Positions 1 through 64,000 of a stretch of DNA of 64,000 bases are shown in pieces (the stretch's first letter is position 1; every line of letters starts with the position of its first letter). Under the pieces are notes generated by a model that was not told where the DNA came from, did not search any database, and worked only from the letters and a program-made list of their open reading frames with translations. Source of the stretch: Bacillus sp. ISL-37 (GTDB taxonomy: Bacteria; Bacillota; Bacilli; Bacillales; Cytobacillaceae); contig NZ_JAGGQL010000014.1 of the NCBI RefSeq assembly GCF_018613315.1, positions 1-64,000 of the forward strand, given 5' to 3'. The translations under genes were made by a program, and so were the position numbers.

Positions 1-16
1 TTATCAATGGGGCTTA

Positions 17-54
17 AATAAGATGACCCCGGTTCAATACCGGGGCCACTTATT
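17..54. terminator. Palindromic hairpin, probable terminator of the ars operon
   Basis: A 6-bp GC stem (27-32 with 40-45, loop 33-39) lies inside an outer AT stem (17-22 with 49-54). It is downstream of the last minus-strand gene of the ars operon and could end transcription from either side. No long T-run follows, so the call is tentative. The T-loop-like sequence in it was checked as a tRNA and rejected. Confidence 0.45.
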
Positions 55-124
55 AGCTGCATAGGCGCTTTTTTTAAACTGTCCGCAAACGGGGGCACAG
101 TTCATCATACACCGGCTCTGTCTT

Positions 125-403
125 CTAACAGCAATCTCTCTCATTCCCAGATAAAACGAATCCGTTCGCCTGCTGATCAAAATCGAGCGTCGATTCCTTT
201 GCTTCGATTTCGATCGATGGGTCGATTGCTACTCTGATTCCATTTGATTCAATGACTTCATCATCTGATTCCGGCTCATCCAGAGCCAGGCCTAATTTTG
301 GGCTACCTCAACTGATACCGGCAAAAAACACACGGATGCCGGTTGCATTTTGCTCCTGCAGCAGCTGCTTTAAGCTGTCACGAGCTTGATCGGTGATTTT
401 CAA
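125..403 (-). CDS. HesB/IscA-like selenoprotein, TGA read as selenocysteine
   Basis: Reading from TTG at 403, preceded by AGGAGGAA, the frame gives a HesB-type beginning ending in VFFAGIS, then TGA (308-310), then GSPKLGLALDEP and 60 codons in all without a stop until TAG at 125-127. The total is 92 residues with the TGA as residue 32. HesB-like proteins carry Cys at this position, and HesB-like selenoproteins are a known bacterial class, so TGA as Sec is the best reading. A hairpin fitting a bacterial SECIS follows (271-289). The protein ends in a Cys pair, so a U plus CC redox or metalloid site is possible (inference). It is the last gene of the arsRBCDA operon. The alternative is a pseudogene broken by a nonsense mutation, but the intact frame on both sides argues against it. 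Sec machinery genes are not in this window. Confidence 0.82.
271..289 (-). other. Candidate bacterial SECIS hairpin
   Basis: In the mRNA, 18 nt after the UGA, CUGGCUC pairs with GAGCCGG (7 bp, one G-U) around a 5-nt loop UGGAU. The spacing from UGA to the apical loop is 25 nt and the second loop base is G, which fits the published bacterial SECIS description (stem-loop close behind UGA, G among the first loop bases). The hairpin lies entirely within codons. Confidence 0.7.
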
Positions 404-419
404 AAAAACTTCCTCCTAT

Positions 420-842
420 CTAAGCGCCAGGGAATAATCTTCCGAGCGCTGCTTTCATTTCGGGATTCACATTGATGACGCTGCGAATTCCTTTTGCTTT
501 TGCTTCCGCTTCCTCGATGCTGTTGGCTTCACCAAGCTTCAGCAATGTTCCAATCGCGACGGTGCCTGTCCTGTTCTTCCCGCCAGAACAGTGGAAATAA
601 ACATTTTTTCCGGATTCGTATGCGTTGATTACCTCATCAATGGCTTGCTTGACTGACTCATCCTGGTTCTCAGCATTGTCCACGATTGGCTGGTGCTTCC
701 GATTATAATCATAATCGCCTTCTGCGTTTTCTGCACGCAAATCATACACAACATCGATTTTTTCCTTCTTCAGCAATTCAGGAATGGCGTCTGCTCCGCC
801 AATGTATATTCGCTTTGGGATTAATTCCTGGTATTCACTCAT
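420..842 (-). CDS. Dual-specificity/tyrosine phosphatase-like protein
   Basis: The 140-residue protein has a Cys-based phosphatase P-loop, HCSGGKNRTG (C-x5-R), near residues 84-93, and a DLRAE segment upstream that fits the general-acid region. This is the usual size of small DSP-type phosphatases acting on phosphotyrosine or similar esters. The start is preceded by AAAGGTGG at 8 nt. It lies 15 bp after arsA and just before the selenoprotein gene, so it is co-transcribed with arsenic resistance genes. Its role there is unknown. P-loop thiols are readily attacked by arsenite and arsenate mimics phosphate, so a sensing or repair role is conceivable but is only inference. Confidence 0.8.
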   Translation of the reverse strand: MSEYQELIPKRIYIGGADAIPELLKKEKIDVVYDLRAENAEGDYDYNRKHQPIVDNAENQDESVKQAIDEVINAYESGKNVYFHCSGGKNRTGTVAIGTLLKLGEANSIEEAEAKAKGIRSVINVNPEMKAALGRLFPGA

Positions 843-857
843 CTATGAAACCACCTT

Positions 858-2630
858 TCAATGATTGATCAAGTCCTTCATTTTATCGTACCCAATTTTT
901 TCTTCAGGCTGCCATGGAACAATGCTTGTCCTCTCGGCGATCTCTTCACTGACTCTCTTGATCCATACTTTTTCAGCATCCGCTCGACTCTGCAGAATCG
1001 GATCAGTCGTTTGCTGTGCATAAAGACTTTGATTGATAACCCACCATACCGGCTCGATCGAAGCCCGTTTTAAATCATCTCGTAACCGCGTCGCTTCAAG
1101 AACAGGTGTGGCTTCTGGGAGGGTAACGATGACCACGCTTGTTTCCTCAGGATTACGCAATTTTGGCAATAAATTCTGGACGCTCTCAGAAACGTTACCC
1201 GTCGAGCGGGAAATTTCTTTATGATATGACTCAGCAGAGTTCAGCAGCAATAATGTATGCCCAGTTGGAGCTGTATCGATGACAACAATCTCGTCCTTCG
1301 ACTTCTCCACAATATCGGCAAATGCCTGGAATACGGCAATTTCTTCTGTACAAGGAGAATTTAGATCTTCCTCAAGATAAGCAAGCGCATCCTCGTCTAA
1401 CTGATCCTTATTTTGAGACAAGACTGTTTCTTTGTATGCCTCGACTTCCTTTTTAGGATTCAAGCGGCTGATGGTCAGGTTTCTGTAGGCATCCTTCTGC
1501 TGGAATGTATACTCCAGATGGGCTGCTGGGTCGGTTGTCGTCAAATGGACCTTCAAGCCTTTTTCAGCCAGACCAACAGCGATTGCTGATGCCATTGTCG
1601 TCTTGCCGACTCCGCCCTTCCCCATCGTAAAAATGATCCTCATATCCTTTTCGGCAAAATCATCAATGAGTTCCTGCAACGAATGCAATTTTGCTTCAGA
1701 CAATTCCACTTCGTTTCTCTCGGCTGAATACGTCGCAGGTTTAAACATCTTGCGAAGATTATCCACCCCGGTTAATGAAAAAGGCACAAAAGGTACTGAG
1801 AACATTCCGACCTGCTTAAGCTTTTTTGGCAAGTCTGCCAGTGCTTTCCGCTGCCGGTCATAGAATGCTTTTGATATAGGATCCTCTTCTACATGATTTT
1901 GCAAAAGCCCATTGATGATGACAACCTGATTTTGCATGCCGATTTCCTTCAGCTCAGCTGAAGCCCTTTCTGCTTCTAGCATGGATGATGGTTCCGGCCT
2001 TGCAACAAGAATCAGTGTCGTCATGTTTGGATCAGACAACGCTTTTACCGTGGAAGTATACAACTGCTTCTTTTCTCCAAGGCCTGATAACGGTCCAAGG
2101 CATGATGCGCCGTGAGTGCTTTCCTCTAAAAAGCTGCTCCACGCGGTTGGCAGCTGCAGGAGCCTGAGAGTATGGCCAGTCGGAGCCGTATCGAACAAGA
2201 TATGGTCATACTGACTAATCAAATCCTGGTTGGTGAGCAAATTGGAGAACTCATCAAAAGCGGCGATTTCCACTGTGCATGCTCCGGAAAGCTGCTCTTC
2301 CATAGTCGCGACGACGCTTTCCGGCAATGCACTTCGATAAGGAGAAATCACTTTTTCCCGATATTGCCTTGCCGATTCCTCGGGATCGATATTGCAGGCT
2401 GATAAATTCGGAACAGACGGAACTTCGACTGGCTGATTGCCGATTTCAATATCGAATACATCCTGCAGATTCGATGCCGGATCTGTACTAACAATCAATA
2501 CCTTCTTACCTGTATCCGCCAGCGCAACAGCTGTGGCACAGGCAGTAGATGTTTTCCCTACTCCGCCTTTTCCGGTAAAAAAGAGATAAGGCGTGTTGAC
2601 TACATATTTCGGATGGAAAGTTTGAAACAT
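858..2630 (-). CDS. arsA: Arsenite efflux ATPase ArsA
   Basis: The 590-residue protein is two fused ArsA/GET3-type ATPase halves, each with GKGGVGKT (about residues 20 and 337) and DTAPTGHT. Cysteines equivalent to the As(III) site of E. coli ArsA are visible in CTVEIAAFDEF, CLGPLSGLGE and CTEEIAVFQAF. ArsA sits on ArsB at the membrane and couples ATP hydrolysis to arsenite or antimonite export, receiving metalloid from ArsD. The gene follows arsD by 14 bp with an AAGGAG site. The full two-domain length is normal for the family. Confidence 0.96.
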   Translation of the reverse strand: MFQTFHPKYVVNTPYLFFTGKGGVGKTSTACATAVALADTGKKVLIVSTDPASNLQDVFDIEIGNQPVEVPSVPNLSACNIDPEESARQYREKVISPYRSALPESVVATMEEQLSGACTVEIAAFDEFSNLLTNQDLISQYDHILFDTAPTGHTLRLLQLPTAWSSFLEESTHGASCLGPLSGLGEKKQLYTSTVKALSDPNMTTLILVARPEPSSMLEAERASAELKEIGMQNQVVIINGLLQNHVEEDPISKAFYDRQRKALADLPKKLKQVGMFSVPFVPFSLTGVDNLRKMFKPATYSAERNEVELSEAKLHSLQELIDDFAEKDMRIIFTMGKGGVGKTTMASAIAVGLAEKGLKVHLTTTDPAAHLEYTFQQKDAYRNLTISRLNPKKEVEAYKETVLSQNKDQLDEDALAYLEEDLNSPCTEEIAVFQAFADIVEKSKDEIVVIDTAPTGHTLLLLNSAESYHKEISRSTGNVSESVQNLLPKLRNPEETSVVIVTLPEATPVLEATRLRDDLKRASIEPVWWVINQSLYAQQTTDPILQSRADAEKVWIKRVSEEIAERTSIVPWQPEEKIGYDKMKDLINH

Positions 2631-2644
2631 GGCTATTCTCCTTC

Positions 2645-2992
2645 CTAAAGCAGCGTTTTGCGCGGTTTCTCAGGGGTCAGATCTTTGACATCCACGCCAA
2701 GCCAGCTTGCAAATTCTTCATTAGAAGGGTAGCTGCCTACTTTTTCGACCTTTCCGTCCACCATTACAAGCGGAAGTGCCTCCGGTCCTTTTTCATGCAA
2801 TACCTGGTTCACTTCTTTATGTTCAACAAATGCGGCTGGATCATTGGCAAGATTAAAGCGGCTGATTGGCAAGCCTTTTTTCTCCAGGATAAAAATGGCG
2901 GAGGCTACCCTAGTTAATTCCGGATCCACATTAGGTCCGCAGACGCCTGTAGGACAGCATAATGCCGGGTCAAAGATTTTAATTGTCTTCAT
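2645..2992 (-). CDS. arsD: Arsenite metallochaperone and repressor ArsD
   Basis: The start is the ATG at 2992, with GGGAGGAG about 9 nt upstream, not the upstream ATG whose frame runs through that ribosome site. With this start the As(III)-binding cysteines fall at 12, 13 and 18 (LCCPTGVCGP), exactly the ArsD numbering. The 115-residue protein delivers As(III) to ArsA and can act as a weak repressor. It lies between arsC and arsA, as expected for an arsDA pair. Confidence 0.95.
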   Translation of the reverse strand: MKTIKIFDPALCCPTGVCGPNVDPELTRVASAIFILEKKGLPISRFNLANDPAAFVEHKEVNQVLHEKGPEALPLVMVDGKVEKVGSYPSNEEFASWLGVDVKDLTPEKPRKTLL

Positions 2993-3018
2993 CTCATTTT
3001 TCTCCTCCCTTAGAGCAA

Positions 3019-3042
3019 CAGCCAAGAGTTTCCCCTTGGCTG
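3019..3042 (-). other. Hairpin between arsC and arsD
   Basis: An 8-bp perfect stem (3019-3026 with 3035-3042) with an 8-nt loop lies between the arsC stop and the arsD ribosome site. No T-run follows, so it is unlikely to be a full terminator. It may be an mRNA processing or stability element that lowers expression of the distal genes (inference). Confidence 0.5.
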
Positions 3043-3053
3043 CTAGTTCCTAT

Positions 3054-3476
3054 TTATTTTCCTGTCTCAGCAAACGTCTTGATGCGGTCGCTGATTTGGT
3101 CACGCACGCGTTGGAATACTGCCCACTTTTCTTCATCTGTTCCTTCGGCTTTTGCCGGGTCGTCAAAGCCCCAGTGCTCGCGTTTTACATGCGGAGGTGT
3201 CATTGGGCAGTGCTCATCTGCATGGCCGCAAAGTGTAACGACTAGGTCAGCATTGTTCAGGATTTCTCGATCAATCACATCTGAAGTCTGGTTCGTGATA
3301 TCGATGTTCACTTCCTTCATTGCTTTTACAGCATTAGGGTTCAAGCCGTGAGCTTCAAGACCTGCACTCTTAACTTCCCACTCGTCTCCAAGGTATTTTT
3401 TTGCCCATCCTTCAGCCATTTGGCTTCTGCAAGAGTTTCCAGTACATAAGAAGTAGATTGTTTTTTTGTTCGACAT
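3054..3476 (-). CDS. arsC: Arsenate reductase, thioredoxin-coupled ArsC
   Basis: The 140-residue protein has the low-molecular-weight phosphatase fold signature CTGNSCRSQ (Cys11, Cys16) and the distal pair in LCGHADEHC. These are the nucleophile and relay cysteines of the Staphylococcus/Bacillus thioredoxin-dependent class. It reduces cytoplasmic As(V) to As(III), which ArsB then exports. It is distinct from the respiratory reductase at 13402-15945. It lies 18 bp after arsB. Confidence 0.96.
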
Positions 3477-3494
3477 TTAGATTCGCTCCCTTGT

Positions 3495-4796
3495 TTAAAT
3501 AATGAGTAACCAAATATATAGACCTACCAAAGTGATGAACAGAGTAGGAATGGTTAAAATGATTCCTGTTTTAAAATAAGTGCCCCATGAAATCTTGACG
3601 CCTTTCTGGGAAAGGACGTGCAGCCACAGCAATGTTGCCAGTGAACCGATCGGCGTGATTTTCGGACCTAAATCGGATCCGATGACGTTCGCATAAATCA
3701 GTGCTTCGCGGATGACACCTGTCGTGTTAGTATCTGCAATTGCCAGCGCGTCAATCATGACTGTTGGCATATTGTTCATAACAGAAGAAAGAATCGCTGC
3801 GATGAAGCCCATGCCGATCGTTGCGACAAATAACCCCTGGTCAGCTGCAGCCTGGATGACATCGGCAAGGATGTTCGTCAATCCAGCGTTACGCAGACCG
3901 TAAACGACCACATACATACCAATTGAGAAGAATACAATTGCCCATGGCGCCCCTTTTACGACGGTGGACGTTTGGACAGCCGGGCTCCTTCTTGCCATCA
4001 TCAAGAAGAAAATCGCGACGATCCCAGCAATGAAAGATACCGGGATATTCAAGAATTCACTTCCAAAGTAGCCTACTAGCAGGATTCCTAAAACAATCCA
4101 TGATAAGCGGAACATCTTCGCATCCTTAATTGCTTCAGCGGGCTTTTTCAAATCCGACATCTTGTAATTTTTCGGAATGCTCTTTCGGAAAAATAAATAC
4201 AGGACTAAAATACTTGCACCTAATGAGAAGAAGTTCGGCACGATCATGCGGGATGCATATTCGACGAATCCAATATCAAAGAAGTCAGCAGATACGATAT
4301 TCACCAGGTTGCTGACAACCAGCGGCAATGACGTCGTATCGGCAATGAATCCACTCGCGATGATAAATGGAAACACCATTTTTTCTTCAAATTTCAGGTT
4401 ACGCACCATCGCTAGAACGATCGGCGTTAAAATTAGTGCGGCCCCGTCATTCGCAAACAATGCAGCAACAGCCGCACCAAGCAGGGTTACGTACACAAAC
4501 ATCTTGACGCCGTTCCCCTTGGCAGCCCTCGCCATGTGCAGGGCGGACCATTCAAAGAATCCAATCTCATCTAAAATTAGTGATATGATAATGATTGCGA
4601 TAAATGCGAGTGTTGCATTCCAAACGATTCCGGTAACATCGATTACATCCTGGAAGTCAACAACACCGAAGATCAATGCTAGAATGGCTCCTCCTACCGC
4701 TGACCAGCCAATCCCAAGACCCTTAGGCTGCCAGATGACCAATGTCAGCGTCACGAGGAAAATCAATGAAGCGATAATCGGTAATGACAAATCCAC
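3495..4796 (-). CDS. arsB: Arsenite/antimonite efflux permease ArsB
   Basis: The 433-residue hydrophobic protein has about 11-12 membrane segments and belongs to the ion-transporter (ArsB/NhaD) superfamily, with the [12 protein letters not shown] and [13 protein letters not shown] motifs of ArsB. It is not of the ACR3 type. It exports arsenite alone, driven by the proton gradient, or as the ArsAB pump. It lies 9 bp after arsR and upstream of arsC, arsD and arsA. Confidence 0.94.
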
Positions 4797-4805
4797 ACAC
4801 CTCCG

Positions 4806-5150
4806 TTATTCGCAGGAAATCCGCTTTCCCTGCTTTTCAAGTTCTGTTAATTTTTCTTCCTGGCTTGGAAGTGCATCCATGAGCAATTGAACAAATTCAA
4901 AATGCTCGTACTGCCGGTTCAGTGAATAAAACACCCACTGTCCCCTCCTGCTTTCCTTTACCAAACCTGCGTCCTTCAGCTTTCGGATATGCTGGCTGAT
5001 CGCCGGCTGACTGGCATCAAATATTGCTACAAACTCACAGACACAGCAATCGTGATCAGCGAGAATTCTCATCATCGTCAAACGCGTCTTGTCACCCAGA
5101 AGCTTCAACACAGCTGCAGCCTGATCCATTTCAATACTTTGCTTAATCAA
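4806..5150 (-). CDS. arsR: Arsenic-responsive repressor ArsR (operon copy 1)
   Basis: This 114-residue winged-helix ArsR/SmtB repressor starts at TTG 5150 after GGAGGTGGAG. Cys35, Cys36 and Cys38 in the alpha-3 helix (DCCVCEF) form the classical type-1 As(III) site, and SQPAISQHIRKLKDAGLV is the recognition helix region. As(III) binding should release it from the promoter immediately upstream. It is the first gene of the operon that runs to 125. Confidence 0.95.
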   Translation of the reverse strand: MIKQSIEMDQAAAVLKLLGDKTRLTMMRILADHDCCVCEFVAIFDASQPAISQHIRKLKDAGLVKESRRGQWVFYSLNRQYEHFEFVQLLMDALPSQEEKLTELEKQGKRISCE

Positions 5151-5177
5151 TTACTCTCCACCTCCAATTACGGTATC

Positions 5178-5206
5178 ATCATATAATAATTTGCTTATAT
5201 GTTCAA
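5178..5206 (-). promoter_or_regulatory. Promoter of the ars operon
   Basis: On the minus strand, TTGAAC (5201-5206) and TATGAT (5178-5183) are separated by exactly 17 bp, a good sigma-A promoter about 28 bp upstream of the arsR TTG. The AT-rich imperfect symmetry around it probably contains the ArsR operator. Confidence 0.7.
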
Positions 5207-5307
5207 GGGTGATATTATGTAAAAATTATTAAGAAATTGTAAAGCTGCTTTATCTGCCTTATTTTAAGCAATTACTCCGGTTATTATTTATTGTAAGCAT
5301 AATAAGA

Positions 5308-5340
5308 AAAGCGACTGGAGTGGCTAGGCGCTTTAGCTTG
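5308..5340 (+). repeat. REP-like dispersed repeat, partial copy
   Basis: GCGACTGGAGTGGCTAGGCG resembles the GCGACTCGAGGGGCTAGGCG segment on the minus strand of the larger copy at 41762-41880, with two differences. It is the shortest of four copies seen in this window. Confidence 0.6.
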
Positions 5341-5398
5341 ATTAATAAAACTTCATGCGGTTATCCACAAATCAATAACTTTAAATTCCTTAACCACG

Positions 5399-5430
5399 AA
5401 AAAACGCCTGGGGTTTTCCCAAGCGTTTAA
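5399..5430 (-). terminator. Intrinsic terminator of the arsR2-permease-thioredoxin operon
   Basis: On the minus strand AAACGCTTGGG pairs with CCCCAGGCGTTT around a short A-rich loop and runs into a T-tract. It lies 20 bp past the stop of the thioredoxin-like gene. Confidence 0.85.
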
Positions 5431-5449
5431 AACAACTGGTTCTATAAAA

Positions 5450-5680
5450 TTAAGCCAACACGCCTTTCAGTTCATTGACAGTCAGCAGTTTGCCTGTGGA
5501 TACCACCTTTTCATCGATGACAAGCGCGGGCGTACTCATTACTTTATATTTCATGATTTCCCTGATGTCTTCTACTTTTTCTACCTGTACTTCAAGCTGT
5601 AATTCTTCTACCGCCATGCGAGTATTTTTTTCAAGCTCCTGGCATTTTTTGCAGCCTGTACCTAGTATTTTGATGTTCAT
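5450..5680 (-). CDS. Small thioredoxin-fold redox protein
   Basis: The 76-residue protein of the small redox-active disulfide family (TM0996/MTH895-like) has its active site in GTGCKKCQ close to the N-terminus and a cis-Pro region at STPALVI. The second ATG (5680) is taken because AGGAGG is 8 nt away from it and only 2 nt from the first. It follows the CSCS permease by 20 bp. Such proteins often accompany these permeases and may supply a reduced thiol or hand over substrate (inference). Confidence 0.87.
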   Translation of the reverse strand: MNIKILGTGCKKCQELEKNTRMAVEELQLEVQVEKVEDIREIMKYKVMSTPALVIDEKVVSTGKLLTVNELKGVLA

Positions 5681-5700
5681 CTTCATTACCTCCTCATAAT

Positions 5701-6702
5701 TTATAAGATTGCATTAAAACCATAACCAATCAGGATGATCCCTGTGGCGACAACGCCGACGAATACAGCAATCAGCTTTGGTTTGATTACTTTCCTAAGC
5801 AAAATCATTTCCGGCAGGGAGAGTGCCGTGATGGCCATCATGAAGGCCAGCGCTGTACCTGCTCCTACACCTTTGTTTAATAATGCTTCGACAATAGGCA
5901 GGGAACCGACAGCATTAGAGTAAAGCGGCACGCCTAAAATCGTCGCAATCGGAACCGCGAAGAAATTGCCTTCTCCAGCATATTTGACAAGCAAATCCTG
6001 CGGGGCATATCCATGGATGAACGCCCCGATTCCAATTCCGATCAAGAGATAGAGCCAAATCTTCTGTACCGTTTCCACTACATTCCGGGCAGCGAAAGTC
6101 GTTCTTTCCTTAAGCTCCTCCCGAGTGAATAACGCCTTGATTTTTTCGGCAAACGTTTTGCTGTCTCCCTCAGGCATATGAATTCGTTGCTGGCCAGCGG
6201 CGATTTCATATACATATGACTCCACATGCTTTTCCATCTTCAGCTTGCCAATGGCGGCTCCCGCAACAATTGCCAGAGTCATACCGGCAAGGACATAAAT
6301 CAAGGCGACTTTCCAGCCGAAAATGGAAAACAGCATCACAAGCGAGATCTCATTGACGATTGGAGATGAAATCAGGAACGTAAAGGTGATGCCTAAAGGG
6401 ATTCCTGCTTCGACAAAGCCGATAAATAAAGGTACCGTCGAACATGAGCAGAACGGCGATAGCACTCCGAGAAAAGCTGCCATCACACTGGCCGCGCCTT
6501 TCCTTCTGCCTTCAAGCCATTCCTTTACTTTTTCGGGCGGGAAAAAGCTCCTGATGAAAGAAATTGCGAAAATCATCACCGCGAGCAAAAATAAGATTTT
6601 CGTCGTGTCATAGATGAAAAAATGCAGTGCTCCGCCAAGTCTTGTGGACAGTTCCATGTTCATGACATCGACGACCAACCAATTGGCCAGTTCATTAAAC
6701 AT
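5701..6702 (-). CDS. CSCS-motif permease, ArsP/UPF0718 superfamily
   Basis: The 333-residue protein has about 8-9 membrane segments. It carries the diagnostic SPFCSCSTVPLF motif near residue 83 and a paired half-motif GVPLYSNAVGSLP near residue 255. The superfamily includes ArsP, which exports trivalent organoarsenicals. A cytoplasmic loop (about residues 160-205) separates two homologous halves. The gene starts directly at the stop of arsR2 and precedes a thioredoxin-like gene. Substrate is not proven by sequence, but ArsR control makes a metalloid or organoarsenical likely. Confidence 0.82.
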   Translation of the reverse strand: MFNELANWLVVDVMNMELSTRLGGALHFFIYDTTKILFLLAVMIFAISFIRSFFPPEKVKEWLEGRRKGAASVMAAFLGVLSPFCSCSTVPLFIGFVEAGIPLGITFTFLISSPIVNEISLVMLFSIFGWKVALIYVLAGMTLAIVAGAAIGKLKMEKHVESYVYEIAAGQQRIHMPEGDSKTFAEKIKALFTREELKERTTFAARNVVETVQKIWLYLLIGIGIGAFIHGYAPQDLLVKYAGEGNFFAVPIATILGVPLYSNAVGSLPIVEALLNKGVGAGTALAFMMAITALSLPEMILLRKVIKPKLIAVFVGVVATGIILIGYGFNAIL

Positions 6703-7065
6703 TTAGATCGCCTTCTTTATATACGGAATCAGAGGTGCCAGCTTTTCTTTATCCAGACTATAGACAGTGAACTTACCTTCTCTTCTTGATTTAATGAGCT
6801 TTCCTTTTTCCATGATCTTCAAATGGTGGCTGATAGTTGAGGATGCTCCCGATAGACCATCGACAATTTCGCACATGCAAAGATCCTCAAACCACAACAA
6901 GCCCATGATTTTAATTCGTGTCTCATCACCGAGTGCCTTGAAAAACGCCGCTGTACTTTCAAGCTCTTCCTCAGCATTCACGAGCGGGAATTCTTCTTTA
7001 ACCCCATCAATCATTCTCCTCATGCTGTCTGATGATTTTATTTCCCATCCTGTTCTGCAAGTCAT
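6703..7065 (-). CDS. ArsR-family repressor (copy 2)
   Basis: This 120-residue winged-helix protein uses the ATG at 7065, 7 nt after GGGAGGTG. A GTG upstream lies inside the ribosome site. Cys63 and Cys65 in DLCMCEIVDG form the metalloid site on the DNA-binding helix, followed by SSTISHHLKIMEKG. The N-terminal 30 residues are longer than in typical ArsR. It heads the operon with the CSCS permease and thioredoxin-like gene and should control them. Confidence 0.88.
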   Translation of the reverse strand: MTCRTGWEIKSSDSMRRMIDGVKEEFPLVNAEEELESTAAFFKALGDETRIKIMGLLWFEDLCMCEIVDGLSGASSTISHHLKIMEKGKLIKSRREGKFTVYSLDKEKLAPLIPYIKKAI

Positions 7066-7090
7066 AAAATGCACCTCCCACTTTTATCTT

Positions 7091-7112
7091 ACAACTATTT
7101 TTCTAGTTTTGT
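7091..7112. promoter_or_regulatory. Candidate operator of arsR2
   Basis: ACAACTA (7091-7097) and TAGTTTTGT (7104-7112) form an imperfect inverted repeat 26 bp upstream of the arsR2 start, where an autoregulatory ArsR operator is expected. It differs from the ATCAA-N6-TTGAT sites near 17.4 kb. Confidence 0.45.
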
Positions 7113-7144
7113 AGTTTTGATTTTGAACACTTTATGACATGTTA

Positions 7145-7172
7145 AAGCCGGCAGCGATTTTTCACTGCCGGC
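7145..7172 (-). terminator. Terminator of the sensor operon
   Basis: GCCGGCAG pairs with CTGCCGGC (8 GC-rich bp) and is followed on the minus strand by TTTAAC. It lies just past the stop of the response regulator gene. The T-run is short. Confidence 0.7.
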
Positions 7173-7182
7173 CGTTATTGTC

Positions 7183-7830
7183 TCAATCATACGAAATCAG
7201 GTTATGCTTGATCGCATATTTAACAAGACCAGACCTTTTCGTTGCCCCAATCTTCTCCATGATCCTCGTTTTATAGGTTTCCACCGTTTTGATGGATACG
7301 AACAATTCTTCACTGATTTCCCTTTGCGTATAGCCCAGGGCAATTAGTTTCAATACCTCTGTCTCACGCTGGCTTAGGTGAGGTTTATCATTTTCTGACG
7401 CTTCAACCTTCTCATCTGCCTGCTTGTAGAGATAAGGAATCAGCGTCGGATAAATATAATGCTCTCCATTTAACACAATTCTGATCGCGTTGATCAGTTC
7501 AGTATCGACCGCTCTTTTTAGAACATAGCCCTGTGCGCCGGATGCAAGCCCTTCCTTCAGATAGGCTTCATCAGAAAACATCGTCAGCAGCAGGATTTTT
7601 ACTTTACTGTTTGATTTCCGGATTTCTTTCGTTGTTTCAATCCCGTCTTTCCCGGGCATGCTGATATCCATAACGATGATATCGGGCTCCAATTCCTTTA
7701 GTTTTTCCAGTGCTTCTTCGCCGGATTGAGCCTCCCCAATAATTTCGAAGTCACTTTCGCTCATCAGGATTGTTTTTAATCCGGCTCTAAATACAGGGTG
7801 GTCGTCGACTATGAATAATTTAGCTGACAT
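7183..7830 (-). CDS. Response regulator, NarL/LuxR type (putative ArrR)
   Basis: The 215-residue protein has a receiver domain with phospho-acceptor Asp55 (IIVMDISMPG) and a C-terminal LuxR helix-turn-helix beginning LSQRETEVLKLIALG. The ATG at 7830 is chosen because AGGAG is 8 nt upstream. It overlaps the 3' end of the kinase gene by 11 bp. As partner of the kinase and PhnD-like lipoprotein next to the arr genes it is the likely activator of arrCABD. Its DNA target was not identified with certainty. Confidence 0.9.
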   Translation of the reverse strand: MSAKLFIVDDHPVFRAGLKTILMSESDFEIIGEAQSGEEALEKLKELEPDIIVMDISMPGKDGIETTKEIRKSNSKVKILLLTMFSDEAYLKEGLASGAQGYVLKRAVDTELINAIRIVLNGEHYIYPTLIPYLYKQADEKVEASENDKPHLSQRETEVLKLIALGYTQREISEELFVSIKTVETYKTRIMEKIGATKRSGLVKYAIKHNLISYD

Positions 7831-9703
7831 TGACTTCACTCCTATCCGTTAAGAGAGGAACTTTTGCTAAAATCGTCGTTCCCTCGCCAATTGCAGATTC
7901 AATATGAAGCGTCCCATTCAAAAGCGCTATCCTTTCATACATCCCAAGCAGGCCAAGGTGTTCTTTGGAAGGATCATTTCCCAGCACCGATTGGGTATCA
8001 AAACCCACACCATCATCTTCAATGACCACCGAAACCTGTTGGCCAGATGACAGGACAATGATGCTGACGTTTTCTGCTTTTGCGTATTTCGTTATATTGG
8101 TCAGCGATTCCTGCACAAGCCTGAATATCGCAGTTTCCAGTCCTGGATTCAAGGATTTAAAGGTCCCGTTTATCACGAGATCAGCATCGATATTCGTAGA
8201 CTTCCTGAATTCCTCTACATATCTTTCAATTGCTACCTTAAGCCCAAATTTATCAAGAATGCTCGGCCTGAGCTGCCACGCCATATGATGGACTTCTTCA
8301 ATCGTTTGCCGGACGAGCGACCTTAGTGTTTCAATCGTTCTTTGTTTTTGCCTTTCATCGCCTTCTTCCAGCAGCTTCAACTCCACTAACATTGAAGACA
8401 GGGAGTGACTCGTTTCATCATGAAGCTCCCTTGCAATTCTCTTCCGCTCATCTTCCTGTACATGAATGATCTTTTCCAACAACATGAGGCGGATTTCTTC
8501 TTTTTTCTTGACCTCTTTCCAAAGTTCCAGGTTCTCTATGGAAACAGATAGCTGAGAAGCCAGTGAGGTAAGAATTTTGAGAAATGTTTCATCCAGCCTT
8601 GAAGTGCTGCAGATGATGATTTTTCCGATGTCATTTCCTTTCCCTGTTTTCAGCTGGAAGGCATATACTTCCTTCTCTGACCTTGAGCATGTATAAAGGT
8701 CTGAGTTGAAATGGGTGCAACGAATCGCACATGAAGAGGAATGATAAAAGTACCTCTCCTTCGTTTCCTTCCAGTCAATTTCGATGAAGGCACTTTTCAG
8801 ATCGAGCTCCTGGACCAATTGTTTAACAAATGACCGAAGTGTTTCCTCTAGCTGGACGTGCTCTTTGAGGTTCTGGGACAAACTATTCAATAAGGTAAGT
8901 TCCTTGTTTCGATTTTTTATTTTTTCGATATATACTGCTTTATCCCTTTCCGATTTCTGCAGAGAATCTAGCATTTTGTGAAATGAAGCAGTCAATTTTC
9001 CGATCTCATCTTTCGGATAGGTCCGAATCCTTTCTGTGAGGTTTCCCGAATAGACCTTATTGGTCAATTGGACAAGGTTCGAAATAGGGATCGTCAGTAT
9101 CCTGGTCAGTCCAAAAACAATGATCCCAGATAATAACATGACACCGATCATCGTGAAAATCATTTGGTTTGTTACCTTCATTAACGCCTCTTCAAGGGAT
9201 TGTTCAGTCAACCCCGCCCTTACCGTGCCGCCTAAATCAGGGAAGATCGGTGAGGCGGAATCCAAAATTACACCCTTGTCTGTAAAAAGTTTTTTGCTGC
9301 TGGTCTCCAGCATGGAACCTTCAGACTTCACTTGATTTGCTTCGATTAAATCCTGACTGATAAAACCTTTTTCTTTAGAGTGGACAACTACTTCCCCGTC
9401 CTTATTCAGAACGAAGATATATTCAATATCCTCATAGCTGTTCATTGTGTCATTAATAAGGCTCTGCAATGCGAAAATATTGTGGGTCAGGAGAGGATCT
9501 ACACTTCTTGAGGCAATATCGCTGCTGATCGATTTGGCACGGTCCTCAATTTGCATTGTCAGTGTATTGGATATTGAAATCCTTACGACAATCAGACTGA
9601 TGACTGTCACCATCAGGACGACAATCAAGACCATTCCATAGATTTTAAGCTCAATCGACACACTCGATAAAAAATCAATTAACCTTTGCTTCAGCTTTTT
9701 CAT
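7820..9703 (-). CDS. Sensor histidine kinase with GAF domain (putative ArrS)
   Basis: The 627-residue protein has in order: a membrane helix (about 20-42), an extracellular sensor of Cache-like size (45-178), a second helix (about 182-204), HAMP, a GAF-like domain (about 270-400), HisKA_3 with the phospho-His in ARELHDETSH, and a HATPase domain (DDGVGFD, GLLGM). The GAF region holds a Cys cluster, SSCAIRC then YTCS, that could sense redox state or thiol-reactive As(III) (inference). The gene overlaps the lipoprotein gene by 4 bp. The organisation matches ArrS/AioS kinases that pair with periplasmic oxyanion-binding proteins. Confidence 0.9.
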   Translation of the reverse strand: MKKLKQRLIDFLSSVSIELKIYGMVLIVVLMVTVISLIVVRISISNTLTMQIEDRAKSISSDIASRSVDPLLTHNIFALQSLINDTMNSYEDIEYIFVLNKDGEVVVHSKEKGFISQDLIEANQVKSEGSMLETSSKKLFTDKGVILDSASPIFPDLGGTVRAGLTEQSLEEALMKVTNQMIFTMIGVMLLSGIIVFGLTRILTIPISNLVQLTNKVYSGNLTERIRTYPKDEIGKLTASFHKMLDSLQKSERDKAVYIEKIKNRNKELTLLNSLSQNLKEHVQLEETLRSFVKQLVQELDLKSAFIEIDWKETKERYFYHSSSCAIRCTHFNSDLYTCSRSEKEVYAFQLKTGKGNDIGKIIICSTSRLDETFLKILTSLASQLSVSIENLELWKEVKKKEEIRLMLLEKIIHVQEDERKRIARELHDETSHSLSSMLVELKLLEEGDERQKQRTIETLRSLVRQTIEEVHHMAWQLRPSILDKFGLKVAIERYVEEFRKSTNIDADLVINGTFKSLNPGLETAIFRLVQESLTNITKYAKAENVSIIVLSSGQQVSVVIEDDGVGFDTQSVLGNDPSKEHLGLLGMYERIALLNGTLHIESAIGEGTTILAKVPLLTDRSEVNVS

Positions 9704-10623
9704 AGGCTTTCACCCAACAGATATAGATCCTGTCTGATTACTTGATAGTCCTGCTGATTGATTGGGACATACCGATCGACACCCAATTCCTTCAACAATT
9801 GCCTGCCCTCAGGGTGATTTCTCAGATTAAATAAAATCTTAGAAAAGGCTTCAACTTTCTTTGTGTCGACTTTTTTTGAGGCCACGACCGGCGGCGTACC
9901 TGCTTCATCTCCCGTTCCGATGACCCTGATGTGAGCACTCAATTCAGGTTCTGTTGCTAGCATCTGGTCAAACATGGCACCATCCACGGTTGCCCCATCG
10001 ACAATCCCCAATTCAACCGCTTTTACCGAGTAGTCATGGCTATAGGTAAAATAAGTTTTACCAAAAAAATGTTCCGAGGTTTCTCCCTTTTTGTCCAATT
10101 GGCTTAACATACTCAATCTGCCTGTGTAAGAATAGGGATCAGTATAAGCAAATCTCTTGCCCTTCAAATCCTCCAAGTTCTGATAGGGACTGTTCTGATT
10201 GACGATTGTGTACGACTGATATAAAGGTCTCCCGTTCACAACCGGAGCTGCTACATCCACAATATATCCTTTTTCCAGGCCGATGACATAAGAAAGGGAA
10301 CATATGAAGGCGAAATCCACTTCACCCCTCCTCAGCATGCTGTCTACTTCCTGATAGGTCTGCCGCTGGACAATCTCAACCTTCTTACCGATTTGGGATT
10401 CGATGTACTCTAGCAAATAATCATATTTTGATAGAGATGCTTTTGGAGAGATGACCGAAGCAAGCGCAACAGTGATTTTTTCCTGGTGGGGATCAGTTTC
10501 TTTGTATGGAGAAGCTTCCGCTTTATCAGTGTAAAGGGTGATATTGGACTGCTGGACTCCTTGTTGGCAGCCGCTGATCACAAGTATAAATAAAATAGGA
10601 ATCATAAAAGCCCTGATTACCAT
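9700..10623 (-). CDS. PhnD-like substrate-binding lipoprotein (putative ArrT/ArrX sensor)
   Basis: The 307-residue protein has a type II signal with lipobox VISGC (Cys19) and a phosphate/phosphonate-binding (PhnD) fold: IVQRQTYQEVDSMLRRGEVD, YTDPYSYTGR. No ABC permease or ATPase is nearby and the gene is coupled to a kinase, so it acts as an external sensor rather than a transporter part. After processing, one cysteine remains in the mature protein, Cys108 (DFAFICSL). An essential Cys is reported in the arsenite sensor AioX, but equivalence needs an alignment. Arsenate is the likely ligand from context. Confidence 0.85.
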   Translation of the reverse strand: MVIRAFMIPILFILVISGCQQGVQQSNITLYTDKAEASPYKETDPHQEKITVALASVISPKASLSKYDYLLEYIESQIGKKVEIVQRQTYQEVDSMLRRGEVDFAFICSLSYVIGLEKGYIVDVAAPVVNGRPLYQSYTIVNQNSPYQNLEDLKGKRFAYTDPYSYTGRLSMLSQLDKKGETSEHFFGKTYFTYSHDYSVKAVELGIVDGATVDGAMFDQMLATEPELSAHIRVIGTGDEAGTPPVVASKKVDTKKVEAFSKILFNLRNHPEGRQLLKELGVDRYVPINQQDYQVIRQDLYLLGESL

Positions 10624-10664
10624 GCTTTAAACCTCCATCAATGGTGTTGGATACGTTCGTATAA

Positions 10665-10670
10665 ATTATA
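10665..10670 (-). promoter_or_regulatory. Candidate -10 box of the sensor operon
   Basis: TATAAT on the minus strand 42 bp before the lipoprotein start. No good -35 lies 17 bp upstream, which would suit an activated or weak promoter. ATACGTTCGTAT (10651-10662) is a nearby short palindrome. Confidence 0.35.
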
Positions 10671-10726
10671 TCGTGGCTACCTTTTAAAAAGAGGCTTCGC
10701 ATGAAAACAACACAAAATAGACAAAA

Positions 10727-10751
10727 AAAACAGCCCCAAATTATGGCGCTG
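10727..10751 (-). terminator. Terminator of the arr operon after tatA
   Basis: On the minus strand ACAGCGCC pairs with GGGGCTGT and runs directly into eight T. It separates the arr-tatA unit from the sensor operon. Confidence 0.88.
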
Positions 10752-10758
10752 TCTGAGT

Positions 10759-10953
10759 TTATGCATGATCGGTTTTAGATTCTTTTTTCACTTCTTCTAT
10801 TTCATCTGCTGCCAGTTCTTTCGTCGCTTTCTTGAACTCCTTTAACGTGTTGCCGACGGCCCTGCCGATTTCCGGCAGTTTTTTCGGTCCAAAAATCATC
10901 AGCGCCAGTACCAGGATGATAATCAACCCGGGGATTCCGATATTCGATAGCAT
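10759..10953 (-). CDS. tatA: Twin-arginine translocase component TatA
   Basis: The 64-residue protein has the N-terminal membrane helix, the [14 protein letters not shown] hinge and amphipathic helix of TatA, and an acidic-basic tail. ATG 10953 is preferred to the GTG three codons upstream, which is too close to AAAGGA. It is the last gene of the arr operon. Its likely cargo is ArrA, whose precursor has a Tat signal, so the operon brings its own export pore subunit. No tatC is in this window. Confidence 0.93.
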
Positions 10954-10967
10954 TTTATTCACATCCT

Positions 10968-12065
10968 TTATACAGTCATGTTTCCTTCACATTCTTCGCA
11001 ATTCGCTGAGGAACTCAGATGCTGCTCGCCACATAGACCACAGTCCTTATATTTTCGATAAAATATGGTTTGCTCCTGATTCGCAAGAAATTGTTTTAGA
11101 TTTAGATCGTCGTCGATTCTTTCCAATCCATTTCTCCTGCATAGATCGATACATGACGCACAGCCATTGCAGAGCAGCGGCTGAAACACAGTCTTGACGG
11201 TTTCGTCATCATCAGTGAATTTCAAAGCACCTGTTGCACAAACCCGGGAACATGCTCCACAGCCATTGCACGTTTCAGTAAAAGCTAGCTGCATGGTCTT
11301 CAGGTTGTCAGAAGTTTGATATGAACGCATAGTGTTCTTGTTTTTATCCAAAATCCGATGATAGACCGTGGCCATTGGGCCTTTTTTTAAAGAAACTCTC
11401 AGGTTTTCAATTTCTTCATCCTCTGGAATCAGCGGTGAAACAACCTTATTCGTCATCTTTTTCGAGAAAAATGTGATCAGGTCCCTGCGGGTATAGCTTC
11501 TTTCCATTTTATCGCTTTGGCTTTTGTCGTTAAAAGTAACCTCGACTTCATGAGTGCGCATACTGTTGTAATTATGGATGGTTTCTTTAATGGAAGACAT
11601 AAGGTTTTCATCATACTTGCTGCACTGCCTGCATCTTTCTTCGCGAAACTGCACGTTCACGTGGCTGCTGTTTTGGAATGCGTGCATCAGCAGGGCTGTA
11701 TCGAGCTGTGCCAGACACGCAAGCCTGATATGTGATTCATTGCTCCGATCATGGCCGCAAGAAAAAGAGATAACTTCCCTGCTGGGCATTTCGGTGAAAT
11801 AGGAAAGATATTTCTCATCATAAAGGGCTTCGGATGGACAGACGGACGTGCATTTCATGCATTCTGAGCATGCATCCTCCATCACGCTCAGCCCATTCTC
11901 TAGAGAAATAGCAGAGACAGGACAAGCATCAGTGCATTTATTGCAAGTCGAGAAGCGGTTCCTTGTGCGCACGCAGCGCTGGGGGTCAACCTTCAGCCGC
12001 TTTGCTTCAAGCCATTTAGTCATAAGATGGTCCACTAATAACATTGCCCTGTCCCTCCAATCCAT
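10968..12065 (-). CDS. Cytoplasmic poly-ferredoxin accessory protein of the arr operon
   Basis: The 365-residue protein has four ferredoxin-like Cys clusters: CNKCTDACP with an upstream Cys, [23 protein letters not shown] and [16 protein letters not shown] near the middle and a C-terminal CGLC...CEEC knuckle add more Cys. No signal peptide is seen, though an internal [12 protein letters not shown] resembles the RR segment of NapF-type proteins. It overlaps no gene but lies 2 bp after arrD and 14 bp before tatA. NapF-like loading or electron transfer to the ArrA precursor is an inference. It is not one of the standard Arr subunits. Confidence 0.78.
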
Positions 12066-12067
12066 TT

Positions 12068-12679
12068 TTACAGTGATGAATAATCCAGCTGGATGAACCT
12101 TTCGGTGAGATTGCCGAGATGTTTATAGATTGCCAGTTCAGCATGTTCCTGGATAGCGGCATTGAATTTTGGGATCCAATGGGTCAGGATTCGATACAAG
12201 AACTCTTTTTGCAATTCGAGATACTCCAAATCCCCTGTCTCGATCAGTTTGAAATTCAGATAATACATGAACTCAAACTGGATGCTGATATGATCTGCTG
12301 GTTTTGAATGCATCGCCTGGACACAAAGTCCACCACGCTGGTAAAACGATTCGATGGTTTGGGTGGACCTCCCCATGACTTCCCACTTATCCTCTAAATA
12401 AATAGAGGAGTAAGGAGGTGCCAGGAGTTTAAATGGTCCAACAAACAGTCTGGCGTATTCAATCTCGTAGTCTGTAAGACTCTGATTCTCATCCGCAAAT
12501 ATGTCGTTCATTTCATCACTTATTTTCAAAAGTGCTTCATCATCCGTTTCCTTTAATGTCTCTTTGAAAAGATGAACGAAAAGACTTAGGTCTTGACCAG
12601 GTTCTTTATACATCAACGACAGCAATCGATAAATCTCCGCCCGCTTTGAAATCAAAGAATCAGTCTGCATCGTGACCAT
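12068..12679 (-). CDS. arrD: TorD-family chaperone ArrD
   Basis: The 203-residue all-helical protein begins SKRAEIYRLLSLMYKEPG and has the EYARLFVGPFKLLAPPYSSIY motif of the TorD/DmsD family. It should hold the ArrA precursor until the molybdopterin cofactor is inserted and Tat export can begin. Its place directly after arrB and the family match support arrD. GGGAGTG lies 6 nt before the start. Confidence 0.87.
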   Translation of the reverse strand: MVTMQTDSLISKRAEIYRLLSLMYKEPGQDLSLFVHLFKETLKETDDEALLKISDEMNDIFADENQSLTDYEIEYARLFVGPFKLLAPPYSSIYLEDKWEVMGRSTQTIESFYQRGGLCVQAMHSKPADHISIQFEFMYYLNFKLIETGDLEYLELQKEFLYRILTHWIPKFNAAIQEHAELAIYKHLGNLTERFIQLDYSSL

Positions 12680-12698
12680 TTAAACCACTCCCTTGCTT

Positions 12699-13382
12699 TT
12701 ATCCTCTTACATAAAATACTCTTGGCTTCGTACCCTTTTCCGGCTTCAATACCTGGCTGCTGTACTGGGCCAGCACCTTGTTGATATCGCTATTCGGATC
12801 ATCCAAGTCTCCGAATGTACGTGCATCAGCCGGGCAGGACTCAACACAGTAAGGTTTCAAATTATCTTTGATTCTATGGTCACAGAAAGTACATTTCTCA
12901 ACGATCCCCTTGCTTCTGATGCCTTCATAAGTAAAGGCACGATCAGCATTGTAGTAAGGCAGCTGCTGACCAGTTTTTCCCTGAAGTTCTTTACTGGTCG
13001 CCGTGCCACCCTTGATGGCAGCTGCTGTTTCTTCCCAGCGACGATGTGGTTTGTTTTTATTGAAATTGATCACTCCGTATGGACAAGCATGCATACAACT
13101 TTTACAGCCAATGCATTTATCCGGATCATGGAGTGTCAGTCCGTTCTCATCCTTGTACATCGCCTGTGTCGGACAAACCTTTACACATGCTGCATCTTCA
13201 CAGTGATTGCAGAGAGTCGGGACATATTTATAGTTTACGTTCGGAAAGCTCCCCTTTGTTTCATGGAAGTAATGAGCCCAAAACATCCCAGTATCTACGT
13301 TATTCTCATTCTTGCAGGCGATCGAACATCCAGAACAGCCTACACATTTATGCAAATCTATTACCATTCCGTATTTAGTCAT
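12699..13382 (-). CDS. arrB: Respiratory arsenate reductase iron-sulfur subunit ArrB
   Basis: The 227-residue DmsB/NrfC-type protein has four Cys clusters for [4Fe-4S] centres: CVGCSGCSIACK, CNHCEDAACVKVCP, CIGCKSCMHACPYG and the C-terminal CTFCDHRIKDNLKPYCVESCP. It carries electrons from the membrane subunit to ArrA. It lacks its own signal peptide and would be exported with ArrA by Tat. It follows arrA by 19 bp. The family is shared with other DMSO-reductase complexes, so the specific name rests on ArrA. Confidence 0.9.
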   Translation of the reverse strand: MTKYGMVIDLHKCVGCSGCSIACKNENNVDTGMFWAHYFHETKGSFPNVNYKYVPTLCNHCEDAACVKVCPTQAMYKDENGLTLHDPDKCIGCKSCMHACPYGVINFNKNKPHRRWEETAAAIKGGTATSKELQGKTGQQLPYYNADRAFTYEGIRSKGIVEKCTFCDHRIKDNLKPYCVESCPADARTFGDLDDPNSDINKVLAQYSSQVLKPEKGTKPRVFYVRG

Positions 13383-13401
13383 TTTTCACACCTCCAGCAG
13401 A

Positions 13402-15945
13402 TTATATTTTCTCGATCTTGATTCGGGCCAGGCCGCCATGACGGGCAGTTGAACCGCTTAAATGTTCGTAATCACTCGGCAGGATTTCGTTATTATTGCC
13501 TCCGCGGGCGATTTTTTTCTGGTAATCCATCGTTGCGATTCTTCCATACGCCCAGTGGCCCTGGCCGTAGCACTTGACCGCAACTCCTGGCCGTGTTCCT
13601 TCCCACTCTTTTACCGTTACTTCAATGGAGCCCTGGACTGACGTCACCTTTACCCTGTCACCTGACTTGACTCCATATTTCTTGCAATCTATCGGATTGA
13701 CCTTGATTACGTCATCCCATTTTTCATCCCCTGGATCCGCATCCTTGAATTCCTGGTACCAGGTTGTATTCGCGGAGCGGCCTTCACGATTAAGTCGTGA
13801 ACGGTGTTCCGTGAAGATAAGCGGGAATTCATTTTCGTCACCATAACGAATCGGCTCTTCATAGTGAGGAACGAAAGCAAGATCGCCTCTTGCCTCATAC
13901 TTCATCGCTTCCATGACTTTGTCGATGCTGGTGTTATGGCCCTTTGCATGCTCATCTAACAAGCCTTTCAATGTTTCACTGTAAAATTCGAATTTCGTTG
14001 ATGCCGTTTCAAAGCCCTCTTCCCAGTGCTTTTTATATGGTGTCCGTTTCGCGTTCCAAACGCCCACGTCGACAAATTCCTGCCAGCTGCTGATTTGGTC
14101 GCCCTTCTTCTCTTCAGATGGGTGCCAGAGTTTTTTCGATAAAAACTTCGTAGCTAATAAATTGAACTCTTTTTCATTTGTTGCCTTCTTACCTGTTTCC
14201 GGATCGACAAATTCATTTCGATAATAATCGTATATATTGGAGAAACCTTTTTTCGCAAGGCTTTCTGCGATCAGCCAACCAATTTCTGTTTCATCGACCT
14301 TGCAATCCCATAGTGGTTCGATTACTGGCTGTTGAATTGAACCGTAAGCATTCATGTTTTGCTTGCTCTTTATTACTCCCCATCTTTCGAAAAGCTGGTG
14401 GCAGGCAGGTAAAACAATGTCTGCATACTGGGTCATTTCCGCCGGGTTTACCGTAATGTGTACATAGAACGGGATTTTTTCCATCGCCTTTTCCCATCGC
14501 TGTGCTCCGGTACAAGAGAAGACGAAGTTATTCCAATATCCAATTGCCATTTTGATGTCGTATGGATCCTCGTTCAGGATCCCATCGGCCACATTATTCG
14601 TGATAACGCCTTTGTGCAGTTCGCCTTTTGCAAATGCAGGGAACTGAATCCGGCCACGCTGGTCAATTTTCTCGTATTTCTTACCCTTCTTGGCTATCTC
14701 GTCAAGATATGCATCCAGTTCCGGTATATCTTGTAATGGCACTTTTTCACCGCGGTTCGTACCGCCGATATTCTCAATAGATCCTACAAGGGCATTTAAC
14801 GCATGCGCACCCATGGAAGTATAGCCGCCGCGAATCTGCATCGCAGAACCTGGTGCAAGCCATGAAATTGCTCTTGGCGCTGCTTCAGCGAAGTCCCTGG
14901 CAACACGGTAAATCTGCTCTGCCGGTACACCAGCAATTTCAGCAGCCCACTCAGGCGTACGATCCTTCAGTTCAAGATTCCACCATTTTACGATTCCGTA
15001 CGTCATGTTTTCTTCAAAAGCCGCTTCATCAACGGCTGATCCTTTTGCGAATAGATTTTCGCCGTCCTTGAAATCACCGACAAATTCACGGTTCCAGATT
15101 CCTTCTTTTAAAATCACGTGGGCAATGGCAGAAACCAATGCTCCGTCCTGGCCTGGAATGACTGGCAACCACTCATCGGCCTTGGAAGCTGTTGCGGAAA
15201 GACGAGGATCGATGACAGCGACCTTTGCCTGGTCCAGGACTTTCCCGAACATGCTGATGGCGTGTGGCACCTGTCTGTTTGATGATACTGGATCTGTGCT
15301 CCACATGAGGACATATCTTGTGTGTTCTAAATCATAATCACGATAGTCCCAGTATGCTTCTGTAACATAAGGTCCCAACTTCTCTGCTTCTGCACAAATC
15401 GCACTGTGTGAAATATTGTTTGGTGACCCAAAAATCGTTGGCAATGCTTTATAAAAAATATCAGCGGCGCCGGTATAACGCCCTCTTAATAGAGCAAATT
15501 TATGTGTTTCATGGCTCTTGCGCAATTCCATCATTTTATCGGTAACCGCATCAATGGCCTCTTCCCAGCTGATTGGCACAAACTTTGGATCCTCATTGCG
15601 GCCTTTTTTTGGATTGGTACGCTTCATCGGAACCTTGACTCGATCCGGATCATACAATTGCTGAATGGCCAGATGTGGTCTTGGACAGATTTTTCCGTGG
15701 TTACCTTTAGAGTTAGGGTTTCCTCTTACTTTAATCGCCCTGCCATTTTCGACATACACCTGAACTGGACACCATGTTGTACATCCCTGGCAGGTTGATG
15801 CCAGCCATTTTCCACTTTCAGCTATTTGCTCTTTTTTGTCTGTTTCAGAAAATGCAGTGAGCATCGGTTTATTTGCTGATAAACCTGCAACGGTTGCACC
15901 GGTTACTGCAGATGCTTTTATAAAACCTCTACGTGAAATTCCCAT
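13402..15945 (-). CDS. arrA: Respiratory arsenate reductase catalytic subunit ArrA
   Basis: The 847-residue molybdopterin oxidoreductase has a Tat signal (SRRGFIK at residues 4-10) and an N-terminal [4Fe-4S] motif Cys52-x2-Cys55-x3-Cys59-x27-Cys87. It has a likely Mo-ligand Cys184 in SHSAICAEAEKL. Residues 281-292, EGIWNREFVGDF, match the site of published arrA PCR primers, and the segment after Cys87 (HLAIQQLYDPDR) reads like known ArrA. It would reduce arsenate to arsenite outside the membrane as terminal electron acceptor. The alternative is a selenate reductase of the Srd type in the same superfamily. The ArrA-type signatures, TorD chaperone and PhnD-type sensor favour arsenate. Confidence 0.9.
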   Translation of the reverse strand: MGISRRGFIKASAVTGATVAGLSANKPMLTAFSETDKKEQIAESGKWLASTCQGCTTWCPVQVYVENGRAIKVRGNPNSKGNHGKICPRPHLAIQQLYDPDRVKVPMKRTNPKKGRNEDPKFVPISWEEAIDAVTDKMMELRKSHETHKFALLRGRYTGAADIFYKALPTIFGSPNNISHSAICAEAEKLGPYVTEAYWDYRDYDLEHTRYVLMWSTDPVSSNRQVPHAISMFGKVLDQAKVAVIDPRLSATASKADEWLPVIPGQDGALVSAIAHVILKEGIWNREFVGDFKDGENLFAKGSAVDEAAFEENMTYGIVKWWNLELKDRTPEWAAEIAGVPAEQIYRVARDFAEAAPRAISWLAPGSAMQIRGGYTSMGAHALNALVGSIENIGGTNRGEKVPLQDIPELDAYLDEIAKKGKKYEKIDQRGRIQFPAFAKGELHKGVITNNVADGILNEDPYDIKMAIGYWNNFVFSCTGAQRWEKAMEKIPFYVHITVNPAEMTQYADIVLPACHQLFERWGVIKSKQNMNAYGSIQQPVIEPLWDCKVDETEIGWLIAESLAKKGFSNIYDYYRNEFVDPETGKKATNEKEFNLLATKFLSKKLWHPSEEKKGDQISSWQEFVDVGVWNAKRTPYKKHWEEGFETASTKFEFYSETLKGLLDEHAKGHNTSIDKVMEAMKYEARGDLAFVPHYEEPIRYGDENEFPLIFTEHRSRLNREGRSANTTWYQEFKDADPGDEKWDDVIKVNPIDCKKYGVKSGDRVKVTSVQGSIEVTVKEWEGTRPGVAVKCYGQGHWAYGRIATMDYQKKIARGGNNNEILPSDYEHLSGSTARHGGLARIKIEKI

Positions 15946-15972
15946 TTTGAAAGACCTCCTTTTTCAAATCGA

Positions 15973-16893
15973 TTACAATCCAGCCAGCGGAATCTGGCCT
16001 GAGTATAGGATGATATGCTTGAAGGCATAGCTTCCGATCAAGATAATAGCAGTAAAGGCCATTGTTGTATAAAAGTTCATTTTTATCTTTTTAAGTGTTG
16101 TATAGCCAGCAATCGCAAGTGGAATCACCAGTCCGATGGTTACAACCAAGATCCACCAGTACACCCCGAAGTGGCTGATTAAGTTCTGGTAAGCGATGAT
16201 TGCTTCGGTTCCAGCTGAGTTAAGACTGATTCTCCAGGTAAGGATGAGCAATGCCTGGATTCCTACTAGCGAAACTAATAGTTTGGAGTATGTGAAAACT
16301 TGAGCATCTGAGGATACAGCTGTTTCTGAATATACTTCTTTGCCCCTGCCGATGATTGATCTCATGAAAACTGCTTCAACAACCATCAGGACACTGCTTC
16401 CGGATAGGATTGATGAAACGAGGAACATGACTGGAATCAAGCCGTTTGCCCAGCCCGCAACTCCAAGTGACATAAGCAGAAGTCCGTGGTAAATCCCCAC
16501 AGCCAGTGCGAACACCGAACCAGCAATTACTAATCCTTTAAAAAGTCCCATTTGATAGGCATTTTGTTTATACTTCCATACCACCAAAAAGATTACGAAA
16601 GACAGCAGGATGAATATCGTCTGAAGGAAACCTCCCCATGATGTAACGGACGTAGGATTGACATTGATGAATGTCGACAGCATCCGGAATGGCTTACCCA
16701 ATTCAGTGAGAAGCGCGAACACTCCCAATCCAACTAGTACAGGCGCAAGAATAAACCCTAGCCTAGTGACCTTTAATGATTTCTCCTTGAATACCAGACT
16801 GAAATAGGCTGCTAGCAGGAAAACTCCGATTCCAACACCGCCAAGAAATAAATCAAGCGCGACACGATAATCCCAATATGCGTGAAAATCCAT
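15973..16893 (-). CDS. arrC: Membrane quinol-oxidising subunit ArrC (NrfD/PsrC family)
   Basis: The 306-residue protein with about eight membrane segments is of the NrfD/PsrC type (YWDYRVALDLFLGGVGIG). ATG 16893 follows GGAGG by 8 nt. The frame extends 10 codons further upstream, but that part contains the ribosome site. It anchors ArrAB and passes electrons from menaquinol. It is the first gene of the C-A-B-D order known from Gram-positive arr operons such as Desulfitobacterium. A 79-bp gap to arrA start excluding signals is normal. Confidence 0.88.
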   Translation of the reverse strand: MDFHAYWDYRVALDLFLGGVGIGVFLLAAYFSLVFKEKSLKVTRLGFILAPVLVGLGVFALLTELGKPFRMLSTFINVNPTSVTSWGGFLQTIFILLSFVIFLVVWKYKQNAYQMGLFKGLVIAGSVFALAVGIYHGLLLMSLGVAGWANGLIPVMFLVSSILSGSSVLMVVEAVFMRSIIGRGKEVYSETAVSSDAQVFTYSKLLVSLVGIQALLILTWRISLNSAGTEAIIAYQNLISHFGVYWWILVVTIGLVIPLAIAGYTTLKKIKMNFYTTMAFTAIILIGSYAFKHIILYSGQIPLAGL

Positions 16894-16965
16894 TTCCTTG
16901 ACCTCCTTATCGATTAAATACATTAACTACACTCCTATCATCAGATATTTAGGGCAAAAAAAATA

Positions 16966-17003
16966 TCAGTAAATCCCCTAATCTTTTGTAGGGAATTTAC
17001 TGA
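16966..17003 (-). terminator. Long inverted repeat between the XRE gene and arrC
   Basis: A 15-bp imperfect stem (16966-16980 with 16989-17003) with an 8-nt loop is followed on the minus strand by ATATTTTTTTT. It ends the XRE gene as an intrinsic terminator. Because it sits only about 70 bp before arrC it may also serve as an attenuator or as the binding site of the response regulator. Confidence 0.75.
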
Positions 17004-17027
17004 CAGAGCATTTACCTTATTCAAGTT

Positions 17028-17276
17028 TTACCATTTGACGCATTTTTCTGGTTCATCACACCAGATTCTTTCCTTTAATTCGATGAATGATACATCAAGA
17101 GCAGAAGCTAAATCAACGATGAATCCGTCACTTGGGAACACCTTGCCAGATTCAGTATCCTGAATGAACCTGCCAGTCGTCCCTGTCCTCACTGCCAATT
17201 CATCCTGTGACATTCCCTTTCCCTCTCTAATAAGCTGAATCATGAAGCCGTAATCCTTACAAGGATCCTTTAACAT
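17028..17276 (-). CDS. XRE-family transcriptional regulator
   Basis: The 82-residue protein is a single Cro/C1-type helix-turn-helix (GMSQDELAVRTGTTGRFIQDTESGKVFPS). It has Cys near the N-terminus (residue 6) and two near the C-terminus (IWCDEPEKC), which could make it redox- or metalloid-responsive (inference). It lies upstream of arrC in the same direction, separated by a terminator, and divergent from the arsR3 cluster. Its target is unknown. Confidence 0.82.
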   Translation of the reverse strand: MLKDPCKDYGFMIQLIREGKGMSQDELAVRTGTTGRFIQDTESGKVFPSDGFIVDLASALDVSFIELKERIWCDEPEKCVKW

Positions 17277-17385
17277 CCCAAATCCCCTCGACTTTCATAT
17301 AAGTTAATAATTATATGGTAATGGATTTATGTTAAGGATTAATTACAGCATTGTAAATTGTAAGTTGACTGAGAAAAAAAATAAA

Positions 17386-17401
17386 ATCAAAAATTTTTGA
17401 T
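17386..17401. promoter_or_regulatory. ATCAA-N6-TTGAT operator 1
   Basis: A perfect 16-bp palindrome, ATCAAAAATTTTTGAT, ending 7 bp before the -35 box of the arsR3 promoter. It is one of five sites of the same form in this cluster and the likely ArsR3 operator. Confidence 0.72.
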
Positions 17402-17408
17402 TTGACGG

Positions 17409-17437
17409 TTGCAAAATGGTTTCTAAGGAAATATAAT
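17409..17437 (+). promoter_or_regulatory. Promoter of the arsR3 cluster
   Basis: TTGCAA (17409-17414) and TATAAT (17432-17437) are 17 bp apart, a strong sigma-A type promoter. It is bracketed by operators 1 and 2. Confidence 0.8.
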
Positions 17438-17444
17438 ACAATAT

Positions 17445-17460
17445 ATCAAGAGATTTTGAT
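17445..17460. promoter_or_regulatory. ATCAA-N6-TTGAT operator 2
   Basis: ATCAAGAGATTTTGAT lies at the expected transcription start, 7 bp after the -10 box. A repressor bound here would block initiation. Confidence 0.72.
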
Positions 17461-17475
17461 TAAGGAGAGCTTAAA

Positions 17476-17835
17476 GTGGAAAAATTCATTCCTTTAACAG
17501 ACCTGACAAATGACTCCAAAGCCATTAAGGAACCGCCGCTTCAAAGCACCTTTGAAAAATACGAAAAGAAGTTCAAAGCCCTTGCCGACCAAAAACGCCT
17601 GCACATCCTCAATCTTCTATGCCAGCAAGACTCCAGCTGCGTTTGTGATCTAAGTGAACTGATTGACATGCCCCAATCAAAATTGTCTTATCATTTGAAG
17701 ATTTTGCTTGATGCCAATCTGATCCAGAAAGAAACAAAGGGAACCTGGAGCTACTACACAGTAAACACCAAAGAAATCAACCATCTACTATCTCCAGAGC
17801 TTTGCTGCCTTTTCAGACCTAGCAACTGTTGTTAG
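17476..17835 (+). CDS. ArsR-family repressor (copy 3) with C-terminal Cys pairs
   Basis: The 119-residue protein starts at GTG 17476 after AAGGAGAG. The winged-helix core includes MPQSKLSYHLKILLDANLI. It has Cys55 and Cys57 (SCVCDL) in the usual helix and also Cys110, 111, 118 and 119 at the tail (LCCLFRPSNCC). A C-terminal Cys trio of this kind forms the As(III) site in the Acidithiobacillus ArsR class, so it differs from copies 1 and 2. The flanking 16-bp operators imply autoregulation. Confidence 0.88.
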   Translation: MEKFIPLTDLTNDSKAIKEPPLQSTFEKYEKKFKALADQKRLHILNLLCQQDSSCVCDLSELIDMPQSKLSYHLKILLDANLIQKETKGTWSYYTVNTKEINHLLSPELCCLFRPSNCC

Positions 17836-17855
17836 GTTAACTTTTCAAAGTATTA

Positions 17856-17871
17856 ATCAATTTTTTTTGAT
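17856..17871. promoter_or_regulatory. ATCAA-N6-TTGAT operator 3
   Basis: ATCAATTTTTTTTGAT, 21 bp after the arsR3 stop and 6 bp before operator 4. Confidence 0.65.
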
Positions 17872-17877
17872 AAATAA

Positions 17878-17893
17878 ATCAACATATTTTGAT
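17878..17893. promoter_or_regulatory. ATCAA-N6-TTGAT operator 4
   Basis: ATCAACATATTTTGAT ends at the ribosome site of the next small gene. The tandem pair 3 and 4 between two genes suggests an internal promoter or a roadblock. Confidence 0.65.
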
Positions 17894-17909
17894 TAAGGAG
17901 AGGATATAT

Positions 17910-18080
17910 ATGTTTTATCAAGATTATCAAACAATTGCACAATTAAAACAGCAAGAAGTTGAAAGGAAAGCCAGACACGCATGGAAGTTCTTTGAACAGC
18001 CTGAAACGAAGCCATTCCCTTTGTTTTCCCGGAAACAAAAACAACAGCCTAAATGCTGCACAGTTCCAGCTAACGCTTAA
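17910..18080 (+). CDS. Small protein of unknown function with a Cys pair
   Basis: The 56-residue protein starts at ATG 17910, 6 nt after AAGGAGAGG. It is helical and charged (QQEVERKARHAWKFF), then Pro/Lys-rich, and ends PKCCTVPANA. I do not recognise a family. The CC pair near the C-terminus, like those of the neighbouring arsR3 and 44-residue protein, suggests metalloid binding (inference). Confidence 0.75.
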   Translation: MFYQDYQTIAQLKQQEVERKARHAWKFFEQPETKPFPLFSRKQKQQPKCCTVPANA

Positions 18081-18106
18081 ATAATGGAGGAAGAAGGTAG
18101 AGGATA

Positions 18107-18970
18107 ATGATTGAATTTCTAAAAAGCTTTTTATGGATAGCCCTTGAATTAACGGTGCTTTTTATCGGGATCTCCTTCTTGATCAGCCTGCTCCAGGGAT
18201 ACATTCCTTATGAAAAAATCGAAAAGAAACTGACAGGGCGCAATAAAGTGCTTGCCAGCTTTGCCGCCATCCTGTTCGCGTTTATCACACCCTTTTGCTC
18301 CTGCTCCACGATTCCAGTAGTCGTCAACATGCTGAAAAAGAAGATCCCGTTTTCAATCGTCATGGTTTTCCTCTTCGCTTCTCCAGTATTGGATCCGACG
18401 ATTTTAACAATCATGGGTGTTGTGATGGGCTGGAAAGTAACAATCATTTACACAATCATCACAAGTGTTTTCTCGATTGTCATCGGTTTTACACTCGATA
18501 AATTGGGGTTCCAGCGTTACGTCAAAAATGTCATCATGTCTGGCTATGAAGAAAAGAACCAAAAGTTCAATTGGAGATTCGCCTTAGACGAAACCTGGTC
18601 GCTAATGAAAAGTGTCTATCCTTACCTGCTGATAGGTGCGGCGATCGGGGCGGTCATCCACGGACTTGTTCCAACTGAAATCATCACGAAATGGTTTGGA
18701 CACGATGCATGGTGGCTGATCCCAGTCGCAGCCATTGCCGGAATACCATTATACATCCGGCTCTCAAGCATGATTCCGATTTCGCAAATGCTGATTTTAA
18801 AAGGAATGGCCCTTGGCCCGGTGATGGCGATGATGATCAGTTCAGCCGGTGCCAGCCTGCCTGAAGTCATCCTGCTAAAATCGATTTTCAAAAAGCAGCT
18901 TGTGATTGCCTTCATCGCTTCTGTTATCACGATGTCCACTGTCTCTGGGTTTGTGTTCTACTTCGTGTAG
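18107..18970 (+). CDS. CSCS-motif permease, ArsP/UPF0718 superfamily (copy 2)
   Basis: The 287-residue membrane protein has TPFCSCSTIPVV near residue 65 and the second half-motif GIPLYIRLSSMIPIS near residue 208. It is 46 residues shorter than the copy at 5701-6702 and only distantly similar, so the two probably differ in substrate. It is part of the arsR3-controlled cluster. Export of trivalent organoarsenicals, as known for ArsP, is the best guess. Confidence 0.83.
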   Translation: MIEFLKSFLWIALELTVLFIGISFLISLLQGYIPYEKIEKKLTGRNKVLASFAAILFAFITPFCSCSTIPVVVNMLKKKIPFSIVMVFLFASPVLDPTILTIMGVVMGWKVTIIYTIITSVFSIVIGFTLDKLGFQRYVKNVIMSGYEEKNQKFNWRFALDETWSLMKSVYPYLLIGAAIGAVIHGLVPTEIITKWFGHDAWWLIPVAAIAGIPLYIRLSSMIPISQMLILKGMALGPVMAMMISSAGASLPEVILLKSIFKKQLVIAFIASVITMSTVSGFVFYFV

Positions 18971-18982
18971 CATGATTTATTA

Positions 18983-18998
18983 ATCAAAAAATATTGAT
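18983..18998. promoter_or_regulatory. ATCAA-N6-TTGAT operator 5
   Basis: ATCAAAAAATATTGAT lies between the permease stop and the AAGGAGG of the peptidase gene, tying the peptidase to the ArsR3 regulon. Confidence 0.68.
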
Positions 18999-19013
18999 TT
19001 AAGGAGGCAGCTC

Positions 19014-20258
19014 ATGACAACGGTTGATGTCACAAGCAGATTATATGAAACGGCTGTAAAGCTAACTTCAAAAAGTATGCAAGGCAGGCTCTCAGGGTCA
19101 ACAGGTGCAAAAAATGCTGCAAATTACCTTGCAGATCAATTGAATCTAATTGGGTACCGTCCCTACCCCGGGTTTGGTAGCTTCCTTGTACCAATTTCGG
19201 TGTTCGCTTCCCGGCTGACTGGTGAAGCCAAACTTTCTGCTGGTGCTGAGTTTTTTCAGCACCGGACAGATTTCGCTGAATTCAACCGTGTATCATCGGG
19301 CGGCAGATTGGAAGGGACATTGCTTGTCATTAAAGATGGAATCCCTTTTGATGAAAATCGACTAAAAGACAGTATTGTCCTGATCCAGGAACGTCCTGAA
19401 GACTTCGATTTGGAGGGTACAGTTGAAAATGCTGTTATTCATGGAGTTAAAGCTCTTTTGATTGAATATGGAGAGCCGAAGTATTTTCACAAGACAGTCT
19501 TCGGTCCTAGTAACCCTTCAATTCCTGTTTTAAAAATAAGACGGTCGATCGCAGACAAACTTTCGGCTGCGGATGGTGTGACCATTAGAATCGATCTACC
19601 TCTATTAAACAATGAACTGCCCTGCCAGAACGTAATTAGCTTTCTTCCAGGCTATAAAACTGATCACACCATCGTGGTTTCTGCTCATTACGACCATTTA
19701 GGCGATGACCCCGGCGGCTTTCGTTATCCGGGTGCCATAGACAATGTATCTGGTGTAACGACTGTCCTTGAACTGGCCAGGAAATTGGTAGATTCAAAGC
19801 TTCCTTTCAATATCATAATCGCCTTCTTCTCTGGTGAGGAGTCAGGATTAAACGGTGCTGCTCAATTCATTGAGCAATTTCCCGAACCAATAACCGCAGC
19901 CATCAACATCGACTGCATTGGACAGGAAACACCCATTTCCCTAGTGCGAGTGGGATATGAGGCTCCCAGCCATTGGCTTCCGCTTGCGGCAAAAAAAGTC
20001 TTTGACGAATCAGGGGTAGAAATCAAGTGGAAGGAATTTGGACGTGAAGACTCCGTTGCTTTTCGAAAGAAAGGGATTCCTGCATTAGGGTTGGGCCAAA
20101 TCCCATTGGAAAGTAAAGTTAGCATTCATACTCCCAATGACCAATTGGATTCGCTGCAATTTGAGGCTCTTGCCTTATGGGCTGAATTAACTTTGCAATT
20201 GATTACTGAACTTGCAGAAGACTTTAAAGGAGGTGAGAACCATGATGGACTTCATTAA
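19014..20258 (+). CDS. M28-family zinc aminopeptidase in the arsenic cluster
   Basis: The 414-residue protein has the metal ligands of family M28: AHYDHLGDD, GAIDNVSG, GEESGLNGA, NIDCIG and HTPNDQLD. A PA-type inserted domain (about residues 100-190) precedes the catalytic part. There is no signal peptide or membrane segment, so unlike most M28 enzymes it is probably cytoplasmic. AAGGAGG precedes the ATG and operator 5 lies just upstream. Its role among ArsR, permease and Cys-peptide genes is unknown. Cleaving a peptide or amide conjugate of an arsenical is one possibility (inference). Confidence 0.85.
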   Translation: MTTVDVTSRLYETAVKLTSKSMQGRLSGSTGAKNAANYLADQLNLIGYRPYPGFGSFLVPISVFASRLTGEAKLSAGAEFFQHRTDFAEFNRVSSGGRLEGTLLVIKDGIPFDENRLKDSIVLIQERPEDFDLEGTVENAVIHGVKALLIEYGEPKYFHKTVFGPSNPSIPVLKIRRSIADKLSAADGVTIRIDLPLLNNELPCQNVISFLPGYKTDHTIVVSAHYDHLGDDPGGFRYPGAIDNVSGVTTVLELARKLVDSKLPFNIIIAFFSGEESGLNGAAQFIEQFPEPITAAINIDCIGQETPISLVRVGYEAPSHWLPLAAKKVFDESGVEIKWKEFGREDSVAFRKKGIPALGLGQIPLESKVSIHTPNDQLDSLQFEALALWAELTLQLITELAEDFKGGENHDGLH

Positions 20259-20376
20259 AAAAATTGCTGGCAAAAAATCAGATTCAGACTGCTGTGGTAT
20301 TGAAATCAAAGAAGTACAAGAAAACGAAGAAAAGAAAGAAGATACTTGCTGCGGAGGCGATACTTCTTGCTGCTAA
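20242..20376 (+). CDS. Cys-rich 44-residue protein of the arsenic cluster
   Basis: The frame overlaps the end of the peptidase gene by 17 bp and starts at ATG 20242 with AAAGGAGGTGAG about 5 nt upstream. The protein has an amphipathic start (MMDFIKKIAGKK), then SDCCGIEIKEV, an acidic-basic linker and the tail DTCCGGDTSCC. Three CC pairs indicate thiol-based metal or metalloid binding. Similar tiny Cys-rich proteins occur in other ars operons, but no function is established here. Confidence 0.8.
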   Translation: MMDFIKKIAGKKSDSDCCGIEIKEVQENEEKKEDTCCGGDTSCC

Positions 20377-20400
20377 TATTTTTACAATAAAAGGAAGACA

Positions 20401-20505
20401 GTGCAATTAAGTATTGTTACCGTGCAATTAGCATCGTTATTCGTGCAATTTCCTTACTTTACTGTGCAATTACAGGCAATATTGGTGCGAATATCGCTCA
20501 TCATT
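20401..20505. repeat. 21-bp tandem array, five units
   Basis: GTGCAATT starts at 20401, 20422, 20443 and 20464, and GTGCGAAT at 20485: an exact 21-bp period with a degenerate 13-bp remainder. It begins 25 bp after the stop of the Cys-rich protein. Confidence 0.88.
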
Positions 20506-20528
20506 AAGAGAGTAATTTTTCCAGCAAA

Positions 20529-20577
20529 CAAAAAAGGTGGAGCCTGGCATCTAAAATGCCTGATTCCACCTTCTTTT
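20529..20577. terminator. Bidirectional terminator
   Basis: AAGGTGGA and TCCACCTT enclose a second stem (GGCAT/ATGCC), with an A-run on the left and a T-run on the right. It serves both the arsR3 cluster and the convergent CNNM gene. Confidence 0.9.
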
Positions 20578-21840
20578 TTACTCTTCTACCTCTAAAACGG
20601 GCATGATTTCTACTTTAATTTTACGAATACGATGGTTTTCTACTTCCTTGACGATGATTCTTAGTGTTTCATAAACAAATGTATCACCGTTTACCGGGAT
20701 ACTCTCCAAGGTTTCAAAAATCCAGCCGCCAAGGTTATGATACGATGTCTCTGGCATCGGTACATTGAACAATTCGGCAAAATCATCCAGATCGTAGGCA
20801 GCATCGAACTCGTACGTGCTCTCATCGATTTTCGTCATGATGTTGACCTTTTCATCATGCTCATCCCAAATCTCGCCGACCAGCTCTTCCAGGATGTCTT
20901 CAAGCGTAATCAAGCCGCTCGTTCCACCGAATTCATCGACGACGATGGCCATATGGCTCTTCGTCCTTTGCAGCTCAGGCAGCAGGGTCGCGATTTTCAT
21001 CGACTTCACGACGAACATTGGCTGGCGCAGCATCTCACGGACATTGACCTCTTTATTCTGGATCAATTCGGCAAAAAATTCACGTTCGGACAAGAATCCG
21101 ATGATATTATCTATATTATCTTCATAAACCGGGATCCGTGAAAAACGTTCCTCAAGGAAAATCTGCTTGATTTCCTCGAGTGGCTGGTTTACTTCGATTG
21201 TAATCATATCCATTCGATGCGTTAAGACTTCACCGACAAGAACATCGTTAAATTCCAGGGAACGGTGCACAAGCTCCCTTTCCTCATTATTAATGACTCC
21301 CTCTTCTTCACTGATGTCCACCATCACCTTGATTTCTTCTTCGGTGACAGACGGCTGATTTTCTCCCTTTGAGAACATCCTCGACACGGACGCCTTCAAC
21401 TTACTGAATACGAAGTTGACGGGGGTCAGGATTTTAATCAGCAGCAACAGAATGGCAGAAATTTTTAACGAATACTCCTCTGCATTTTCCTTGGCCATAG
21501 ACTTTGGTAAAATCTCACCGAAGATCAGGATGAGAATCGTCATGCCAAATGTACTTACGATCAGACCGGTGCTAGCACCGAACAGGTCGACCGCTACTTT
21601 TGACGAGATACTCGCCGCAGCGATATTGACGATATTGTTTCCTACTAGAATCGTAGATAACGCATCATCGAAGTTCTCGGAAATATGCAAAGCATTCTTG
21701 CTTCCAGCTCGGCCTTCGGACACATAATTCCGCAGCCTGATTCTATTGACGCTGGAAAAAGCGGTTTCTGCCGATGAAAAGAAGGCAGATAAAAGAATTA
21801 AAACACCTAATAAAATGACTAAACCTATGGGAACTTCCAA
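20578..21840 (-). CDS. CNNM/CorC-type transporter-associated membrane protein
   Basis: The 420-residue protein has an N-terminal DUF21/CNNM membrane domain (about 1-190, GNNIVNIAAA, FGEILPKSMA), two CBS domains (about 200-330; LTHRMDMITIE, GFLSEREFFAE) and a C-terminal CorC_HlyC domain (from about 345). Such 'hemolysin-like' proteins in Bacillus take part in Mg2+ or related cation homeostasis. TTG 21840 follows GGAGAGTG by 7 nt. It stands alone. Confidence 0.9.
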   Translation of the reverse strand: MEVPIGLVILLGVLILLSAFFSSAETAFSSVNRIRLRNYVSEGRAGSKNALHISENFDDALSTILVGNNIVNIAAASISSKVAVDLFGASTGLIVSTFGMTILILIFGEILPKSMAKENAEEYSLKISAILLLLIKILTPVNFVFSKLKASVSRMFSKGENQPSVTEEEIKVMVDISEEEGVINNEERELVHRSLEFNDVLVGEVLTHRMDMITIEVNQPLEEIKQIFLEERFSRIPVYEDNIDNIIGFLSEREFFAELIQNKEVNVREMLRQPMFVVKSMKIATLLPELQRTKSHMAIVVDEFGGTSGLITLEDILEELVGEIWDEHDEKVNIMTKIDESTYEFDAAYDLDDFAELFNVPMPETSYHNLGGWIFETLESIPVNGDTFVYETLRIIVKEVENHRIRKIKVEIMPVLEVEE

Positions 21841-21971
21841 AAAAATTCACTCTCCGAAAAAAAATTTGTCAGAATATATTTTACTGTTTCTACGGGCATA
21901 AATCAAATACTCTTGCTCATCCTTATGTATGTACGGTTTACCCGGCGATTAGGTTTCATAATCAGGGATAA

Positions 21972-22514
21972 TTACATTTCCTTGCCTGCCAAATTATTCT
22001 TGTTCACAAACTTCACTTTCGGAATCATTACATAGCCAAGATAAGCAAAAGCTGACCCAAGCATTGCCCCAACAGCGATGTCTGCCGGATAATGCACCCC
22101 AGCCCATACCCGTGAAAAACCAACCATCACTGCGAGCAGAACCCATAAATATGTATGCTGCCTTTTATACAGCCAGAACGTAACCGCCATCGTGAAAAAT
22201 ATAATGGTATGATCGCTTGGAAATGAGTTGTTCACTTCCATGTCTATCAACTGATTGACATCCGCAAGCGTCGCAAATGGCTGGTGATTTGAATAGAACA
22301 TGCCGGCAATCTTCCCGGCCACCTCTGCCAACAAAAGCGCCGCCAGACCGCTTACCACCATCAACCGGTTCCCAGGCTTACGGCTGAACAAGTACACAAG
22401 GACGGCCGCCGCTAAAAGGTAAATCGCATTGTTAGCAATAAAGACCATGACCGGATTCAAAACCTCGAATTCCTTTCCTGCGTCATTGATGATCCTGAAA
22501 AGCTCAATATTCAT
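21972..22514 (-). CDS. Undecaprenyl-diphosphatase, BcrC/PAP2 type
   Basis: The 180-residue membrane protein has the PAP2 motifs in order: HQPF region (K-x6-RP-like, degenerate), SFPSDHT, and SRVWAGVHYPADIAVG. The length and arrangement fit BcrC, which recycles undecaprenyl pyrophosphate for wall synthesis and gives bacitracin resistance. About five membrane helices are seen. It is a single-gene unit. Confidence 0.87.
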   Translation of the reverse strand: MNIELFRIINDAGKEFEVLNPVMVFIANNAIYLLAAAVLVYLFSRKPGNRLMVVSGLAALLLAEVAGKIAGMFYSNHQPFATLADVNQLIDMEVNNSFPSDHTIIFFTMAVTFWLYKRQHTYLWVLLAVMVGFSRVWAGVHYPADIAVGAMLGSAFAYLGYVMIPKVKFVNKNNLAGKEM

Positions 22515-22579
22515 ATCTTTTAAAACACTCTCCCCCTAATAAATTAATTTGATTATATAATAATTTCTGCGAAGCAAAA

Positions 22580-22613
22580 TAAAAAATCGAAGGCCAAAGC
22601 AGCCTCCGATTTT
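22580..22613 (-). terminator. Terminator of the flavodoxin gene
   Basis: On the minus strand AAAATCGGAGGC pairs with GCCTTCGATTTT and ends in a T-run. It overlaps the stop codon. Confidence 0.85.
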
Positions 22614-23113
22614 TAGACAGGTAAAAATTTATTGTTTCTATTAAAAGTTGCCGCGAATTCGTTGATCGATTCAAAGTCAAGATGCGATATTTCCTCCGTC
22701 GATCCGCTTACGCTTTTCGCAATAATTTTTTCGAAGAAATTCATCTTTGAAAAAATGAACTCACCTCCGAATAATCCTTTCGCTATTGCCGCTTCCCTCA
22801 GGTTGTGCGGAAATGCATTTTCAAACTGAGTGTCTGCTTCCTGCCCTTCCCTCATACAGCAGAGAAACAGGCCGAGATTCTTTCTTTGCAGCACGTCCTC
22901 ATGCTCTTTCATGAATTTCTTGATTTTCCCCTGGATGCTGCCAGCATGGATCGATCCGCCGATCATCACCGAATCAAACAGCTCCAAATCTGAATGAAGC
23001 TTCGTCTTATCCAGATTGATGGCAATGACTTCCCCTTCAATCTGCTCTCGTAAAAGATGTGCCGCTTTTGCTGTCGTACCATGCGTTGAGCAGTAAACAA
23101 TCAAACTCTTCAT
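22613..23113 (-). CDS. Flavodoxin-domain protein, HemG-like
   Basis: The 166-residue protein begins with the FMN-binding loop YCSTHGTTAKAA and has MIGGSIHAGSIQGKIKKF and LFLCCMREG typical of the flavodoxin_5/HemG group (menaquinone-dependent protoporphyrinogen oxidase type). ATG 23113 after GGGGGCG is chosen. An upstream in-frame ATG would add 54 residues of unconvincing sequence. Substrate is not certain from sequence. Confidence 0.83.
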   Translation of the reverse strand: MKSLIVYCSTHGTTAKAAHLLREQIEGEVIAINLDKTKLHSDLELFDSVMIGGSIHAGSIQGKIKKFMKEHEDVLQRKNLGLFLCCMREGQEADTQFENAFPHNLREAAIAKGLFGGEFIFSKMNFFEKIIAKSVSGSTEEISHLDFESINEFAATFNRNNKFLPV

Positions 23114-23240
23114 TAGATCGCCCCCATCAGCTCTCTGGTATCCTGGCCACCGTGCAATAGTCCATTTGGGTTCATTATAGCTTTTAGCTAAAAGAAAAGT
23201 GTGAAAGATGTATGGCAATATTCTTACAATTGGATAATAA

Positions 23241-23442
23241 ATGAAAACTACTTTGAATCCTCTATATCGATACATTAACCTCTTTAATGTGACGATGAAT
23301 TTCGGCGTACCCTCTTTATCGGCACATTATTCTCTTTTATGTGACGATAATCTTCGCTGAACCATCCTTATCGGCACATCAACCTCTTTTATGTGACGAT
23401 AATCTTCGCTGAACCATCCTTATTGGCACATTAACTTTTACA
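23241..23442. repeat. 52-bp tandem array reaching the ogt stop codon
   Basis: ATGTGACGAT starts at 23287, 23339 and 23391 (period exactly 52), with TATCGGCACAT and CTCTTTT in each unit. A degenerate copy precedes (from about 23241). The last unit includes the ogt stop codon at 23431-23433. Confidence 0.88.
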
Positions 23443-23934
23443 ATACGCTTTCTCCAACTCCAACAACTGCTGTTTCATGGCGATTCCACCCCTGTATCCT
23501 GTAATCGCTCCATTTTTTCCGATGACGCGATGACAGGGTACGGTGATCAAGACTGGATTAGCCCCAATGGCTGTTCCAACTGCTCTTACAGCCGCAGGCT
23601 TGCCGATTTTTCCCGCTATATCTGAATATGTACAGGTCTCCCCATAAGGGATTTCCCTCAGTGCACCCCAGATTGCTTCCTGGAATGGCGTCCCTTTTAC
23701 ATCAACGGGTAAGGAAAATTCGATAAGCTTCCCCTCAAGAAATTCAGTCAATTCTTGCCTGTATGGTTTCAATGCTTCCGGATTCTTTTCAAAAACAGTA
23801 GCGGGAAACCGTTTCACCATATGATCATAGTCCTCTTCCGGTGATCCGACATAGCATAAGCCTTTGACTGTTGCCGAAATATAAATTTCATTACGATTAA
23901 AACTTAAGATGTCCCAATAGATTTTTTGCTCCAC
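23431..23934 (-). CDS. ogt: Methylated-DNA-protein-cysteine methyltransferase
   Basis: The 167-residue protein has the suicide-enzyme active site VPCHRVIGKNG and the preceding GTPFQEAIW and IPYGETCTYSDIA segments. It removes O6-alkyl groups from guanine by irreversible transfer to the active-site Cys. The GTG start follows AAGGAG by about 9 nt. Only the C-terminal domain plus a short N-terminal domain is present, normal for Ogt. Confidence 0.93.
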   Translation of the reverse strand: MEQKIYWDILSFNRNEIYISATVKGLCYVGSPEEDYDHMVKRFPATVFEKNPEALKPYRQELTEFLEGKLIEFSLPVDVKGTPFQEAIWGALREIPYGETCTYSDIAGKIGKPAAVRAVGTAIGANPVLITVPCHRVIGKNGAITGYRGGIAMKQQLLELEKAYCKS

Positions 23935-24027
23935 ACATCATCACTCCTTCTTACAGTCTTTTCCTCATTATAACTAAAAAAGAAAGCCACCGTTTCAATA
24001 TGAAGAAACATTAAATTCTAAATTTTC

Positions 24028-24056
24028 TTTACACTAGTAAAATTTCCCTTTACGAT
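24028..24056 (+). promoter_or_regulatory. Promoter of the peptide-GNAT-amidohydrolase unit
   Basis: TTTACA (24028-24033) and TACGAT (24051-24056) are 17 bp apart. Confidence 0.6.
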
Positions 24057-24105
24057 GAATATGGAGTGCAAAAAACTCCCATCAAATCAAAGGAGGTTAA
24101 GGATC

Positions 24106-24159
24106 ATGGACAATTCAAAAAAGAAGCTTATTTTAACGAAAAAGGAAGATGGCCCATAG
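24106..24159 (+). CDS. 17-residue peptide, possible leader
   Basis: MDNSKKKLILTKKEDGP is preceded by a very strong AAAGGAGG at 8 nt and ends at TAG 18 bp before the GNAT gene. The ribosome site makes translation likely. It could couple translation to the next gene, or be a functional peptide. No family was recognised. Confidence 0.6.
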   Translation: MDNSKKKLILTKKEDGP

Positions 24160-24177
24160 TTAGGGAGGAGAATGGAC

Positions 24178-27100
24178 GTGGCACAATTGAACAAGGTTAT
24201 TCAAATCGAGAAATATCATGAAGGATTGGCGGCTGGAGTCGCTAAGATGTGGAACCTGAGTCGTGACGGCTGGGGCGGAGATACGCGCGTCATGACTGAG
24301 GAGCAGGTGAAAAAGAAGGAAGCGAACTCTGACAACATCGAGCTTTATCTGGCACTGGACGGAGAGGAAGTCGTCGGATACTGCGGACTGTCTGAGTACA
24401 AGGAGGATACGGGATCCTTGTATATCCCGCTGCTTAATGTCAGGACCGATTACCAGGGGCACAAGATCGGCAAGAAGCTCCTGCTTGAGGCGCTCGAAAA
24501 AACGGTGGAGCTTGGCTGGCCTCGGCTTGACCTTTACACCTGGGCCGGGAACACGAAGGCCGTTCCGCTTTATAAGAAGTGCGGATTTTTCTGGGAGGAC
24601 AGGGATGACTCAACCCACCTGATGAATTTCATTCCGCAGGTCCTGAACACGCCGCTTTTAAAACCGGTCTTTGAAAAACTGGATTGGTATGAGGACAGCA
24701 CAAGATTAATAGAAGTAAAGCCAGACGGAACCAAGCAAAACGGCTTCACTTTCTATGAATATAGCTGGCAGAACGCTGAAACGTCAGCGCGAGTACAATT
24801 CGAACGAACAAGCCGCGGCATCAGCTTGATTGAAACAGATGAGTTCATCCTGCAAATGAAATTGGCAGACCATGAAGTCATCCAGGAGGAAAAACGGGAA
24901 TTCGAGATTTCGGTCGTTAACAAGGGCGAATCACCCCTTTCCTTCAAGGCAATCGGGACGGATAATGAACGCATTAAGTATGATTTCGATGTGGAACGAC
25001 TGGTAGATCATGAGTCTACTATATCTGCCACCTTCACTGTAGAAAAAGGAGAAGAACCGAGCAACTGGCAGACGCATCCAAGCATCAAGGCTACTGTTTG
25101 GATCAATGGACTGGAATGTGAGTTGAAGCTAGGCATCTTCCCAATCAATCCGGCAAAATTAGAGGCCAGCTACTCTGGCAATCTATCTTTCCTGGAAAAA
25201 GAAACATCTATTAATCTTGAAATAAGTAATAACTTGAACGAAAACGCTGTTTTTGAATTGGACTTTACTGAAGATGAGCAGGTCGTGTTAGCCCAGCAAA
25301 CGTTCACCGTAGAAATCCCTGCACGCGGACGGAAGACGCTGTCTGTTCCTTTAACGGTAAAACAGCATGGATTTTACAATCCTGAGCTGACAATTGCAGC
25401 AACCAAAGCGGATGGACAAAAGCTAACCTTCGAGCAGGAAATATCGGTTGCTTTCAAAGGTTTTGGCGAAAAGTTCGGCGGTGAATCGAAGGATTTCTGG
25501 CATATTTTCAACGGCCTTGGCCAAATCAATGTCCGCAAACGGGACCTGCTGACGTCTGCCGCCAGAAACAACAATAAGAATCAGCCTTTTGCCTTTTTGA
25601 CACCGAAGCTTGGAAAACCATATTCACAGGAGTTCACCAAGAAAAAGCCTTCCTCAGTCACGTGGGAGATCAATGATTCCTCGATTGATCTGAAGATCGG
25701 CCTGGAATCTGCCGAGATGGAAGGGCTCCACTTAACTCAGACATACCGTCTATTCGGTGATGGCATCATCCACACTTGGGCTCAGGTTGAAAATAAAGGT
25801 GAGAGTATCCATCCCAATGTGGCTTTCAGCCAGCCAATCTATCACGAGATGGAGCAGGTCTACTTCCCACTCGACGGCGAGGTTGTGCATTTTACCGAAA
25901 ACCGGATCATGGAAATCGGCGAGCTGGAGACAGAGAGAATCAGCGGAAACTGGTATTTTAGCGAAGGACAATCAGGACCAATCGGATTGGCCTGGTCTGA
26001 AAGCAGCAATGCCGGTCCTGAAAGCTGGCAGTTTATCATCGAGGACCAATTTGGAAAGCTGGAGCCAGGTGAGAATGCTGTATCAGGGACCATCACCCTG
26101 TCACTCGGAGCTTTCGAGAATGTCGAAGAGTTCATCGCCTATGCAGAGCAAGTTCAAGTCCGAAAGAAACCTGAAACGATCAGCGAGTTAAATTTCAAAG
26201 CTGAGAAACTTATCATCCAGCCTGATACTGACTTAGCTTTCACTTTAAAAACGCATAGAAACAGCTACCTTGATGGAACATTAACAATTAAAGACAATGT
26301 TCACGCGGTTACAGCAGATATGGAGAAAACCTCTCATTCTATGACAGTGCCAACAGGAGCTCTACAGCCTGTGTCCATTCTTGAAGCCGCATACGCAGGC
26401 AACGGCACTCAAGCTATATTCAAAGAGATGCTAATCTCTTCTACCGGATGTGTGAATGCTAGAACGGAAGATGGCACCTTCATCGTCGATAATGGCGCCA
26501 TTACGCTGAAGGCAGACCCGGATTTCTATCCTGGAATCTATTCAATGGAAGTGAATGGACACGAATGGCTCGCCAACTCCTACCCAGAGCTGACGGCGAA
26601 AAGCTGGTGGAATCCATGGGCCGGTGGAATGAAGACCGTACCGAACGGAATCAATACCTTCTCGTTGTTAAAAGAAAGCAGCCATGCTGAAGTGGTCGAA
26701 TTGACGGACAGTGAAGGCAACAAATGGACCGGTCTCGCAATCACCACTGAGTTCAAGGAACATAAGCAGTGGAAAGACGTCCAGTATGCGCAATATTATA
26801 TGACGCTTCCTGGCGTGCCTGTTGTCGCTTCTTTTGCGGAAGTGATGGACGCTGGCGGGAAAAACCTTGCTGATGAAGTTTGGATTACAGACATGTTCAT
26901 TGGCGGTGACCAGCTGACTGATGTACAGGTTTCAGTCAGTGACACCCAGCAGGCACATGCTTATCATGCAGGCAGCGAGGAAATTGGTTTGCTGCTGGAT
27001 GGCGACTCGTACTTCACCTCCAACAGCTGTGATGAAAAGTTTTACATGATCCCGAACAACGATGCCTCTCCAACTGACGCGTATACAAATAAAGAAGTTT

Positions 27101-27219
27101 TGCAGCTAGTCTCAATGCACAAAGGCGACTTTGAAAAAAGCGCTCCCCTGTACCTGCTTTTTGATGAGCGCAGGCTGACCGGCGACTTGCTGAAAAAATT
27201 GAGAAGAGTCCAATTTTAA
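24178..27219 (+). CDS. Giant GNAT acetyltransferase fused to beta-rich domains
   Basis: The product has about 1,013 residues. Residues 1-160 are a GNAT domain with the acetyl-CoA loop YQGHKIGKKLL and the C-terminal motif NTKAVPLYKKCGF. The rest (about 165-1010) is predicted beta-sandwich material: Ig/CARDB-like segments to about 420, then a galactose-mutarotase/glycosidase-like part (THTWAQVENKG, GIYSMEVNGHEWLANSYPE, SWWNPWAGGMK). No signal peptide is present. GTG 24178 is 7 nt after GGGAGGAG and is preferred to ATG 24172, which is almost inside it. An amidohydrolase gene follows by 11 bp. The function is unknown, but a carbohydrate-like substrate would fit the beta-rich part (inference). Confidence 0.8.
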   Translation: MAQLNKVIQIEKYHEGLAAGVAKMWNLSRDGWGGDTRVMTEEQVKKKEANSDNIELYLALDGEEVVGYCGLSEYKEDTGSLYIPLLNVRTDYQGHKIGKKLLLEALEKTVELGWPRLDLYTWAGNTKAVPLYKKCGFFWEDRDDSTHLMNFIPQVLNTPLLKPVFEKLDWYEDSTRLIEVKPDGTKQNGFTFYEYSWQNAETSARVQFERTSRGISLIETDEFILQMKLADHEVIQEEKREFEISVVNKGESPLSFKAIGTDNERIKYDFDVERLVDHESTISATFTVEKGEEPSNWQTHPSIKATVWINGLECELKLGIFPINPAKLEASYSGNLSFLEKETSINLEISNNLNENAVFELDFTEDEQVVLAQQTFTVEIPARGRKTLSVPLTVKQHGFYNPELTIAATKADGQKLTFEQEISVAFKGFGEKFGGESKDFWHIFNGLGQINVRKRDLLTSAARNNNKNQPFAFLTPKLGKPYSQEFTKKKPSSVTWEINDSSIDLKIGLESAEMEGLHLTQTYRLFGDGIIHTWAQVENKGESIHPNVAFSQPIYHEMEQVYFPLDGEVVHFTENRIMEIGELETERISGNWYFSEGQSGPIGLAWSESSNAGPESWQFIIEDQFGKLEPGENAVSGTITLSLGAFENVEEFIAYAEQVQVRKKPETISELNFKAEKLIIQPDTDLAFTLKTHRNSYLDGTLTIKDNVHAVTADMEKTSHSMTVPTGALQPVSILEAAYAGNGTQAIFKEMLISSTGCVNARTEDGTFIVDNGAITLKADPDFYPGIYSMEVNGHEWLANSYPELTAKSWWNPWAGGMKTVPNGINTFSLLKESSHAEVVELTDSEGNKWTGLAITTEFKEHKQWKDVQYAQYYMTLPGVPVVASFAEVMDAGGKNLADEVWITDMFIGGDQLTDVQVSVSDTQQAHAYHAGSEEIGLLLDGDSYFTSNSCDEKFYMIPNNDASPTDAYTNKEVLQLVSMHKGDFEKSAPLYLLFDERRLTGDLLKKLRRVQF

Positions 27220-27230
27220 AAGGAGAAAAC

Positions 27231-28085
27231 ATGAAAATCATCGATGCCCATATACATTTATCAAACATTAAATCCTTTTATGAAACGGCCGAAAAGCTGT
27301 CATTCGTCGACTATTCAACAGCTGGCATCCTGAAGGAGTTCGAGGAAGCCAATGTGGTGCTCGGAATCGGCATGGGCCTGACAGAAACCGATAAGATGGG
27401 TTTCCCGGATTATGAAGCCCGGACGCCGATGGGACTCGATATGGAAGCAGAACTTCCGGCCAACATTTTTTGCTGCTCCGGGGTCAATCCTTATGACCTG
27501 GATGAGGCAGCCCTTGCCCGACTTGAAAAAGAACTGCAAAATCCGAAGACGGTCGGTATCAAAATCTATCTTGGCTACTATCCTTTTTATGCGTATGACG
27601 AAGTGTACGAACCGGTCTACAAGCTGGCGGCGAAATACCAGCTCCCTGTTGTGTTCCATACGGGTGACACCTATTCGGAACGCGGCTATTTGAAATATTC
27701 CCATCCGATGGCGATTGACGAGGTCGCCGTCAACCACCGCGATGTGAATTTCATGATGGCGCACTTTGGGGATCCGTGGACATTGACCGGAGCAGAAATC
27801 ATCTATAAAAATCCGAATGTATTTGCTGATCTGTCAGGGTTGATCGTTGGCACGAAAGAAGAGCTGGATAAACGCAGCCAGGGACGGTTCCTTGACCATT
27901 TGCGTCATGCGCTTGAGTTTGCCGATTCCTACGACAAGCTGCTGTTCGGCACAGACTGGCCGTTGATTCCGGTCGGTCCGTATATCGAGTTCATCAAAGA
28001 CCTGATTCCTCCCGAGCACCATGAGGATGTATTTTACAATACTGCCCTGAAGGTGTTTCCGAGAATTAAGCCGTTTTTGGAGTAG
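27231..28085 (+). CDS. Amidohydrolase-2 family metal hydrolase
   Basis: The 284-residue TIM-barrel enzyme has DAHIHLS (residues 5-11), VVFHTGDT, MMAHFGDP and LFGTDWP, which supply the expected His and Asp metal ligands. Members cleave amide bonds or decarboxylate. AAAGGAG lies 6 nt before the ATG. It forms a two-gene unit with the GNAT fusion, so an acetylation-deacylation or amide-processing pathway is plausible but not proven. Confidence 0.87.
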   Translation: MKIIDAHIHLSNIKSFYETAEKLSFVDYSTAGILKEFEEANVVLGIGMGLTETDKMGFPDYEARTPMGLDMEAELPANIFCCSGVNPYDLDEAALARLEKELQNPKTVGIKIYLGYYPFYAYDEVYEPVYKLAAKYQLPVVFHTGDTYSERGYLKYSHPMAIDEVAVNHRDVNFMMAHFGDPWTLTGAEIIYKNPNVFADLSGLIVGTKEELDKRSQGRFLDHLRHALEFADSYDKLLFGTDWPLIPVGPYIEFIKDLIPPEHHEDVFYNTALKVFPRIKPFLE

Positions 28086-28200
28086 AACTAGATGTGTTTT
28101 ATTATTAGAACCAGAATATATCTAGCTATTAGAACGAGAAGAAGTACATTTAGTAAAACGAGAATACATCCATTTAATAGAATAAGAAGAAGTCCCATTA
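28081..28200. repeat. 24-bp tandem array starting at a stop codon
   Basis: Units begin at 28081, 28105, 28129, 28153 and 28177, each like TTAGAACGAGAAGAAGTACA plus four bases. The first unit contains the amidohydrolase stop TAG (28083-28085) and the last runs into the terminator. Confidence 0.85.
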
Positions 28201-28225
28201 TCTCGATGATAATGGGACTTCTTTT
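28189..28225. terminator. Bidirectional terminator
   Basis: AAGAAGTCCCATTATC and GATAATGGGACTTCTT form a long stem with a short loop followed by T-rich sequence. It serves the amidohydrolase unit and the convergent AAE transporter. Confidence 0.9.
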
Positions 28226-28228
28226 GCC

Positions 28229-29842
28229 TTATAAAAAGAAAACCAAAACTTGTGATGCCACCGCAACTGATATAAGCGCGAATGGGTACGCGGCTGCGTA
28301 GGCGATCGCGGGATCCTCGGAATCCATCAACTGGTTGGTTGCCCCGAGACCTGGTGTACTAGTCATTCCACCGCACAATGCGCCTAGTGAGTGAATGATA
28401 CTGAGTCGGAAAAGCTTCCTCGCGATGAAAAAGCCGGCTACGACTGGCAGGATTGTAATAATCGCACCGCCGATGACAAGGTTGAAGCCTTCCTGCTGAA
28501 TAACCTGAACAATTCCTTTTCCAGCTGTCGTACCAGCGCCTGCAAGGAATAGGACCAGTCCGATATCTCTGATGACTTGATTCGATGGCTGGTAATAGCG
28601 CGCATGGATGGGGCCAAGCTTACCAAAGTGACCGATGATTAAAGCGATGAACAACGGTCCGCCGGCGACGCCGAATGTAATCGTGCCGAGCTTCGGAAAA
28701 TGAAACGGAATCATTCCCGCCAGCACACCCAGGAGCAACACTAAGCTCAGAGACAAGATATGGATATTCGTAACTGTCAGTTTCTTTCTGCTAAACAGCT
28801 TTTCTACATCATCCAAACGGTCTTCACTGCTCACAAGCGTCAGGACATCGCCGCGCTCCAGACGCCATTTTGCATTCTGGTTGAATTCAAAACCGCCACG
28901 TTCAATCCTCGTAACCGTCACTCCATATGCTCGCCTTAATTCAAGCTCCCTGATTGTCTTCCCGATCAATTCCAGGGCATCGACAGTGACCTTGCGAAGC
29001 TCCACATTATCGTGATTCTCGAAATTGCTCTCGACCTCTCTCCCGATATCCTGGCATAGTCTCTTTAAGTCACTCGGTAAACCGACAGCAACAAGCCGGT
29101 CCCCTACCAGGATTACCGTATCATTCAGGGCAATGATATTCCTGTCCCCGCGGATAACCCGACTGATGACGACCGTATTGTATTTATTGAACTCAAGCTC
29201 TTTTAAGGTTCTTTTATTAATAGAAGAATCCGTGACTTCGATTGTCATAACTTCAGGCGACTCATCATTGCGCACAGGTCCCGATTTCTTTTTCAAATCC
29301 TCTGCTAAGTCGACCTTCAGCACGCGCGGCAAAAGCTGTACGAACAGCACAACCGCCAGCACTCCGAATGGATAGGCAATACCGTAGCCGACAGACGCGA
29401 GTGGGTCGCCTGTTGCCTGAAGTGCAGCTGCTAGTCCTGGTGTACTTGTCAGCGCCCCCGTCATGATCCCGATGCTTAATGCCGGTGACAGGTTAAACAG
29501 CTTGGATACGACAATCGTTGTAACCGATGCGACCAGGACAATCAACAAACTGATGATGCCAAAGACAATCCCGCTCGTTTTCATCATACGGAAAAAGCGC
29601 GGTCCGGCAGACAAGCCGACGGCCACGATAAATAAGCCGAGGCCCAGCTGTTGGATGACCGGCGACACCTGGTAGCCGAAATGGCCAAACACCATTGCCG
29701 CCAGCAAGACACCGGACGTACCAAGGCTAAGTCCCCGTATTTTGATTTCCCCCAGCGCGGAGCCGAGAAATAATATGACAAATAGTAAAATTAACGGTTC
29801 ATCAAGCAAACCAATTATGCCGTCCAAAGATGATTCCTCCAA
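28229..29842 (-). CDS. AAE-family (aspartate-alanine exchanger type) transporter
   Basis: The 537-residue protein has two homologous membrane halves, each with the family's TSTPGL motif (GALTSTPGLAAAL, GGMTSTPGLGATN). Between them are two TrkA-C (RCK-C) regulatory domains (about 200-360). This matches YidE/YbjL and AspT-type carriers. The substrate cannot be named from sequence. It is a single gene. Confidence 0.87.
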   Translation of the reverse strand: MEESSLDGIIGLLDEPLILLFVILFLGSALGEIKIRGLSLGTSGVLLAAMVFGHFGYQVSPVIQQLGLGLFIVAVGLSAGPRFFRMMKTSGIVFGIISLLIVLVASVTTIVVSKLFNLSPALSIGIMTGALTSTPGLAAALQATGDPLASVGYGIAYPFGVLAVVLFVQLLPRVLKVDLAEDLKKKSGPVRNDESPEVMTIEVTDSSINKRTLKELEFNKYNTVVISRVIRGDRNIIALNDTVILVGDRLVAVGLPSDLKRLCQDIGREVESNFENHDNVELRKVTVDALELIGKTIRELELRRAYGVTVTRIERGGFEFNQNAKWRLERGDVLTLVSSEDRLDDVEKLFSRKKLTVTNIHILSLSLVLLLGVLAGMIPFHFPKLGTITFGVAGGPLFIALIIGHFGKLGPIHARYYQPSNQVIRDIGLVLFLAGAGTTAGKGIVQVIQQEGFNLVIGGAIITILPVVAGFFIARKLFRLSIIHSLGALCGGMTSTPGLGATNQLMDSEDPAIAYAAAYPFALISVAVASQVLVFFL

Positions 29843-30113
29843 TGATTACGATTGTGAAAATCTACACAACTTAGAATATCACGATGCTTAAACTATTCAT
29901 AACCAGACAGTGACGAAATTAGTACAAAAACAACACCTGGCTGTTGAAAACGATTTCTTCTATAAAAAAACAATGCTTTTAATGCGTTTTCCTCAAAGAA
30001 GGGAGTTGTAAACGGCCTTATTGGCTCTCAAACAGTAGGACTAGTTTTAAATCACTATTTTTTAGCAAAGACATCACGTTGCTCTACTTCCGCATAGCTG
30101 AAATATAAATTTA
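29843..30113. other. Intergenic, no gene seen
   Basis: This AT-rich stretch holds the promoter region of the AAE transporter. I see no convincing gene or RNA. The tandem array follows at 30114. Confidence 0.5.
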
Positions 30114-30232
30114 TATAGCGACTTTCTCTTCTTTATAGCGACTTTCCTTTTTTATAGCGAATTTTTTGTTTTTATAGCGAATTAATCTTTTTTATAGCGA
30201 CTTTTCTCTTTTTATAGCGAATTGGAAAATAT
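30114..30232. repeat. 20-bp tandem array, six units
   Basis: TATAGCGA starts at 30114, 30134, 30153, 30173, 30193 and 30213 (periods 20, 19, 20, 20, 20). The rest of each unit is T-rich. It ends just before the hmo terminator. Confidence 0.88.
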
Positions 30233-30252
30233 CGCTCTCTTTTTCCAATTGA

Positions 30253-30278
30253 AAAAGAGACCCATTTCTGAGTCTCTT
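30253..30278 (-). terminator. Terminator of the siderophore/heme operon
   Basis: AGAGAC pairs with GTCTCT on the minus strand and runs into T5, just past the stop at 30283. Confidence 0.8.
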
Positions 30279-30282
30279 CGCA

Positions 30283-30585
30283 TTAAATCACTTCATAAAC
30301 ATCCTGGGAGGATTCTAAAATATGATCTGGTTTTGGCTGGCCGATTTTTGCTTTATGTCCGGCGATATGGTCGGGGTGCTTCTCCCAGTTCTTCCAGTCC
30401 TGTTCGGATTGCCAGCTGATCATGACCATGACTTCTTCATCGCCCCGTCGGCTCTTTTTAACCAGTACCTGCTTATCAATGAAGCCTGGCTGCTGTTCAA
30501 TCAGCATGCCTTTTTTCGAAAAGCGTTCGATCACCTTGCTGGAATGTCCTTCTTCCACTAAGATTCTCTTAATTTGATAGAACAT
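30283..30585 (-). CDS. Antibiotic-biosynthesis-monooxygenase fold protein, HmoA/IsdG-like
   Basis: The 100-residue ABM-fold protein (QPGFIDKQVLVKK, VMVMISWQSEQDWKNWEKHPDH) resembles heme-degrading HmoA. Its ATG overlaps the yclQ-like stop (TAATG), so it is translationally coupled to the Fur-controlled siderophore importer. Release of iron from heme in the cytoplasm fits this setting, but the heme-ligand residue was not verified. Confidence 0.78.
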   Translation of the reverse strand: MFYQIKRILVEEGHSSKVIERFSKKGMLIEQQPGFIDKQVLVKKSRRGDEEVMVMISWQSEQDWKNWEKHPDHIAGHKAKIGQPKPDHILESSQDVYEVI

Positions 30586-31529
30586 TATAGTGCAGACCTC
30601 ACTTCTTCGATCATTGACTGCATTGATTGCAAGCCGCCGCCGCTTAGGTACCAGTTCGTACCGTCAAGGTAAATGATTTTGCCGTTTTTGAAGGCCTCAG
30701 TCTTTTTCACAAGTTCATTCTCGATTGTTTCCTTCGCTCCTGCATCTCCACCAACTGCTGCAGTTCGGTCAATGACGAACAGGATTCCAGGGTTTTTCTC
30801 AAGGATGTATTCAAATGTGATGCTCTGGCCGTGAGTCGATGCTTCGATTTTTTCATCTGCCGCCTTGAAGCCAAATACATCATGAAGGAATCCGTAACGA
30901 GATCCGGCACCATAAGCGCTGACCTTGCCCTCATTCGCCAGCACAAGCAATGCTTTCTCATCTGCTGAAGAAGCTTCTTTATTGATTTCATCTATACTCT
31001 TATTGACTTCCGCTATTTTTCCCGTGACAACATCTTCTTTTTCAAAAATTTCACCAATCAGCTTCATGTTCTTTTCAAAGGATTCCATGTATTTTGTATA
31101 GTCCATACCAACGAAAACGGTCGGTGCGATTTCCTCGAACTGATCGTACAATTCGGCTTGTCGTGCAGAAATGAAAATGACATCTGGCTTCATCGCGTGG
31201 ATTGCTTCAAAATCAGGTTCTTTCAAGCTGCCGACATTTGTGTATTCCTTGCCAGCGTACTTCTCAAGGTATTCTGGTACGATTGCCTGTGGTACGCCTG
31301 TAACCTCGACGCCTAGCTCATCAAGAGTATCTAATACACCAAAGTCAAACACGACAACTTTTTCAGGACTCTTTTTGACAGTTGCTTCCCCGTACTCATG
31401 CTTGATCGTCATTTCCTTCGCTTCGTCTTTTCCTGCTGCTGCTGTCGTTTCTGCTTTTTCTTCAGAACCACATGCTGCCAGGGCAAATAACATTGCAAAA
31501 ACAAGTGCTAACAAACTGAATTTTTTCAT
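30585..31529 (-). CDS. yclQ: Siderophore-binding lipoprotein, YclQ-like
   Basis: The 314-residue protein has a lipoprotein signal ending LAAC, a low-complexity linker and a FecB/FepB-type Fe-siderophore-binding domain (SPEKVVVFDFGVLDTLDELG, MKPDVIFISARQ). The similarity and gene order match B. subtilis YclNOPQ, which imports petrobactin-type catechol siderophores. It delivers substrate to the YclN/YclO permeases. Confidence 0.87.
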   Translation of the reverse strand: MKKFSLLALVFAMLFALAACGSEEKAETTAAAGKDEAKEMTIKHEYGEATVKKSPEKVVVFDFGVLDTLDELGVEVTGVPQAIVPEYLEKYAGKEYTNVGSLKEPDFEAIHAMKPDVIFISARQAELYDQFEEIAPTVFVGMDYTKYMESFEKNMKLIGEIFEKEDVVTGKIAEVNKSIDEINKEASSADEKALLVLANEGKVSAYGAGSRYGFLHDVFGFKAADEKIEASTHGQSITFEYILEKNPGILFVIDRTAAVGGDAGAKETIENELVKKTEAFKNGKIIYLDGTNWYLSGGGLQSMQSMIEEVRSAL

Positions 31530-31571
31530 TGTTAAACTCTCCTTTGTTATTGTTTTAATTTAAGTTTCATA

Positions 31572-32333
31572 TTAAGAATTAAAGTAAACGCAAATCCGGC
31601 AATTGTTCATTTCTTGGATTGGAATATCCATATCGTAGATTTCTTTTAGGGCGTCTGACTGGATGATTTCTCTGGTTGGCCCATCCTTGACGACTTTTCC
31701 ATCCTTCAGTGCGACGATGCGGTCTGAATAAACGGATGCAAAGTTGATGTCATGCAAGACGATGACGACAGTTTTGCCAAGGTCATCAACAAGCTGGCGA
31801 AGAATTTTCATGATCTGAACGGAATGCTTCATATCCAGGTTGTTCAGCGGTTCATCGAGCAGGATGTACTCGGTATCCTGGGCGATGACCATCGCGATGA
31901 ACGCGCGTTGCTTCTGACCCCCAGACAGTTCGTCGAGATAACTGTCCTGCATCTCGATAAGATGCATATACTCAATCGCCTGGTCGACGAATCGTTCATC
32001 CTCCTCTGTCAGCCTCCCTTTTGAGTAAGGGAACCTTCCGAACGACACAAGCTCGCGGATCGTCAGACGAACATTCATGTAATTCGACTGCTTCAAGATC
32101 GAGACGACCTTCGAAAAGTCATTCGACTTCATCTTCCGGACATCGGTTTGGTCGATGAGCACTTCCCCGGAGTCCGCATCGAGCAGCCGGCTGACCATCG
32201 AGAGCAGCGTCGATTTCCCCGCGCCATTCGGTCCGATGAACGAGGTGATTTGCCCGCGTTGGATATTGACCGTTACATCCTCGACGACACTCTTTTTTCC
32301 ATAAAATTTGGACAGTGAACGAACTGATATCAT
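31572..32333 (-). CDS. yclP: Iron-siderophore ABC ATPase, YclP-like
   Basis: The 253-residue ATPase has Walker A GPNGAGKST, signature LSGGQKQR and Walker B YILLDEP. It powers the importer. It overlaps the yclO-like gene by 4 bp. Confidence 0.92.
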   Translation of the reverse strand: MISVRSLSKFYGKKSVVEDVTVNIQRGQITSFIGPNGAGKSTLLSMVSRLLDADSGEVLIDQTDVRKMKSNDFSKVVSILKQSNYMNVRLTIRELVSFGRFPYSKGRLTEEDERFVDQAIEYMHLIEMQDSYLDELSGGQKQRAFIAMVIAQDTEYILLDEPLNNLDMKHSVQIMKILRQLVDDLGKTVVIVLHDINFASVYSDRIVALKDGKVVKDGPTREIIQSDALKEIYDMDIPIQEMNNCRICVYFNS

Positions 32334-33280
32334 GTTGATCGACTCTCCTTCAGTAGTAAGTAGATGAAATACACGCCACCGACGAAATTGATGATGACAC
32401 TAAGCGTGGTGGAGAATGTGAAGACTCTTTCCACGATCCATTGGCCGCCAACAAGAGAAATCACGCTGATTAAAATCGCTCCACTGATCAGGACGCTGTG
32501 CTTGTAGGTTTTGAAAGCTTGATAGGATAGATTCGCAACAATCAAACCTAAAAAAGTAAGCGGTCCAACAAGGGCGGTGGAAATCGAAATGAATACGGCA
32601 ACGAGCACCAGCATTTTTTTTACAATAGAATCATAGGGAACTCCAAGGTTGATCGCATTTTCCCTGCCGAGCGACAGCACATCGAGATAGGTTGTGAACC
32701 TCCAAGCATAAATGATCAGCAGGACAATCATGCCAATCGCCAGCCATACCAGGTCGGTGTTGATATTGTTGAAGCTGGCAAACATCCTATCCTGGACAAC
32801 CTGGAATTCGTTCGGATCGATCAGCACCTGCAGAAAGGTAGAAATGCTTGAGAAAAAGGTTCCGACGATGATTCCCACTAGGAGCAAAAAGTAGATTGGT
32901 TGATTCCCTTTTTTAAAAAGAAGCCGGTAAAGCAGCAAGGCGAACACAACCATGATTGCCACTGTTAAAATGAAGTTCAACTGTTTATTGACGACTGTCA
33001 CATGGCCCGAACCGAGAAAGAAAATCAGTACTGTCTGCAGCAGCATGTAAAGCGAATCGAGTCCGATTATGCTCGGTGTCAGGATGCGGTTGTGGCTGAT
33101 TGTCTGGAATACGACGGTTGAATAGGCGATTGCCACTCCGGTGATCACCATCGCAGCCACCTTCATCGCCCGCTTCGGCAGGGCATAATCGAAGCTGCCA
33201 TTCAGGTCATGGAATAAATACAGCATGCTTGCACCAATTGCGATTAACACAAGGAGGGTTAACTTGACTGAGTTACGCAT
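32330..33280 (-). CDS. yclO: Iron-siderophore permease, YclO-like
   Basis: The 316-residue FecCD-family permease has about nine membrane helices with GPLTFLGLIVANLSYQ, the FecCD cytoplasmic coupling segment. It overlaps yclN-like by 8 bp and yclP-like by 4 bp. It forms a heterodimer with YclN. Confidence 0.9.
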   Translation of the reverse strand: MRNSVKLTLLVLIAIGASMLYLFHDLNGSFDYALPKRAMKVAAMVITGVAIAYSTVVFQTISHNRILTPSIIGLDSLYMLLQTVLIFFLGSGHVTVVNKQLNFILTVAIMVVFALLLYRLLFKKGNQPIYFLLLVGIIVGTFFSSISTFLQVLIDPNEFQVVQDRMFASFNNINTDLVWLAIGMIVLLIIYAWRFTTYLDVLSLGRENAINLGVPYDSIVKKMLVLVAVFISISTALVGPLTFLGLIVANLSYQAFKTYKHSVLISGAILISVISLVGGQWIVERVFTFSTTLSVIINFVGGVYFIYLLLKESRST

Positions 33281-34223
33281 ATGCCTTCCTCCTAAACAAC
33301 AGGTACAAGAAAATTCCGCTGCCGATGACGCCGACCATCAGGGAGATGGAAATCTCATAAGGATAGATCAGCACGCGTCCCAGGATGTCCGTTACCAGGA
33401 GGAAATTCGCTCCCAGCAAAGCGGTATGCGGCAATGTTTTTTGCAAATGGTCGCCTTTGAAAATCGAGACGATATTCGGGATGATCAGCCCTAGGAATGG
33501 AATCATTCCGACCGTAAGCACGACTGTGGCCGTAATCAGAGCGACAAGGATCAATCCAATGTTGACGACCCGTTTGTAGGCGAGCCCCAGGTTCTTCGAA
33601 AAATCTTCTCCCATTCCCGCCACCGTGAAGCGATTGGCAAACAAATAGGCAATCACGAGGATGGGAATGCTTATGTACAGCAGCTCATAACGCCCCTTCA
33701 TGATCATCGAAAAATCACCCTGCAGCCACACGGACATGTTCTGGATTACATCAGCCTTGTAAGCAAAGAATGTCGATATGGATGATAGGATATTACCCAG
33801 CATCATCCCGACAAGCGGAATGAAAATCGCGTCTTTGAACTTGATCCGGTCAAGGATTTGCATGAACAAAAACGTTCCCGCCAGTGCGAACACAAACGCA
33901 ATCAGCATTTTCTCAATGGTGGACGCGTTGGCAAAAAACAACATCGAAACGAGGATTCCCAGTCTCGTAGCATCGAGCGTGCCAGCCGTTGTCGGTGACA
34001 CGAACTTATTGCGGCTCAGTTGTTGCATAATTAATCCGGCAATGCTCATCCCTGCCCCGGCGAGCAGGATGGCAATCAACCGCGGCACCCTGCTGATCAG
34101 GAAAATTTCCGTCTCTTCCGATTGAAAATCAAGCAGTTCCAGAGGTGTGATTCTGCTTACTCCTACAAAGAGAGAAAGCATTGAAAGTATGATCAAAGAT
34201 GTAATCAAGTAGCGCTTTTTCAT
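33273..34223 (-). CDS. yclN: Iron-siderophore permease, YclN-like
   Basis: The 316-residue FecCD-family permease has the coupling segment GMIPFLGLIIPNIVS and ISGLIMQQL-like AGLIMQQLSRNKF. ATG 34223 is preferred because AGGAG is 7 nt upstream, against 1 nt for the ATG at 34229. It is the first gene of the operon and lies 25 bp from a perfect Fur box. Confidence 0.9.
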   Translation of the reverse strand: MKKRYLITSLIILSMLSLFVGVSRITPLELLDFQSEETEIFLISRVPRLIAILLAGAGMSIAGLIMQQLSRNKFVSPTTAGTLDATRLGILVSMLFFANASTIEKMLIAFVFALAGTFLFMQILDRIKFKDAIFIPLVGMMLGNILSSISTFFAYKADVIQNMSVWLQGDFSMIMKGRYELLYISIPILVIAYLFANRFTVAGMGEDFSKNLGLAYKRVVNIGLILVALITATVVLTVGMIPFLGLIIPNIVSIFKGDHLQKTLPHTALLGANFLLVTDILGRVLIYPYEISISLMVGVIGSGIFLYLLFRRKAYA

Positions 34224-34247
34224 GGCCATGCTCCTAATTTATCGATA

Positions 34248-34266
34248 GATAATGATAATCATTATC
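34248..34266. promoter_or_regulatory. Fur box
   Basis: GATAATGATAATCATTATC is a perfect match to the 19-bp Fur consensus, 25 bp upstream of the yclN-like start. Iron repression of the whole yclNOPQ-hmo unit is expected. Confidence 0.95.
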
Positions 34267-34473
34267 AGTTAACCTATTTAAATATTAAATCTTCTTTATA
34301 ACAAAAGTCAATGATTAATTGAGAATTTTTTTCAATTAGATTGGAAGTTGATGGGATATTGTCGTGGAATTATCAAAATCACAGGTGGGTTATCCAGCAG
34401 ATGTAGATTTTTAGGTAAAGAATACCTGATCACACCGCCACTGGGCAAAAGCGTGACAAAGTTGATCAGGAAT
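34267..34473. other. Intergenic upstream of the Fur box, no gene seen
   Basis: AT-rich sequence between the Fur box and the tandem array. It should contain the -35 and upstream region of the siderophore operon. No gene is supported. Confidence 0.4.
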
Positions 34474-34889
34474 CTGGCAGCTTTTCGGGTTTTTCCTCCA
34501 AACCTGTCCGAAGTCGGTCTGGGTTCTGACAGCTTTTCTATCATTTGCTCCAAACCTGTCCGAAGTTGGCCTGGGTTCTGACAGCTTTTCTATCATTTGC
34601 TCCAAACCTGTCCGAAGTTGGCTGATCTTCTGACAGCTTTTCTGCCTTTTCCCCCAAACCTGTCTTAAGTTGGCCGATCTTCTGACAGCTTTTCTGCCTT
34701 TTCCCCCAAACCTGTCTGAAGTTGGGCGATCTTCTGACAGCTTTTCTGGCCTTTCCCCCAAACCTGTCTTAAGTTGGCTGATCTTCTGACAGCTTTTCTG
34801 GCTTTTCACTCAAACCTGTCTGAAGTTGGGCGATCTTCTGACAGCTTTTCCAATTCTTCCGCGAAACTAGTCCCAAGTTTTATCTGCAA
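34474..34889. repeat. 52-bp tandem array, eight units
   Basis: CTGRCAGCTTTTC starts at 34474, 34526, 34578, 34630, 34682, 34734, 34786 and 34838, an exact 52-bp period. Each unit has AAACCTGTC and AAGTTGG-type segments. It lies between the terminator of the ArAE gene and the siderophore promoter. Long open frames across it are artefacts of repeated sequence. Confidence 0.92.
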
Positions 34890-34890
34890 A

Positions 34891-34917
34891 CGAAAAAAAG
34901 CCCCTATTAGGAGCTTA
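34891..34917 (-). terminator. Terminator of the ArAE-type gene
   Basis: AGCTCCT pairs with AGGGGCT around AAT on the minus strand, then T7. It overlaps the stop codon. Confidence 0.85.
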
Positions 34918-35965
34918 TATCCAATGACTTTTCCAACAGCTTTTGATGCCTGATTTCAAATTTGTGAATGTGATTCAACTCTTCTAGTAGGTCGTGAATC
35001 GAGACCAGTTCGTAATAGATGATGGTTTCTTCGGAGAACCGGTGGGAGTAAGCTTCCCGCACATCTACCTCATGCCTCAATAAATCCAGCAGTTCTTTTA
35101 CAATAGCATCGTGGGATTCATCCATAGCAAAATCGGGATGGTGGAACGCAGACTTGATTGATTTTACCATGTCTTCGACTATCTGTGCTTTTTCCTCAGG
35201 CAGGTGCATCGAGGGGAGCGAAACAAGATTTCCGACATGATAATGGACTTGTCTCAAAATCGTCAGCTTCTTGAATTCATAATGGATGTTCCGCATATTC
35301 TTCCGGTCGAATTGATGCAGTTTCCATTCTTTCTTTTGGTGCTTGCACAGTGTTTCAATAGCTTCCATGTCTTTCAGGATCCTATGAAAATCCGCTCTTG
35401 TTTCCCGGTGCAAAGGCTGATGTCTCGTGATTTCCGTTCCCCTGCCTTCAATCAGGTCCCCCGTCTCTACAATCAATTGCTGGATTTTTGCTTTGATTGA
35501 TTTTGAATAATCAGGACGGATGACGAGCAGGTTTACCAGGGTCGACACGGTTAGCCCGGTTAAAGTCGTTCCGAGACGGATGAAAAAGTTGGACAAATAG
35601 TGATCTTGAACAGTCGAAATCATTGCCACCCCCGTCAGGACCGCTACCAGCGCCCCGTCCTGGAGGTGCAGCCTGTGGCAGGCAATGATGGTTGCGACGG
35701 CAACAAGCATATAGGTAAGCGGGCTGTCTCCAAACGCAAAGTTGAAGACGACGGAAAAAGCAGCTCCAATCGCCGATGCAGGGAATCTGACATATGCTTT
35801 TTTTATCGAATCAGCCGCGGTCGGTTCAATCGTCACAATCGCTGTAATCACGGCGAACATCGGCGGCCAGCCTAACAGCTCGCAAATCAAAGCCGTGATG
35901 AAGACAGCAATCCCCGTTTTAAGGACCCTTCCTCCGACAAAATTGAATTTCTTAAGTATGGCCAT
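34907..35965 (-). CDS. Aromatic acid exporter family (ArAE/FUSC) protein
   Basis: The 352-residue protein has six or so N-terminal membrane helices (about 1-150; GWPPMFAVITAIVTIEPT, RLHLQDGALVAVLTG) and a helical cytoplasmic C-terminal domain (about 160-350) of the ArAE_1 type. The family exports aromatic acids in E. coli (AaeB), but the Bacillus members are uncharacterised. Confidence 0.82.
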   Translation of the reverse strand: MAILKKFNFVGGRVLKTGIAVFITALICELLGWPPMFAVITAIVTIEPTAADSIKKAYVRFPASAIGAAFSVVFNFAFGDSPLTYMLVAVATIIACHRLHLQDGALVAVLTGVAMISTVQDHYLSNFFIRLGTTLTGLTVSTLVNLLVIRPDYSKSIKAKIQQLIVETGDLIEGRGTEITRHQPLHRETRADFHRILKDMEAIETLCKHQKKEWKLHQFDRKNMRNIHYEFKKLTILRQVHYHVGNLVSLPSMHLPEEKAQIVEDMVKSIKSAFHHPDFAMDESHDAIVKELLDLLRHEVDVREAYSHRFSEETIIYYELVSIHDLLEELNHIHKFEIRHQKLLEKSLDISS

Positions 35966-36026
35966 TTTGCATTCCTCATTTTAATACTCTTACTATCATT
36001 ATACCGTATGGGAACCAGATACGAAA

Positions 36027-36050
36027 AAGAGCCCCTAATATTAGGGACTC
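36027..36050 (-). terminator. Terminator of the YtrA-type operon
   Basis: GAGTCCCTAA pairs with TTAGGGGCTC on the minus strand, then T5. It ends the four-gene unit. Confidence 0.85.
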
Positions 36051-36055
36051 CTGGA

Positions 36056-36745
36056 TTAGTTGATCACATATCCGTCTCCGGTGACCTCAGTATCAGCCGG
36101 GACAGTTACATAGATGAATTCCATTCCTTGCATCATCCCATATCCGCCGTTGAACTGCTCTCCGTCTTCGGAAAACTGCGTAAATGGAAATGCGTTCTTG
36201 TACTTAACAAGCTTGATATTCACATGTTCAGGAGGATAGATTTTCAGAGTAGAATCACTTAGTTCTATCTCTGGTGATTTAAAGCGGTCGGTTATATCAA
36301 TATTGTCCATATAGGAATAAGTTGAGTAATGGGTCACTTCTACTTTCCCCTCAAGAGAATCCACCTTCTCAATGAAAATCATAACATTCTGTCCCATAAA
36401 CTTTATGTCCAGAAGCTGATCATTGAGAGGAAAATCCCATGATTTTTTTTGGGTAAGTCCTTCCGCTTCTTCAATCCTTCCAGATTCGACTACAGAATAA
36501 ATATCGTTATTCAATCTATCGTTTTCTTCAATTTCTTTATCAGTCAGGTACTCAGCTTCTAATGCATCTTCAACAGGCACCATGAATGATAGAATCCCCG
36601 CCACCAGCAGGATCATGATGTATCCAGCAAAAACCTTTGTGATGCCGCTTCCGCTCATGAACCTAGCACCGAAGAATCTATTTGAAAAACTCCCGAAACT
36701 GACCATCAGCAGGATAATAAAGAATAATAGAAAGATTATACTCAT
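36056..36745 (-). CDS. Membrane-anchored protein of the YtrA-type operon
   Basis: The 229-residue protein has two N-terminal membrane helices (about 1-18 and 36-56) and an extracellular beta-rich domain of about 165 residues. I do not recognise the family. It overlaps the permease gene upstream by 4 bp and is the last gene of the GntR-ABC operon. Confidence 0.75.
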   Translation of the reverse strand: MSIIFLLFFIILLMVSFGSFSNRFFGARFMSGSGITKVFAGYIMILLVAGILSFMVPVEDALEAEYLTDKEIEENDRLNNDIYSVVESGRIEEAEGLTQKKSWDFPLNDQLLDIKFMGQNVMIFIEKVDSLEGKVEVTHYSTYSYMDNIDITDRFKSPEIELSDSTLKIYPPEHVNIKLVKYKNAFPFTQFSEDGEQFNGGYGMMQGMEFIYVTVPADTEVTGDGYVIN

Positions 36746-37494
36746 TTCCTCACCTCCAGGCTGTTAGAGATCCAAACTGATATTGCATAGGCAAGCGCGG
36801 ATGTGAGCAGCACCTTTAACATAAACAGCAGAAAGGATGTTTCTAACACAAAAATTTGCCCGATATCAATCACAAGGGTAGACTCGCTTGCCAGGAACAC
36901 ATTTAAAAACAAACTTCCGAAAAGGAGCGCAGGAAGGATGATAATGAAAGCCTTGTTCCTCTGTACCAGCATTCCAACCAGGTAGCCAAACGCTGTGAAC
37001 AGGAACAGATAAAGAATCGTAGCAGCCAGGCCTTCTGCCATTTGCAGCATTGTTATTGGCTGGCTTTCGATGAATTCCCGGTCCTTCTGGAACAGAATCG
37101 CCAGCTTCAACGATTGGCTTGCGAGCACGAACGTAACTCCACCGATGACACTTGCCCATCCAAGGAACAGGATATTCGATAAATGACTGCTCAGCCTGTT
37201 GGCCACAAACGAGTAATCATCAAAACGATAAGCCTGGGTGGTGACGACGATTGCTGAGATAAAAGCCCATATCATCATAAAAGCGAGGATAATGTTGCCA
37301 GAAAAATAGTTCATATCATAGCTGAAAGTTTCCGATCCTCCGCCACCGCCTCCTTCTCCGCCAAGCGAAAAAAGAATCCCGATAATCTGCAGCATCATCA
37401 GCGACGTGAACATCCCACGGTAAGATTTCATTTTAAAACGAAACTGCTTTTTCACAACATCCCAAAGGCTAACCTTTGTTAAATACATCATCAA
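36742..37494 (-). CDS. ABC-2 type membrane protein of the YtrA-type operon
   Basis: The 250-residue protein has six predicted membrane helices. The first extracellular loop has a run of glycines (EGGGGGGSE). It partners the ATPase encoded upstream, whose gene overlaps it by 26 bp. Ytr-type transporters respond to wall-active antibiotics in B. subtilis. Substrate here is unknown. Confidence 0.8.
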   Translation of the reverse strand: MMMYLTKVSLWDVVKKQFRFKMKSYRGMFTSLMMLQIIGILFSLGGEGGGGGGSETFSYDMNYFSGNIILAFMMIWAFISAIVVTTQAYRFDDYSFVANRLSSHLSNILFLGWASVIGGVTFVLASQSLKLAILFQKDREFIESQPITMLQMAEGLAATILYLFLFTAFGYLVGMLVQRNKAFIIILPALLFGSLFLNVFLASESTLVIDIGQIFVLETSFLLFMLKVLLTSALAYAISVWISNSLEVRK

Positions 37495-38374
37495 TCCCGC
37501 CTTTCTCCTGGCTCGTCAAGTACAGACAGAGATCCTCGTTTGAAATCGTCGAGAATTCCAGGTTGTTTTTCATCGCTGAAGCAATCTGGTCATCAGATAG
37601 ATCATTGCGGATCACGGCATATATCCGTCCGAATTCGGTAGTACTTTTATGAAACACCTCATGGCCTCGGAGCCAGTTCTTAATCGCCTCTTCTTTTCCG
37701 CTGACAACAACCGCATACTCGCGCAGTTCTTCAATTGGCATATGCAAAAATTGCTTTCCTTCCTTCAGGAGCAGTATGTCTTCAAGAATGTCCTCTACCT
37801 CGTTCAGGTGATGGCTTGAGATGATGATTGTCCGGGGATTTGCGATATAATCCTTCAAAAGTGCCCGGTAAAAATCCTTTCTGACTCCGGCATCCATTCC
37901 GTTTGTTGGTTCGTCGAAAATCGTCAGCGGACAGCGAGCCGCCAGCCCTATAATCGCGTTGAATGTATTCTTCATCCCTTTTGATAATCCGTCATGATTC
38001 TGCTTTGGATCCAGACCGAAATAATCAAACAGATTACGCGCAAGCTTCATATCCCAGTTGTGATAAAAATCGGCTGCTGATTCCAGCAGTTCCTCGAGAT
38101 CTAATGCGGCTGGCAAATTCATGTCATTATCAATCATGATCATGTTGGCAGACACCGTTAGATTATTGAATGGATTCTCTCCAAACACTCTGACCTCACC
38201 TGAACTCTCGCGCATGAAACCTGCAGCGATTTTCAGCATCGTCGTCTTCCCTGCTCCATTCCTGCCAATCAGACCGGTGATCTTATTTTCTCCGAGGGAA
38301 AACGAAAGGTTATCCAAAGCTTTTTTCTTCCCATATGTTTTTGTTATCGATTCGAACTCCAGCACACTCATCAT
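37469..38374 (-). CDS. ABC transporter ATPase, YtrB-like
   Basis: The 301-residue ATPase has Walker A GRNGAGKTT, a degenerate signature LSKGMKNTF and Walker B LTIFDEP. LSKGM is typical of YtrB/EcsA-type exporters. It overlaps the regulator gene by 4 bp. Confidence 0.88.
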   Translation of the reverse strand: MMSVLEFESITKTYGKKKALDNLSFSLGENKITGLIGRNGAGKTTMLKIAAGFMRESSGEVRVFGENPFNNLTVSANMIMIDNDMNLPAALDLEELLESAADFYHNWDMKLARNLFDYFGLDPKQNHDGLSKGMKNTFNAIIGLAARCPLTIFDEPTNGMDAGVRKDFYRALLKDYIANPRTIIISSHHLNEVEDILEDILLLKEGKQFLHMPIEELREYAVVVSGKEEAIKNWLRGHEVFHKSTTEFGRIYAVIRNDLSDDQIASAMKNNLEFSTISNEDLCLYLTSQEKGGIDDVFNKG

Positions 38375-38754
38375 GAATCCCCCTTCATATCCCGTTTGGC
38401 TTCCTGGATCATCTCGATCAATTCCTCTTCCGTCACCTGGAGATGCTCCGCCTCCCGCACCAACTCAGCCACCAATGACTTCAATGTCTGGTTCCTCCGT
38501 TTCGCCATGATAATTTTCTTCGCATCCTCAGATACGAACATCCCGAGACCGCGCTTTTTATAAACAATGTTTTCATCTGCCAAAATATTCAACCCTTTTG
38601 CCGCTGTCGCTGGATTGATATTCAGCATTTCCGCAAGCTGATATTGTGAATAAACCTTCTCATCCTTCTTGATACTCTCGCTGAGAATCTCCGTTTCCAG
38701 CCACTCAGCGATTTGGACGTAAATCGGCTTCATGCTATCTGAATTAAGAATCAA
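38371..38754 (-). CDS. GntR-family regulator, YtrA type
   Basis: The 127-residue protein is a GntR winged helix (PIYVQIAEWLETEI, YQLAEMLNINPATAAKGL) with only a short C-terminal dimer segment, as in the YtrA subfamily. TTG 38754 follows AGGAGG by 7 nt. It heads its own operon and an inverted repeat covers its promoter. Confidence 0.9.
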   Translation of the reverse strand: MILNSDSMKPIYVQIAEWLETEILSESIKKDEKVYSQYQLAEMLNINPATAAKGLNILADENIVYKKRGLGMFVSEDAKKIIMAKRRNQTLKSLVAELVREAEHLQVTEEELIEMIQEAKRDMKGDS

Positions 38755-38780
38755 CCCCGCACCTCCTCTAACAAGTTACA

Positions 38781-38806
38781 TAGTGCATTACTGTTGTAAT
38801 GTACTA
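38781..38806. promoter_or_regulatory. YtrA-type operator
   Basis: TAGTGCATTAC and GTAATGTACTA (11-bp arms, one mismatch, spacer TGTT) overlap the -10 box, the expected place for autorepression. Confidence 0.75.
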
Positions 38807-38831
38807 TACATCATATTATGCTAGATAACAA
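38803..38831 (-). promoter_or_regulatory. Promoter of the GntR-ABC operon
   Basis: TTGTTA (38826-38831) and TATAGT (38803-38808) are 17 bp apart on the minus strand. Confidence 0.65.
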
Positions 38832-38963
38832 GGAAAATTTACCACTTTTTAGAAAAAATGTGGAGGTTTTAAAAAAGTCGATTAATTGAATGAAGTAGGA
38901 TTCTAGCGGGAAAAGATGCGGTTTGTGCAAATTTATTGTAAGTGGCAAGAATTCACCATATAA

Positions 38964-38988
38964 AATACCCCCTCGATTCCACGAGAGG
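38964..38988 (-). terminator. Terminator of the 72-residue protein gene
   Basis: CCCTCTCG pairs with CGAGGGGG (one G-T) on the minus strand, followed by TATTTTAT. Confidence 0.75.
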
Positions 38989-38995
38989 GCACATC

Positions 38996-39214
38996 CTATA
39001 ACACTTTTGTTTTTTCAAGAGGACTTTCCAGCTTCATAAGTTCAAGTTTCATTTTTTCCGTTTCAAGCAGATAGTTTTCATGTTTCAATCTTTCAAGCTC
39101 AATTTCGTCTTTAATCATGTTGTGTTTGATTTTGGCTACTCTTTGATAATGGCTGGTTACGATGGCGACAAGCGGAATCGAGAATACCATTATAATCGTT
39201 ATGGTTCCTGTCAT
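38996..39214 (-). CDS. Small membrane protein with coiled coil
   Basis: The 72-residue protein has one N-terminal membrane helix (about 3-20) and a charged heptad-type helix (KIKHNMIKDEIELERLKHENYLLETEK region). It resembles PspB-like small proteins in layout only. No function is assigned. Confidence 0.65.
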   Translation of the reverse strand: MTGTITIIMVFSIPLVAIVTSHYQRVAKIKHNMIKDEIELERLKHENYLLETEKMKLELMKLESPLEKTKVL

Positions 39215-39282
39215 GGAACTTCACTCCAAATCTATCATGATTTTACTTATATCATAGCAAAAACAGGAAAAATAAACCAACC

Positions 39283-41004
39283 CTAAACAGAAGTTTCAAA
39301 CTGGACTTTATGCAGGTTCGCGAATATTCCCCCCTGTTCAATCAGCTCGTCATGGCTGCCTTCTTCAGCAATTCCGTCCTCTGTCACGACGACAATCTTG
39401 TCAGCGCTACGGATCGTTGCCAGCCTGTGTGCGATGACCAATGTCGTTCGGTTCTTGGATAGTTCTCCAAGAGCTTTTTGGATGATTCTTTCTGTCTCCG
39501 TATCTAGTGCGGAGGTCGCTTCATCAAGAATCAGAATCGGCGGATTCTTCAGGAACATGCGCGCAATCGCGATCCGCTGTTTCTGTCCGCCCGACAGCTT
39601 CAGGCCACGTTCTCCAATCTGCGTTTCATAGCCATCCGGCAGGGCAGCGATGAAATCTTCCAAATGTGCTTGCCTGGCGGCTCTGACAATATCCTCATGC
39701 GTTGCCCCGAGTGAGCCGTATGCAATATTCTCACGAAGTGTTCCGGTAAACAGGAATACATCCTGCTGGACAATCCCGATTTGTGAGCGCAGGGATTTCT
39801 TCGTCATCTCGCGGATATCGATGCCGTCGATTGTGATACTGCCGCTATTCACATCATAAAAGCGAGGAATCAATGAACAAATCGTCGTCTTTCCTGCTCC
39901 AGATGGTCCAACAAACGCGACCGTTTCGCCATGACGAATTTTCAAATCGATTCCTTCCAAGACAGGTTTATTTTCATCATAGCTGAATGTAACATCTCTG
40001 AATTCAATATCACCTTTCAAACTAGCAATCTTGATCGCATCTTCCCGGTCCACAACATCAGGACTCTGGTCCATCAGCTCGGTAAAACGTTTAAAACCTG
40101 CCATTCCTTTTGGATACAATTCAAGAATCGCACTGATTTTATCGATTGGCTTGAAAAGTACGTTCACATACAAGACGAACCCGACCAATTCTCCATAACT
40201 CAAAGTTCCGCTAAAGCTTAGCCAAGCACCATACACTAGGACTACAAGGATAATCAGCCTTGTCAGCATATAGATGCCAGATGAACTGAAGGACATCACC
40301 TTATAGGCAGTCAATTTAGCACGACGGAACTTGCGGTTATTCTTTGTGAATCTCTCAATCTCAAAATCTTCATTTGTAAAAGACTGGACAACCCTGACTC
40401 CGGACACGCTGTCCTCAACCCTGGCATTCACATCGGCAATATCTGTGTACATATTTTTCCACGCCGCGTTCATCTTGAGGTTGGAATAGGTAATCAGCCA
40501 AATCAGAAACGGTACGATGATCATCGTAGTCAATGCCAGATTGACGTTGATTGTCAACATGATCCAGAACGCGCCGACGAAGGTCATCACTGCAATGAAT
40601 AAATCCTCCGGTCCGTGGTGCGCCAGCTCTCCCAAATCGAAAAGGTCATTGGTGATCCGGCTCATGATATGCCCGGTTTTCGTATTATCGAAAAACCGGA
40701 ACGATTGCTTCTGCACATGCTGAAACAGCTGCTGTCTCATATCCGTTTCAATATTGATTCCCAGCTTATGGCCCCAGTAATTGACGATAAATTGAAGCAA
40801 TGTGCTGATGATATACAACAGCAGCAGCCCGATGCTTACACTGACGATCATATTCCAGTTCCCGCCTGGTAATAACGAATCAATAAACCATTGCACAGCG
40901 AGCGGAAAAGCTAGCTCCAGCAAAGCAACAATTACCGCACTGCTGAAGTCAATGATGAATAGCCGCCGATGAGGGCGGTAATAAGTAAAGAATCTCCGTA
41001 TCAT
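39283..41004 (-). CDS. ABC exporter half-transporter (multidrug/lipid type)
   Basis: The 573-residue protein has six N-terminal membrane helices (ABC_membrane, about 1-310) and a C-terminal ATPase with GPSGAGKTT, LSGGQKQR and ILILDEATSALD. It is a type-IV exporter like BmrA or YfiC and would work as a homodimer. No partner gene adjoins it. Confidence 0.92.
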   Translation of the reverse strand: MIRRFFTYYRPHRRLFIIDFSSAVIVALLELAFPLAVQWFIDSLLPGGNWNMIVSVSIGLLLLYIISTLLQFIVNYWGHKLGINIETDMRQQLFQHVQKQSFRFFDNTKTGHIMSRITNDLFDLGELAHHGPEDLFIAVMTFVGAFWIMLTINVNLALTTMIIVPFLIWLITYSNLKMNAAWKNMYTDIADVNARVEDSVSGVRVVQSFTNEDFEIERFTKNNRKFRRAKLTAYKVMSFSSSGIYMLTRLIILVVLVYGAWLSFSGTLSYGELVGFVLYVNVLFKPIDKISAILELYPKGMAGFKRFTELMDQSPDVVDREDAIKIASLKGDIEFRDVTFSYDENKPVLEGIDLKIRHGETVAFVGPSGAGKTTICSLIPRFYDVNSGSITIDGIDIREMTKKSLRSQIGIVQQDVFLFTGTLRENIAYGSLGATHEDIVRAARQAHLEDFIAALPDGYETQIGERGLKLSGGQKQRIAIARMFLKNPPILILDEATSALDTETERIIQKALGELSKNRTTLVIAHRLATIRSADKIVVVTEDGIAEEGSHDELIEQGGIFANLHKVQFETSV

Positions 41005-41172
41005 TTTCCTATCTCCTTTAATATCTTCAAGTGATTATATGTCAATGAGAGGCACTATTTCAATAATTTTGAAAAAATAAACCCAGAGGATATTTCTTCA
41101 ATACACGGTTATTTTTACTAAATATTGGACAGTTTATAGAAGAATCGAACTGCGGTTGAGGTGAATACATAA

Positions 41173-41649
41173 TTGATTTCAAGAAAACATTTCCTATTTA
41201 ATGTAATAATCATTGCCGTTCCATGGCTGTCTTTATTGTTCATCGGCAAAAGAAGCTTCAAACGGTTCTCTTTTGCTGGTATTTTTATTATTGCTTTTGA
41301 GATTGTTAACCATTTGTATGGTCACAAACGGAGATGGTGGAAGTTTTTCAACAAACGAAAGTCCTTTCTCAGGGATGAACTTCCATTTAGCATCGGACCA
41401 TATATGCCGCTATCAATGTGGCTGCTTAAGTACTCGTTTGGGAATTTCAAAAAGTTCATTACGCTAAATGCGGTTGCTGACGCGATTTTTGCTTTCTTTT
41501 TCATTGATGTACTCAAAAAGCTAAAAATCATCAGGCTGAACAATTTGAGCCACCTTCAGTTCTTTTTCTACCTGCATTACAAAGCCTACTTACTGTATGG
41601 GGTACAATACCTGTTTGAGAAAATGCGGGGCTATAGATTGTACATGTAA
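41173..41649 (+). CDS. Membrane protein of unknown function
   Basis: The 158-residue basic protein starts at TTG 41173 after GAGGTG. It has about four membrane segments and an intervening basic HKRRWWKFFNKRK segment. No family was recognised. A strong terminator follows. Confidence 0.7.
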   Translation: MISRKHFLFNVIIIAVPWLSLLFIGKRSFKRFSFAGIFIIAFEIVNHLYGHKRRWWKFFNKRKSFLRDELPFSIGPYMPLSMWLLKYSFGNFKKFITLNAVADAIFAFFFIDVLKKLKIIRLNNLSHLQFFFYLHYKAYLLYGVQYLFEKMRGYRLYM

Positions 41650-41688
41650 GGTCAAAACCGCAATGTAAAACGGCCATATGCAAAAAAC

Positions 41689-41720
41689 GCTCCGGGCTAC
41701 AATGCCCGGAGCGTTCGTTT
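41689..41720 (+). terminator. Strong intrinsic terminator
   Basis: CGCTCCGGGC pairs with GCCCGGAGCG, then TTCGTTTTTTATTTT. Confidence 0.92.
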
Positions 41721-41761
41721 TTTATTTTATAACAAAGCATAACCTTTTTATACTTAGATTA

Positions 41762-41880
41762 GTGTCTAGCTCCAGCGCCTAGCCCCTCGAGTCGCTTCGG
41801 TCCGTCCAATGAAGTCAAAGAACGACTTCACTGGTCGGCCCTCCACCGCTTGTCGGGGCTGACCAAGGCGCTTGTGCTTT
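41762..41880 (-). repeat. REP-like dispersed repeat, long copy
   Basis: It directly follows the proC stop codon. On the minus strand it begins CAAGCGCCTTGGTCAGCCCC, shared with the copies at 49576 and 51652, and ends GGCGCTGGAGCTAGACAC. A middle insert has an inner hairpin GAAGTC/GACTTC. Confidence 0.8.
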
Positions 41881-41882
41881 TT

Positions 41883-42731
41883 TTATGAAGGAACAAGTAC
41901 TCCTTCAAGTTCTCGATTAATTTCTTTTGAGCGGTTTGCCGCATGGTTGACTGCCTGGGAGATTGCCGTACCGCCGTTGTACTTTCTCAAGGCGTTCAAA
42001 CCAGATGCTGTTGTTCCATTTGGAGAGGTCACCTTTTTCCTGAGGACCTCTGGTGTTTCGTCTTTTTCGATGATCATTTTGGCCGCACCAAGGATTGTCT
42101 GGGCAATGATTTCACGGGCCATTTTTTCGTCCATGCCGTTTTCCCTGCCGACACGCTCCATATGCTCCATCAAGTAGTAAAAATAAGCAGGGCCGCTTCC
42201 GGCAAGGCCTGTGAAGATATCCATCTGCTCTTCTTCAATCAGGAACACTTTGCCCATGCTGCTTAAAACATTTTTTACATCCTCGATGTTTTCATCCGTT
42301 GTGTGTACTCCTGGTGAAATGGCAGTGGCTGATTCCTGAATCATGCTTGATGTGTTCGGCATGACTCGAACAACCTGCTGGCCATCTTTGAGGTTATCTT
42401 CCATAAAACCTGTTGAAATACCTGCCAGAACGGACACGACCACCTGACCAGGCACTAATTTATCCTTCAAAGCCGCAAGTGCTCCCGCTGCTCCTTTTGG
42501 CTTCATCGCTAAAATAAACATATCGATATCTTCATAAGGCAGTTCAGCCTGGGGCATCGCATTGATTCCATATCTGGATTCCAATCGCTCCAGTTTCGCT
42601 GCATTGCTCTTGTTCGTAACATAAACATTTTCCGCGCGCATTTTACCTGACTTGACTACACCTGAAATCATTGCTTCCGCCATCGATCCGGCACCTAAAA
42701 AAGCTACTTTTTTATGTTTTAACAACCGCAT
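41883..42731 (-). CDS. proC: Pyrroline-5-carboxylate reductase
   Basis: The 282-residue protein has the Rossmann start VAFLGAGSMAEAMISG, VVRVMPNTSSMIQES and the C-terminal TSPNGTTASGLNALR of the ProC family. It makes the last step of proline synthesis with NAD(P)H. B. subtilis has several paralogs (ProG, ProH, ProI). I cannot say which this is. Confidence 0.93.
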   Translation of the reverse strand: MRLLKHKKVAFLGAGSMAEAMISGVVKSGKMRAENVYVTNKSNAAKLERLESRYGINAMPQAELPYEDIDMFILAMKPKGAAGALAALKDKLVPGQVVVSVLAGISTGFMEDNLKDGQQVVRVMPNTSSMIQESATAISPGVHTTDENIEDVKNVLSSMGKVFLIEEEQMDIFTGLAGSGPAYFYYLMEHMERVGRENGMDEKMAREIIAQTILGAAKMIIEKDETPEVLRKKVTSPNGTTASGLNALRKYNGGTAISQAVNHAANRSKEINRELEGVLVPS

Positions 42732-43098
42732 TCACCTCATAAAAGTTTATTTCCGTTCGCATTTTATCAACGTTACCTATAGTAACATCCTCAGAATGAG
42801 ATTCAAGGATATGAAGCCAATTCGGGAGCATACTGGCGAGATAGTGAATGAAAGCGGAAACAATTGGACTTAGGCGCGTATTTTGTACGGATAAACGGCT
42901 TAAATCCTCATTCATGCTAAAATATGGAGAGATATAAAGATTCAAAATTTTAATAACCATCTTGAATTTTACGTGTCGCTTCGTAATCTCTAGGTGCATC
43001 ACATCTTCTCGATAAAAGTCCCAAAACCAAGTGGAATATGAAAAAGAACAATCAAGCCGATAACAGCTTTAATTACGAAACTGAGGAAGGAGAGCGAA
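42732..43098. other. Intergenic, no supported gene
   Basis: This 367-bp divergent spacer holds the promoters of proC and the uvrC-like gene. An open minus-strand frame of 96 codons overlaps proC and has no ribosome site or family match. AGGAAGGAGAG precedes the gene at 43099. Confidence 0.5.
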
Positions 43099-44169
43099 AT
43101 GAAATTAAGAGAAAAAATCAACAGCCTTCCTTTGACACCCGGTGTCTACCTGATGAAGGATCAAACAGGAACAATCATCTATATTGGAAAGGCAAAAAGT
43201 CTTAAGAAGCGAGTCCAATCCTATTTTCATAAATCAGCAGCCCACCCTCAAAAAATCAGGAAATTGGTCGCAAACATCCACGATTTTGACTATATCCTTA
43301 CTGATACAGAATTTGAGGCTTTCTTGCTTGAATGCCAGCTGATCAAAGAATTAAAACCTCTTTTCAATAAAAAAATGAAAAGTCACCTGGCATATTCATA
43401 TATTCAAATTGACATGGAGGGGCCATATCGAAAAATCTCCATCACACAAAATAGAACGGATAAGGACGGCGTCATGTACTTTGGTCCGTACACAAGCTCA
43501 ATCTATGTAAAGAAATCAATTGAAGATATGAAGGAGTATTTTAAAATAAACTGCCTCCAACCCCTTAAAGGTTCTCCATGCTTAAATTACTTTATTGGTC
43601 AGTGCAATGGATTGTGTTTGGGAGGAATTGCTGTCAAACAATACAATGAGGTGGTGGATACCATCATTTCATTGCTTAAGGGGGATGACTCAGGAATCAT
43701 TGAGGGATTAAGAGAGAAAATGCAGCACGCTGCCAGTGAATATCAATATGAGGCCGCCTCAAAATTCAGGAATTACATTAAATCCTTTTCAGTCCTTTTA
43801 TATAAAGAAACCGTCGTTCAGTTTACCAAAGACAGTCAAAACATTGTGGCTATCGAGCGATTAATGGAGAATACAATGAAACTTTTTTTCATCAAGGGAC
43901 ACAAGGTCATTTTCAGCAAAAAATATACTCTGGAGATGATTGAGCAGCATTTAGAAGAAATCAGGACAAGCATTATGACCTCTTATCAAGAGTATGCAAT
44001 GGGGAAATCACTCATAATTGGCAAAGCTGAGATCGATGAAGCACAGATCATCTACAGTTATTTGAGTGGAAGCAACAGCAGATTCACCGTCATTCCAGAT
44101 GATTGGCTGATTATTGGCGGCAGCTATGAGAGGTTAGACAATACTTTAAAAGAATTAATAGAGATGTAA
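43099..44169 (+). CDS. GIY-YIG endonuclease, truncated UvrC paralog
   Basis: The 356-residue protein corresponds to the N-terminal half of UvrC: GIY-YIG nuclease (GVYLMKDQTG, IYIGKAKSLKKRVQSYF, about 13-100), the UvrC central part with Cys residues (SPCLNYFIGQCNGLC) and a UVR-like segment (about 200-240). The RNase H-like and helix-hairpin-helix parts of full UvrC (about 590 residues) are missing. This recalls E. coli Cho, which makes 3' incisions in repair. The reading frame is intact and well preserved, so it is likely functional rather than a fragment. Confidence 0.87.
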   Translation: MKLREKINSLPLTPGVYLMKDQTGTIIYIGKAKSLKKRVQSYFHKSAAHPQKIRKLVANIHDFDYILTDTEFEAFLLECQLIKELKPLFNKKMKSHLAYSYIQIDMEGPYRKISITQNRTDKDGVMYFGPYTSSIYVKKSIEDMKEYFKINCLQPLKGSPCLNYFIGQCNGLCLGGIAVKQYNEVVDTIISLLKGDDSGIIEGLREKMQHAASEYQYEAASKFRNYIKSFSVLLYKETVVQFTKDSQNIVAIERLMENTMKLFFIKGHKVIFSKKYTLEMIEQHLEEIRTSIMTSYQEYAMGKSLIIGKAEIDEAQIIYSYLSGSNSRFTVIPDDWLIIGGSYERLDNTLKELIEM

Positions 44170-44196
44170 GGGCTGCCTAGGATGGCAGCCCTGTTT
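44170..44196 (+). terminator. Terminator of the uvrC-like gene inside the convergent kinase end
   Basis: GGGCTGCC pairs with GGCAGCCC, then TGTTTTGT. It overlaps the last codons of the kinase gene on the other strand. Confidence 0.8.
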
Positions 44197-45586
44197 TGTC
44201 CCAAACGATGGAGAATGTCGTTCCCTGTTGACTGCTCTCCTTTAAAATCAGATCTGCCCCCAGGGAACGAGCAAGCATTTTACTAAAAGGCAGTCCAAGT
44301 CCAAGACCTCTTACCTTGAGTTTTTTCTTCTCACCCCGGAAGAAACGTTCAAACACCAGTGCCTGCTCTTCTTCCGGAATGCCGGTACCATTGTCTTTTA
44401 TATCAATCCTTCCCTCTGAAAGAATGAGGGATATAGTACCACCATAGCCGATCGCCTGATAGGAGTTATTCAATAGGTTTATCAAGATTTGCTGCAATCG
44501 TAATGGATCAGTCATAGCATGGATGGTGTCGTCAGGTGTGATGACCTTTAAATCAATGGGTTCATTTTGCGTGACCTGCCACTGCCTCCCGATATCCTCA
44601 ACGAGTTTGTTCAAATCACAATTCTCTGTACGGATCGTGAAGGCACCTGCTGCCAGTGAATTAAATTCCAGCAAATCAGAAATCATGGTTTGCAATCTAT
44701 TGATTTCTTTTAGCGTGATGTCGAGAAATTCCTGGCGTTCTTCCCCTGCCACAACCCCGTCTCGAACAGCCTGAACGAGGCCGCTGATCGAGGTCACAGG
44801 CGTTTTCAAATCATGGGTCACACCAGCCAGCAGCTCAGCACGCATTTGCTCGAGCTGGGTCAAACGGCTGGTCATTTCTTTAAAAGAAGTAACCAGTTCA
44901 TATATTTCAAGTTCCTTTTGGTTGGCATCAAGCTTGATGTCATAATCACCTTCACGCACCTGTGCCGCTGCCGCCGCTACATCCTGGATTGGTTTCAGGA
45001 TTCTTTTGGTGAGAAGATAAATAACTACCCATCCAAGCAAGCCAAGCCCTAGCAGTAAAATGAGTAACAATCGGTATTCCTGGTCAATGTTAGTCAATTC
45101 ACCAGCATTTTGCATCACAACTACCCAGCCGGCTTGAATGTCATCGATGGTGATTGGCGCCTTAACAGCGTAAATATCTGTTCCATTTTCTGTGAATTCT
45201 TTAATTGAATCCTCACTTGCAATTACCTCTGTGGGCACATTTTTTGATATATGGCGGGGACCTCCTCCACCATGCATCGGACCCGTATTCAGAACATTTC
45301 CTTCCATATCCGTTATGAAAAGCAGAGGCTGATTTTCCATTTCGAAGAATCTAGTCCGGTCTTCCATTCTACGGTCAAAACCGCCGAAATTATTGGACTG
45401 CGCGACCCGGTCGGCAGTTTCAACTGCCATATACTCCATTAACTTCAATCGGTTTTCCAGCGTCGTTTCCTTGATCCACCACACCGATCCCGCACCAAGC
45501 AAAAGAAGCCCGACAACCAGGGTTAAAAGATATCTGGTTGTCCAATATCTCAACAATGTCACGTGCTTTCTATTTTTCGTAAACAC
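44177..45586 (-). CDS. Sensor histidine kinase
   Basis: The 469-residue kinase has two membrane helices (about 15-36 and 168-190), an extracellular domain with a GGGG-type loop and MHGGGGPRH, HAMP, HisKA (GVTHDLKTPVTSISG) and HATPase (DNGTGIPEE, GLGLGLPFS). It starts at GTG 45586 and overlaps the regulator gene by 17 bp. Confidence 0.9.
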   Translation of the reverse strand: MFTKNRKHVTLLRYWTTRYLLTLVVGLLLLGAGSVWWIKETTLENRLKLMEYMAVETADRVAQSNNFGGFDRRMEDRTRFFEMENQPLLFITDMEGNVLNTGPMHGGGGPRHISKNVPTEVIASEDSIKEFTENGTDIYAVKAPITIDDIQAGWVVVMQNAGELTNIDQEYRLLLILLLGLGLLGWVVIYLLTKRILKPIQDVAAAAAQVREGDYDIKLDANQKELEIYELVTSFKEMTSRLTQLEQMRAELLAGVTHDLKTPVTSISGLVQAVRDGVVAGEERQEFLDITLKEINRLQTMISDLLEFNSLAAGAFTIRTENCDLNKLVEDIGRQWQVTQNEPIDLKVITPDDTIHAMTDPLRLQQILINLLNNSYQAIGYGGTISLILSEGRIDIKDNGTGIPEEEQALVFERFFRGEKKKLKVRGLGLGLPFSKMLARSLGADLILKESSQQGTTFSIVWDKTGLPS

Positions 45587-46256
45587 TGAACTGATACCCC
45601 AATCCTCTTAATGTTGTGATTTCTCCCTGTGACGCGGGCCACTCCACCAGGGATTGGCGGATTCTTTTTATCGATAAGTCCACTGCGCGGTCACTTCCGT
45701 CGTAATCCATTCCCCATACACTTTCAATCAAGTCTTCCCGGGTAAATGTCCGATTTGGCCTTTCCGCTAAAAAAATCAGCAAACTGAGATCCTTTGGAGT
45801 TAAGATGACTTTCTCGCCAGCGACCGTGACAACATGGGAGTCCATGTTAATTTTCAGACTGCCAAACTGTTTCATGTTTTCCGTTTCGAGCACATGGGAA
45901 GAACGGCGAAGTACGGCATTTACCCTGGCAACCACTTCTTCGCCAATAAAAGGCTTGGAAATATAATCGTCTGCTCCCTGGTTCAGCCCTTTCAAACGAT
46001 AATCAATGTCCCCAAGGGCAGTCAGCATGATGACCGGACATGGGCTGATTTGACGGATTTCCTTTAGAACTTCCCAGCCGTCCATTTCCGGAAGCATAAC
46101 ATCCAGCAGAACAAGATCCGGCTTTTGCTTAGTAAATAATGTCAGACCTTCGCTACCATCGAAAGCCTGTACAACCTCATAGCCTTCATGTTTCAGGTAA
46201 ACCACCAACACTCTTGAGATCGTTTGTTCATCTTCTACGATTAAAATGGTCTTCAT
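45570..46256 (-). CDS. OmpR/PhoB-family response regulator
   Basis: The 228-residue protein has a receiver domain (LVLLDVMLPEMDGWEV) and a C-terminal winged helix (LTPKDLSLLIFLAERPNRTFTRE region). ATG 46256 is chosen because the family starts MKTILIVEDEQ and GGGAGTG precedes it. It pairs with the kinase at 44177-45586. The adjacent 28-residue-repeat protein gene is a candidate target. Confidence 0.9.
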   Translation of the reverse strand: MKTILIVEDEQTISRVLVVYLKHEGYEVVQAFDGSEGLTLFTKQKPDLVLLDVMLPEMDGWEVLKEIRQISPCPVIMLTALGDIDYRLKGLNQGADDYISKPFIGEEVVARVNAVLRRSSHVLETENMKQFGSLKINMDSHVVTVAGEKVILTPKDLSLLIFLAERPNRTFTREDLIESVWGMDYDGSDRAVDLSIKRIRQSLVEWPASQGEITTLRGLGYQFSVYEK

Positions 46257-46344
46257 TATCGCCACTCCCATCACTACTAGAAAGCTTTCACTCTGGAGCC
46301 CGTCATTCCGGTTCATTTTCTACTCCTTATTTTACAAGAAAAAT

Positions 46345-46367
46345 CCCCCGCTAGATACCGGGGGATT
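46345..46367 (-). terminator. Terminator of the repeat-protein gene
   Basis: CCCCCGGTA and TAGCGGGGG (CCCCCG/CGGGGG stem) on the minus strand, then ATTTTTCTTG. Confidence 0.85.
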
Positions 46368-46384
46368 ATGACGATATTTTTAAG

Positions 46385-47461
46385 TTAAAACCCGTTTCCG
46401 CCACCATTCTGGTGCATGCCGCCACGGCCGCCTTCACCGCCGAAACCGCCTTGTCCCATTCCGCCCTTGCCGCCCCCATGTCCAAACCCACTGCCTTTTC
46501 CAGAGCCTTCACCATTTCCCATGCCATTACCTTTTCCGAAACCTCCGCCTTGCCCAAAGCCCATACCATGGCGTCCGAATCCATCTTCAAACAGCTCGTC
46601 AAGCTTGTCAGCATCTTTATCTCGAATCTCTTCCATTAGTTCGCGTGTATCTTTATCTGTAGTGGATATTCCAAGTTCCTTCGCCAGGTCCACGACTTTC
46701 TTTTCCTGTACTTCCTGGGAGATTTCGCCGATTGTCTTCCCGTCAATCGTGATATTCAACTCTTTTGCGTCTGCTTTTACTTTGGCGGACTGTACCTCCT
46801 GAGTGATTTCGCGGATATCCTTGCCGTCTACTGTAATTCCATACTTTTTAGCCTCTTGGTTTATAAAAGCTGCATGAACTTCCTGCTGTAGTGTCTGCAG
46901 GTCTTTACCCTCAGTGGAGACACCGAGCTCCTTGGCTTTTTTATTCAAGTTCGCTGTGCGGATTTCTTCCATTAGAGTCTGAGCATCCTTGTTATCTGTT
47001 GAGACGCCGAGTTCTTTCGCCTTATCCTTAAGGTTCTCTAAACGGATCGCATCGTGAAGTGCAGTTGCATCTTTCCCATCGGTCGAGATACCCAAATCCT
47101 TCGCTCTCTCCTTAAGATTGGCCAACTGGACTTCCTCAGCCAGCGTTGCGACATCCTTGCCATCTGTCTTGATTCCCAGTTCTTTTGCTTTATCTTTAAG
47201 TGTAGCTTCGCGGATTTCACCCATCAAGGTTTGAGCGTCTTTGCCTGATGTATTGATTCCAAGTTCTTTTGCCTTTTCGATCAGTACTTCTGAGTTACCC
47301 CCGTAAAATCCCTTATGACCAAAACCTTTACCGAAAAAGCTTTTGACAGTCGTTGCTGCTGTGCTTGTCGTACTGTCGTCATTCGCCAAAGAGGTAGTAG
47401 CATAACCTCCAAGCAAAAGTGCTCCAGCGATTGTAAATCCAATAACTGATTTCTTTTTCAT
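46385..47461 (-). CDS. Exported protein with eight 28-residue repeats and a Gly-rich tail
   Basis: ATG 47461 follows AGGAGG by 9 nt and gives 358 residues. A signal peptide (KKKSVIGFTIAGALLLGG...SLAND) is followed by eight tandem repeats of exactly 28 residues, consensus NLKDKAKELGISTDGKDA then a conserved TLxEEIxxA. The tail is rich in Gly with His, Met and Lys (GFGRHGMGFGQGGGFGKG). The helical repeats resemble SAP/HeH-like motifs (inference). No enzyme signature is seen. A two-component system lies directly downstream. Confidence 0.8.
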   Translation of the reverse strand: MKKKSVIGFTIAGALLLGGYATTSLANDDSTTSTAATTVKSFFGKGFGHKGFYGGNSEVLIEKAKELGINTSGKDAQTLMGEIREATLKDKAKELGIKTDGKDVATLAEEVQLANLKERAKDLGISTDGKDATALHDAIRLENLKDKAKELGVSTDNKDAQTLMEEIRTANLNKKAKELGVSTEGKDLQTLQQEVHAAFINQEAKKYGITVDGKDIREITQEVQSAKVKADAKELNITIDGKTIGEISQEVQEKKVVDLAKELGISTTDKDTRELMEEIRDKDADKLDELFEDGFGRHGMGFGQGGGFGKGNGMGNGEGSGKGSGFGHGGGKGGMGQGGFGGEGGRGGMHQNGGGNGF

Positions 47462-47717
47462 ATCTGACATCCTCCTAAAAACCATTCTATTTTTCAGGTT
47501 CAAGATGGACATGAACCTTATACTCATAATTTACTCTGTGAATATGTCAGCAAAATGTCAGATGAGAATAAATGAAAAAAAATTAGATAAGTTTTAGTCG
47601 GTTGATATAGCCGGATTTCAGCCTACCATCTTTGCTTTCTTGAAAATCTTTTATGTCCGGGAAATGTCAAATCGAAAGGAAACTAAAGAAACCCGGAAAT
47701 ACTCCGGGTTCGACCTG

Positions 47718-48365
47718 TTACTTCAACTGTACTTTCTCGTCGCCAACCTTGATAAACCATTTCCCTGCAGCAAAACTTTCCTTCGAAACTTCAAACACTT
47801 TTGTATCTGTAACGGTAATTCCAGGATTTAAGTCGCTTGCAATCTTGGCATTGTCGACATTCGTCTCGATTGCGTAGTTGGAAGATGCGTCAATATCGGC
47901 GTCAAACTCTGTTCCTTTCTCATCCACCAGACGGACATTAGGATAATCAAACATCCCCACTGGCTTCTTTGAAGTGTTCTTGATTTTGTATTGGATTGCA
48001 ACAAACGTACCGCCTTCTGATACCTCTTTGTTGATGAATTCATTGCCAACCTGCTCTTTTTCTTCAAATTTTGCAATCGTGATTTCAACTTTGTCCGCTG
48101 AAATAGCTTCGCCCACTTTATATACTTTCTCTTCTTTTGCCGGTGCTGATGCTGTTGCAGCGGAGCCACCTTCTGTACTCGCTTCTTCTCCGCCGCCAAG
48201 TGCTGAACCGATGATTCCAGCCAAGATCAATACACCAATGAAACTCAGAATTTTATGCCGTCCGAAAAAGCTGCGCTGGTCTTTCCCGCAGTGAGGGCAT
48301 TTCTTTACACCTTTTGCGATTTCTTTTCCACAAGTCTTACAGCTTCCTAAATTATTGTTTGTCAT
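47718..48365 (-). CDS. Zinc-ribbon membrane protein with DUF4352-like domain
   Basis: The 215-residue protein has an N-terminal zinc ribbon (CKTCGKEIAKGVKKCPHCGK), a membrane helix (about 38-58), a linker of Ala, Ser and Gly, and an external DUF4352/telokin-like beta domain (VGEAISADKVEITIAK, GTFVAIQYKIKNTSK). ATG 48365 is 7 nt from AGGAGG. It lies 25 bp after the vWA gene. Confidence 0.8.
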   Translation of the reverse strand: MTNNNLGSCKTCGKEIAKGVKKCPHCGKDQRSFFGRHKILSFIGVLILAGIIGSALGGGEEASTEGGSAATASAPAKEEKVYKVGEAISADKVEITIAKFEEKEQVGNEFINKEVSEGGTFVAIQYKIKNTSKKPVGMFDYPNVRLVDEKGTEFDADIDASSNYAIETNVDNAKIASDLNPGITVTDTKVFEVSKESFAAGKWFIKVGDEKVQLK

Positions 48366-48390
48366 GACCATTCCTCCTGAATCTTAATTT

Positions 48391-48978
48391 CTACTTCATT
48401 CTCTTTTCCATAATGGATTCCGAAACTATCTCATACATGTTTTCAATGCCTTTTTCTGAGGCTTCAAATTTAAAAGAATTCTCAATATTGATTCCAAGGC
48501 TGTCAGCTTCCTTGGCGACATCGATATTCGCACCCATGAAGATGAATTCCCAGCCGTATTTTTCCTGCTGGTGCTTGATCAGCTCCTTCACTTTTCCATA
48601 AGTGAACTCACTGCTTGCGTTCTCCATGCCATCTGTCGTGATCACGAATATAACCTTGCCTGGCCGGCGGTCTTCCTTTGTTTTTGCCAGGCGGTAGCCA
48701 ACATCGAGTATCGTTTTACCCACGGCATCCAGAAGTGCTGTCGTCCCGCGGACATAATACTCATCTTCTGTCAGCTTCGCCTCTTTTGCATCAATGCCGT
48801 TCCAGAGCACCTCATATTCATCATCAAAAAGCACCGTTGTCAGTATTGTTTCGCCTGCAAGTTTCGACTGTTTTTTCACGAAAGCATTGAAGCCGCCAAC
48901 AGTGTCGCTCTCCAGCCCTGCCATCGAGCCGCTCCGGTCAAGCAAAAAAATGATTTCCGTTAAATTGTTGTTCATCAT
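48391..48978 (-). CDS. von Willebrand factor A domain protein
   Basis: The 195-residue cytoplasmic vWA protein has a perfect MIDAS start FLLDRSGSMAGL, the conserved GTTALLDAVG threonine and TTDGMEN. Similar TerY-like proteins work in stress-response complexes, but no ter genes are present here. AGGAGG precedes the start by 7 nt. It is divergent from the 166-residue HTH-like gene. Confidence 0.85.
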   Translation of the reverse strand: MMNNNLTEIIFLLDRSGSMAGLESDTVGGFNAFVKKQSKLAGETILTTVLFDDEYEVLWNGIDAKEAKLTEDEYYVRGTTALLDAVGKTILDVGYRLAKTKEDRRPGKVIFVITTDGMENASSEFTYGKVKELIKHQQEKYGWEFIFMGANIDVAKEADSLGINIENSFKFEASEKGIENMYEIVSESIMEKRMK

Positions 48979-49072
48979 CTATCATCCTCCTAGGTTGAAT
49001 CTGATATAATCATATCTAGATTCATCCATATATTGGTCGCCTGTTAAGCGACATTTTAAGGAGGCTGGCCAC

Positions 49073-49573
49073 ATGCTGGATAAAAGGATATTGGCAGATT
49101 TACAGGAGTATATCGACAGTAATATGACGATCATCCTTTATGAAAAATCTGCTGGACCACTTGAGGATTATGTCCTGGAGAGTATTTCACCGCTGGAGAT
49201 TGAAAGCTTCATTGCCGAGAAACGGAAGCCGACTCTGCAAAAGGTGCTGTTTGATTTTATTGATAGAAATGGCGCCGCTTCCGACGTTGAAATTTATAAA
49301 AAAGCGGGAATTGACCGCAGGCATTTTTCAAAAATCCGCTCTAACCCTGAATACAGGCCAAGCAAAAATACAGTGATCGCCCTCGCACTGGCACTTGAAT
49401 TGAAGAAAAAAGAAACCGACAAGCTGTTAAGCTCTGCCGGCTACTCTTTGTCAGACAGTGAAACAGCTGACCTCGTCATTCAATTTTGTATTGAAAGAAA
49501 AATCTTTGAAATTGACCAGGTCAATTATGCCCTCGACTATTTCAGCCAGAAGCCATTGGGTGGCGTACTATAA
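49073..49573 (+). CDS. Helix-turn-helix-like protein divergent from the vWA gene
   Basis: The 166-residue protein contains a Cro-like helical region (ASDVEIYKKAGIDRRHFSKIR...SKNTVIALALALELKKKETDKLL). An N-terminal 60-residue helical part precedes it. It may regulate or bind the divergent vWA and zinc-ribbon genes (inference from position). AAGGAGG precedes the ATG. Confidence 0.72.
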   Translation: MLDKRILADLQEYIDSNMTIILYEKSAGPLEDYVLESISPLEIESFIAEKRKPTLQKVLFDFIDRNGAASDVEIYKKAGIDRRHFSKIRSNPEYRPSKNTVIALALALELKKKETDKLLSSAGYSLSDSETADLVIQFCIERKIFEIDQVNYALDYFSQKPLGGVL

Positions 49574-49575
49574 GA

Positions 49576-49621
49576 AAAGCGCAAGCGCCTTGGTCAGCCC
49601 TGACAAGCGCTGGAGTTGGAC
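49576..49621 (+). repeat. REP-like dispersed repeat copy
   Basis: AAGCGCAAGCGCCTTGGTCA then CCCTGACAAGCGCTGGAGTT. It begins 3 bp after the stop at 49573 and can fold into an imperfect hairpin. Confidence 0.8.
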
Positions 49622-49656
49622 CATTATCGAAGTGACCTTTAATACTTTCTCTTAAA

Positions 49657-49690
49657 AATAGCCTGGAGGAATAGCCTCCAGGCTTTGTTT
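49657..49690. terminator. Terminator between convergent genes
   Basis: AGCCTGGAGG pairs with CCTCCAGGCT, then TTGTTTTAA. It serves the HTH-like gene and, less well, the convergent small gene. Confidence 0.82.
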
Positions 49691-49872
49691 TAATGTATGG
49701 CAATTCCGCGCTCAAAATGGTTCATGCAAGTCAATTCGATAATATAATCGTAATTTGCGATTGCTCTTTGGAGCTCAGATTTTTCATCTATAGACAGGTT
49801 TGGATTCTGCATCTTATTCGCCAGCTGCATCTGCAATGCTTCTAAATGATATTTGACTTCTTGATAGTTCAT
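49690..49872 (-). CDS. Small helical protein of unknown function
   Basis: The 60-residue protein starts at ATG 49872, 9 nt after AAAGG. It is predicted helical (YQEVKYHLEALQMQLANKM, ELQRAIANYDYIIELTCMNHFERG). No family was recognised. A palindrome overlaps its upstream promoter region. Confidence 0.6.
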   Translation of the reverse strand: MNYQEVKYHLEALQMQLANKMQNPNLSIDEKSELQRAIANYDYIIELTCMNHFERGIAIH

Positions 49873-49922
49873 GTCCAACACCCTTTCATAAAAATGAAAT
49901 CGTTTTCTTTCCTGTCTTTATT

Positions 49923-49955
49923 ATATATCGATAACCCCTTTGGGTATCGATATAT
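49923..49955. promoter_or_regulatory. Long inverted repeat upstream of the 60-residue gene
   Basis: ATATATCGATAACCC (49923-49937) and GGGTATCGATATAT (49942-49955) pair over 14 bp with one bulged A. The left arm overlaps TATAAT on the minus strand. It is a candidate operator or cruciform. Confidence 0.6.
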
Positions 49956-50203
49956 TTATTGATAATTTGTGAAACTTTTTTTAGAAATTAGCCTTTTTAC
50001 ACGTAGCTTCAGATTTATTTTCACAAAAGCTTCATCAGCAAACTTAAGGAGCACAATTTGTTCCATGGCTTCCCATTCTTAAATTTAAGTCGATTAGTCA
50101 GCTGTTTGAAGTATAATGAATACTATTCAGTTTATGCATATGATGATTCGTTGCGAGAATCCTATATATAGTTGGATAATACTAAATAAAAAGAGGTTTT
50201 TAC
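49956..50203 (+). other. dbpA upstream region
   Basis: No gene was found. TATAAT (50112-50117) could be the -10 box of dbpA, giving an untranslated leader of about 80 nt. No good -35 is seen. AAAGAGG precedes the ATG. Confidence 0.4.
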
Positions 50204-51649
50204 ATGAGTAAAAGAAGTTTTGACGATTATAACTTAAGCGACGAAATTAAACGCGCCCTCTCCGTGTTGAAATATGAATCGCCAACAGAGGTTCAGGAAG
50301 AAGTCATTCCATTAGCATTGGAAAAGCAAGATCTTGTCGTGAAGTCCCAGACTGGCAGCGGCAAAACTGCTTCCTTCGGCATTCCTGTTTGTAATTTGCT
50401 TGAATGGGAGGAAAGGAATCCGCAGGTCTTGATTTTAACACCGACCAGGGAGCTGGCTGTTCAGGTTCGTGAAGACATTACGAATATTGGAAGGTTTAAA
50501 AGAATCAAAGCGATGGCCGTATATGGGAAGGAACCTTTTGCAAAACAAAAAGAGGAATTAAAGCAAAAAACGCATGTGGTTGTTGGGACGCCAGGACGTG
50601 TTATCGATCATATCGAAAGAGGAACACTTGTATTAGATGAAATCAAGTACCTGATCATAGATGAAGCGGATGAAATGCTCAATATGGGTTTTATCAATGA
50701 TGTGGAATCAATTATTGAAGACCTTCCATCAGATAGAGTAACGATGGTGTTTTCTGCGACATTGCCTAAAGACGTTGAAAATCTCTGTCACAAATATATG
50801 AAAGATCCGGTTAATATCGAAATTGCGTCAACTGGAATGACAACCAGTACGATAGACCATATGCTGATCGAAGTGAAAGAAGAGGACAAAATCTCCCTTC
50901 TAAAAGATATTACGGTTGTTGAAAACCCTGACAGCTGCATCATTTTTTGCCGAACGAAGGAAAATGTTGATACAGTGTTTGCACAGCTTGAGGATGCCAA
51001 TTATTCCTGCGAAAGGCTTCATGGCGGATTAGAGCAGGAAGACCGCTTCGCCGTAATGAATGGCTTTAAGATGGGGAATTTCCGTTATCTAGTGGCTACC
51101 GATGTTGCTGCGCGCGGAATTGACGTCGATAACGTTTCGATAGTCATCAATTACGACGTTCCGATGGAAAAAGAGGGTTATGTCCACCGTACAGGCAGAA
51201 CAGGGCGTGCCGGAAATAAAGGGAAAGCGATCACGCTTGCTACACCTTATGAAGGCAAATTCATCAGGGCAATCGAACGATACATTGGCTTTGAGATCCC
51301 TGTGACAGAAGCTCCGAGTAAGCAGGACGTTGCTAGAAACCAAACTGATTTCGATGAAAAAATCAGCGGTCGCCGTGTCGTGAAAAACAACAAGACAGCC
51401 CGGATCAACCAGGATATCATAAAGCTTCATTTTAGCGGCGGCAAAAAGAAGAAGCTCCGCGCAGTCGACTTTGTTGGAACAATCGCGAAAATCCCTGGAG
51501 TAACCGCAGACGATATCGGCATCATCACGATCCACGATACAATGTCCTATGTAGATATCCTGAATGGCAAAGGCTCGCTTGTCATTCAGGCAATGGAAAA
51601 TGCGACTATCAAGGGAAAGAAGCTTAGAGTCAGCAAGGCTATTAAATAG
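50204..51649 (+). CDS. dbpA: ATP-dependent RNA helicase DbpA (YxiN type)
   Basis: The 481-residue DEAD-box helicase has the Q motif region, [24 protein letters not shown] and HRTGRTGR. The C-terminal 75 residues are the DbpA RNA-binding domain ([19 protein letters not shown]), which targets 23S rRNA helix 92. It helps assemble the large ribosomal subunit. Confidence 0.94.
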
Positions 51650-51651
51650 AA

Positions 51652-51700
51652 CAAAAACCGCAAGCGCCTCGTTCAGCCCCGACAAGCGCTGGAGCTGGAT
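51652..51700 (+). repeat. REP-like dispersed repeat copy
   Basis: CGCAAGCGCCTCGTTCAGCC then CCGACAAGCGCTGGAGCTGG, starting 3 bp after the dbpA stop. It is close to the copy at 49576-49621. Confidence 0.8.
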
Positions 51701-51716
51701 TAAGGTGAGAAGAAGA

Positions 51717-51747
51717 AAGGACGATTATGGCATACATAATCGTCCTT
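51717..51747. terminator. Bidirectional terminator
   Basis: AAGGACGATTATG pairs perfectly with CATAATCGTCCTT (loop GCATA). It lies between dbpA and the convergent methyltransferase gene. Confidence 0.9.
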
Positions 51748-51756
51748 AAATTTATC

Positions 51757-52707
51757 TTATTTTTTACATACAATGATTTCGCGTTCGAAGGTCCCTTTCC
51801 TCACGACACAGCGATCAGCAATTTCAAATCCGGCATTTCCGATGATAGAGTCGATTGGTTCAATCGTGACGATGACAACTTTATTAGCGAATTCGTATGT
51901 GCTCTGGAGCATCTCGAGCTGCTCTTCGGGTGTGATTACTGAGCACAGATTGTACGGCATATCAATAATCGCCACGTCATAGCTCCCAGTGACATTGCGG
52001 ATGTCTTTAAACGTCACTTCCGTTGCAAAGCCAAAATGCGCGATGTTCTCCCTTGTTCCAGGCAGTATGAGCGGATTGATATCACTGGCAACAATATCGA
52101 TCCCCATCGACAATGCTTCAACCACTACCGTTCCAATTCCGCAGCATGGGTCGATCGCTTTAACTCCAGCAGGATCAGGAACCGCGATATTGGCGACCGC
52201 TCTTGCGACACGGGTGCTTAATGAAGTTGAGTAGCTATGCGGTTTTTGCTGATGGTTCAGCCAAACCGCTTCACTGCTGTGGTATTCTCCAAATACCCAA
52301 CGCCCATTTATATTCATGATCCCAAACAGCACATCTGGATTCACGAGCTCCGGCTCACCGAGAATTTGCAGTCCCACTTTGCGTTCGATTCGGCGCCTCT
52401 CTTCAAAATCCACCTTTTCAGGTCCAGACACTTTTACATACATCACTTTAAAAGTAGCGGCATTCAATTCTATCTTCTTCACTTGCTCAATTATGTCCTC
52501 CAATTTCTCACCTTCAAGGATGACATCCATACGTCCTCTCATGAACGGACTTCGGCTTGGATCGATTTTCAAAGTGCTCTCCAGGATGCTGGATTCAGTA
52601 TCCTCCCCAAAAAATGAGCGCATCTCCAGTGCGCACAACTCTTTTTCTTCACCTGGAAAAGCGTAATTATATATAAAAAACTTAGGTTCAAAGTTAGTGA
52701 ATTCCAA
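51757..52707 (-). CDS. Trm11-like SAM-dependent RNA methyltransferase
   Basis: The 316-residue protein has an N-terminal THUMP-like part and a C-terminal methyltransferase with AIDPCCGIGTVVVEAL (SAM loop) and the catalytic IIDMPYNL (D-P-P-Y type, here DMPY). Trm11-like enzymes methylate guanosine in tRNA or rRNA. The exact target is unknown. Confidence 0.83.
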   Translation of the reverse strand: MEFTNFEPKFFIYNYAFPGEEKELCALEMRSFFGEDTESSILESTLKIDPSRSPFMRGRMDVILEGEKLEDIIEQVKKIELNAATFKVMYVKVSGPEKVDFEERRRIERKVGLQILGEPELVNPDVLFGIMNINGRWVFGEYHSSEAVWLNHQQKPHSYSTSLSTRVARAVANIAVPDPAGVKAIDPCCGIGTVVVEALSMGIDIVASDINPLILPGTRENIAHFGFATEVTFKDIRNVTGSYDVAIIDMPYNLCSVITPEEQLEMLQSTYEFANKVVIVTIEPIDSIIGNAGFEIADRCVVRKGTFEREIIVCKK

Positions 52708-52780
52708 TCAATTTCAATCCTTCCGCTGTAAAAAACAGCTTTTATCCATTCCATAACATATAACTTTAAAGGTTAAATCG

Positions 52781-52811
52781 AAATAAAAATGACTTACCCC
52801 TTGGGCAAGTC
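52781..52811 (-). terminator. Terminator of the 64-residue gene
   Basis: GACTTGCCC pairs with GGGTAAGTC on the minus strand, then ATTTTTATTT. It overlaps the stop codon. Confidence 0.82.
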
Positions 52812-52988
52812 AAGTGCTTGGTATGCGTGCTGATATTTTCCGCCCTCAGCTACTTCAGAATGATACAAAGCCTTAAGGGCATAGCTTTTCTCCAGATCAT
52901 GTTCTTTTATCAAACTGGATAAGCGCGTTTGCAGTTCTGGGTTATCCTTAATCAATTGTTTCATTTGAGATTTTACAAACTTCATCAA
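52794..52988 (-). CDS. Small helical protein of unknown function
   Basis: The 64-residue, charged, helical protein (KSQMKQLIKDNPELQTRLSS, YALKALYHSEVAEGG) has its own terminator. No family was recognised. Confidence 0.62.
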   Translation of the reverse strand: MMKFVKSQMKQLIKDNPELQTRLSSLIKEHDLEKSYALKALYHSEVAEGGKYQHAYQALDLPKG

Positions 52989-53070
52989 TTTTTACCTTTA
53001 CCCTTCGAAATCTTATAGTCCCGCTAAGTATAGCATGAACAAGTCTATAGCCGTTCATAACTTTTTTTAA

Positions 53071-53940
53071 TCAATCCGGCTCTACATGTACATGGACGTC
53101 ATATATATCATATTCTTGCATGAGCTTATCTTCGACCCTCGTCGAGATATCATGAGCGGTGCTGATGTCGAGGGTAGGTTTCACAGTGATGACGCAATCA
53201 ACGACAATATTGTTGCCGTAGCTTCGTGCCTTTAAATCTTTAATTCCCTTGACACCAGGAATATTACAGATGGTTTCGTTATATTCTTTAATGAGGTCTA
53301 CATCAAAGCCGTCTGTCAGCTGGTGGGATGCTTCCCGGAAGATGTCCCAGCCTGTTTTTAGAATTAGTCCGCCAACGATGAATGCAGTTACTGGGTCGAG
53401 CCACGGCAAACCAAATTGGGAGCCGATGATGCCAACAGCAGTACCGATACTCACCCACGAATCGGACAGGTTATCTTTAGCCGCGGCCATGACCGAATGG
53501 CTTTTTATTTTGCGTGCGAGGTTCCGGTTATAACGATACACAAAATACATAATCAATGCAGAAAATAATCCTGTCCAGGCTGCAATAAGATCTGGTGCTT
53601 CGGCAGTTCCTTCAAAAAATGATGTGAAGGCGCTGGTTAAAACCTGGAAACCGACAACAATGATGATGAAAGATGCCACCATCGAAGCGACCATTTCCGA
53701 TTTCCAATGGCCATAAAGGTGGTCATCATCCGCAGGTTTTTGCGATAACCTCAACCCGATCAAAACAGACAACGACGCTAAAATATCGGTCGTATTGTTC
53801 AAGCCATCTGCCTTCAATGCTTCGGAATCGCTGATGTAACCTACAGAAAGTTTTAAGGCAGAAAGAATTATATAAGCGAGGATACTGATCATCGCCCCGC
53901 GTTCACCTAGTTTCAAATTGGAATAACGTTGTTCATTCAT
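53071..53940 (-). CDS. Cation diffusion facilitator (MneP/MneS-like)
   Basis: The 289-residue CDF transporter has six membrane helices, ADGLNNTTD and DDDHLYGHWKSE metal motifs, and a C-terminal cytoplasmic domain with histidines (YDIYDVHVHVEPD). ATG 53940 is 7 nt after GGAGG. The N-D/D-D type site suggests Mn2+ export as in B. subtilis MneP/MneS (inference). Confidence 0.87.
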   Translation of the reverse strand: MNEQRYSNLKLGERGAMISILAYIILSALKLSVGYISDSEALKADGLNNTTDILASLSVLIGLRLSQKPADDDHLYGHWKSEMVASMVASFIIIVVGFQVLTSAFTSFFEGTAEAPDLIAAWTGLFSALIMYFVYRYNRNLARKIKSHSVMAAAKDNLSDSWVSIGTAVGIIGSQFGLPWLDPVTAFIVGGLILKTGWDIFREASHQLTDGFDVDLIKEYNETICNIPGVKGIKDLKARSYGNNIVVDCVITVKPTLDISTAHDISTRVEDKLMQEYDIYDVHVHVEPD

Positions 53941-54210
53941 GGACTGGCCTCCATTCAACTGCTAGAACATTTTAACAATCAAAGAGCAAGTGAGTCTATA
54001 GCAACCTTTTTACCCTTGTCCATTTTATTGACAGGGTTGCAAAAAAGTTTCCCAGGGTAAAAAAAGAAATAGAAGTAATTACCAGAAACTTTTCCGTGGT
54101 TAAATACGTACTAATAAATATCGGAAAATTACGCGATTACAGGTACAGCTACAAATCTATTTTCATTTGTGGTAAAATGTAAACTTCAGTAGATTCCTAG
54201 GAGGGATTGC

Positions 54211-56067
54211 ATGGGGACAAAAAAGAACATGTCCATAAGTTTCGTATTGATTGCCATTGTCCTATTATGGCTTAAAACCTACACCGTTTATAAATTTAAT
54301 TTTGATATAGATATTGAAAATAAAATGCAGGAATTCATCCTGTTCATTAATCCTTTGAGCTTCCTCATGATTGTCCTGGGCCTCGGGATTTTCATGGCTG
54401 GAAGAAAGCAGAAAATTTTCGTTGTAGCGACGAGCTTTATCACATCCTTTATTCTTTACGCAAATGTTGTTTACTATAAGGAGTTCAGTGATTTCATCAC
54501 GATTCCGTTATTGACGCAGACAAGCAATATGGGCGATTTAAAGAGCAGTGTCGGCGAATTGATCAGCTGGACTGACATCCTTTATTTTGCAGATGCCCTT
54601 TTGATCCTGGCTTTAGCTATGGTAAAAACACCTAAAGTCTCTTTTAAAAAGTATAAGAGCGTTTATGCTGCTGCCTTTTACTTCAGCGCAATCGGCCTGG
54701 CATTTTTCAACCTCGGACTTTCTGAATCCGAACGTCCTGAATTGCTGACTCGTACGTTTGACCGGGAAATCCTTGTTAAGAATATCGGAACGTACAATCA
54801 CCATATTTACGATGCGTACCTGCAAACCAAGACAACTGCACAAAGAGCCCTGGCAGATGGCAACCAATTGACTGAAATCGAGAACTATACACGAGCTCAA
54901 TACACTGCTCCATCGAAAGAAATGTTTGGCGCAGCAAAGGGCAAGAATATCATTGTCATTTCAATGGAATCTACCCAGAACTTTGTCATTGGCCAGAAAG
55001 TAAATGGCCAGGAAATCACGCCATTTTTGAATGAGTTCATTAAAGACAGCTATTACTTTGATAATTTTTACCATCAGACGGCACAGGGTAAAACGTCTGA
55101 TTCCGAGTTCCTATTGGAAAACTCTTTATACCCGCTCGGCCGCGGTGCTGTATTCTTTACCCACTCAGGGAATGAGTATATGTCACTTGCTGAAAGGCTG
55201 AAGGAAAATGACTATTACACAGCGAAGCTTCATGCTAACAACAAGAGCTTCTGGAATCGTGACGTAATGTACAATAATTTTGGCTATGACCGTTTTTACT
55301 CATTGCCGGATTATGAAGTGAACGAAGAAAACTCTGTTGGCTGGGGCATGAAGGATGTGGATTTCTTTGATCAGTCCATTCAACAGTTAAAAGAAATGCC
55401 AAAGCCGTTCTTTGCGAAGTACATCACGCTGACAAACCACTTCCCATTTGAACTGGATGAAGAGGACAAATTCATCGATGAGTTTGATTCAAATAGCGGG
55501 ACCTTGAACCGCTACTTCCCAACCGTCCGTTATACGGACGAAGCGTTGAAGCTATTCATCGAGGACTTGAAAGCTGAAGGACTTTACGAAGATTCAATCA
55601 TCGTAATCTACGGTGATCACTACGGTATTTCCGAGAACCATAACAAGGCTATGTCCCAGTACCTCGGAAAAGAAATCACGCCATTTGTTTCAACACAATT
55701 GCAGCGTGTACCAATGATTGTCCATATCCCTGGACATGAAGGCAAAACGATTTCAACTGTATCTGGACAGATCGATCTTCGTCCGACATTGTTGAATCTT
55801 GCTGGAATTGATACAAAACAGGACATCCAATTTGGAGAAGACCTCTTTTCCGAAAATCAGGATAACTTTGTTGTCCTAAGAGACGGCAGCTTCATTACCG
55901 AAGATGTAGTCTACACAAAAGGTGTCTGCTACGATAAGGCCACAGGGGAGCCGACAGACGGTGCAAGCTGTGAACCATACATCGAGCATGCCAAAAACGA
56001 ACTGAGCTACTCTGACCAGATTATTTATGGTGACTTGCTTCGCTTTTATGGAAAAGATGAACAATAA
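54211..56067 (+). CDS. ltaS: Lipoteichoic acid synthase
   Basis: The 618-residue protein has five N-terminal membrane helices (1-170) and an extracellular sulfatase-fold domain. [10 protein letters not shown], the catalytic Thr in [10 protein letters not shown] and [12 protein letters not shown] mark the metal-binding active site. It polymerises glycerol phosphate from phosphatidylglycerol. GGAGGG precedes the ATG. B. subtilis has four paralogs, so this may be LtaS, YqgS or YfnI. Confidence 0.92.
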
Positions 56068-56072
56068 GACAA

Positions 56073-56110
56073 AGACACACTGAACAATAATGTTCGGTGT
56101 GTCTTTTTGT
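56073..56110 (+). terminator. Terminator of ltaS
   Basis: GACACAC-T-GAACA pairs with TGTTC-G-GTGTGTC, then T5GTTT. Confidence 0.9.
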
Positions 56111-56123
56111 TTTACCCCCTTAT

Positions 56124-56543
56124 TTATTTCACAATCATTACTGGACAATTGGCTCTTTTGGCCACTTTATGGCTTACGCTTCCGAGCATGAATTCCTGGA
56201 GTCCGTTCAAGCCTCTGCTTCCGATCACAACGAGGTCAAAGTTATTTTTGTTAGTGTAATCGACGACTGATGGGCCAGGTTCCCCATGAAGGATTTTTAT
56301 CTCGAATCTGATTCCAGAATCTCTTGCTTTCTGCTCAATATCCTTCAAACGCTCCTTGCGTTTATCATTGATGTCTGCCGAGTTCCAATTGCTAAGCACA
56401 TCAGACTTGGAGCTGCCTCCATCGACCGCATACACAATCTCCATTTTGGCATCTCCCTGGCATTTCGCAATCATAATCGCATGGTCTGCTGCACGAATAG
56501 AATGTTCAGAGCCATCTGCAGCCAGGAGTATTTTTTGATACAT
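56124..56543 (-). CDS. Universal stress protein, UspA family
   Basis: The 139-residue protein has the UspA fold with the ATP-binding signature VIGSRGLNGLQEFMLGSVSHKVAKRANCPV. ATG 56543 is about 6 nt after GAGGTG. It lies 16 bp after the SulP gene, a common pairing that suggests regulation of the transporter or bicarbonate/sulfate stress. Confidence 0.9.
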   Translation of the reverse strand: MYQKILLAADGSEHSIRAADHAIMIAKCQGDAKMEIVYAVDGGSSKSDVLSNWNSADINDKRKERLKDIEQKARDSGIRFEIKILHGEPGPSVVDYTNKNNFDLVVIGSRGLNGLQEFMLGSVSHKVAKRANCPVMIVK

Positions 56544-56559
56544 ATTCATCACCTCTTCA

Positions 56560-58008
56560 TTAATGCGAACCTAATTTATTGGCAAGCTTTTCAGCTAAAT
56601 CTGAGCTTTCCTGATTCATGCCCGTGACAACAACCTTCTTGCCAGTCTCTTCGAATTTGCTGACGATTTTCTCGACTGCAGCAACTGCAGAATCATCCCA
56701 AAGATGAGTCTTCCGCAAATCCAACTCAATGAATTCTACATCTTCTTTGTAATCGAATTCCTTTTGGAGTTCAGTAACAGAAGCGAAAAACAGCTGTCCT
56801 TTAAGTTTGTAAGTCCGGCGATTGCCAACGACGGAGCTCTTGACCTCCACTTTTGATATCTTCGAAACGAAGAAAATTGCACTCAACAGGATTCCCGTGA
56901 ACACTCCAATGGCAAGATTATGCGTAAAAATTACCGTCAATACTGTAACAACCATCACAATAGCATCTGTTCTTGGCAATAGATGAAGTGTCCTGATCGA
57001 AGACCAGTCAAAAGTACTGATCGAAACCATAATCATCACCCCGGCAAGAGTGGCCATCGGGATTTGGACGACAATATCACCTAACAGGACGATCAACAGC
57101 ATCAAGAAAACACCGGCAACGAGGGCCGATAACCTTTTCCTGCCGCCAGATTTTACATTTATGACCGATTGGCCAATCATTGCGCAGCCAGCCATCCCGC
57201 CAAAAAAGCCGGTTACGATATTGGCAATCCCCTGCCCCTTGCTTTCGGTGTTCTTATCGCTTTCTGAGTCCGTCATGTCGTCGACAATCGTGGCAGTCAG
57301 CAGTGACTCCAACAAACCAACTACGGCAAGCGCCAATGAGTAGGGCAGTAAAATCAGCAGCGTTTCAAGTGTCAAAGGAATATCCGGAAGCAAAAAAACA
57401 GGCAGCGTCCTCGTCAATGTGCCCATATCCCCTACCGTCCTGACGTCCACGCCCATAATGATTACTATGGAGGTCACAACGACAATCGCGACTAAAGTGG
57501 ATGGCACAGCCTTCGTTATGTAAGGAAGCAAATAAATAATCAGCAGTGTCAAACCTGCCAATGCATATACATGCCAGGTCGCGTTTTCAAAATTGTCGAG
57601 CTGCGACATAAAAATCAGGATGGCAAGTGCATTCACAAATCCCACCATGACAGATCGCGGAATGAATTTCATATATCTAGAAAGCTTAAAAACACCGAAC
57701 AGAATTTGAATGATACCCGTTAAAATAGTGGCAGCCAATAAATATTCAATCCCATAATCTGCGACCAAATCAATAAACAATAAGGCCATTGCTCCCGTTG
57801 CAGCCGAAATCATCCCTGGCCTGCCGCCAACAAAAGCAATCACAACGGATATGGTAAAAGAAGCATACAATCCAACCATCGGATCGACGCCTGCGATGAT
57901 TGAAAAGGCGATTGCCTCCGGAATCAGTGCTATGGCAACAACTAGCCCGGAAAGAATATCACCTTTAATATTTCCAAACCAAGAGTGTAGATAACTTTGA
58001 TTTTCCAA
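56560..58008 (-). CDS. SulP-family anion permease with STAS domain
   Basis: The 482-residue protein has about 11-12 membrane helices with [19 protein letters not shown] and a short C-terminal STAS domain (from about 395). SulP members carry sulfate, bicarbonate or related oxyanions. The substrate is not defined by sequence. Selenate can ride such carriers, but no link is shown. Confidence 0.9.
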
Positions 58009-58054
58009 TGCCGCTCCTCCTTTATGACCTTATTGTGTGTAAAATGAACAAATA

Positions 58055-58079
58055 AAAAACGCCCCATAAAGGAGCGTTC
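58055..58079 (-). terminator. Terminator of the RNase J gene
   Basis: AACGCTCC pairs with GGGGCGTT on the minus strand, then T6. Confidence 0.88.
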
Positions 58080-58084
58080 TCGAA

Positions 58085-59749
58085 TTAGACTTCCATAATA
58101 ATCGGCAAAATCATTGGCCTTCTGCCAGTCTGGCTGTACAGGAACGGATTGACGACGTCGATGACAGCCTTTTTGATGCTCGACCAGTCCTTCGTGCCGC
58201 CCGCCAGTTCTGTTACAATTTTATCCTTGATCAATTCTTCAACATTTTTCATCAGGTCGCCAGATTCCCTGACGTAAACGAATCCTCTTGTCACGACTGT
58301 CGGCTTGTTGACAAGCTGTTTCTTATCGCGATCGATCATCATCGTGACGATTACCAGTCCATCCTGGGACAGGACTCTTCTGTCTTTTAACACGATATGT
58401 CCAATATCACCGATGCCGCTGCCGTCAACATATACTGGCTGCGCTGGTACTTTTCCGGTAACCTGTCCGCCTTCAGCAGATAGTTCAAGGACATCTCCAT
58501 TATCTAAAATAAAGCAGTTTTCAGCCGGGATTCCGCATTGCTCCGCGAGTTTTACGTGCTGGTTAAGCATGCGGTACTCACCGTGAATTGGAATAAAGAA
58601 TTCCGGATTCAACAGCTTGATCATCAGCTTTTGTTCTTCCTGCTTTCCATGACCTGAAGTATGGACTTCGCTGATTTTATGATGGATGATTTCTGCGCCA
58701 ATACGGTGCAGCTTATCAATCACGCGGTTTACGCTGATCGTATTGCCCGGGATTGGCGAAGAAGAAAATACAATCGTATCTCCAGGAATGACGGAAATTT
58801 GTCTATGTGTGCCATTCGCGATTCTCGCAAGCGCCGCCATCGGTTCACCCTGGCTTCCCGTACAGATGATGGTCATCTCATTGCTGGGAACCTTCCCAAT
58901 TTCATTGACACTCACGAACGCTTCATCAGGTGCAGAAATATAACCCAATCTGCGTCCAATTTCAAACGTCTTTTCCATACTGCGGCCAACGATGGCCATT
59001 TTCCGGTTATACTTTAGTGATGATTTCACCACCTGCTGGATCCTGTCAATGTTCGATGCAAACGTCGCGAATATAACGCGGCCATCCACCGTCTGAAAAA
59101 TATCTTCGATTGCTTCGCCTACACGTTTTTCTGATACCGAGAAACCTGGCACTTCACTGTTCGTACTGTCTGATAAAAGGCACAGCACTCCCTCACTGCT
59201 GATTTCAGCGATTTTCTGGAAATCAGTGCCGGCACCAACCGGCGTCAGGTCAAATTTGAAGTCACCTGTGTGGACAATGTTCCCTTCCGGAGTCGTCACC
59301 ACAACACCAAATGAATCCGCGATACTGTGCGTCGTCCTGAAAAAACGCACCTTGATATTCTGGAATTCGACGACTGTATCATTGTTGATTTGGTGGAATT
59401 TAACGCCTTTGATTTTGTGCTCCAGCAACTTGGACTTGATAAGTTCAACCGCGAAATCACCGCCATAAATCGGCGCTTTTACATCCTTCAGCAAAAATGG
59501 CAACCCGCCGATGTGGTCCTCGTGACCATGCGTCACGAAAATCCCTACCAGCTTGTCCTGGTTTTGCTTCAAATAAGTATAATCCGCAAGCACATAATCA
59601 ATCCCGAACAATTCATTATCCGGAAACTTGATTCCGCAGTCCACTAACACCATTTCATTCTTGTATTCGATTACATACGTATTTTTTCCGATCTCACCAA
59701 GACCGCCTAAAGCGAAAATCTTAAGATCTTTTTTCAATTTCGTTTCCAT
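58085..59749 (-). CDS. Ribonuclease J1-type
   Basis: The 554-residue protein has the metallo-beta-lactamase motif THGHEDHIGG, the beta-CASP domain (STNSEVPGFS, SGHGKQEEQK) and the RNase J C-terminal domain. Catalytic His and Asp are intact, so it resembles J1 rather than the degenerate J2. It processes RNA 5' to 3' and endonucleolytically. In B. subtilis rnjA follows rpoY (ykzG). No rpoY is upstream here, so this may be an additional copy. Confidence 0.9.
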   Translation of the reverse strand: METKLKKDLKIFALGGLGEIGKNTYVIEYKNEMVLVDCGIKFPDNELFGIDYVLADYTYLKQNQDKLVGIFVTHGHEDHIGGLPFLLKDVKAPIYGGDFAVELIKSKLLEHKIKGVKFHQINNDTVVEFQNIKVRFFRTTHSIADSFGVVVTTPEGNIVHTGDFKFDLTPVGAGTDFQKIAEISSEGVLCLLSDSTNSEVPGFSVSEKRVGEAIEDIFQTVDGRVIFATFASNIDRIQQVVKSSLKYNRKMAIVGRSMEKTFEIGRRLGYISAPDEAFVSVNEIGKVPSNEMTIICTGSQGEPMAALARIANGTHRQISVIPGDTIVFSSSPIPGNTISVNRVIDKLHRIGAEIIHHKISEVHTSGHGKQEEQKLMIKLLNPEFFIPIHGEYRMLNQHVKLAEQCGIPAENCFILDNGDVLELSAEGGQVTGKVPAQPVYVDGSGIGDIGHIVLKDRRVLSQDGLVIVTMMIDRDKKQLVNKPTVVTRGFVYVRESGDLMKNVEELIKDKIVTELAGGTKDWSSIKKAVIDVVNPFLYSQTGRRPMILPIIMEV

Positions 59750-59988
59750 AGTTCAACTCCTGTTTCTTTGTACAAAATATATTTATTAATTCCCATGGGA
59801 ATCATAGTCTAAAAAGAATAGTGAAGAAATTGGTTGGAGAAATTAGGGGTTTGAAGTTCTTAAAATATACCATAAAATAAGCGTTACAACAAATAATGCT
59901 ATCCCTTTTAGCATTGAGACGAGTATTTAAGGGGGAAAGTTACTGAGACGGATAAATTTTCCGTCCTGAGGATTCTAATTATTATTTG
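59750..59988. other. Intergenic upstream of RNase J, no gene seen
   Basis: AT-rich promoter region of the RNase J gene. No open frame or RNA structure is convincing. The 52-bp array begins at 59989. Confidence 0.45.
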
Positions 59989-60256
59989 GGGTAATCCGAT
60001 TGTTCTGCTTTTACCGTTTTCGCTCCTTTCCCTCTTTTTCGGGTAATGCAACGGCTCTGCTTTTACCGTTTTTCCTCCTTTCACTTCTTTTCGGGTAATG
60101 CAACGGCTCTGCTTTTACCGTTTTTCCTCCTTTCACTCTTTTTCGGGTAATGCAACGGCTCTGCTTTTACCGTATTCGCTCCTTTTACTCTTTTTCGGGT
60201 AATGCAACGGCTCTGCTTTTACCGTTTTTCTTCTTTTGTTTCTTTATTGGGTAAAG
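59989..60256. repeat. 52-bp tandem array, five units
   Basis: GGGTAAT/GGGTAAA starts at 59989, 60041, 60093, 60145, 60197 and 60249, an exact 52-bp period. Each unit has GCAACGGCTCTGCTTTTACC-like sequence. It is unrelated to the other two 52-bp arrays. Confidence 0.92.
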
Positions 60257-60352
60257 CAGCGCATAAAGACTCTTTCTGCGTGACATTTTGTCGGTGGTTC
60301 ACTTCATTCGGGCTTATAAAATATTTCTTACACACACTACCTCCCATACATC

Positions 60353-60387
60353 AAAAAACACCGCCATCATATCAAATGATTGCGGTG
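60353..60387 (-). terminator. Terminator of the chemoreceptor gene
   Basis: CACCGC-ATCAT pairs with ATGAT-GCGGTG on the minus strand, then T6. Confidence 0.85.
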
Positions 60388-60401
60388 CCCGTGCGTGGTC
60401 C

Positions 60402-61322
60402 TTACAATATGTCCTTGAACGTCTTTGCCTGCTGGTCCAATTCGTGGGCGGCACTTCCGATTTCTTTGAAGGCGGTTACTGCTTGTTCATTGAGTTTCTG
60501 GTTGTTTGTGATCCCATTTTGCGAACGCTGGGTGGCTTCGTTTATTTTGGTGATTTCGCCTGCGATTCCTACGATGTGTTCATTGACTTCCTGGATCGAA
60601 TCCTGAACACGTGTTGCGAGCTTCCTCACTTCTCCAGCAACGACATTAAAACCTCTTCCGTGTTCTCCGGCTCTTGCCGCTTCGATGGCTGCGTTTAGGG
60701 CAAGCAGGTTGGTTTGTGCGGCAATTTCGCGAATGGTCTGGACGATGCTGCCGATTGATTTGGCCTGTGATTTTAGTGTTTCTAGGATCTCGAGGTTTTC
60801 TTTTGATTCCTCTGCTAGCCTAATGGCCGCTGTGGATGCCTCTTCACTTCTCGCAATGCCCATTTCTGCGCGTTCGCTCAGATTTTCAGACATCAGCTGA
60901 AGCTGCTCGGCCAGTCTGGTCGTATTCAACTCGCGCTGTGTTATGTCCGTGGCCACTTTTACCACACCCGCAACTCTTCCTAAAGAATCGTAAACCGGTG
61001 TATAGGTAGCCTCCAGCCAGAGCAGTTTCCCTCTTTTCGTGACTCGCTGGATTTTTTCCTGAAAGCTTTTGCCATTGCGAAGGTTTCTCCATAACTCTGC
61101 GTATTCCCTGCTCGCTGCAAACTCTGCTGAACAAAACTGTTTATGCAAAAGTCCTGGCATTTCTTCCACTCGATAGCCCATTGTCATCGCAAAATTTTCA
61201 TTCGCCCAAAGCACTTTCCCATTGGGGTCAAACTCGATCATCGCCAGTGACCTTTCAATGGCTGCCAGGACGGCGTCTTCTTCAAAAACCTGCGTGCTCT
61301 TCTTTTCCATTCTAATCTGCAT
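60402..61322 (-). CDS. Soluble PAS-domain methyl-accepting chemotaxis protein
   Basis: The 306-residue protein has a PAS/PAC domain (about 15-130; [26 protein letters not shown]) and a short signalling domain with the hairpin tip [20 protein letters not shown]. No membrane helix is present, so it senses a cytoplasmic signal. The signalling domain is shorter than in full receptors. Confidence 0.9.
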
Positions 61323-61482
61323 GTTGTCTCCTCATCGTCATTTGATATGTATCTTTGTTACTATCGTACTAGCCTTGATACTCTTCGACAATTTTGAGTA
61401 TGCTCTGGACAATTGCTCCATAGAAAACACCAAACGTCTCATGTTAAGATAATTGGTAATCTAATTGAAGGATGGGATTATT

Positions 61483-62031
61483 TTGGATCAAAAAATCTTG
61501 CCCGCATCTTCGAACATGAAAGAGTTTGAGCAGTTTCTTGAAAGCCCTTTTGAAATCGGAGTCATGCTGGAAGTGCATATCGCTCAATTGAAAAATATCA
61601 ATGCGATGGCCAAACAGTATGGCAAAAAAATGATTTATCATGTTGATATGATCCAGGGGCTGAAAAGTGATGATTATTCGACCGAATATCTTTGCCAAGA
61701 GTACAAGCCATACGGCCTGATTTCAACGAAGGCGAGTGTCATTTTAAAAGCCAAGCAAAAAGGCGTGCTGGCTGTGCAAAGGGTATTCCTTATAGACTCC
61801 CATGCACTCGAAAAAAGCTATAAACTCATTGAAAAAACTCGCCCTGATTATATTGAAGTTTTACCGGGGGCGATGCCCTGGATGATCAAGGAAGTCAAGG
61901 AACGAGTGAACATCCCGATTTTCGCAGGCGGCCTGATTAGAACCTCTGAAGAAGTTAAAAATGCACTGGATGCTGGTGCTTCTGCCATCACCACTTCTAA
62001 AAGGGACTTGTGGGAAATTATTGAAATATAA
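61483..62031 (+). CDS. glpP: Glycerol-3-phosphate-responsive antiterminator GlpP
   Basis: The 182-residue protein matches GlpP (KILPASSNMKEFEQFLESPF, GLISTKASVILKAKQKG, PDYIEVLPGAMP, AGGLIRTSEEV). TTG 61483 is 7 nt after AAGGATGG. An upstream TTG at 61465 overlaps that ribosome site. With glycerol-3-phosphate GlpP binds glp leaders and lets transcription pass terminators such as those at 62103 and 63656. Confidence 0.92.
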   Translation: MDQKILPASSNMKEFEQFLESPFEIGVMLEVHIAQLKNINAMAKQYGKKMIYHVDMIQGLKSDDYSTEYLCQEYKPYGLISTKASVILKAKQKGVLAVQRVFLIDSHALEKSYKLIEKTRPDYIEVLPGAMPWMIKEVKERVNIPIFAGGLIRTSEEVKNALDAGASAITTSKRDLWEIIEI

Positions 62032-62039
62032 CTTTTTCA

Positions 62040-62068
62040 TTGACATCGCTTTCATCTCAAGATAGTAT
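62040..62068 (+). promoter_or_regulatory. Promoter of glpT
   Basis: TTGACA (62040-62045) and TAGTAT (62063-62068) are 17 bp apart. Confidence 0.72.
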
Positions 62069-62102
62069 AGGTTTACAAGTTAACTATGGTGGAGATATGG
62101 AG

Positions 62103-62158
62103 ACCCATGCTTTATGCCCTCTTTTTTGAAAAGAGGCGCTATTTAGCATGGGTTTTTT
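62103..62158 (+). promoter_or_regulatory. GlpP-dependent leader terminator of glpT
   Basis: ACCCATGCT pairs with AGCATGGGT around an inner CTCTTTT/AAAAGAG stem, then T6. It follows a GGAGATATGGAGA motif similar to that before the glpD leader hairpin. Confidence 0.82.
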
Positions 62159-62205
62159 CGTGCTTTCTGCTAATACTAACAAATAATTTTAAGGAGGACT
62201 TATAC

Positions 62206-63567
62206 ATGCTTAACTTATTCAAACCAGCTCCCCATGTGGAGAGACTGTCTGAAGAAAGAACCGAAGCCGAGTATAAGAAGTTAAGGTTCCAGGTTTTCAT
62301 GGGAATCTTCATCGGTTACGCAGCGTACTATCTGTTGCGTAAAAACTTCTCGATCGCCATGCCTTATCTTGTTGAAGAGGGCTTTTCAAAAGGTGAATTG
62401 GGACTAGCTTTATCCGCGATTTCCATTTCATACGGAATCAGTAAATTTGTCATGGGGACGGTCTCGGACCGGAGTAACGCCAGGTGGTTCATGACCGCAG
62501 GACTTGTCCTTTCTGCCATTGTCAGCTTATTGATGGGCTTCATACCATTTTTCACATCTTCCGTTGCTATTATGTTTATCATGCTATTTATCAATGGATG
62601 GGTTCAAGGTATGGGATGGCCGCCTGCTGGCCGAGTATTGACTCACTGGTTCAGTGTTAGTGAGCGTGGCAGTAAAACAGCCATCTGGAACGTTGCCCAC
62701 AATGTCGGCGGCGGTGTGATGGCGCCATTAGCAGTTGCTGGAGCAGCGATTTTCGCTGGTGTTTTAGGATCGTCTTATGCCGGATATGAGGGAGTCTTCA
62801 TCCTCCCAGCCATCGTCGCACTAGCTGTTGCTCTAGTAGCGTTCATGCTCATCCGTGATACTCCACAATCTATGGGGCTTCCGCCTATCGAAGAGTATCG
62901 TGATGACTATCCTACTAAAAAGAAGCAGTTGTTTTAAACCGAACTGACTACGAAAGAAATTCTTTTCAAATATGTACTGAACAACAAATGGATTTGGATT
63001 ATCGCAATTGCCAACGTTTTCGTTTACTTTGTACGTTATGGAGTATTGGACTGGGCTCCGACTTACTTGAGTGAAGAAAAAGGCTTTTCAATGAACGAAT
63101 CCAGTGTCGCTTACTTCCTGTATGAGTGGGCAGGTATCCCTGGTACATTGCTGGCTGGATACCTATCAGATAAACTGTTCAAGGGTCGTCGTGGACCTGC
63201 TGGATTCGTGTTCATGCTAGGTGTATTGGTTGCCGTCCTTGTCTACTGGCTCAACCCACCTGGAAATACGGTTGTCGATATGATTGCCCTGATCGCAATC
63301 GGCTTCTTGATCTACGGACCTGTTATGCTGATTGGTCTGCAAGCTCTTGATTATGTACCTAAAAAAGCTGCCGGAACAGCTGCTGGTTTAACTGGATTAT
63401 TCGGTTACCTTGGCGGATCTGTTGCAGCCAACGCTTTGATGGGTTACCTGGTTGATTTCGCTGGCTGGGACGCTGGTTTCATGCTGCTGACTATTTCTTG
63501 TGCGCTTGCGACAATATTGTTCGCTGTGACATGGAATGTACGTGGCCAGGAAGTTGTTAAACATTAA
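62206..63567 (+). pseudogene. glpT: Glycerol-3-phosphate transporter GlpT, interrupted by an in-frame TAA
   Basis: ATG 62206 follows AAGGAGG. The first 243 codons encode the N-terminal six helices of GlpT ([37 protein letters not shown]). TAA at 62935-62937 then interrupts the central loop (KKKQLF stop TELTTKEIL). The same frame continues without a further stop to 63567 with intact helices 7-12 ([26 protein letters not shown]). No frameshift is needed: a single base change explains it. It may be a true nonsense mutation, a sequencing error, or readthrough. Full GlpT would be about 452 residues. Confidence 0.9.
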
Positions 63568-63655
63568 GATCCCTTTGTAAAAAATCCGACACATGAAAAT
63601 TTCAGGTGTCTGTGATATAATGATTACAAGTTAATAAATCGGGTAGGAGAAACGG

Positions 63656-63716
63656 AGAGACCACGATAACATTACGGCTTTTGGGCGATAATGTTGTTTG
63701 TGGTCTCTCTTTTTTT
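63656..63716 (+). promoter_or_regulatory. GlpP-dependent leader terminator of glpD
   Basis: AGAGACCAC pairs with GTGGTCTCT around an inner AACATT/AATGTT stem, then a T-run. It lies between a TATAAT (63616-63621) and the glpD start, as in the known glpD leader of B. subtilis. Confidence 0.85.
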
Positions 63717-63738
63717 CATTATCAAGGAGGCGTATCGT

Positions 63739-64000
63739 ATGAGATTCACAAATCTCGATCGTAATAATATAGTATCGAAACTGAAAAACGAGGCATTTGA
63801 TATCCTTGTGATTGGCGGCGGAATTACCGGTGCCGGGATCGCTGTTGATGCTGCAACAAGAGGAATGAATATTGCCCTATTGGAGATGCAGGATTTTGCA
63901 GCAGGTACTTCAAGCCGTTCCACAAAGCTCGTGCACGGCGGCCTGCGTTATTTGAAACAATTCGAAGTGAAAATGGTTGCTGAAGTCGGCAAGGAACGTG
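63739..64000 (+). CDS. glpD: Aerobic glycerol-3-phosphate dehydrogenase, 5' part
   Basis: ATG 63739 follows AAGGAGG by about 8 nt. The 87 codons seen begin with an FAD-binding Rossmann fold ([20 protein letters not shown]) and [20 protein letters not shown], typical of GlpD. The gene runs off the window end. It oxidises glycerol-3-phosphate and feeds electrons to menaquinone. Confidence 0.93.

Follow-up and report, generated by a model that had tools for sequence, protein, structure and literature searches.

Catalogues of HesB-like selenoproteins go back to the 2000s; one source lists 11 of them (PMC1794560), and a table in a 2026 review represents the family by TIGR01911 with the motif UxGP (PMC13188914). 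HesB genes are also known from arsenic resistance operons. According to two papers, orf7 of the ars1 operon of Bacillus sp. CDB3 (arsRYCDATorf7orf8) is a HesB gene, and orf8, which encodes a dual-specificity phosphatase (DSP), conferred arsenate resistance in E. coli (PMC4562236, PMC5481582); PMC4562236 also places a hairpin between arsC and arsD and counts arsT as part of the operon. A further paper reports a HesB gene in an ars operon of Exiguobacterium (PMC8779447). The available descriptions of orf7 do not mention selenocysteine, and the gene is likened to the one presented here by description only.

The window, which is the whole stretch of 64,000 nucleotides of Bacillus sp. ISL-37 that was analysed, contains an ars operon ending in a HesB-like gene with an in-frame TGA (Table 1). 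The CDB3 operon and that of the window both finish with a HesB-like gene and a DSP gene side by side and both have a hairpin between arsC and arsD, whereas the order is hesB then DSP in CDB3 and DSP then hesB in the window. The original prediction proposed a selenium-based thiol/selenol function in arsenic handling that was not known to be described. For the parts of the combination this is too strong, since HesB selenoproteins and ars-operon HesB genes are both present in the literature (PMC1794560, PMC13188914, PMC4562236, PMC5481582, PMC8779447). No description of a Sec-form hesB in an ars operon was found in the literature searched, the coverage of which was partial, and an earlier mention is possible. 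The window gene is a real and probably unnamed selenocysteine (Sec) form of a gene already known from ars operons.

With the HesB-like selenoprotein family (TIGR01911; NF038090, IscA_HesB_Se) the window protein shares the PF01521 domain, Sec in place of the conserved Cys and a SECIS-like hairpin in the coding region. However, it scores under both curated cut-offs (42.5 of 66.35 bits for TIGR01911 and 56.5 of 85 bits for NF038090), as do nine of its relatives, both Sec and Cys forms, and a tenth, a distant paralogue, gave no match to these two models. The window protein carries UGSP where the table of the review gives UxGP (PMC13188914) and, unlike that family, it has a Cys-Cys-COOH end and a location in an ars operon. 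In relatives the motif is mostly UGxP, with exceptions that include URSS (L130) and UGGH (L117). Another selenoprotein in the same review, SaoC, has a terminal chalcogen pair and belongs to a group implicated in metal(loid)s (PMC13188914). For SaoC (NF040734) the table gives a CU motif, whereas the window protein has an internal Sec and a CC tail, a contrast drawn by description.

The hesB gene and its operon

The operon runs on the minus strand in the order arsR-arsB-arsC-arsD-arsA-DSP-hesB. It had been predicted that hesB closes an arsRBCDA operon; hesB is indeed the last gene, but the DSP gene between arsA and hesB, of the kind named orf8 in CDB3, had been overlooked.

Table 1. Features of the hesB-containing ars operon, in window coordinates
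Feature	Position	Strand	Details
Intrinsic-terminator-like hairpin downstream of hesB	23..49	-	-20.3 kcal/mol, 0/200 shuffles as stable
hesB-like selenoprotein gene	125..403	-	TTG start 403-401, stop TAG 127-125, 92 residues
SECIS-like hairpin CUGGCUC-UGGAU-GAGCCGG	271..289	-	7 bp, 5-nt loop, loop begins 25 nt after UGA
In-frame TGA (UGA), putative Sec residue 32	308..310	-	aligned with the invariant Cys of Cys forms
Ribosome-binding site AGGAGG	412..417	-	8 nt upstream of hesB TTG start
DSP-like gene, HCSGGKNR	420..842	-	PF00782 41.7 bits (cut-off 33.5)
arsA, arsenical pump-driving ATPase	858..2630	-	TIGR04291 871 bits (cut-off 650)
arsD, arsenite metallochaperone	2645..2995	-	NF033727 131.7 bits (cut-off 90)
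arsC-arsD intergenic region, strong hairpin	2996..3053	-	-23.8 kcal/mol, z -5.07
arsC, thioredoxin-type arsenate reductase	3054..3476	-	TIGR02691 238.8 bits (cut-off 174.3)
arsB, arsenite efflux permease	3495..4796	-	TIGR00935 767 bits (cut-off 415)
arsR, ArsR/SmtB repressor, first gene	4806..5150	-	NF033788 92.2 bits (cut-off 55)
Promoter-like site upstream of arsR	5214..5243	-	10/12 matches; weak

The hesB frame contains exactly one TGA, at codon 32, in the motif AGIS-U-GSPKLGLALDEP when the TGA is read as a residue. This agrees with the 92-codon HesB/IscA-like frame with a single TGA at the conserved-Cys position that had been proposed, and the product matches PF01521 (Fe-S_biosyn) with 41.4 bits (cut-off 26.3). 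It ends in ...SGNERDCC before the TAG, and C91-C92 are its only cysteines. Across the 18 rows of alignment A1, U32, C91 and C92 are the invariant chalcogen residues. A TGT or TGC at 308-310 on resequencing had been named as a finding that would speak against the TGA; there is an indirect answer to this, as the same TGA is present in separate assemblies of close relatives, whose proteins are 95-98% identical to the window product. The AlphaFold2 model of the product (mean pLDDT 89, pTM 0.75, with 67 as the pLDDT of the final two residues) has a predicted IscA/HesB fold; its top PDB matches are the E. coli IscA entries 1r94 and 1s98, the former with a Foldseek E of 1.6e-6 and a TM of 0.78.

Regarding the regulatory elements, promoter-like sites of the kind seen upstream of arsR were found 13 times against 11.8 expected in shuffles, and the terminator pattern scan gave 9 hits in 7.5 kb against 7.4 expected. 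Rfam gave no matches in the window at gathering score, which is uninformative on the hesB hairpin, and PADLOC gave none either. A second arsenic-type cassette lies upstream (window 5450-7074), with an arsR-like gene, an ArsP-type permease and an ArsE-type thioredoxin-like protein.

Probable selenocysteine decoding of the in-frame UGA

A lack of sel genes in the genome had been named as a finding that would speak against a selenoprotein. The genome of the host, which has 4.74 Mb in 62 contigs, encodes selA (563.1 bits), selB (357.7 bits), a tRNA-Sec (67.1 bits, anticodon TCA, i.e. UCA) and selD, the latter itself with an in-frame TGA (GGC-TGA-GGA-TGC-AAA). Two more HesB-like frames with an in-frame TGA are present in the host (G000), at C44:33168-33440 (L057, GFGUGGP) and C20:17611-17865 (L058, GIGUGGP). 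Inspection of the surroundings of the C44 copy by eye showed genes resembling a tungstate-type ABC transporter and uppP, and none recognisable as an ars gene. The tail of this paralogue (GGC-TGC-TGA-TAA) hinted at a terminal Cys-Sec and was considered as a second Sec, but several orthologues end in TAA and not TGA, so that this TGA looks like an ordinary stop.

In the bacterial SECIS model given in PMC13188914, the loop has 3-9 nt with a G within its first two positions, the stem has 4-16 bp, the distance from the UGA is 16-37 nt and the minimum free energy lies at or below -7.5. The hesB hairpin falls within all of these ranges, with its 7 bp, the loop UGGAU, a distance of 25 nt and -12.6 kcal/mol. 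This energy refers to a 22-nt stretch, for which 1/200 shuffles was as stable. The hairpin still forms in a 49-nt stretch (14/200 shuffles as stable), and in a 71-nt stretch the minimum-energy fold differs from it and is not unusually stable (34/200 shuffles as good).

Conservation at the nucleotide level was also considered. Synonymous codon choice looks frozen at the hairpin: in 76 gap-free loci, the 7 conserved codons of residues 38-44 have a mean codon entropy of 0.27 relative to expectation, and 23 further conserved codons one of 0.79; the loci had been found with peptide patterns including GLALD, which selects for residues 38-44 but not for their codons. Among 41 sequences that we picked to be diverse, 95.5% of the stem cells are paired, and in 4/7 stem pairs both sides have changed. 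The covariation score is 0.135 versus 0.097 in shuffles, is reached by 0/500 of them and is higher than in any slid version. By two minor measures the hairpin is not exceptional, as further pair types were reached by 40/500 shuffles and doubly changed cells number 5 versus 6 at slide -1. Some of the double stem changes alter the protein, such as E43 to K with a U-A pair (L082, L087, L088) or E to A with a G-C pair (L234). The hairpin energies of 79 Sec-type sequences, one of them a TAA copy, average -12.1 kcal/mol and lie between -14.5 and -6.3 kcal/mol, whereas those of 12 Cys forms go from 0 to -6.7 kcal/mol, with a slight overlap between both ranges.

Concerning the decoding itself, SelB and tRNA-Sec would read the UGA at 310-308 under the direction of the hairpin located downstream within the GLALDEP codons. 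This step is strongly supported by sequence evidence, and the UGA is very probably read as selenocysteine.

Sec and Cys forms among the relatives

Members of the hesB family, including Sec and Cys forms and both ars-linked and other copies, were matched in 135/193 genomes of the host's family, and every match listed in this search has one TGA except that of G010, which has TAA. The best 80 of the 124 relatives found were named. Among these, 78/80 keep the TGA at residue 32, which excludes a chance TGA in hesB, and another 78/80 figure applies to the Cys-Cys end (exceptions L130 and the frameshifted L080). The two loci that depart from the TGA are L092, with TAA, and L080, a frameshifted draft copy. 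The latter, from the draft of Mesobacillus selenatarsenatis SF-1, is out of frame by one base, and the same assembly has a second, intact copy (L119) in another ars operon. The former (L092/L052, Bacillus sp. V3-13) has TAA at the Sec codon, in an operon with arsA recognisable only as a fragment. An alignment of homologues had been suggested as a check for Cys or Sec at residue 32; at column 32 of alignment A2 (18 rows), C is found in all 8 rows of the Cys form and TGA in all 10 rows of the Sec form.

The search was extended to an order-level sample of 397 genomes, of which 181 had a match and 137/181 could be classified among the matches listed; here the forms were assigned from counts of in-frame stops, the actual residue being read in fetched loci only. 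Of the 90 classified genomes with a TGA form, 89 have selA, whereas selA is present in 10 of the 47 that show a stop-free form alone (Fisher p 4.6e-23 over the 137 genomes). Furthermore, 20 genomes of the host's family were searched again, namely 19 of the 21 with selA absent or below cut-off (G179 and G183 were omitted) plus G079, which has selA. Eight of them gave a match: seven are stop-free, all with Cys, and one is an N-truncated TGA relic (L172) in a genome without convincing selA. CCGP is present in 26/27 Cys rows read (L218 has CGAP), and the Cys rows end in one or two Cys. It seems from the sequences that the Cys form, nearly always with the vicinal CC pair of CCGP, replaces the Sec form in most hosts without selA.

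These distributions bear on the alternative that translation really ends at the TGA or passes it by random read-through, in which case the locus would be a remnant and the selenium story an artefact. Such a reading could draw on the L172 relic, on the TAA of L092/L052 in an operon with an eroded arsA and on one genome (G563), where an intact TGA form (L222) lies behind arsR, arsB, arsC and arsI while selA was not found and neither selB nor tRNA-Sec came above cut-off. A congener (G355) has selA and tRNA-Sec above cut-off, and the G563 case is read as a recent loss or transfer, although it could also be an assembly gap. Against a true stop speak the TGA kept in nearly all named loci within a frame that is open and conserved on both sides, the covarying hairpin, the Cys at the same column in relatives and the co-distribution with selA; moreover, decay as in L172 and L092 is what loss of use predicts. 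This explanation is therefore considered very improbable, and random read-through or a pseudogene was ruled out by conservation, hairpin covariation and selA co-distribution, with G563, L172, L092/L052 and L080 as exceptions. The claim of a selenoprotein gene is in this way upheld, at the level of sequence, by the machinery, the SECIS-like hairpin, the Cys homologues and the association with selA.

In a tree of 92 columns (L080, L092, L165-L167 and L172 omitted), a branch (99/93) sets the Cys forms, 11 rows in all, apart from the rest. With DSP, trx and arsP counted as well, the ars label needs 12 changes on this tree versus a shuffled mean of 27.2, and an ancestral ars link is not resolvable from it.

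Arsenic neighbourhood and possible function

Core ars genes were found within -7/+4 kb of hesB in 57/80 named loci and were absent in 23/80, where "no ars gene" can mean "not seen" because many loci stop at contig ends. Two of the 23 (L108 and L123) have DSP/trxB or arsP/trx-like genes. The closest recognised upstream gene in the 57 ars-linked loci is arsA (20), the DSP gene (19) or arsC (18), and these loci comprise arsB in 40, acr3 in 11, arsC in 55, DSP in 25 and a trxB-like gene in 9, with arsA and arsD together in 37 and neither recognised in 19. Given this varied content, hesB travels with several kinds of ars operon.

The Cys forms adjoin ars-operon genes in all of the 27 loci read, a count in which DSP and trxB are the only such genes in the 1.5-kb flanks of L169 and L171 and the coordinates of L166 coincide with those of a plasmid match. 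These loci include the Cys plasmid loci (7/7, from 7 of the 13 plasmid records outside the Cytobacillus group), the stop-free matches in selA-poor genomes of the family (7/7), and the order-level Cys loci with 1.5-kb flanks (11/11; of all 27 order-level loci with such flanks, 21 have neighbours of this kind) and with 11-kb windows (2/2). On the other hand, no core ars genes were found near 10/18 Sec loci picked from other families (the 20 order-level regions were our own picks). A strict arsenic specificity of the Sec family was ruled out by these 10/18 together with the 23/80 named loci without core ars neighbours. Nor is the putative site of U32 and the terminal CC specific to arsenic, since many copies outside ars operons have both. 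A spoVR-like gene was seen by eye just upstream of the non-ars Sec copies L095, L102, L104, L105, L111, L113, L117, L122, L124, L127 and L135, being the next gene in 10/11 of this group and the third in L095. Among the other neighbours of non-ars copies seen by eye (the spoVR-like group, dipeptidase-like, ZnuA-like), no common function emerged.

The gene neighbourhood suggests a role of hesB in arsenic handling. The A-type Fe-S carriers IscA, SufA and ErpA provide the fold and an inventory of three chalcogen ligands. The site of IscA consists of three cysteines, C35, C99 and C101, with a C-terminal CGC-type motif; the window protein offers U32 and a terminal CC, and the C-x(n)-CGC pattern is absent. 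In ArsD, a vicinal Cys pair acts together with a third ligand. It is proposed that the hesB product resembles ArsD as a small protein, encoded in an ars operon, with a vicinal Cys pair and a third ligand. Nevertheless, the two proteins belong to different families, and hesB does not simply replace ArsD, because arsD adjoins it in 37/57 ars-linked loci.

According to the mechanism that we propose, hesB would be translated from the ars operon mRNA as a small selenoprotein of the IscA/HesB fold, whose only chalcogen ligands, Sec32 and Cys91-Cys92, would take the place of the three-cysteine site of the IscA type. We hypothesise that residue 32 and the terminal Cys pair belong to a common site, and U32, C91 and C92 could form a trigonal As(III) site. 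Judging from the operon context, this Sec/Cys/Cys site would capture trivalent arsenic, and the protein would buffer the captured As(III) or hand it to the export machinery in an ArsD-like manner. Since arsA and arsD were unrecognised in 19/57 ars-linked loci, its partners would be not only ArsDA but also ArsB or Acr3. As a whole, the explanation of a Sec-decoded IscA/HesB-fold selenoprotein from the ars mRNA that works as an As(III)-binding scavenger or chaperone has, in our estimation, an even chance of being correct. More tentative, and somewhat doubtful, is a broader proposal for the Bacillales. In ordinary ars operons, a dedicated selenoprotein, induced by arsenic and built on the IscA scaffold with a Sec/Cys/Cys site, would scavenge or chaperone As(III) with high affinity, and a vicinal-cysteine version would stand in for it where there is no selenocysteine.

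The same fold could point to an A-type Fe-S carrier or repair protein that supplies clusters or mends them after arsenite damage. Sec would then be a ligand to a cluster or to iron, and the ars operon would merely provide induction upon attack on the clusters. The Pfam Fe-S_biosyn match above cut-off, the HesB/IscA families as best NCBIfam models (though under cut-off) and the many copies outside ars operons are consistent with it. However, the CC-COOH end stands in place of the CGC-type motif, all Cys forms read adjoin ars-operon genes, and the host also has stop-free PF01521 genes that outscore the window hesB (C12, 90.7 bits; C44:98870, 70.8 bits). Sec as an Fe-S cluster ligand would also be unusual, to our knowledge. 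This function is thus regarded as rather unlikely.

A redox enzyme was also weighed, in which Sec32 and the terminal Cys pair would form a selenenylsulfide/disulfide relay, fed by thioredoxin reductase, that reduces ArsC or damaged thiols again. Sec is typical of redox active sites. In addition, arsC is present in 55/57 ars-linked loci and the trxB-like gene in 9/57, although trxB was unrecognised in the other 48/57. The frame has no UxxC or CxxU motif, and we know of no oxidoreductase with the IscA fold. The presence of arsT in the CDB3 operon, as given in PMC4562236, is in line with a redox enzyme, but altogether this role seems improbable. The arsenite scavenger or chaperone, at even chances, is therefore ranked ahead of Fe-S repair and of the redox role.

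In 15 order-level genomes (e.g. G324, G266, G547), as counted by eye, a Sec-form copy shares its contig with selA at a distance of 15-45 kb, which suggests a selenium gene region. Such proximity could fit a protein that guards selenium metabolism, dealing with arsenic-selenium adducts or with selenium supply when arsenite meets selenide. Stop-free forms in 37 classified genomes without selA, the ars linkage of the Cys forms read and the finding of no selenium gene among the neighbours of hesB in the window operon all argue against it, making it the least credible of the readings considered.

Arsenic and selenium are classic mutual antagonists, and ars operons are usually regarded as sulphur-thiol systems. 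If a conserved ars-operon selenoprotein does exist in several genera of Bacillales, arsenic resistance can in part hinge on the supply of selenium; under the broader proposal above, the arsenic-selenium bond would have a genetically encoded use in detoxification. The natural Sec and Cys forms are a ready comparison for what selenium adds. Moreover, the gene is easily missed in annotation.

Regarding mobile elements, no relatives were found in viral contigs or phages, and 18 plasmid records carry them. A Bacillus arachidis plasmid has the arrangement arsR-acr3-arsC-arsD-arsA-hesB with a copy 36.2% identical to the window protein (P0001). In five Cytobacillus plasmids no feature is listed under the hesB matches, the gene table being incomplete; the one Cytobacillus match that was looked at in detail (H1) belongs to an ars operon and has the Sec form. 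Several Cys-form relatives in ars operons (L158, L160, L162 and L163, all on plasmids) carry the misleading label "adhesin".
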